From: a virus
Strand: one strand, 5' to 3'
IMG/VR virus record: IMGVR_UViG_3300049846_002872
Location: 1 to 20,870 of that record
Length of the DNA stretch: 20,870 nt
A program made the position numbers and the translations under genes. The notes beneath the pieces were generated by a model. It was not told where the DNA came from and ran no database searches. It saw only the letters and a list, made by a program, of their open reading frames with translations. Positions 1 to 20,870 of this stretch are shown here, in pieces; positions within the stretch are counted from its first letter, which is position 1; each line of letters opens with the position of its first letter.

Positions 1-14
1 GTCCAAAAAGAGTG

Positions 15-46
15 TAATCTAAAAATGTGTTTATTTTTTTAGATTA
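15..46 (+). promoter_or_regulatory. Leader hairpin upstream of first gene
   Basis: A perfect 11-bp inverted repeat (arms 15-25 and 36-46, taatctaaaaa and its complement) encloses a 10-nt loop. It ends exactly where the SD of the gene at 58 begins (tatagg, about 45-50). The stem is almost all A-T and is not followed by a new U-tract, so it is a poor intrinsic terminator. A role in mRNA leader structure or translational control is inferred. Confidence 0.45.
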
Positions 47-57
47 TAGGAGTTTTT

Positions 58-426
58 ATGGATAGTATTCAAGAAAATCAAGATCTTAGCCATGTGCCGC
101 CCGCAGCTGCCATTCGCCTTACCGAAAAAATGGCAGAAGTAGTAAAAACTGCACATGGACTCGTTTGGGCCATGCTGACGGATTCGATAACTACACACGG
201 CCTACCTCTAAATCAATCTGATATTGTGGTTGTCCAAACCAATCAAGAGCTGAGTAGAGATGCTCTGGCGTACATAGCCACGACAGTCAAAAAACCTTTA
301 CTAGTGATTTCTTCCGGACTTTATTTAAGTGCGCTTTCAGATGACGATCTCAAAGACATTGGGCTGGCTAGAATCAAAGATTCCGCTCCAGACATAGCTA
401 TACACAAGGATGTAAAGTTAAAGTGA
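58..426 (+). CDS. Hypothetical protein, first gene of the virion operon
   Basis: I do not recognise this 122-residue protein. It has a short polar N-terminus (about 1-15), then a probable alpha/beta fold. An amphipathic helix spans about residues 20-40, a hydrophobic strand IVVVQ lies near 56-60, and a second hydrophobic strand LLVISSG lies near 81-87. There is no signal peptide, membrane segment or Cys cluster. The ATG start follows an aggagt SD at 49-54 with normal spacing. Its last codon and stop overlap the GTG start of the next gene (GTGA), so the two are probably translationally coupled. Position ahead of the portal gene hints at a virion or assembly role, but nothing in the sequence shows a function. 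Confidence 0.8.
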   Translation: MDSIQENQDLSHVPPAAAIRLTEKMAEVVKTAHGLVWAMLTDSITTHGLPLNQSDIVVVQTNQELSRDALAYIATTVKKPLLVISSGLYLSALSDDDLKDIGLARIKDSAPDIAIHKDVKLK

Positions 427-629
427 TTTTGTGCGTATGCGGCGGTGTGCCTGAGCAAGAAATTTTGGACTTAATCAAGCAAGGGTATAACCTGCAGCAG
501 CTCCTTAAAGAAACCGCAGTCAGTAAAGATTGCGGTATCTGCTTAGATTCCTTAAAAGTTTTAATGAAGACCAACTCCTTGCAAACTCCTAAAACTAATG
601 ATAAAATTATAACAGATAAAGAGGAATGA
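423..629 (+). CDS. Bfd-like [2Fe-2S] protein
   Basis: This 68-residue protein matches the BFD-like [2Fe-2S]-binding fold. Cysteines sit at 4, 6, 37 and 40 (C-x-C near the N-terminus and C-x2-C about 30 residues later). That is almost the spacing of Escherichia coli bacterioferritin-associated ferredoxin (Cys 4, 6, 38, 41), and CxCxGV followed by DCGxC is the family signature. Known family members ligate a [2Fe-2S] cluster and pass electrons to bacterioferritin or act as a cluster module. The conserved part ends near residue 50, and the last 18 residues are a polar tail. The start is GTG, overlapping the upstream stop. The 3' end forms one arm of a hairpin that reaches the next gene's SD. Its role in a virion operon is unknown. 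Cluster binding is inferred from the cysteines. Confidence 0.8.
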   Translation: MILCVCGGVPEQEILDLIKQGYNLQQLLKETAVSKDCGICLDSLKVLMKTNSLQTPKTNDKIITDKEE

Positions 630-643
630 TCATTAGTTTTAGG
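588..643 (+). promoter_or_regulatory. 15-bp hairpin spanning the gene junction and overlapping the SD
   Basis: A perfect 15-bp inverted repeat (588-602 cctaaaactaatgat, 629-643 its exact complement) surrounds a 26-nt loop. The left arm is inside the coding end of the Bfd-like gene. The right arm starts at its stop codon and covers the first bases of the next gene's SD (aggtgg, 641-646). There is no U-tract after the stem, so termination is unlikely. Translational control of the gene at 652 is the better reading, but is inferred. Confidence 0.55.
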
Positions 644-651
644 TGGTTGCA

Positions 652-1623
652 ATGCCCTTTTTAAATTTGAACTACGGCCTTTTAATATTCGAAGATCAAA
701 CAGATCGTAACCCTAAGATAAAATTGCCAGATTTGGGTATATCTGTTGAAGGTGTGGTGGTTGATCACGAAAAATCTGATCGCCTTACGGTTTTCCCGAA
801 TGAAACTAAAGATATAGCGGCTACTGAAAGAGCAGTGCAATGGGACAGTTCAACCGAGCTGCAGACGGTTCGATACTTGGCTTCAGGAGACAATGTTCGC
901 CTTAAATGGACGGGCAACGGCACGAATCCAGTCTTTAGAACTAAGCGCGCAATTGGCGGCAGTGCCACAACCACCGTAACAATCAGTCGAGTCACTCCTT
1001 ACGTTGCTAGAATTACTAACGTGAGCGGAACAGCGTGGACCTTGGCCTCAGTTGCAGTAAATGACTTCATTAAATTTGAACGCAATACTGATTCGTTTAC
1101 TAGTCCTTTCTCTGCGGCAAATCTTGGTAAAACCTTTCTAGTTCAGGCCAAGGGTGCGAACTATATTGACTTCGTTGATAATGGATCGATTTCTCTTGAT
1201 GCTTCTGTATTGCTTGGTCCTGACTACGATACGGCGCTGCGCGTTATGTCTCAGGGTCCGGTCAAGATTGGTGACACGATTGAAATTTCAGGGGCAGGAT
1301 TCAATCCGTCAAATATAGGCAGATTTACGATTGTGGACGTGTCACCAGATTATTTAGAGATAATCAATCCGCTCGGAACTGATGAGACGGTGGTTTACGG
1401 CTCAAACTCTTTAATAGTTTATGAGTACTTGATTGGATTTGTACATCTGCGGGCTAGCGGACGATTCAAGCTCAAGTTTAGCAATCAGACGGACTGGTTT
1501 CAGGTCGATCGGCTTGGCAAGGAGGTTATTTTTCTTGGCTCTGTGCAAACTCACAGAATTCAGGCACTGAACGATGGGGTAGATCCTGTAACTATTTCAA
1601 TACAATACGCCACTTTAATATGA
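652..1623 (+). CDS. Putative virion structural protein
   Basis: This 323-residue protein is beta-rich and has no recognised catalytic motif, signal peptide or membrane segment. Strand-like stretches alternate with Gly/Asn/Asp turns throughout (for example TTTVTISRVTPYVARITNVSG, mid-protein). This composition is typical of virion shell, adaptor or fibre proteins. I chose ATG 652 (MPFLNLNYG) because aggtgg lies 5 nt upstream. A GTG at 643 would put the start inside the SD. Its stop overlaps the ATG of the next gene (ATGA) in a run leading to the portal gene. A structural role is inferred from location and composition. Neck, tail or decoration proteins are all possible. Confidence 0.7.
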   Translation: MPFLNLNYGLLIFEDQTDRNPKIKLPDLGISVEGVVVDHEKSDRLTVFPNETKDIAATERAVQWDSSTELQTVRYLASGDNVRLKWTGNGTNPVFRTKRAIGGSATTTVTISRVTPYVARITNVSGTAWTLASVAVNDFIKFERNTDSFTSPFSAANLGKTFLVQAKGANYIDFVDNGSISLDASVLLGPDYDTALRVMSQGPVKIGDTIEISGAGFNPSNIGRFTIVDVSPDYLEIINPLGTDETVVYGSNSLIVYEYLIGFVHLRASGRFKLKFSNQTDWFQVDRLGKEVIFLGSVQTHRIQALNDGVDPVTISIQYATLI

Positions 1624-1853
1624 AAAAGAAGTGGCTAAAAATTCCGGATATCGAGAATAGAATTGCGCACCACAACGCTCTATTTATTACACTTAGCGAA
1701 ACTGGCGTTGATAAAAAAACAATGAATGATCTATTTGGAAAGAAACAAACAGACTCTTTTTTGGGCGGAAAAGTGGAAAACCTGACAACAAAAGAGTATA
1801 TTAAGATGATAGGGTCGTTTCTTTTTTACAAAATACAAGAAGCTAAAAAATGA
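1620..1853 (+). CDS. Small hypothetical protein coupled to portal
   Basis: A 77-residue basic protein of unknown function. It appears largely helical, with a Lys-rich N-terminus (MKKKW) and a hydrophobic-aromatic C-terminal helix (SFLFYKIQEAKK). There is no Cys cluster or true membrane segment. Both ends overlap the neighbours by 4 bp (ATGA at 1620-1623 and at 1850-1853), so translation is probably coupled from the structural gene through to the portal. That layout suggests a small head-assembly or connector-related protein, but no family is recognised. Confidence 0.75.
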   Translation: MKKKWLKIPDIENRIAHHNALFITLSETGVDKKTMNDLFGKKQTDSFLGGKVENLTTKEYIKMIGSFLFYKIQEAKK

Positions 1854-3901
1854 GCGAGAAAAAAGTAAGATCCAAAAGAAAGGTTCAGTTTGTAACCGGT
1901 GCAGAAGAGACGTCACAGCCTGTCTCGTCCGGTGAAATGGTTGATGCTCTTTCGGCCAAGCTTAAGGTCAGGCAACAGCAAAATGATATCCTCGTCAAGT
2001 CTGTTAAACCCTCCACTGTTAGACGAGATATTCAAGGTAAGTATGATCAAAGCAAGGTCGCTTTTAGCTCTAAAGAATACACAAACGGCTTTGACAATGT
2101 TGAAAATAAGGGATGGAAGCGGTTAACTGACAACGAATTGAGAGAATTATCTCAGGTAGACCCTTATGTTTCTGCAATCATTTCAACGCGATGCAGTCAG
2201 GCCTCGGTTATAGGGAGGCCGTCTGATTCTAAATTCGACAAAGGTACGCGCATCGCTGAATTGGACCCTCTGAATCTTGACTCATATGATGATAAAGTTA
2301 AGTTCGATGAGGAGAAGAAAAGTCGCAAAAGACACATGAAGGCAATTCTTGAGTGGGTTTTGACGTGCGGATCTTCTGATGATGAGTTGATCAACTCTGT
2401 TTTTTCTGGCATGGACCCCACATTCAAAAAATGCTCTTTGGCCGATTTTGTCTCAGCTCAAGTTCGTAACCTTTTGACATTTGGCAGGTGCGGTACTCAA
2501 ATTATTCGTAATGATCAGGGGTTACCGGTGATGTTTAGGCCGGTGCCGATTGAAACTATATATCCAGTCATAACTGGAAAAGACGCGCATATAGTTAATC
2601 GCGAGGAGACAGCAGAAGAGTCAAAAGAAGACGCGGCAGAGTATAATCAACTTGATGAGGATGAGCGTCCAGCCGCTTATGTTCAGCGTATCGATGGTCA
2701 AAATGTTAACTTTTTGACTGAAGATGAGCTAAAGGTCAGCTACTTCCAGAAGCAGGCACTATTCGATCTTTCTGGATATCCTTTGGCTCCAATAGAACAA
2801 GCGATTTTCATGGTGTATACACACCAACAAACTCTTGGATATATCAGAAATCAGTATGTAAAAGGTCTTGGCAACAAAGGCATATTGGCCATTGAATCTA
2901 CTGATCCGTCCGCAACCCTATCTTCTGAAGACTTAGAGGAACTAAGACGCGACTTTCACAACTTTGTGAGCAGAAACGATAATTCGGCAGCGACTCCTGT
3001 CATATCTGGTCCTGTAAAGATTAATTACTTGCCGCTTTCGGCCAATCCGAAAGATATGGAATTTCTCCAATTAGAGGAACATATTATACGAGCCTTGTGC
3101 TCGGCGATGCAAACTAGCCCACAAGAAATGGGATACGGTCACCTGTCTGTTGGTCAGGGTGGATTGACACAGGCGAATAAGCAAGAAGAGATCGTCAAGG
3201 GTGAGGAGCGAGGTCTTAGGATGCTCCTAGATATCATATACGATTTGATCAATGAGATCGTGTATGAGAACTTTCCTGAGGCAAAAGCTAAATATCGTGT
3301 TGCATATGTCGGGGTTGGCGAAGATACGAGAGATGCTGTTGTCTCTAGACAAAATCAAGAATTAGCCACCACAGCAACTCTTGCCAGCTTATGGTCTGAT
3401 TCGGAAAAGCTAGACAGCGTTCCGTTTGGCGGGAACGTGCCGCTATCACCACTCTTTCATCAAAACGTCGTAAGATATATGAAGTACGGGATGTTTGTGG
3501 AAGAATTCTTTGGTGTTAAAGGAGCTGCTTCAAAGCCAGAATATGACTTCATCATCGATCCTCAGATGAATCAATCCTACATGATGCTGAAAACTCAGCC
3601 AATTAAAATGCAACAAGAGGGTGCTGCATTACAGCTCGAGGGTCAGGAAGCTCAAATTAAGGCCATGGAGGCGCAAATGCAACAACCACAGGCTGGCGCC
3701 CCTGCTCCTGATGGCGCTCCGAGTGCAGATCAGCCACCAGAATCAGGACCTCCTCAACCAGCCCCGTCCGGTCCTGGGGAAGCTCCTGGAGAGGGTCCGG
3801 AATCAGCCCAAAAATCCCTTAAAGATGAATATCTTAACCGAAAAAAACTTCAAAAATCAGAAAGTTATTACTTTTCTGAATGGATGAAGGCTCACGAGTA
3901 A
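1850..3901 (+). CDS. Portal protein
   Basis: Probable portal protein of 683 residues. Portals form the dodecameric ring at one capsid vertex through which DNA is packaged and ejected. The N-terminal 90 residues are charged. The recognisable start of the portal core is LTDNELRELSQVDPYVSAII (92-111), the usual 'last step / two-state' region, followed by VRNLLTFGRCGTQIIRND (205-222) and the long helix with TLGYIRNQYVKGLGNKGILAI (328-348). The segment QTSPQEMGYG...GGLTQANKQEE (421-447) resembles the portal wing/stem region. The C-terminus is odd. A Gln-rich helix (585-613) leads into a Pro/Gly/Ala-rich tail (about 614-652) and a basic-aromatic end (SESYYFSEWMKAHE). Length and position ahead of a MuF-type protein fit. 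The exact family is uncertain. Confidence 0.85.
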   Translation: MSEKKVRSKRKVQFVTGAEETSQPVSSGEMVDALSAKLKVRQQQNDILVKSVKPSTVRRDIQGKYDQSKVAFSSKEYTNGFDNVENKGWKRLTDNELRELSQVDPYVSAIISTRCSQASVIGRPSDSKFDKGTRIAELDPLNLDSYDDKVKFDEEKKSRKRHMKAILEWVLTCGSSDDELINSVFSGMDPTFKKCSLADFVSAQVRNLLTFGRCGTQIIRNDQGLPVMFRPVPIETIYPVITGKDAHIVNREETAEESKEDAAEYNQLDEDERPAAYVQRIDGQNVNFLTEDELKVSYFQKQALFDLSGYPLAPIEQAIFMVYTHQQTLGYIRNQYVKGLGNKGILAIESTDPSATLSSEDLEELRRDFHNFVSRNDNSAATPVISGPVKINYLPLSANPKDMEFLQLEEHIIRALCSAMQTSPQEMGYGHLSVGQGGLTQANKQEEIVKGEERGLRMLLDIIYDLINEIVYENFPEAKAKYRVAYVGVGEDTRDAVVSRQNQELATTATLASLWSDSEKLDSVPFGGNVPLSPLFHQNVVRYMKYGMFVEEFFGVKGAASKPEYDFIIDPQMNQSYMMLKTQPIKMQQEGAALQLEGQEAQIKAMEAQMQQPQAGAPAPDGAPSADQPPESGPPQPAPSGPGEAPGEGPESAQKSLKDEYLNRKKLQKSESYYFSEWMKAHE

Positions 3902-3918
3902 AGTTTTTCCAAAACAAG

Positions 3919-3950
3919 GCCGATACCTTCTTTGTGAAAAGGAGATCGGC
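3919..3950 (+). promoter_or_regulatory. RBS-sequestering hairpin
   Basis: Arms gccgat (3919-3924) and atcggc (3945-3950) pair perfectly. Inside them cctt (3926-3929) pairs with aagg (3939-3942), leaving a 9-nt loop and a small bulge. The paired aagg is the core of the aaaaggag SD for the GTG at 3951, and the outer stem ends directly against that start codon. Folding would hide the SD, so the element could tune or gate translation. This is inferred from base pairing by eye. Confidence 0.5.
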
Positions 3951-4172
3951 GTGCTGGCAAATTTGTATTTTGATAATGAGATGCTTCAGATTGATCTTGC
4001 GGACTATCCAGAAACAGGAAAATCATTGCACGGTCGTATCAATAATGCAACGGTCGTATTGCCGGTGTTGACTAAAGTTTTTAACCTATCTCCTTCTAGC
4101 TGGTGTGTATACACAGCAGGCCTTGTCTATACGATCGAATTCATTGACAACCTCACCAACCAAGCCGTATAA
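3951..4172 (+). CDS. Small hypothetical protein downstream of portal
   Basis: A 73-residue protein of unknown family, predicted mostly beta by eye (VVLPVLTKVF, CVYTAGLVYTIEFID). The start is GTG at 3951, chosen because aaaaggag sits 6 nt upstream. That SD is folded into the hairpin at 3919-3950. No ATG candidate in this frame has a comparable SD. The gene lies between the portal and small helical proteins, so a minor virion or connector function is possible but not shown. It is a little apart from the portal (49-nt gap), unlike the tightly overlapping upstream genes. Confidence 0.65.
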   Translation: MLANLYFDNEMLQIDLADYPETGKSLHGRINNATVVLPVLTKVFNLSPSSWCVYTAGLVYTIEFIDNLTNQAV

Positions 4173-4199
4173 TTTAAAGTAAAGATTGGGATTTTATTG

Positions 4200-4550
4200 A
4201 TGGATTTCGTGCAATTGCGCAAATTCCGCAGTTTGAAGAAACAATTTGCGCACGAGATAGCTGCCAGCAAGAACCTTGTTCAGGAGATGAACGAAAACGA
4301 CCTATACGAAGTCTTGCTAGTACTAGAGGCGAATCATAAAATCAATGACGCTTTAAATGAATATTTCAACATGTCACATGCAGGGAGTGCTGAGGAGCAG
4401 ATCGAACCAATCTTGCTATCGTTCTCGAAAATATCACGCAGTTTGCTAAGGAGGATTGAGGATGAGGATGTGCGCAACGATGTATTATCATCATTGTTTC
4501 ATTTTTTAAAACATTTTATTAATAAGGAAGAGGAAGATGTCGGAGATTGA
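4200..4550 (+). CDS. Helical hypothetical protein
   Basis: A 116-residue, almost wholly alpha-helical, charged protein with no recognised domain. Heptad-like helices run through about residues 3-60 and 70-110, ending in an acidic tail (EEEDVGD). I chose ATG 4200 over the in-frame TTG at 4197. The SD is weak either way (ttggga about 9 nt upstream). It overlaps the next gene by 14 bp, and that gene's purine-rich SD lies inside its acidic tail codons. It could be a scaffold-like or chaperone-like assembly factor by position, but this is only a guess. Confidence 0.7.
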   Translation: MDFVQLRKFRSLKKQFAHEIAASKNLVQEMNENDLYEVLLVLEANHKINDALNEYFNMSHAGSAEEQIEPILLSFSKISRSLLRRIEDEDVRNDVLSSLFHFLKHFINKEEEDVGD

Positions 4551-4836
4551 AAAGTCTGCAACTAGTGAGTTGGAACAAGCCATTGGTATCCCAGCAGAGG
4601 AGGCCGAAGCTCAAGAGGCAACGGAAGATCAAATGCTGGCAGAAATTGTTTCATACATTGATACGATCCAGTCATCTCTGGCTGCAATGCAGGTTGGTTT
4701 ACGCGTAATTAATAATCGCCTCTCATCGCTCGAGAACTACGTGGCGTACCTGCTCAAGAAAGATCCGGAAGCTGGTCCTAAAGTAGAAAAGCTTCTAGAA
4801 TCTCTGAAGCAGCAATCGACCGAAAAGAGTACGTAA
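4537..4836 (+). CDS. Acidic coiled-coil protein
   Basis: A 99-residue acidic protein. The N-terminal third is Glu/Ala-rich (AEEAEAQEATED). The middle (about 35-75) forms a heptad-like helix (VSYIDTIQSSLAAMQVGLRV followed by INNRLSSLENYVAYLL) typical of a coiled coil. The C-terminus is Lys/Glu-rich. ATG 4537 follows aggaagaggaag, a strong purine-rich SD that lies inside the previous gene. Oligomerisation through the coiled coil is likely. A role in head assembly, such as a short scaffold, is possible from position alone. Confidence 0.7.
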   Translation: MSEIEKSATSELEQAIGIPAEEAEAQEATEDQMLAEIVSYIDTIQSSLAAMQVGLRVINNRLSSLENYVAYLLKKDPEAGPKVEKLLESLKQQSTEKST

Positions 4837-4837
4837 A

Positions 4838-5410
4838 TTGAGCCGTAAGAGTTTTTGCGATATCTGCCCAAGAAAGCTCGTCAGTGCTCCTTATGAAGCT
4901 TGTCCGCTAGCAATGGAAAAAGTTTCATCTCAATCTAGCGGAGTAGATAATAAGGGGTGTCCGTGGGGCATTAACTCTTCAGAACATTCCTATTGTTTCT
5001 GGAATCTCTCAAAGGAGTTAAAAGGCAATCCACTAACTGATCGAGAAATTTGTAATTTATTAAATATCACAAATGCACAATTGCAAGAAACTGTTAAATC
5101 CGCACTTGCGAAACTCAAAACTCTAGCCGGAACTGAAGTAATGGATGATCTTATTAGTGCAGTAGGTGAGAACGCCACTATGGAGGCGTCTGATAATTCA
5201 ATCTACCTCCCCGATCATTTTCGAAGCAAAGGCGATGTTTCAGATCTTCTTGAACAGAATCAAGAAGAGCCTAAGGAGCCGAAGAAAAAGATTCGCAAAG
5301 GATTTGGTATGCCAACTCACAGGGATGGAAAAAAGGTAGATATTTGGGGCATTTACTCCAGAAAAACCTTGGAAAAGCGCAAAAATGAAAAAAAGAATAA
5401 AGATAAATGA
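4838..5410 (+). CDS. Cys-cluster and helix-turn-helix protein
   Basis: A 190-residue protein with two visible parts. The N-terminus carries Cys 7, 10, 22, 41 and 53 (FCDICP, ACPLA, GCPWGINSSEHSYCFW), a likely zinc- or metal-binding unit. Residues about 65-95 (PLTDREICNLLNITNAQLQE) look like a sigma-region-4-type helix-turn-helix, with LTDREIxxLLxIT as the first helix and turn. The rest is polar, with a very basic tail (about 145-190). The start is TTG at 4838, 1 bp after the upstream stop, with aaagag about 8 nt upstream. No ATG lies near. It overlaps the next gene by 26 bp. It may bind DNA or the transcription machinery. A sigma-like or anti-sigma-like role is inference. Confidence 0.65.
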   Translation: MSRKSFCDICPRKLVSAPYEACPLAMEKVSSQSSGVDNKGCPWGINSSEHSYCFWNLSKELKGNPLTDREICNLLNITNAQLQETVKSALAKLKTLAGTEVMDDLISAVGENATMEASDNSIYLPDHFRSKGDVSDLLEQNQEEPKEPKKKIRKGFGMPTHRDGKKVDIWGIYSRKTLEKRKNEKKNKDK

Positions 5411-6464
5411 ATTAGCCCAATATCGGCATGTTCAGTTTACTAATGGCTTAAATAAGCAAAGCGGTTTTATTTTTTCGTTACTTATGGTCAAGCTTAAGAA
5501 AGAGATTTATCAAATTCTGAAAAAGAATAAGTTGGCTAAATCAGATGATCCTCTGGACGATAAGCTTGAGGTTGGTTGGACTGGCGAGATTCCGAAGATT
5601 GAACTCAACATGGAAGAGGCTATCGGCTCAACCATTAATAAGTACATGCAAGCACTCAGGTGGGTGATGCTAGGAAACTATGCCGGCAAGGATGCCAAGG
5701 CTATGGCGGAGAAGCTGGGATTGGTTGGCAAGGTTATTCCTGGCATTCTGCAATCAGCTTACCTAAACGCGATTGATGCTCATAGAGAGCATCACCAAGA
5801 CATTACGGGAGACGAAGCTCCAGAAATGCCTAGGAGCCTGCTTAAGGCCTCATTTTCTAAGATCATGGAGCGCTCTGATCGATTCTTGGCGCAGGCCTTA
5901 GACCAGATGAAAAATAACATAATTCATTCTTTGGAGCGTACAATTGATGAGAAAAATTTCGACAACATCTCAAAGGCTCACAAGGATGCCAGAGATTCCG
6001 TGCCCAGCTCTGATCCGGCATCTGCGGTAGAGACGGCTTCAGAGCGTTTGTCGAATGTCCTGTCACTTAAGGCAGTCGGCAAAAGCTTTGATGTAGCTAA
6101 TAGAAAGAATTTAATTAATTGGGGACGCACCGTGGAGTCTGAGATTAATCTTTCGGCCGCAACCGCCACTCATCAAGCCTTGGCCGAGATCCATGGGCGC
6201 GGAGATGACGATGTTCGAGTGGTGTGGATTGCAATGGAAGATGAAAAGACTTGCGATTTTTGCGAAAAAGCCTCGAAGCATCCATCTGGTGAGTTTAAAT
6301 TTTATTATATGTCTGATTTCAAGCCGTCTGGATTTAATTATGGGAAAAAGAAGTCGGAATGGAAGCTCACAATCCCTGGAGCGCACATAAACTGTCGCTG
6401 CAGACTTGTTTATGTGCCTCGAGGTTTTAGGATCGGAAGTAACGGAACAATCTCAAGAGACTAA
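5385..6464 (+). CDS. Head morphogenesis protein, Mu gpF-like
   Basis: A 359-residue minor head protein of the Mu gpF / SPP1 gp7 type. These proteins bind the portal and enter or line the prohead during assembly. The C-terminus has the family hallmark from residue 277: a VxWIAxxDxKTCxxC segment (Cys 290, 293), a variable loop, then PGAHINCRC (His 334, Cys 337, Cys 339) and a short conserved end. These residues probably bind zinc. The N-terminal 270 residues are mostly helical and charged. ATG 5385 overlaps the previous gene, and its SD (ttggaaaag) is only moderate. A second ATG at 5484 (MVKLKKEIYQ) has no SD. It is the last gene of this rightward block and ends 5 bp from a convergent gene. Confidence 0.85.
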   Translation: MKKRIKINELAQYRHVQFTNGLNKQSGFIFSLLMVKLKKEIYQILKKNKLAKSDDPLDDKLEVGWTGEIPKIELNMEEAIGSTINKYMQALRWVMLGNYAGKDAKAMAEKLGLVGKVIPGILQSAYLNAIDAHREHHQDITGDEAPEMPRSLLKASFSKIMERSDRFLAQALDQMKNNIIHSLERTIDEKNFDNISKAHKDARDSVPSSDPASAVETASERLSNVLSLKAVGKSFDVANRKNLINWGRTVESEINLSAATATHQALAEIHGRGDDDVRVVWIAMEDEKTCDFCEKASKHPSGEFKFYYMSDFKPSGFNYGKKKSEWKLTIPGAHINCRCRLVYVPRGFRIGSNGTISRD

Positions 6465-6469
6465 GCTCT

Positions 6470-7324
6470 TTACCGACCAACGGAATTTGCAAGCAATTCT
6501 GCATGATGTTTTGCAAACTTATAAATTAAGCTAGAGGCGCCCTTTTTAATAGCCCTCCTCTGGTCTTCATCACCAACAATCTGTCCCTCCTCCTCCAGAT
6601 CTCTTACATAATCTTTTACGATCAAATGCAGAGATTGTGGATACTCTTTTAAATATCTCTCATCCTTGGATAATAACTTTTCAATTCTAAGCGGCTGGCA
6701 CAGGTATGTGTAGTCAATATCTGGAAGTTTTTCCGACTTATGTTTAGATCCTTGCCTCCATTGAGTTTCTTCTGCCTGAAAGACCTGCTTATACATCGCG
6801 TTATTGATCCTGACCACAACCCCTTCTGGCCTCATGAAGCCTGGAACTAACTTGCTACCTTCGGTTTTTAGATTATTCATGACTTCTTCCACCACTCCGG
6901 GATAAAAAGGGCCGTCATATAACAACGGCACAACGGTAACCTGATCTGGTAAAACACGAATAATTTCTTTAGTTTCAGGGTCTCTGTACCTCCACCAATC
7001 GAAAAGAACAAAAGTTTTCTGAGTCAAGCCTTCACCCGAATTAATCCCCGGCCCAACCCATTCACCATAATGAGTGCCCTCTCCAAGTATTTCAATTAAT
7101 TCTTCTTTTTTACTTTCTATGAATGCGGCAAAACCATAGTTATCATCTCCCGGAAAGATCCATCGAGTCCTGGACCCCGCACGAATCTGGTTGAGGCTAC
7201 CATTTTCATCTCGGTATATACACACTTGAGCGTTTGTGCCGTGCAATTTTTGAGTGATTTGACACTTGATTTCGCGCATCTGTTTGATTTTTGGGAAAGC
7301 CTGGAACTCCATATAATTCTCCAT
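6470..7324 (-). CDS. RNA ligase, Rnl2-like nucleotidyltransferase
   Basis: A 284-residue ATP-dependent RNA ligase-type enzyme, which would seal 3'-OH/5'-PO4 RNA ends through enzyme-AMP and RNA-adenylate intermediates. Visible nucleotidyltransferase motifs are: motif I KLHGTN (26-31, Lys26 the predicted adenylated residue), RAGSR (48-52), motif III THYGEWVG (84-91), a hydrophobic FVLFDWW strand (105-111), motif IV EGVVVR (167-172), and motif V near MYKQVF (177-182). The C-terminal 90 residues are a basic helical extension. Phage ligases commonly repair tRNAs cut by host defences, but no kinase partner or tRNA is in this window. Its ATG shares 1 bp with the stop of the upstream gene (TAATG). 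It is the distal gene of the leftward operon. Confidence 0.88.
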   Translation of the reverse strand: MENYMEFQAFPKIKQMREIKCQITQKLHGTNAQVCIYRDENGSLNQIRAGSRTRWIFPGDDNYGFAAFIESKKEELIEILGEGTHYGEWVGPGINSGEGLTQKTFVLFDWWRYRDPETKEIIRVLPDQVTVVPLLYDGPFYPGVVEEVMNNLKTEGSKLVPGFMRPEGVVVRINNAMYKQVFQAEETQWRQGSKHKSEKLPDIDYTYLCQPLRIEKLLSKDERYLKEYPQSLHLIVKDYVRDLEEEGQIVGDEDQRRAIKKGASSLIYKFAKHHAELLANSVGR

Positions 7325-8031
7325 TATTCTTTAAATTTATCAACTTCCTTAAGAACCCGCTCAAGGATAGTTTGTGATTCTGCGTTGTACTCATCAAACC
7401 AAGCACCAGATCCCATGCTTTGCACGAACTTGAAAGCGTACAGAATCTGACCAAATCTTAAATCGGGACTTTCCGTAATCAAGCGCTTGAGGATTTTAAC
7501 CAAGGCTAAATTGGCCTTTTGCCGAGGCCAAGCGAATTCTTCTATTATAGAATCAACATCATCTTCAAAACTATTATTAAATACCTGCTGTGTGTGTGCC
7601 GATTCCGTTTTGATTGCTGTTTCTGGGTAGGGCAAATTCTTATCGTCTAGAATATGTTTATTAATATCTGCAATTATATGTTTGCGCTCAGCATCTTCAG
7701 CCTCATTAGCCCAAAGCTGCATCAAGTCATTTATAGACGGGTCTTGATGAGCTAGAGTGATGGCATCCAGAATAAAAGAATCTGTGAGCTGGGCTTGACG
7801 CATCATGATCCCTATATCCAGAATATAGCTGATATGTTTTTTGGTCTCGCATATCTTTTCTAGATCATCTTCCAGATATTTTACTTTAGCGCGATATTGA
7901 CGGGCTAATTTATCATCCCAGTGGATCAAGTATAGACGCTCTTCATTTATATCAAAGCTATCGACAACCGTACCCTGGCAGCCGTTCATGAACTCAGCCG
8001 TGACTCTAACTTTATCTCCGAATTTTAGCAT
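7324..8031 (-). CDS. SH3/KOW-like N-terminal domain with phage-type C-terminal domain
   Basis: A 235-residue protein. Residues 1-55 (MLKFGDKVRVTAEF...GTVVDS...YLIHW) look like a small SH3/KOW-type beta-barrel. The middle (about 65-150) is helical and acidic. Residues about 170-228 (LVKILKRLITESPDLRFGQI, then a WF...ESQTILERV end) resemble a short domain seen at the C-terminus of many phage hypotheticals. Its function is unknown to me. A gaggag SD lies next to ATG 8031. The start abuts the stop of the upstream gene, and the stop overlaps the RNA ligase start, so they are co-translated. An N-terminus of the same style occurs in the protein at 13311-13724. Confidence 0.75.
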   Translation of the reverse strand: MLKFGDKVRVTAEFMNGCQGTVVDSFDINEERLYLIHWDDKLARQYRAKVKYLEDDLEKICETKKHISYILDIGIMMRQAQLTDSFILDAITLAHQDPSINDLMQLWANEAEDAERKHIIADINKHILDDKNLPYPETAIKTESAHTQQVFNNSFEDDVDSIIEEFAWPRQKANLALVKILKRLITESPDLRFGQILYAFKFVQSMGSGAWFDEYNAESQTILERVLKEVDKFKE

Positions 8032-8295
8032 CTACTTCTCCTCCGTTGTTTTGTCAAATCCATGCGCTTGCGCTACAAGGTCTTGTAGGGCAAAAGCGGC
8101 CTCGCGGTACTCTTTGCACTCTTCTACAGTAAAGGCCAGGTCGTCTGCAGCGCGGGCTATTTGCCATAACAGCGTATTTTCAGCTAAGCTTTCTTTAACT
8201 GCCGCTATTAATTTAACTGCGTCATCCTCGGAAAAGCCCATGCGCAAATAGTGAAAATCTAATTCTGTAAGTATTTTTCGCGAATCTTCGTTCAT
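8032..8295 (-). CDS. Hypothetical helical protein
   Basis: An 87-residue, acidic, helical protein without recognised family. Helices cover about 3-35 (ILTELDFHYLRMGFSEDD) and 40-80. There are no membrane segments, and the single Cys is not in a motif. ATG 8295 has an aaggag SD 8 nt upstream. Its TAG stop abuts the ATG of the next gene, so both are in one operon. No function can be assigned. Confidence 0.75.
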   Translation of the reverse strand: MNEDSRKILTELDFHYLRMGFSEDDAVKLIAAVKESLAENTLLWQIARAADDLAFTVEECKEYREAAFALQDLVAQAHGFDKTTEEK

Positions 8296-8307
8296 TTCAC
8301 CGACTCC

Positions 8308-8514
8308 TTAAAGAAGTGTGATGCAGGTCACTTTATCAAACCGTAAGACTTCCTTAGGCCCATTAACTATTGCCCACATAACCCCATCGCCGGCGGGGAA
8401 AACCTGCACCGTTGCCTTCTTTGATATAAAGTAGTAATTAGGCGAACCTTGATCACCCTGCTGACTGATACGAAGAACCTTATATTTACTTTTCCTGCGC
8501 AGAAAACCAAACAT
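8308..8514 (-). CDS. Small hypothetical protein
   Basis: A 68-residue basic protein, predicted all-beta. MFGFLRRKSKYKVL leads into strands YYFISKKATVQVF, WAIVNG and KVTCITLL. The hydrophobic-basic N-terminus (FGFLRRK) could associate peripherally with the membrane, but there is no transmembrane helix. A ggagt SD sits 5 nt before ATG 8514. It follows a very small membrane-protein gene by 11 bp. Family not recognised. Confidence 0.7.
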   Translation of the reverse strand: MFGFLRRKSKYKVLRISQQGDQGSPNYYFISKKATVQVFPAGDGVMWAIVNGPKEVLRFDKVTCITLL

Positions 8515-8525
8515 ACTTACTCCCG

Positions 8526-8648
8526 TTATTTAAAAAAGTGATATGCTACTAGTGCCGCCACAATTACCGCTATTGGTAAAGCAACGCGCCCAAGCTCGTA
8601 GCCAATAGCGCCGTAAAACCCAAGCTTGAATGCTTCTCGACGTTTCAT
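8526..8648 (-). CDS. Tiny membrane protein (40 aa)
   Basis: A 40-residue protein starting MKRREAFKLG and ending in HFFK. It has a basic N-terminus and one hydrophobic helix (about residues 22-37, RVALPIAVIVAALVAYHFF), so it should sit in the inner membrane with the N-terminus inside by the positive-inside rule. ATG 8648 has an aaggga SD 7 nt upstream, and both flanking genes are on the same strand with gaps of 11 and 29 bp. It is real by SD, frame and composition rather than by homology. Function unknown. Small phage membrane proteins often act in lysis, superinfection exclusion or host interference. Confidence 0.65.
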   Translation of the reverse strand: MKRREAFKLGFYGAIGYELGRVALPIAVIVAALVAYHFFK

Positions 8649-8677
8649 CTATATATCCCTTCATGTAAGATACACAA

Positions 8678-8821
8678 CTAGTCCCTACGGCTACACCACA
8701 AAACTAGCCATACAGGCCACATCAAGATAACTGTGGCAGCCCACGTAGCCAAGACAGCTCCTACAGCACCTATTGGTGCCACAACTAAAGTACTAATGAT
8801 TTTTAAAGCAATGTCTGTCAT
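8678..8821 (-). CDS. Tiny membrane protein (47 aa)
   Basis: A 47-residue hydrophobic protein (MTDIALKIISTLVVAPIGAV...). Hydrophobicity runs from about residue 5 to 41, enough for one long or two short membrane helices with a Gly/Pro-containing middle (APIGAVGAVLATWAA). The end is basic (WCSRRD), predicting a cytoplasmic C-terminus. A strong aggggaag SD lies 5 nt before ATG 8821. It has no recognised family. Together with the neighbouring 40-residue protein it forms a pair of very short membrane proteins in a gap that longer genes leave open. Confidence 0.65.
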   Translation of the reverse strand: MTDIALKIISTLVVAPIGAVGAVLATWAATVILMWPVWLVLWCSRRD

Positions 8822-8833
8822 TTTCTTCCCCTA

Positions 8834-9169
8834 TCAATTGAAATATACAGCTGAACCAGAGACAGTGGTTTCAACTCTGAGTCCTTCTGTATCACGAAGT
8901 AAGGTAATAAGTTCTTCTATTAACAGGCATGTAACGCTAGGATCTTTAGGAGAAATATCAGCATCGCGGCAAAATCGCTCGAAATGTCCACGCTCGCCAA
9001 ACCAGCGCAATAAATAATAATCACGGCCATCACGTACTGCTCTATATAAGCAATCTGCAATTTCTTTCTGGCTCTCGAATACGTAATCTCTAATTAACTT
9101 TTCTTGTTTATTTCTTTCCATTAGGTCGTCTTGAAGCGCCTGATTAATGCTGTCTCTTATAATGCCCAT
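8834..9169 (-). CDS. Hypothetical protein
   Basis: A 111-residue charged, helical protein of unknown family. A long basic-acidic helix spans about 3-50 (IRDSINQALQDDLMERNKQE). It is followed by aromatic-rich DYYLLRWFGERGHFERFC, another helix with CLLIEELITLLRD, and a terminal strand (VETTVSGSAVYFN). There are no membrane segments or metal motifs. ATG 9169 has an aaggga SD about 9 nt upstream. Its neighbours on both sides are short genes on the same strand with 12-16 bp gaps, consistent with one operon. Confidence 0.75.
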   Translation of the reverse strand: MGIIRDSINQALQDDLMERNKQEKLIRDYVFESQKEIADCLYRAVRDGRDYYLLRWFGERGHFERFCRDADISPKDPSVTCLLIEELITLLRDTEGLRVETTVSGSAVYFN

Positions 9170-9185
9170 CTTAAGTTTCCCTTCT

Positions 9186-9428
9186 TCAAGGCTCGATAGG
9201 TTCTTCAGGCAGCGTAAAGCCGAGATTCGCGGCCACTACGCGCAAACTGTCCCACAAGTACTGACGTAAGCTGTCCCTGTTTGCGCTATGAACTACGACT
9301 TCTTCGCACATTTCCCTTCGGGGCTTGCATATGCTTAAAAAAAGGTCGCCGGCGTACTCTTCAGCTTGGACTGCAAAATTGAGTGTATCTGGATTACCCC
9401 ACTCACTTTTGAAATTACTCGCGTTCAT
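9186..9428 (-). CDS. Hypothetical protein
   Basis: An 80-residue soluble protein without recognised domain. The first half is mixed (NFAVQAEEYAGDLFLSICKP). The second half carries a probable helix (SANRDSLRQYLWDSLRVVAA), and the end is acidic and Pro-rich (LPEEPIEP). ATG 9428 has a clear aaggag SD 9 nt upstream. That SD overlaps the end of the previous membrane-protein gene. It shows no relation to the neighbouring short proteins. Confidence 0.72.
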   Translation of the reverse strand: MNASNFKSEWGNPDTLNFAVQAEEYAGDLFLSICKPRREMCEEVVVHSANRDSLRQYLWDSLRVVAANLGFTLPEEPIEP

Positions 9429-9430
9429 TT

Positions 9431-9793
9431 TTATTGCTCCTTCTTCAACGAGCTAACTAAATGCGACAAATCACTAGCTTCAGTAGCTACGAAAATGCTC
9501 GGACTTACTGCCGCTTGAAGGAGCGGAGCCAAACCATTAACGCCGGTAAATAGTGAAGCCCCAACCATAACCCACGCGGCTAAAATGAATCCACCCGCAC
9601 GCTGAATGTTACCTAACGACTTTTCGGTACTGGCTAGCCGGAAAAAGACGGAGCCGATAAGTATCAGCGGAAGGCTGACGGACAGCCAGTGGGCCGCAGC
9701 TCGGATAGCAAAGAACCAAGCTATTTGGCTGATAAGTGAATCGACTGTGTGTGAAGTTGCCTTGATGATTTCGATGATTGTTTCGGTGTTCAT
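9431..9793 (-). CDS. Small multi-pass membrane protein
   Basis: A 120-residue integral membrane protein, probably with three helices: about 22-34 (weak), 37-52 (LSVSLPLILIGSVFFRL) and 66-90 (AGGFILAAWVMVGASLFTGV), with a polar C-terminus ending LKKEQ. Length and topology would suit a holin-like or pore-forming protein, but no endolysin gene is adjacent, so this is only a possibility. ATG 9793 overlaps the stop of the preceding gene (ATGA). Its SD (agggag) lies in the last codons of that gene, so translation is probably coupled. Confidence 0.75.
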   Translation of the reverse strand: MNTETIIEIIKATSHTVDSLISQIAWFFAIRAAAHWLSVSLPLILIGSVFFRLASTEKSLGNIQRAGGFILAAWVMVGASLFTGVNGLAPLLQAAVSPSIFVATEASDLSHLVSSLKKEQ

Positions 9794-9966
9794 ACTCGAC
9801 TCCCTAAGTAGTTAAATAATTGTCTTATATTTGATATAGGTTTTTTGAAAGGATGTAGAAGCGTTTGTTGCGTTTCCTTGTCCCCAAAAGCCGCCTCAAT
9901 TAATGCAAATGGGAGAAATATATAAGTGGCTATTATGTCTTCCGCTGTTGGTCTGTAGTCGCTCAC
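9790..9966 (-). CDS. Tiny protein with YLG tail (58 aa)
   Basis: A 58-residue protein starting at GTG 9966 (MSDYRPTAEDIIATYIFLPF) with an agggagg SD 5 nt upstream. Residues 11-27 are moderately hydrophobic and could be a membrane anchor. The C-terminus IRQLFNYLGSRV carries the motif shared with three upstream neighbours. The GTG start overlaps the upstream stop (GTGA) and its own stop overlaps the downstream ATG (ATGA). Codons for the tail YLGS contain the next gene's SD. Being below 60 residues with a GTG start, it is easily missed. No known family recognised. Confidence 0.65.
   Translation of the reverse strand: MSDYRPTAEDIIATYIFLPFALIEAAFGDKETQQTLLHPFKKPISNIRQLFNYLGSRV
9800..9815 (-). repeat. 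Degenerate copy of initiation/tail repeat
   Basis: The plus strand reads ctccctaagtagttaa, related to the exact 16-mer at 10125 and 10291. Read on the minus strand it encodes part of the NYLGS tail of one gene and supplies the SD of the next (start 9793). Confidence 0.5.
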
Positions 9967-10118
9967 AATGCCCTCCCTATATAATTAATGAATTGTTTGG
10001 CTTTCTCGACGCAGAAGGACGACAGATGCCCGTGGCCGCCAACCTCACGTTCAAGTATGCATATAAAAAATATAGCGAGAATTGTCAGACACGGTAAAAG
10101 ACAAATAGCTTCTATCAC
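9963..10118 (-). CDS. Tiny membrane protein with YIG tail (51 aa)
   Basis: A 51-residue protein from GTG 10118, with an agggag SD 6 nt upstream. The N-terminal segment (ICLLPCLTILAIFFICIL, residues 5-22) is strongly hydrophobic, either a membrane anchor or an uncleaved signal. It contains three cysteines, with another (FCVE) near residue 36. The tail KAKQFINYIGRAL has the motif shared by the neighbouring short proteins. The GTG overlaps the upstream TGA and its own TGA overlaps the next GTG (both GTGA). The gene is supported by SD, two coupling overlaps and the shared motif, but function is unknown. Confidence 0.65.
   Translation of the reverse strand: MIEAICLLPCLTILAIFFICILEREVGGHGHLSSFCVEKAKQFINYIGRAL
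9973..9988 (-). repeat. Degenerate copy of initiation/tail repeat
   Basis: The plus strand reads ctccctatataattaa. Read on the minus strand this encodes the INYIGR tail of the 51-residue protein and contains the gggag SD of the gene starting at 9966. Confidence 0.5.
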
Positions 10119-10285
10119 AACACACTCCCTAGATAGCTTAAGAGTTGTTTACTCTTACTGATTCCAATTCGAGTGAGGTAGACAGCAAGAAACTCGTACT
10201 TTCCATTGGTAGGACTGGGAAACGTCATTAAGGCAACTAATACCCACAGAACTCCCATGGCGGTTAATGCATTATCGGCCGTCAT
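10115..10285 (-). CDS. Tiny membrane protein with YLG tail (56 aa)
   Basis: A 56-residue protein from ATG 10285, with an agggagg SD 4-5 nt upstream inside the previous gene. Residues 6-22 (ALTAMGVLWVLVALMTF) form a probable membrane helix, followed by a basic C-terminal half that would be cytoplasmic or lumenal. It ends KSKQLLSYLGSVL, the shared motif. It overlaps the previous gene by 14 bp and the next by 4 bp (GTGA). Family not recognised. It is shorter than common gene-calling limits. Confidence 0.65.
   Translation of the reverse strand: MTADNALTAMGVLWVLVALMTFPSPTNGKYEFLAVYLTRIGISKSKQLLSYLGSVL
10125..10140 (-). repeat. Exact 16-bp repeat, copy A
   Basis: The plus strand reads ctccctagatagctta, identical to 10291-10306. 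On the minus strand it encodes LSYLGS at the end of the 56-residue protein and holds the SD for the GTG at 10118. Confidence 0.75.
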
Positions 10286-10529
10286 AGGTCCTCCCTAGAT
10301 AGCTTATGAAAGCGAACGCTAACTGACGCAACTGCTGGATGCGGGGAGGGACATACTCAATTAAATCAAAGTTGCTATCGGCATTAAGATAATAACGCCC
10401 GTCGGCTGAAACACACGTGGGCTCGCCAGTGAGGTCTAGGTAGTAAAAAAGAGAATTATTAGGGTCTTTCTTTACCTCAACTACATCGCCGCTTCGGGTC
10501 TTGTAGTAATGTCCGTGTTTGAGAACCAT
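10272..10529 (-). CDS. Small protein with YLG tail (85 aa)
   Basis: An 85-residue protein. The first 55 residues are beta-rich with a VLKHGHYYKTRSGDVVEV start that resembles short phage SH3-like modules. The C-terminal helix (PPRIQQLRQLAFAFISYLGR) carries the shared Q-L-(several residues)-Y-L-G-R motif and a short extra tail (TYDGR). ATG 10529 has an aggagg SD. It overlaps the next gene by 14 bp, and the SD of that gene is in the codons for YLGR. It is the first member of the four-gene chain that shares this ending. Function unknown. Confidence 0.72.
   Translation of the reverse strand: MVLKHGHYYKTRSGDVVEVKKDPNNSLFYYLDLTGEPTCVSADGRYYLNADSNFDLIEYVPPRIQQLRQLAFAFISYLGRTYDGR
10291..10306 (-). 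repeat. Exact 16-bp repeat, copy B
   Basis: The plus strand reads ctccctagatagctta, identical to 10125-10140 (166 bp apart). On the minus strand it encodes ISYLGR in the 85-residue protein and holds the SD for the ATG at 10285. Confidence 0.75.
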
Positions 10530-10544
10530 TTCCCTGACCTCCTA

Positions 10545-10931
10545 CTACTCGTCAAAGTCACGTTCTGTTTCTGGAAGGCGTATGAACTTAAACATGGTGA
10601 GGGATACCTTAAGGCGTTCCTGCACCTCATCTTCATCCTTACAGTAGTTACTATACAACCAAGGTTGATTCTTGCCATCCAACGGCACTATTACATGAAG
10701 TGCCCGCTTAACCTTTGGTTTTGGCGCGGTATAGAGGTGCCAGCCGGCGGCAGTACTCGACATATTTAGCCCGAGATGAGCCTCGGGCGTACCTTCGCTA
10801 TCCATGCCGTACCACAAACCATCACGGGTCAGGAAGTAAGGGACAAAATACCTACTAGCATAGAATAAATCCTTGCATACCTTAATCTCGCCCGGCTTCC
10901 TACCTTCCATTAACTTATTCAATGTTGCCAT
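10545..10931 (-). CDS. Hypothetical protein
   Basis: A 128-residue soluble protein with no recognised family. The N-terminus is basic (MATLNKLMEGRKPGE), followed by aromatic-rich beta segments (YFVPYFLTRDGLWYGMDSEG, WHLYTAPKPKVKRALHVIVP) and an acidic helix (CKDEDEVQERLKVSL). I chose ATG 10931 because ggag lies 9 nt upstream. Upstream ATGs at 10946 and 10994 lack an SD and would overlap the previous gene. The region around this start is 18 of 22 identical to the start region of the gene at 11531, suggesting a shared or duplicated initiation segment. Confidence 0.72.
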   Translation of the reverse strand: MATLNKLMEGRKPGEIKVCKDLFYASRYFVPYFLTRDGLWYGMDSEGTPEAHLGLNMSSTAAGWHLYTAPKPKVKRALHVIVPLDGKNQPWLYSNYCKDEDEVQERLKVSLTMFKFIRLPETERDFDE

Positions 10932-10950
10932 GTTATCAGTCTCCATTTTC
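10929..10950 (-). repeat. Initiation-region repeat, copy A
   Basis: This 22-bp segment, covering the SD and ATG of the gene starting at 10931, is identical at 18 of 22 positions to 11529-11550. Both contain tggag, then an ataacatg start. Confidence 0.5.
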
Positions 10951-11196
10951 ACAAGTTGTTTTGATCCTTTTGAGAAAGCGCTCGGGTAGATCAAAGGTTA
11001 TTTCTCCATTATTCCCACAGCCAACGGAAACTGAATATCTAGTAATACTTGGAAAGACCATGACCAGATCCGTTACATTGCCATACTTGCCGCATTGGAA
11101 AAATTCCATCCTCTTTTTTATCATTTGTTCTTTTGCAGACAAGTGCGACCCTCCCCATATTATGCAAACAGCGGTTCCGTAAGTTAGCAAGCTCAT
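10936..11196 (-). CDS. Probable exported small protein
   Basis: An 86-residue protein with a short hydrophobic N-terminus (MSLLTYGTAVCIIWGGSHLSA) that could be a signal peptide or membrane anchor, though it lacks the usual N-terminal Lys/Arg. The mature part has three cysteines (FQCGKYG, VGCGNNG, TTCENG) that could form disulfides outside the cytoplasm. ATG 11196 overlaps the upstream stop (ATGA), and the SD is weak (tgaggg), so initiation may depend on coupling. Its partner upstream also has a signal peptide. Family unknown. Interference with the host envelope is one guess. Confidence 0.65.
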   Translation of the reverse strand: MSLLTYGTAVCIIWGGSHLSAKEQMIKKRMEFFQCGKYGNVTDLVMVFPSITRYSVSVGCGNNGEITFDLPERFLKRIKTTCENGD

Positions 11197-11531
11197 GGAG
11201 ACGCCCTCATCAATTTAATATGACTCGTTCTGCACAAAACCAATAAGTTAAGCAACTCTTCATATTTCTGTATAGTGATGCTGCGTCTGTAACCGTAAAG
11301 GTTGCATGAATACTTGCCGTTGCCGCGAGCTTCTTCAAAAAAAGACCATCCGGCTTTGGCTCCCAGGCAATCTGCAGTTTTTTCACACGTGTATAAAAAT
11401 ATCGTTTTGCTATTTTCTCTATACAAAGTTTCAGAGTAGGACTCATCTACTTTTGATTGCTCTCCATAAGCTATGGATGTTACTGCAATAATCGTCCCAT
11501 AAACAAACGCTAACTTTGCCAAAATCGTCAT
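11193..11531 (-). CDS. Secreted or periplasmic small protein
   Basis: A 112-residue protein with a good signal peptide: MTILAKLAFVYGTIIAVTSIAYG, then a likely cleavage after AYG before EQSK. The mature part (about 89 residues) has four cysteines (YTCEKTADC, YSCNLYG, LVLCRT), suited to two disulfides. ATG 11531 is chosen over an upstream TTG-type start because a ggagg SD lies 8 nt upstream and the signal peptide then begins correctly. Its stop overlaps the next gene (ATGA), which also looks exported. Family not recognised. Export implies action in the envelope of the infected cell. Confidence 0.72.
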   Translation of the reverse strand: MTILAKLAFVYGTIIAVTSIAYGEQSKVDESYSETLYRENSKTIFLYTCEKTADCLGAKAGWSFFEEARGNGKYSCNLYGYRRSITIQKYEELLNLLVLCRTSHIKLMRASP

Positions 11532-11550
11532 GTTATTGGCCTCCAGTTTC
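11529..11550 (-). repeat. Initiation-region repeat, copy B
   Basis: This segment is 18 of 22 identical to 10929-10950. It covers the ggagg SD and ATG of the gene starting at 11531. Weaker similarity continues about 18 bp into the two genes. Confidence 0.5.
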
Positions 11551-12015
11551 TTCAATTAAAATAATCTTAGCTAGATCAATCGCTTCATCCAAACTTTCTG
11601 CTCTAAATCCAGCTAATTGATTCACAAAGGTGTGATCGTGCACGTTCCCTTTTTCCATGATTAATACAACAGGAACTCGCGCTGCGTCTGCCCATCCAAG
11701 CTCAACCATAGTTCCAATGGATACCCTGGTAGCTCCAAGTAAATTTACGATAATTAAATCAGCTCTTTGGCAATCAAACCTGTCTCTAGCAATAATGGCC
11801 TGATCCCTAGAGAGGGTTTGATCATAACCAGTGGCGCTGATGGATCTCTCTTCCAACAGGTAGTCCTTGCCACGCATTGGCGACAGTCCAAAAATTGGCT
11901 TCAATTTTTTAATAGCGTATTGACGCCAGTTGGTAGCGCCCTCGTACGTCAATCCAGTAATTGGTCCTGCCAGATAAACAAGTTTGTTTGACACGCCCAT
12001 CGTCCTTTCGCTCAT
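11533..12015 (-). CDS. Nucleoside 2-deoxyribosyltransferase-like protein
   Basis: A 160-residue protein of the nucleoside 2-deoxyribosyltransferase-like Rossmann superfamily. Visible signatures are the N-terminal VYLAGPITG (13-21), SPMRG (45-49), a RDRFDCQRADLIIVNLLG segment (77-94), and SIGTMVELGWA (99-109), where Glu105 is the expected nucleophile. Enzymes of this family exchange bases between deoxynucleosides or hydrolyse nucleotide glycosidic bonds. In a phage this could serve nucleotide salvage or remodelling of nucleotide signals. ATG 12015 overlaps the stop of the nuclease-like gene upstream (ATGA). An internal ATG at 12000 is the alternative start. Exact substrate cannot be read. Confidence 0.8.
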   Translation of the reverse strand: MSERTMGVSNKLVYLAGPITGLTYEGATNWRQYAIKKLKPIFGLSPMRGKDYLLEERSISATGYDQTLSRDQAIIARDRFDCQRADLIIVNLLGATRVSIGTMVELGWADAARVPVVLIMEKGNVHDHTFVNQLAGFRAESLDEAIDLAKIILIEETGGQ

Positions 12016-12644
12016 ATGTCCACTTTATCAGAATTCAACGCCTCTACAATATCATAATACACATCCCTAAGTGCATTCGCAATCTGATCTGGTACTTCCT
12101 TGTTTCCATGACTATAATTCTTCCATTTGTCGATGTGGTGGCTCAGCACTGCCATGGCCGCTTTGTTAATTTTTTTTGGAGTAGCATGATTCAATGTCCA
12201 ATCCTTAAGACGATCCTTGTCAGCGCGACGAGATATGGCCGCAACCAGTGAGTTCGGCAGAGGCATAATATCCCTGAAAGGAGCTGGCACAGTTTGTTCT
12301 ATAGATCCGTCATCGCCCACCTCTAACAAGCCGCACTCTACCGGAATTTCCATAATATCGAGCAAACCTTTTGGTGTGACGAAGTAGAACTCATTGCTCA
12401 ATCTGAGCCCGGCCCGTCTCTTGAGGGGTGTATTAATTTCTTTCAAAAAGTCGGATCGAGAAACCTTCACCTCATAACACCTGGTCATGTAACGCTTGGA
12501 TCTATAATAATTTACAACCCACAAATCAAAACGCTGCATCACACTCTTGTCCAAGCCAGCACCGATCTTAAGCTCTTGAAAAACAGCCCACTCTTTTGGA
12601 TCATGAGCGTTTTTTAATTTTTCTGTGACTTCTTTGGTGTCCAT
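12012..12644 (-). CDS. MmcB-like PD-(D/E)XK nuclease-family protein
   Basis: A 210-residue protein whose first half resembles the MmcB-like DNA-repair family of PD-(D/E)XK folds. Residues 39-42 (FDLW) give the acidic residue Asp40, and YEVKVSRSDF (57-66) gives the E-x-K pair (Glu58, Lys60). RLSNEFYFVTPKGL (81-94) and the following CGLLEVGDDG match the family pattern. The C-terminal part is helical with conserved-looking HIDKWKNY. I chose ATG 12644 because aaggaag lies 6 nt upstream. A start at 12695 would lack an SD and overlap more of the neighbour. Known relatives act in alkylation repair in alphaproteobacteria. Nuclease activity here is inferred. Confidence 0.72.
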   Translation of the reverse strand: MDTKEVTEKLKNAHDPKEWAVFQELKIGAGLDKSVMQRFDLWVVNYYRSKRYMTRCYEVKVSRSDFLKEINTPLKRRAGLRLSNEFYFVTPKGLLDIMEIPVECGLLEVGDDGSIEQTVPAPFRDIMPLPNSLVAAISRRADKDRLKDWTLNHATPKKINKAAMAVLSHHIDKWKNYSHGNKEVPDQIANALRDVYYDIVEALNSDKVDI

Positions 12645-12846
12645 TCGGCTCTTCCTTTGTCGGCCCATAATAGAAAACAGGCTTTGTGCCATCAATGTAA
12701 ACTTCCTTGGAATCCGGGCAATGAACTTCTAAATAACCATTAATTAAATTAAGAATATCACCATGTTGCAGTTCATGATCCGCCATTTCAAGTAGTAATG
12801 GTTCTATTTCTAATAAGATATCTCCCAGTCTGCGAATCTTAGGCAT
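12601..12846 (-). CDS. Small hypothetical protein
   Basis: An 81-residue protein of unknown family. The first 45 residues form a hydrophobic-acidic helix pair (MPKIRRLGDILLEIEPLLLE), then a short strand region (EVYIDGTKPVFYYGP), and the C-terminus is very basic (HQRSHRKIKKRS). ATG 12846 has a ggagt SD and overlaps the previous gene by 8 bp. The basic tail overlaps the SD and start of the next gene by 44 bp, so part of the tail may simply reflect that constraint. No function can be read. Confidence 0.65.
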   Translation of the reverse strand: MPKIRRLGDILLEIEPLLLEMADHELQHGDILNLINGYLEVHCPDSKEVYIDGTKPVFYYGPTKEEPNGHQRSHRKIKKRS

Positions 12847-13222
12847 GAGACACTCCGGACCCAGCGCACCGATCGCAGTCAATGTACGTGCTCCCCTCGT
12901 GGGTATTCCATGACTTGAACACTACTCCATTACCCTGACATACCGAACATCTTCCTGTTTTGTGTTCAAAATTGTTTAAAAGCGTTGCAAGCTGTTTTCT
13001 GGAAATCGTAACCTTGTGGCAGCTCGATCTGTCATAATATCTAGTTTTACCGTCTGGAAGCTGTGATATTGGGCCGACAGTGACAAGAAAGCCGTCAGAT
13101 AGAACTTCACTTGCGTACAACTTAAATTCAGACGCGTTCAGAACACATACGGAGATAGAGTCCAATGCTGCCTTTTCTAAAAAATCAACTGGCTTAAATT
13201 TAAGTACTGGATTTTTATACAT
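12839..13222 (-). CDS. Protein with DnaJ-like CxxCxGxG zinc motif
   Basis: A 127-residue protein. The first 85 residues form an uncharacterised mixed region. The C-terminus has RCSVCQGNG (91-99) and IDCDRCAGSG (114-123), two CxxCxGxG repeats as in the DnaJ zinc-finger domain, which here should bind one zinc. Such short phage proteins are common, and the motif alone does not imply chaperone activity because no J domain is present. ATG 13222 has an aggagc SD. It overlaps the next gene by 8 bp and is preceded by an 88-bp gap, so a promoter could lie there, but I see no convincing one. Confidence 0.72.
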   Translation of the reverse strand: MYKNPVLKFKPVDFLEKAALDSISVCVLNASEFKLYASEVLSDGFLVTVGPISQLPDGKTRYYDRSSCHKVTISRKQLATLLNNFEHKTGRCSVCQGNGVVFKSWNTHEGSTYIDCDRCAGSGVSHA

Positions 13223-13310
13223 AGTGCTTGCTCCTATAACTCTCGCCAGAGAATTCTTCTAAACTAAGCAAGATACCAAGCCGTAGCCTTAAGTAAAAAA
13301 ATACAACATA
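13223..13310. other. Short gap without a gene
   Basis: This gap of 88 bp lies in a leftward operon that otherwise has very small gaps. It contains the SD for the gene at 13222 and an A-rich stretch (taagtaaaaaaatac). I see no clear hairpin, promoter or open frame. Confidence 0.4.
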
Positions 13311-13724
13311 TTAAACCCCCTGCTCTTGGGATATCTCTGTTCCGCAATGCTTGCATGCCATTTTGACAAAATTAAAACTAACATTCACGAACTCGTGATT
13401 GCAAGATGGCGGAGATACGATTGATAGCGGTACAGAGCCAGGTTCGTTTTTGATGCGATCATAAAAATCTAACAGGGCGTCCATACTTTTCCGAAAAAGC
13501 TGACTGTGTAACCATGCTCCTATATTATCGGTGTGACCAATCACATGATCTGTGCTTATAGATGGTGCAAAAATACAATGACCGTTAGAATCATACCAAT
13601 GATCTTGGATAAAGGTAGCAAAAGGAGTTGAGACGCGATAGGCAAACTCATCCCTGTCTCCTATCGCCGTAATAACAGCCTTCTGGCCACTTTCCTTCTG
13701 TACTATATCGCCGACTTTTAGCAT
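13311..13724 (-). CDS. SH3/KOW-like protein with C-terminal zinc-binding motif
   Basis: A 137-residue protein. The N-terminus (MLKVGDIVQKESGQKAVITA) resembles the YodC/DUF2158-type small beta-barrel, whose members start with a VGDxVxLKSG pattern, and WYDSNG near residue 43 matches the family's aromatic-plus-turn end. The C-terminus has SCNHEF (Cys108, His110) and ACKHCGTE (Cys124, Cys127), a probable zinc site. A strong aggagg SD precedes ATG 13724. It shares the style of N-terminus with the protein at 7324-8031. Molecular role unknown. Confidence 0.72.
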   Translation of the reverse strand: MLKVGDIVQKESGQKAVITAIGDRDEFAYRVSTPFATFIQDHWYDSNGHCIFAPSISTDHVIGHTDNIGAWLHSQLFRKSMDALLDFYDRIKNEPGSVPLSIVSPPSCNHEFVNVSFNFVKMACKHCGTEISQEQGV

Positions 13725-13741
13725 GAACTCCTCCTGAAGTC

Positions 13742-13984
13742 TTATTCCCCATCTTCCGCCTTCCTTGAGATATATCGGTTGTTTTCGACAGATTCTAAAG
13801 TGCTTGAGCTAAATTTATGAATTTCGCCACTTTTGTCTCTCAAAACAATGATTTTGCCAGAATCTTTCATAAATATCATGGATTCAGAAGGCTCTCCGTC
13901 ATCACTTTCAACCAAAACCTTGTCACCTTGCTCAATATCCTCAGCGATTTTAAGCAGTTCCCATTCACTAGATGCATGACTCAT
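13742..13984 (-). CDS. Small acidic hypothetical protein
   Basis: An 80-residue acidic protein with a helical start (MSHASSEWELLKIAEDIEQG) and a beta-rich remainder (KVLVESDDGE, MIFMKDSGKIIVLRDK). The GDKVLVESDDGEPSESMIFMKD order suggests another small SH3-like barrel, common in this operon. ATG 13984 was chosen because aaggag lies 6 nt upstream. A TTG two codons earlier has no better SD. It ends 17 bp before the next gene. Function unknown. Confidence 0.7.
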   Translation of the reverse strand: MSHASSEWELLKIAEDIEQGDKVLVESDDGEPSESMIFMKDSGKIIVLRDKSGEIHKFSSSTLESVENNRYISRKAEDGE

Positions 13985-13999
13985 ACACAACTCCTTATT

Positions 14000-15463
14000 T
14001 TAAATAGTCTTTTTAATAATCTGACCAAGTGTTTCATACACATCATGCCGGTCGTGTGCCGATTTCTCAAAAGATCTATAGGCATTTAGGGCTATATCAA
14101 CGATAATACACTCATTTGGCTCTTTCTTTCGAAGCACGCGCCCCATAGCCTGATAGGTTGTAACATCCGATTTATTTTGCAGAACATTAAATAATACCGA
14201 AGCATTCGGAATATCAACCCCTTCCGACAACAGTCGGTCATTGCTGACCAGTACTGGGCATAAGCCTTGCCCAAAGTCTTCAATCGGTTTTTTGAAATCT
14301 CCTGAAGCAACATTAAAATTCAACTCTCCGTCACACACTTTTTTAAACATAAGCCCAGCTCGAACTGTTTTAAATAAAACTATACATTTATGACCCTCGT
14401 TAATTGCACCTACCACTCTTTGCTTCAGGTACAACAAGAATTCTTTACGGCACACCAAGTCGTTATATGCTCGAGCCTTGTGCGTCTTGTCATGTAGCTG
14501 AATGGGTACACCAAAAGAATCCTTAAAAAGATAATTAATGCAATAAAATCTTGGCTTAGCCAACCAGCCATTCTCAATTCCCCATTTCGTGTCACGCTCA
14601 AAAACTACAGGACCCCCAAAAGCATGAATGCCGAGATCTAAACCGTCTGAGCGAAATGGTGTTGCGGTCAAGTTGTACATATATTCAGCCTTAGCTGCCA
14701 AGCAAACATCTACCCATGTTTTTGCTGACATGTGATGGCATTCATCAAAAATAATTACATCTGCGATATTGACGCAATTCATAGAAGAGCCAACTGTGGC
14801 AACCATAACCATTGAGCCAGGAATCATTTTGCGTTTAGAGCTGACCCCACAAGTGAGTGAAACGGCAGGTTTCACACAATCGACAACCTGTTTGACTAAA
14901 TACTCGGTTGGAACAACCACACATACGCGCTTCCCGGATGCAACTGCAGAAGCGCACACACTCTTAATCAGTAAGCTTTTGCCCAAGCCAGTAGCCATGA
15001 CGACAGTGCTGCGTTTATACTTCAGCAATTCTGTTACTCCATGAGATTGGTAGTCACGCAATTCAGGGAGTAAAACTGGGCTAATCTCACGATTCATGTA
15101 TAATTCTGGAGACAGAATGTCGAATAAATACCAAAAACCAATAGGCACTTCCATTCCTTGATCAGTTTCCGAAAAATATTCAGTAGTTAGATCTTCTCTA
15201 AGCTCGCCAAGACGCTTGGTGTACATGCTCAGCATCATTGCAGATTTTTTAGGATTAGTGGTCTTAAACTGTTTCCAGGCTTCAATTTGATCTACACATT
15301 GTTTGATCTGATAACCAACTGATTTATTTGTGGCTTTTAGATTTTCTCTAATATAATTGAGTGCTGTAGGTGAAGATTGATTTACATCTATCGATATTAG
15401 CAACGGATTTTCGTGTGCAGTGCCGATAAGACCTGGAATTTTTTGAAATTTTAAACGTCCCAT
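14000..15463 (-). CDS. SF2 DNA/RNA helicase (UvsW/XPB-like)
   Basis: A 487-residue superfamily-2 helicase, resembling phage UvsW-type and XPB/RAD25-type branch-migration helicases. Motifs in order are: LRDYQ (135-139), motif I ATGLGKS (157-163), Ia VVPTEYLVKQ (183-192), II DECHH (240-244), III TATPFR (266-271), V SNDRLLSEGVDIP (407-419) and VI QAMGRVLR (438-445). The N-terminal 130 residues are a separate region without clear match, long enough for a DNA-binding domain. ATG 15463 has an agga SD and a good promoter just upstream. It is the first gene of the leftward operon, so it is likely expressed early. A role in replication or recombination is known for relatives, not shown here. Confidence 0.92.
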   Translation of the reverse strand: MGRLKFQKIPGLIGTAHENPLLISIDVNQSSPTALNYIRENLKATNKSVGYQIKQCVDQIEAWKQFKTTNPKKSAMMLSMYTKRLGELREDLTTEYFSETDQGMEVPIGFWYLFDILSPELYMNREISPVLLPELRDYQSHGVTELLKYKRSTVVMATGLGKSLLIKSVCASAVASGKRVCVVVPTEYLVKQVVDCVKPAVSLTCGVSSKRKMIPGSMVMVATVGSSMNCVNIADVIIFDECHHMSAKTWVDVCLAAKAEYMYNLTATPFRSDGLDLGIHAFGGPVVFERDTKWGIENGWLAKPRFYCINYLFKDSFGVPIQLHDKTHKARAYNDLVCRKEFLLYLKQRVVGAINEGHKCIVLFKTVRAGLMFKKVCDGELNFNVASGDFKKPIEDFGQGLCPVLVSNDRLLSEGVDIPNASVLFNVLQNKSDVTTYQAMGRVLRKKEPNECIIVDIALNAYRSFEKSAHDRHDVYETLGQIIKKTI

Positions 15464-15489
15464 GAAAGTTTCCTGAAAAGTATCAATTC

Positions 15490-15518
15490 ACTCTAGCTCT
15501 TGCGCAGAAAACAGTCAA
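15490..15518 (-). promoter_or_regulatory. Sigma70-like promoter for the leftward operon
   Basis: On the minus strand TTGACT (15518-15513) and TAGAGT (15495-15490) are separated by 17 bp. The -35 matches the consensus at five of six positions and the -10 at four. Transcription would start about 15483, some 20 nt before the helicase ATG, and run through the leftward operon. Confidence 0.6.
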
Positions 15519-15553
15519 ACCTTTTCTAGCATTGCTGCTAATGAAAAATTCCC

Positions 15554-15568
15554 CCTATATCCTATAGG
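15554..15568. promoter_or_regulatory. Candidate operator between divergent promoters
   Basis: A perfect inverted repeat, cctata-tcc-tatagg, sits between the two divergent promoters, touching the -35 of the rightward one. It could bind a dimeric repressor or activator. No regulator is identified with it. Confidence 0.4.
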
Positions 15569-15598
15569 TTGTATTCAAGAGTCAAATTGGTGTAAAAT
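15569..15598 (+). promoter_or_regulatory. Candidate rightward promoter
   Basis: TTGTAT (15569-15574) and TAAAAT (15593-15598) are 18 bp apart. The -10 region reads ttggtgtaaaatg, close to the sequence at the promoter near 18.5 kb. Transcription would start about 15605, at the ATG of the first gene itself. Confidence 0.5.
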
Positions 15599-15604
15599 GG
15601 CATT

Positions 15605-15997
15605 ATGATTATAACTTCTTACGAAATTCAACTTTTGTTTAAAAACGTACATCGCTTCCCCTGGAATTTCGCTAACATCTCAGTCCCCAGAACCGGCCCC
15701 ATTCATTCATACCTTTGCGAGATCTTGGCGCCCTATGCTGACGGTGAATTGAGATCATTTATGCGTGGCAAGCCATCGTGGAGTGAGCTACAGTCTTTTG
15801 AACGCCGAGCCGAGAGTTTGCTGGTTAAGAGAATTGTCGAGTACAGTGAGGAGTTTTATCAAAAAAACAAATCAGAACGCAGGGATATTGCGGATGCAGT
15901 TTTGCTTTTTTTAGTGAATTATGAGCCGTTTTTTAATGATTTTAGCGACAAGCTCAAAGAAAAGCTTAGACTTGGCTTGATTGTGATGAAGAATTAG
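15605..15997 (+). CDS. Hypothetical protein, possibly leaderless mRNA
   Basis: A 130-residue protein without recognised family. It has a mixed N-terminal 45 residues (MIITSYEIQLLFKNVHRFPW), then charged amphipathic helices with a leucine pattern (SWSELQSFERRAESLLVKRI, ADAVLLFLVNYEPFFNDF). There are no membrane or metal motifs. The frame is well filled, but there is no SD upstream of ATG 15605. With the promoter -10 ending at 15598, the message may begin at the start codon. A downstream in-frame ATG (codon 54) has no SD either. It heads a rightward operon divergent from the helicase. Confidence 0.65.
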   Translation: MIITSYEIQLLFKNVHRFPWNFANISVPRTGPIHSYLCEILAPYADGELRSFMRGKPSWSELQSFERRAESLLVKRIVEYSEEFYQKNKSERRDIADAVLLFLVNYEPFFNDFSDKLKEKLRLGLIVMKN

Positions 15998-16024
15998 CCG
16001 ATACTAGTAGCGTGGAGGCAAATT

Positions 16025-16303
16025 ATGAGTAATTCCAGAATTTGCAATGTGGCTGTTTACTATCGAGATCTTCCTTTGGTTCTTAGCGGAATGATTTCTA
16101 AAGATGGTGCCATGACCGTTTCCAAAAATGGCATTATGCGCATAGAAGGTCATGATTGTCCGCGCCTGACCATTCATATCGAGTCGGTTGGCAATGAAGC
16201 CGCTGACAAGAAAAGAATTAAAAAATTATCCTCCTTGCTCGTTGAGCTGGCTTCCAACAACCAGATTGTTGGTTTTTCTTCTCCTTCGTTATTTTCCGTT
16301 TGA
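16025..16303 (+). CDS. Small hypothetical protein
   Basis: A 92-residue protein of unknown family. It is beta-rich to about residue 55 (ICNVAVYYRDLPLVLSGMIS, MRIEGHDCPRLTIHIESVG), then a basic helix (KKRIKKLSSLLVELASN) and a hydrophobic tail (FSSPSLFSV). A ggagg SD lies 7 nt before ATG 16025. It is the second gene of the rightward operon and is followed by a 53-bp gap. No function can be assigned. Confidence 0.72.
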   Translation: MSNSRICNVAVYYRDLPLVLSGMISKDGAMTVSKNGIMRIEGHDCPRLTIHIESVGNEAADKKRIKKLSSLLVELASNNQIVGFSSPSLFSV

Positions 16304-16335
16304 CTTTTCCCATTCGATGAGTTTAAGGTTTAGGT

Positions 16336-16353
16336 ATTGCTCAAGGAGGCAAT
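16336..16353 (+). promoter_or_regulatory. SD displayed in a hairpin loop
   Basis: Short arms attgc (16336-16340) and gcaat (16349-16353) enclose an 8-nt loop that contains aaggag, the SD for ATG 16357. A 5-bp stem is weak, so this may be chance. Confidence 0.3.
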
Positions 16354-16356
16354 GCT

Positions 16357-16557
16357 ATGACCGATAACCAAAATCCTAAATTTGATACTGATATTGAAGA
16401 TAAATACTTAGAACTTGAGTCGGCGATTGGTTTTATGAATTTTATAGCCATTCTTGTGCTGGCTGGCGCTTTATTTTGGATGGCTTTGCAAGTTCCAATT
16501 TACACGAATAATTTCATTCACAAATATCTTGAGGAGGGTCAGGGCAGTGGGATATAA
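16357..16557 (+). CDS. Small single-pass membrane protein
   Basis: A 66-residue protein with an acidic N-terminus (about 1-22), one clear transmembrane helix at about 24-45 (IGFMNFIAILVLAGALFWMA), and a polar C-terminus (about 20 residues). The acidic N-terminus and the near-neutral C-terminus leave topology open. A strong aaggagg SD, possibly shown in a hairpin loop, lies 7 nt before ATG 16357. The last 11 bp overlap the CYTH gene. Function unknown. It may place or partner the CYTH protein at the membrane, but this is speculative. Confidence 0.75.
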   Translation: MTDNQNPKFDTDIEDKYLELESAIGFMNFIAILVLAGALFWMALQVPIYTNNFIHKYLEEGQGSGI

Positions 16558-17143
16558 AGATCGCGAGGTTGAGATTAAGCTTTTGGTCACCTCTCACGAC
16601 TGCTTGTACGGCTCTGTTAATCGTCATATCAGGAAGTTTGTTGCTGAAATATTCCCTGAGTATGAAGAGATTTCTGGCAACTCTTTTGATCTGTATTGGA
16701 AAACAAGCGAGCATGCTATGGCTGATTTTGTTCGTTTACGAAGGAATAGATCGGGCGCATGTGTCACTATGAAGTCTACCGATCGCGGAGACAACGTAGA
16801 CCGGGTTGAAGTTGATCTGAGCGTTGATAGTTTTAAGCAAGCGCACTCCGTCCTATCGGGTATCTTTCCGGAAGCCCCGACAAAGGTGAAAAAGAAATAC
16901 AATGTGTATTTTTTAGAAAACGAAGACACTACGATTTCGGTTTATGCGGTTGATGGCGACAAGGCTAATAACGTGTTTGTCGAAGTCGAGGCTCGCACCT
17001 TAACTCGTGTTAAGGATTTAGTTAAGCAATTGGTAGAAAAGACTGAGTGGGAATATGCCTGGTCGAAGAGTAGCTTGTTTAATATTTTTGTTCAAGAGCA
17101 GAAAATCAAACTAGCCCGTGTTGAAGAATTTTTGGAGGCCTAG
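16547..17143 (+). CDS. CYTH-domain protein (triphosphate tunnel metalloenzyme family)
   Basis: A 198-residue protein with CYTH features. The N-terminal E-x-E-x-K motif is at residues 7-11 (EVEIK), followed by alternating charged strand residues typical of the eight-strand tunnel: FVRLRRNRSG, VTMKSTDRG, RVEVDLSV and, later, VFVEVEART. Family members (adenylate cyclase CyaB, thiamine triphosphatase, polyphosphatases) bind triphosphate substrates and a divalent metal inside the tunnel. The substrate here cannot be read, so a phosphatase or cyclase are both possible. I chose GTG 16547, with gaggagg 9 nt upstream, because the EVEIK strand then starts near the N-terminus. An in-frame ATG at 16454 lies inside the membrane-protein gene. 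Confidence 0.78.
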   Translation: MGYKDREVEIKLLVTSHDCLYGSVNRHIRKFVAEIFPEYEEISGNSFDLYWKTSEHAMADFVRLRRNRSGACVTMKSTDRGDNVDRVEVDLSVDSFKQAHSVLSGIFPEAPTKVKKKYNVYFLENEDTTISVYAVDGDKANNVFVEVEARTLTRVKDLVKQLVEKTEWEYAWSKSSLFNIFVQEQKIKLARVEEFLEA

Positions 17144-17144
17144 A

Positions 17145-17405
17145 ATGTCAGAAGGAACGCACGCTATTGATATTTTGTCTGCTCGGCGCGACTCACGTAA
17201 GAGAGCTGCGGACCCTGCACTTTCCAGCGTTTTTCGGCACTTTGCTGAATTTGTTAGAAAATCAGATGGTTTCATAGAAACTGATACTGGAGATGTTAGA
17301 ATTTCCTCATATTATCAAACGCTTCTTGGGTTGACTCAAGTTTTTGATGCATACGTCGATACACTTCATGTGACTGATGTGAATCGAGATGGTGTGGAAT
17401 TGTAA
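17145..17405 (+). CDS. Small hypothetical protein
   Basis: An 86-residue soluble protein with a basic, helical N-terminal half (HAIDILSARRDSRKRAADPA) and a second half with aromatic residues (YYQTLLGLTQVFDAYVDTLH). There is no recognised motif. ATG 17145 follows ggagg (17133-17137) and lies 1 bp after the CYTH gene stop, so the two are probably co-translated. A start nine codons upstream lacks an SD. Partnership with the CYTH protein is possible from position, not shown. Confidence 0.72.
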   Translation: MSEGTHAIDILSARRDSRKRAADPALSSVFRHFAEFVRKSDGFIETDTGDVRISSYYQTLLGLTQVFDAYVDTLHVTDVNRDGVEL

Positions 17406-17418
17406 AAGGAGAATTTGT

Positions 17419-17625
17419 ATGACTAAAAGTGTTAAATTGGCTGTCGGTGCCTTGGTTTTGGTAAGTGCTGCTGTAATATTGACATTTTTGCTTCGTAGGC
17501 ATTTGAATCCTCCTATGACAGATTCTCTTTGCGAGGATAGGTGTCATGCTGAGGGGTTTCATCACAGCAATGTAATTGACAATATTTGCATTTGTGGTGT
17601 TTGGGAAGAGAATGAAGGAAGGTAG
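17419..17625 (+). CDS. Membrane-anchored Cys-rich small protein
   Basis: A 68-residue protein with an N-terminal signal-anchor helix (VKLAVGALVLVSAAVILTFL, about 4-23) after a basic start (MTKS), then RRH and a roughly 40-residue domain with four cysteines (LCEDRC, ICIC). The cysteines may form disulfides if the domain is outside, or bind metal if inside. ATG 17419 has an aaggag SD. Family not recognised. It resembles the other small exported proteins of the leftward operon only in style. Confidence 0.72.
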   Translation: MTKSVKLAVGALVLVSAAVILTFLLRRHLNPPMTDSLCEDRCHAEGFHHSNVIDNICICGVWEENEGR

Positions 17626-17646
17626 ACAGGAAGGAGGCTTGGGGGA

Positions 17647-17970
17647 ATGATTAGTAAGCTTGAATATGGCAAGTACATCGTTCTTGGCATAAATAGCGAG
17701 CTTGTGCCAACCTCCTCTATTAGTGGAAGCGACAGGGTGGTTGGGTGGTGGAATGGTTCTGGGATTTGTTCAATTAATACTATTAATTTTTTTCAATCTT
17801 CTCCGCGAATGAGTCGATATCTTCCATTTTCTCAAGAACAGGCCAACAAGATTATTATCGCCAATGAATGGGATCGGGTGCATATCGTTAATGTGTGTGA
17901 CTGCGGAAGTCTAAAGACAGGATTCAGCACTCACTCATATTGGTGCTCGATGTCTGGAAAGGAAGCTTAA
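17647..17970 (+). CDS. Hypothetical protein with CxC motif
   Basis: A 107-residue protein of unknown family, mixed alpha/beta, beginning MISKLEYGKYIVLGIN. Cysteines occur at GICSI, VCDCGS and YWCSM, the last three perhaps forming a metal site. Trp-rich turns (VVGWWNGSG) and SRYLPFSQEQANKIII suggest a compact soluble domain. The purine-rich leader (aggaggcttgggggaatg) contains several possible SD sequences. Stop and next start are separated by 1 bp. No function can be assigned. Confidence 0.72.
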   Translation: MISKLEYGKYIVLGINSELVPTSSISGSDRVVGWWNGSGICSINTINFFQSSPRMSRYLPFSQEQANKIIIANEWDRVHIVNVCDCGSLKTGFSTHSYWCSMSGKEA

Positions 17971-17971
17971 C

Positions 17972-18421
17972 ATGGCCAGTAAGATTCAAGAATATTTACG
18001 TTTTATTAAAAGTTACTCGATAGAGTCTGTGATTATTTTGGAAGTAAATACTTTGTATACGCAGGAAAAAATCCAGATTTCGTGGAAGGCGGACAAAGAG
18101 GATGAGTGGATTGTTCTATCTTCTGGCAAAGAGGTTGTAGTTACGACAGACTCGTTACTCAAGGAGTTGGCGGATCGTCATGCCGATTTGTCGAATCTTG
18201 AGGCTCAGCTTCTCTCTATGATGTGTCAAGAAGCTGCTTATTACAATTCTATTCTTAAAAAAATTAAAACTATTCTTGGCGATGAGATTTTTGACAATGC
18301 GATACGCGAGTATGACGATTTTCTTCAATCCGTGATGAAAATCATTCGAGAACTAACCGGTTCTCCGACAGAGCCGGAAGCCAGGCCACGCCTATCCATA
18401 GTGCCTAAAAAAGATCAATAA
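17972..18421 (+). CDS. Helical hypothetical protein, end of operon
   Basis: A 149-residue protein of unknown family. A short N-terminal helix (SKIQEYLRFIKSY) leads to a strand pair (VIILEVNTLY, KIQISWKADKE), then long helices (about 60-128) with a leucine/isoleucine repeat, and a Pro/Arg-rich tail ending KKDQ. ATG 17972 has an aaaggaag SD inside the previous gene. It is the last gene of the rightward operon. A 136-bp gap with a hairpin and a promoter follows. Function unknown. Confidence 0.72.
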   Translation: MASKIQEYLRFIKSYSIESVIILEVNTLYTQEKIQISWKADKEDEWIVLSSGKEVVVTTDSLLKELADRHADLSNLEAQLLSMMCQEAAYYNSILKKIKTILGDEIFDNAIREYDDFLQSVMKIIRELTGSPTEPEARPRLSIVPKKDQ

Positions 18422-18423
18422 CA

Positions 18424-18446
18424 ATAGTAATTAACTTAATTATTAT
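18424..18446 (+). terminator. AT-rich stem-loop after the operon end
   Basis: A 10-bp stem (18424-18433 with 18437-18446, one G-U pair) closes a 3-nt loop immediately after the stop at 18419-18421. It contains almost only A-T pairs and lacks a U-tract, so it is a weak terminator at best. The location between two transcription units makes termination or 3'-end protection plausible. Confidence 0.3.
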
Positions 18447-18476
18447 AGTACCTAACTGCCTAGCTCCATCAAGAAG

Positions 18477-18505
18477 TTGTTTTTAGTACTTTTTGGTGGT
18501 AAAAT
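18477..18505 (+). promoter_or_regulatory. Promoter for prohead protease and following genes
   Basis: TTGTTT (18477-18482) and TAAAAT (18500-18505) are exactly 17 bp apart, with an extended -10 (tggtaaaat). Transcription would begin about 18512, giving a leader of roughly 45 nt before ATG 18558. Confidence 0.6.
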
Positions 18506-18511
18506 GTAATC

Positions 18512-18534
18512 ATATCACATATTTTGTGCGATAT
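18512..18534 (+). promoter_or_regulatory. 5'-end hairpin in the protease leader
   Basis: Atatc (18512-18516) pairs with gatat (18530-18534), and aca (18517-18519) pairs with tgt (18525-18527), with a 2-nt bulge. If transcription starts near 18512, this hairpin is the very 5' end of the message and could protect it from decay. Confidence 0.35.
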
Positions 18535-18557
18535 TAATTAGTTACCGGGTAGAGAAA

Positions 18558-19349
18558 ATGGGTTTAAAGTTGTACGGCATTGGCGTTGCACAATGCCCAG
18601 ATAACGTTGGAGAAACCATCTTACTGGACGGCCTGGACATTTCCAAGCTCAGGACGATTCGGGATGAGCACGGCGACGACTCGGCCTTTCGTCAAATCGG
18701 GGTTGTCAGCAAGGCAAAGAAAATTCACGCCGAGCATGAGTGTGAGGACGACCGCCAAAAGCGATGCTGGGCTGCCACGAAGGTTCCGTTTTTGTATATC
18801 GAAGGCGAGTTGGCTGATGATGAACAGCATCCGAATGCCGAGTCTGCCTCGGCCTTGATTCGTTTTGCATCACGCCCCGACATTCCCTTGGAGCTTGGTT
18901 TTTCGATTGACGGCGGTATAATTGAGCGCAGAACTAGGGACGGTCAGGTCACTGAAGATAAAGAGACTGGCAAGATCTTGGCGCGCACGCTTGGAACATC
19001 CGTGGCATTTACTACTAAGCCGTGCAATCCCAAATGCTTTCTAAGAATGCAGAATGATTTGACAAAATCAGACATGACAATGAAAGCCCCCAGTCGATAT
19101 TTTCAGGCATTGGCTAATTCCCAAAAATCCTCGAGCTTCAATGAATTGACAATGACATCGCTGCACATTAAGGTAGAGAAGCTGAAGAAGTCCTTGGGCG
19201 ATTATTTTGGAGCATTCACTGACATGAAGTGCGAAAAATGTCATACCGGTGTTCGATTTTTTAAATCTGCCAGCAGTTTGCCAAATGTGTGTCAAAAATG
19301 CGGTCATCACTTCAGCGTTTCCAGCTTATGGAAAGCCCTGAATCGTTAA
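18558..19349 (+). CDS. Probable prohead protease with C-terminal zinc ribbon
   Basis: A 263-residue protein that I read as a capsid maturation protease, which would cleave scaffold and capsid proteins in the prohead. The core matches phage prohead proteases: FLYIEGELADDEQHPNAESA (78-97, His91 a candidate catalytic residue), IRFASRPDIPLELGFSIDGG (101-120, Ser116 a candidate nucleophile), and ARTLGTSVAFTTKPCNPKC (142-160), like their 'LTxxPxNPxC' end. The C-terminus (about 225-263) adds CEKC and CQKCGHHF, a zinc-ribbon-like pair, which is unusual for this family. The start has only a weak SD (gggtag), with a separate promoter upstream. Catalytic residues are inferred by pattern, not proven. Confidence 0.7.
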   Translation: MGLKLYGIGVAQCPDNVGETILLDGLDISKLRTIRDEHGDDSAFRQIGVVSKAKKIHAEHECEDDRQKRCWAATKVPFLYIEGELADDEQHPNAESASALIRFASRPDIPLELGFSIDGGIIERRTRDGQVTEDKETGKILARTLGTSVAFTTKPCNPKCFLRMQNDLTKSDMTMKAPSRYFQALANSQKSSSFNELTMTSLHIKVEKLKKSLGDYFGAFTDMKCEKCHTGVRFFKSASSLPNVCQKCGHHFSVSSLWKALNR

Positions 19350-19363
19350 TATAAGGAATTGAC

Positions 19364-19738
19364 ATGTCTAGTATTTTTACCGGAAAGAGCGCCCTTAGGC
19401 ACAACTATAAATATCTCTTAGCCGCTGATTTGGCAACGGCGCTAAACCCGGCATCTGCTGCCATGCTAGCCGTGGTTGCGCCTACTGGGGCTAGAATGAT
19501 GTTTTTAGATAATAGGCTGGACAAAGAGGTTACGGTTTTGCTTGTCCATCCAGAGGCCGACTCCACTGTCACGGCAAATAGGTTGCTTTGGATCGAAGTT
19601 GCTCCAGATCAGGTTATCAATTATGATCTCGTCGCCTCTCCAGGGTTGGAAATAGACCCAGGAGCAAAGGTGTTTGTTTATTCTACGAGCGGCATTGCAC
19701 CCACTGCAGGCAAGATTAAGCTGGCATGGTGGGGCTAG
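19364..19738 (+). CDS. Putative virion structural protein
   Basis: A 124-residue beta-rich protein with a small polar N-terminus (SSIFTGKSALRHNYKYLL), an Ala-rich turn region, and strands VTVLLVHPEAD, NRLLWIEVAP, VINYDLVASPG and KVFVYSTSG. There is no catalytic motif. It fits a compact beta-sandwich of the kind used for capsid decoration or head-completion proteins, but the family is not recognised. ATG 19364 has an aagga SD. It sits 14 bp after the protease gene, so it probably shares its promoter. Confidence 0.65.
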   Translation: MSSIFTGKSALRHNYKYLLAADLATALNPASAAMLAVVAPTGARMMFLDNRLDKEVTVLLVHPEADSTVTANRLLWIEVAPDQVINYDLVASPGLEIDPGAKVFVYSTSGIAPTAGKIKLAWWG

Positions 19739-19765
19739 GCCTTAATATTATAGGAAAATAAGCAC

Positions 19766-20200
19766 ATGCCAGGATGGAGTCCTAAAGTCTCCACCTCAGG
19801 AGGAGGTGGCGGAAGCGGCGGCGTAATACAGATTCCTGGCAACACATCTGCCAATGACTCGTCTTTCACTCTCTACAATGAAGTTTCCTCGGTCGCAACA
19901 TCCGTTACAACTGATATTTTTACTTATGTAGTTCCAGTTTCCCCCATCATTCACGTTCTGAGGTTTGAATTCGGCGGCACGAACATTGGGCAGTATAAGC
20001 TCTATTTCGGCGCGACTGTGCAAGCACAACATTTAACGTGGTGGAATGGGCCGGGTTTGAACGGGATGTGGGATTTTTCCGTGTCAGGCGGAGGCGGTCT
20101 TGCCGTGGCATCAGGAACTGTGATAAAAGTAAAAGTGACTCATTTTAGGCCATATGTTGGCGATTTTTACACGCGCATGTCGGGATTGGAGATTGGTTAA
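19766..20200 (+). CDS. Putative structural protein with Gly-rich linker
   Basis: A 144-residue protein. The N-terminal 20 residues contain a flexible Gly/Ser stretch (SGGGGGSGGVIQIPG, about 11-25), followed by a beta-sandwich-like domain (about 40-144) rich in Thr, Gly and aromatics, ending TRMSGLEIG. The SGGGG tract and beta domain are typical of exposed virion proteins such as decoration or fibre proteins. An agga-containing SD lies about 11 nt before ATG 19766. The stop overlaps the next ATG by one base (TAATG). Family not recognised. Confidence 0.65.
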   Translation: MPGWSPKVSTSGGGGGSGGVIQIPGNTSANDSSFTLYNEVSSVATSVTTDIFTYVVPVSPIIHVLRFEFGGTNIGQYKLYFGATVQAQHLTWWNGPGLNGMWDFSVSGGGGLAVASGTVIKVKVTHFRPYVGDFYTRMSGLEIG

Positions 20201-20394
20201 TGGCTAGTTTGCTAGATATAAAAAGAAAAGAGGCTGAATATCGCAGGGTGGACGCTGCAAAATTTGAGCTGGAGTTGAAAGTGATGGAGCGCGAAGAAGA
20301 GATTATTCGCGTTAAAGACAATATCAAAACGCAAGAAAAGCGGCTCGAAGAGATTTTGAAAGAAATTGAAGAGTTGAAAAAAACTTTGTCTTAA
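20200..20394 (+). CDS. Coiled-coil protein
   Basis: A 64-residue protein that is almost one continuous charged helix (EAEYRRVDAAKFELELKVME, later RLEEILKEIEELKK), so a parallel coiled-coil oligomer is likely. It has no hydrophobic membrane segment. The start overlaps the previous stop (TAATG), implying coupling to the structural protein. The 3' end overlaps the convergent gene by 4 bp. It may act as a small assembly factor or trimerisation partner, but this is inference. Confidence 0.68.
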   Translation: MASLLDIKRKEAEYRRVDAAKFELELKVMEREEEIIRVKDNIKTQEKRLEEILKEIEELKKTLS

Positions 20395-20870
20395 ATTCTG
20401 TAAAGTAATTTAATCTTCCCGCAATCCCATATTCTGGTTAATCCGTCATTTTCGGCGTGCTCTCTTTCAGTCATGTCGCTCGGAGTTTGTACGCTGCCTT
20501 TCTTTCTGGCCTGCTTCGTTACAGTCTTATTTGCATTTATATCCCAGTACCAATAGTCGGGCTTAGTTCGTGCTAATTTAAGATAGCCGGCTTTTTCGTA
20601 AGACCTTCCGTCGCTCAGGCGGAAATGGACAAAAGTTACAAATTCACCAATTTGAGAGTAAGCGTACCGGGACATCTTGGACAGACCGCCATGAATCCTA
20701 TATCCGGGTCTGATCGCGTATCTTGATAGATGGGGAGTGGTGCTCATGTTTTGCCTATGAGGCTTGGAAAATGTCATCACTGACATCAATTCCTTTCCAT
20801 AATACAGGCCGATGGTTAATATCGAAGATCCTGGCCTGCCTTGCAAGTGATTTTGTTGGCAAAACTCATA
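20391..20870 (-). CDS. Homing-endonuclease-associated C-terminal domain protein, N-terminus outside window
   Basis: The frame is open to the right window edge, so the N-terminal part is missing (160 residues visible). Residues just inside the edge (CQQNHLQGRPGSS, then IGLYYGKELMSVMTFSKP), followed by SRYAIRPGYRIHGGLSKM and FRLSDGRSYEKAGYLKL...PDYWYWD, match a domain attached to many phage homing endonucleases such as Hef-like proteins. It usually follows an N-terminal nuclease domain, here out of view. A TTG at 20846 is not a convincing start because the conserved HLQG motif begins before it. It lies convergent with virion genes. A mobile-gene origin is plausible. Confidence 0.7.
   Translation of the reverse strand, partial: YEFCQQNHLQGRPGSSILTIGLYYGKELMSVMTFSKPHRQNMSTTPHLSRYAIRPGYRIHGGLSKMSRYAYSQIGEFVTFVHFRLSDGRSYEKAGYLKLARTKPDYWYWDINANKTVTKQARKKGSVQTPSDMTEREHAENDGLTRIWDCGKIKLLYRI

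Follow-up and report, generated by a model that had tools for sequence, protein, structure and literature searches.

A candidate gene-junction cassette encoding shared C-terminal tails in a chain of small viral genes

At four successive junctions in a chain of small viral genes, the last codons of one gene contain the Shine-Dalgarno (SD) sequence of the next, and the DNA around these junctions is repeated beyond chance expectation. Based on the sequence, the favored explanation, with a probability of about 0.6, is that successive small genes each received, at the 3' end, a DNA-level copy of a gene-junction cassette of ~27-36 nt, which would couple their translation. The origin of the tightly packed orphan genes that are abundant in phage genomes is obscure. 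If the proposal is true, a reusable end/start cassette would wire a new small frame into an operon in one step, would explain the shared tails on unrelated small proteins, and would mark the places where recombination can shuffle genes without breaking translation. Caution is also called for when a C-terminal motif is common to consecutive phage genes, as such a motif may belong to the nucleotide sequence and need not indicate a protein family. With the arrays found in other phages, the idea can be tested on a large scale.

The repeated junction and its genes

The window, meaning the whole stretch of DNA that was analyzed, is a 20,870-base piece of the IMG/VR virus record IMGVR_UViG_3300049846_002872. 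It encodes a portal protein of the SPO1/Mx1 type, which is matched by 465 phage records, all at less than 60% identity, and for which the best match is Myxococcus phage Mx1 (27% identity). Other products encoded in the window are an RNA ligase, a ResIII/DEAD helicase, a nucleoside deoxyribosyltransferase-like protein, and, with a score short of the Pfam cut-off, a Mu-F-like protein. The genes of interest, A to D, belong to a minus-strand chain of small, packed genes. An earlier note on this DNA had described four consecutive minus-strand open reading frames of 85, 56, 51 and 58 amino acids, and both their positions and their lengths were confirmed (A, 10272..10529; B, 10115..10285; C, 9963..10118; D, 9790..9966). 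Because codon usage, trained on the long genes of the window, favors the gene's own frame as the best of six in each case, and because all four have plausible initiation signals, they are treated here as genes.

The product of gene A has a soluble-looking body and no hydrophobic N-terminal segment. Its C-terminus, ...AFISYLGRTYDGR, holds the SD of gene B, with which it overlaps by 14 nt. The products of B, C, and D each begin with a hydrophobic N-terminal segment and end with the tails KQLLSYLGSVL, KQFINYIGRAL, and RQLFNYLGSRV, respectively. The chain is bounded on both sides. Upstream of A, a minus-strand gene at 10545..10991 is without a tail copy, and the start of A that follows it has an ordinary SD (AGGAG region). 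At the other end, the minus-strand gene that starts at the fourth junction (9431..9793) encodes 120 amino acids with a C-terminus that is free of the tail, so the chain ends there. Searches of Pfam and PHROGs with the cassette genes returned no convincing family. Next to the chain, at 8526-8821 and 9431-9793 of the window, additional tiny hydrophobic proteins of membrane type are encoded that do not carry the tail, and their presence suggests a membrane-protein-rich accessory region.

On its minus strand, the window has four occurrences of the motif ARYTAYNTNGGNAG, each at a junction (9800, 9973, 10125, and 10291), with 0.15 occurrences expected and a maximum of one in 100 shuffles of the window. 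The junction copies, all on the minus strand, are TCATAAGCTATCTAGGGAG at A/B (10291..10309), AAACAACTCTTAAGCTATCTAGGGAGTGTGTTGTGA at B/C (10115..10150), AAACAATTCATTAATTATATAGGGAGGGCATTGTGA at C/D (9963..9998), and AGACAATTATTTAACTACTTAGGGAGTCGAGTATGA between D and the 120-amino-acid gene (9790..9825). The 16-bp identity between 10125 and 10291 reported previously is present, as are the degenerate copies at 9800 and 9973, which have 3 mismatches each. The proposal that the gggag within the tail codons is the SD of the following gene also held, since GGGAG lies 5 nt ahead of the start of B and 6 nt ahead of the start in the other three junctions. Stop and start codons overlap by exactly 4 nt at B/C (GTGA), C/D (GTGA), and D/next (ATGA), and gene A instead reads 14 nt into B. 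An exact 16-mer repeat is expected about 0.2 times by chance in 20.9 kb, by estimate, and is therefore not rare alone; it is the location at two successive gene starts, not the mere occurrence, that makes this one worth attention.

No gaps are needed to align the tails of B, C, and D. Gene A carries TTCATAAGCTATCTAGGGAGGACCTATG, and 18 of the 20 nt up to GGGAG are identical to those of B, although only the last ~20 nt of A are common with the other copies. Of all the pairs formed by nearby SD-start sites in the window, those at the junctions rank highest, with 14-16 matches in the 22 nt upstream of the SD for the best four vs. a mean of 6.8. Over 26 nt, the mean identity of the four junctions is 0.65, and random foursomes of other genes in the window reach at most 0.51. 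The observation is confirmed as real and beyond chance. No further copy of the junction element was found anywhere else in the 20.9-kb window. No notable RNA structure was detected at the junctions (z from -0.5 to 1), an Rfam search gave no match, and promoter-like or terminator-like signals of the region are not above chance.

Tails, bodies, and the proposed function

Counted back from the stop codon, the DNA identity among B, C, and D is 0.71, 0.62, and 0.51 in the first three 15-nt bins, and 0.24, 0.23, 0.22, and 0.32 in the bins farther upstream, which is background. The similarity of the tails thus ends ~40 nt ahead of the stop codon. Without their tails, the bodies of A to D gave local and global alignments no better than those of shuffles, a result that, at 50-60 residues, comes from sequences too short to count against remote homology. 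Read directly from the sequence, the third codon positions of the B, C, and D tails are identical at 5-6 of 8 sites per pair, and those of A and B are identical in all shared codons, though the bodies of these two are unrelated. Tandem duplicates that agree at the synonymous sites of their tails should also agree in their bodies. Because the synonymous sites agree in the tails and the bodies do not, the tail DNA appears to have been copied or kept apart from the bodies. Whole-length protein homology, as in a paralogous family, is missing from the chain, and a copied DNA junction looks like a better fit than plain tandem paralogy.

These results bear on the idea of a tail-plus-initiation cassette raised in the earlier note, which gains support from the restriction of identity to the final ~40 nt, from the lack of body homology, and from the occurrence of the same arrangement in unrelated phage contigs. 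The claim that all four proteins end in one C-terminal motif stands for B, C, and D, which are in register, and fails for the 'RQL' of gene A. It is displaced, with four residues (AFAF) between 'RQL' and ISYLGR.

The same note had taken synonymous changes as a sign that the protein motif is also kept, and the evidence here is suggestive of the same. When the base changes in tail codons 1-7 were relocated at random, BLOSUM scores were lower than observed, with a joint P of 0.001, 0.006, or 0.012 depending on the assumed ancestor, in a conservative-substitution test that was post hoc and covered seven codons only. An A/T-rich leader alone favors codons for Leu, Ile, Phe, Asn, and Tyr. Selection on the tail at the protein level is therefore suggested at most by the pattern of substitutions. 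An AlphaFold model of the gene D product, built from a three-sequence alignment, contains two helices (residues 8-27 and 30-57) at low-to-moderate confidence (mean pLDDT 71), and the helical moment, a measure of amphipathicity, is significant for the tail of C only. The shared tail is probably helical. The suggestion that a common tail binds one partner is speculation.

In mechanistic terms, the upstream gene would owe its final ~9-11 codons to the cassette, which would also provide an A/T-rich leader, the GGGAG SD, and, in three of the four copies, a stop codon that overlaps the next start (GTGA or ATGA). A ribosome ending at the overlapping UGA would adjoin both GGGAG and a new AUG or GUG, and the SD would hold the ribosome so that it could re-initiate. 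Coupling of this kind would allow all of the small proteins to be made in step off one mRNA. Based on the anatomy of the junctions, translational coupling is the most likely function of the cassette, and we infer both the copying event and coupling by re-initiation from this arrangement. Because the distance from tail to stop is fixed, every copy would fall in the same frame and the common tail would be inherited along with it. The in-frame similarity of the tails would then largely follow from DNA copying together with the fixed stop/start overlap. An origin of the copies by repeated duplication, as had been proposed, is plausible, and unequal recombination at junctions, template switching, or conversion could each have spread them.

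Arrays in other phages and known systems

The 50,697 phage records searched by blastn and tblastn contained no relatives of A to D; a weak tblastn match for A (H21) lay on the strand opposite to an annotated gene and was dropped. IMG/VR protein scans with gene A and with the 120-amino-acid neighbor yielded no relatives, the scan with the portal protein found no relative of the chain, and the helicase scan found one distant phage (27% identity) without YLG tails. Degenerate tail patterns searched in IMG/VR and GTDB genomes gave nothing beyond chance look-alikes; the collections searched may lack records very close to the window. In the open-access literature, no paper was found that describes a C-terminal tail common to several genes and doubling as the SD of the next.

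Neighboring SD-start sites were also compared over their upstream 22 nt in about 1.0-1.35 Mb from T4, SPO1, Mx1, TM4, and IMG/VR records. Outside the window, 14 of 1,804 pairs reach 14/22 nt, and the scan recovered as controls the start-associated sequences of TM4 and the extended ribosome-binding sites (RBS) of SPO1 host-takeover genes. In SPO1 (L032), a conserved leader around AAGATTGTAAAAGGAGAG, longer than an SD, lies before several host-takeover genes (4487, 5078, 5450, and 5889, and 12193 and 12697).

An arrangement similar to that of the window is present in a 153-kb phage record, IMGVR_UViG_3300023179_000016 (G001). Here, on the complement strand at about 57.5-61.5 kb, consecutive small genes with differing N-termini end in ARAALEGK, encoded by the nearly constant DNA GCCCGCGCCGCGCTGGAGGGGAARTGA, which contains an SD and either overlaps the start of the next gene or lies directly against it. 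A search of IMG/VR for ARAALEGK returned 35 loci, each by one or more matches; since these loci were chosen by the tail, their number is no gauge of prevalence, and multiplicity within a locus alone is informative. Under a strict DNA match, 7 of the 35 loci contain at least two same-strand copies. Runs of two to five genes occur, with five in L091, four in L079, and three in L092, and other arrays in L093, L095, L096, and L098. Within the arrays the N-terminal bodies differ, and the junction DNA is nearly identical both within and between contigs. Identity is 0.6-0.9 in the last 15 nt (the last 30 nt for G001 and L091), and is 0.22-0.32 past 45 nt. DNA identity restricted to the junction, with bodies at background, was found in a side-by-side comparison of the window, G001, L091, L079, and L092. 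Many of the array bodies have in common a coiled-coil stretch, ENARLREAL or variants of it, and so are not completely unrelated among themselves.

Like the chain in the window, the ARAALEGK arrays consist of coupled small genes with differing bodies and a near-identical last ~27 nt that comprises tail, SD, and RTGA overlap. In contrast to the window, they are G+C-rich and have a different tail, and with no relation in sequence the two share architecture alone. The arrays appear, from their sequences, to be independent counterparts of the window cassette. One array gene of G001 and the L091 array had no match among isolate phages, and no description of the ARAALEGK arrays was found in the open-access literature. 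A wider proposal, to be held tentatively and at somewhat less than even odds, is that unrelated phage lineages build new strings of small genes with portable 3' modules, each furnishing any open frame with a C-terminal tail and a stop, together with an SD and a coupled start for the gene that follows, and each spread by recombination between copies. The tails would at first be a by-product and might later be selected as docking or stabilizing peptides.

Two further candidate tails were observed in these contigs. In L093 (6055-7276, reverse complement) and L075, a tail ILPLP..E..DE recurs on small genes with GAG or GGAG in the last codons close to the next start, possibly representing a third tail type. 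On the reverse complement of L098 (58-1179), three small genes end in ...ENT, encoded by gagaacacatga, with an ATGA overlap.

Two previously described systems resemble the window, and its junction is best regarded as a variant of the interlinked genes of the lambdoid nin region and of start-associated repeats. The nin region is called a 'chain of interlinked genes' with overlapping stops and starts (Kroger and Hobom, 1982, as cited in PMC8022706). As in the window, it has a row of small genes, ATGA stop/start overlaps, and SDs placed inside the gene before. Short, similar Ala-rich tails even precede ATGA in lambda ninB, ninC, and ninG, and several P22 nin junctions are also alike there. The window shares the overlap of stop and start with an SD in the upstream gene (GTGA, GTGA, and ATGA, with GGGAG at 6 nt, and a 14-nt overlap at A/B). 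However, common sequence at the nin junctions is limited to the SD plus a few bases, with identities over 26 nt of 0.42 in lambda and 0.38 in P22, compared with 0.40 for unrelated genes and 0.65 in the window. Moreover, a family check of the four genes and their near neighbors found no nin homologs in a lambdoid setting: there was no Pfam match and no named nin PHROG, and the portal protein is SPO1/Mx1-like.

The second system is the 13-bp start-associated sequence (SAS) of cluster K mycobacteriophages, which contains AGGAG, is present in 11-19 copies at gene starts, and has a proposed role in translation initiation. It is found mainly at genes more than 50 bp from their neighbor and is scattered across half of the genome (PMC3203893). 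The SAS and the window element are both short direct repeats that contain an SD and lie ahead of small genes from different families. In contrast, descriptions of the SAS make no mention of a protein tail in common, and the window copies form a contiguous chain inside coding sequence and in one frame. The window element, TANNTAGGGAG, is not close to GGGATAGGAGCCC, and in place of dispersed copies with long upstream gaps there are four contiguous copies in 20.9 kb.

Alternative explanations

A different origin for the shared tails would be that B, C, and D are tandem paralogs of one small membrane-protein gene, in which the C-terminal helix was selected while the membrane segments diverged, the tail of A was gained by deletion or fusion, and the SD is an ordinary overlap of packed genes. 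Mx1 displays precisely such a picture. In this phage (L033, 7432-8496), three consecutive genes of 106-129 amino acids are true tandem paralogs, with proteins 39-44% identical along their length and tails like QKAID(S)LE; in two cases the tail is QKAIDSLE, written in differing synonymous codons, and the GGAG of the tail is the next SD. Mx1 and the window alike have short genes in a row that end in one tail, with tail codons that form the next SD, and in Mx1 this is the ordinary route to shared tails, duplication. The paralog explanation would also account for the hydrophobic N-terminal stretch in each of B, C, and D, for the conservative tail substitutions, which a pure DNA element does not need, and for the two-helix model of D (pLDDT 71). 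However, the homology in Mx1 spans the whole protein and its identity runs past 60 nt from the stop, and that of the window does not. In the window, the bodies show no homology in local or global alignments relative to shuffles, body DNA is at background while third positions in the tails are mostly identical, the body of A is not a family member, and the tail is significantly amphipathic only in C. Overall, descent of B, C, and D from one duplicated gene seems unlikely, though it deserves real weight.

The DNA identity of the junctions could also reflect a pure nucleotide element at gene starts, read by a phage or host factor such as an RNA-binding repressor or a GGAG-cutting nuclease (e.g., RegB of T4), in which case the protein tail would be irrelevant. 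The SAS of cluster K (PMC3203893), also seen in TM4 by the scan, provides a precedent, as does the extended RBS common to SPO1 early genes. Such an element is nonetheless improbable here, because the copies make up one contiguous chain in upstream coding sequence, in a single frame and with conservative substitutions, and because no copy occurs elsewhere in the 20.9 kb and no fold signal was detected. Still further from the evidence is chance convergence of A/T-rich sequence ahead of ordinary SDs. A/T-rich leaders are common before SDs, and single look-alikes of the tail motif do occur at 22 loci of other phages, which fall into about five groups and include no array, but the presence of the motif at 4/4 successive junctions, against 0.15 expected, and a mean identity of 0.65, against at most 0.51 for foursomes from the same genome, make convergence highly improbable.

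A resemblance of a different sort was seen in many phage contigs (L006, L007, L011-L015, L017, L019-L021, L024, and L026), which have a conserved start region, TAAGTTATCTAGGGAGACAGG(T/C)ATGA, at one site per contig. The gene that follows it encodes at least 139 amino acids (MTVPEAKKLLDAYW... and variants), and the likeness of this region to the window motif is probably due to chance.
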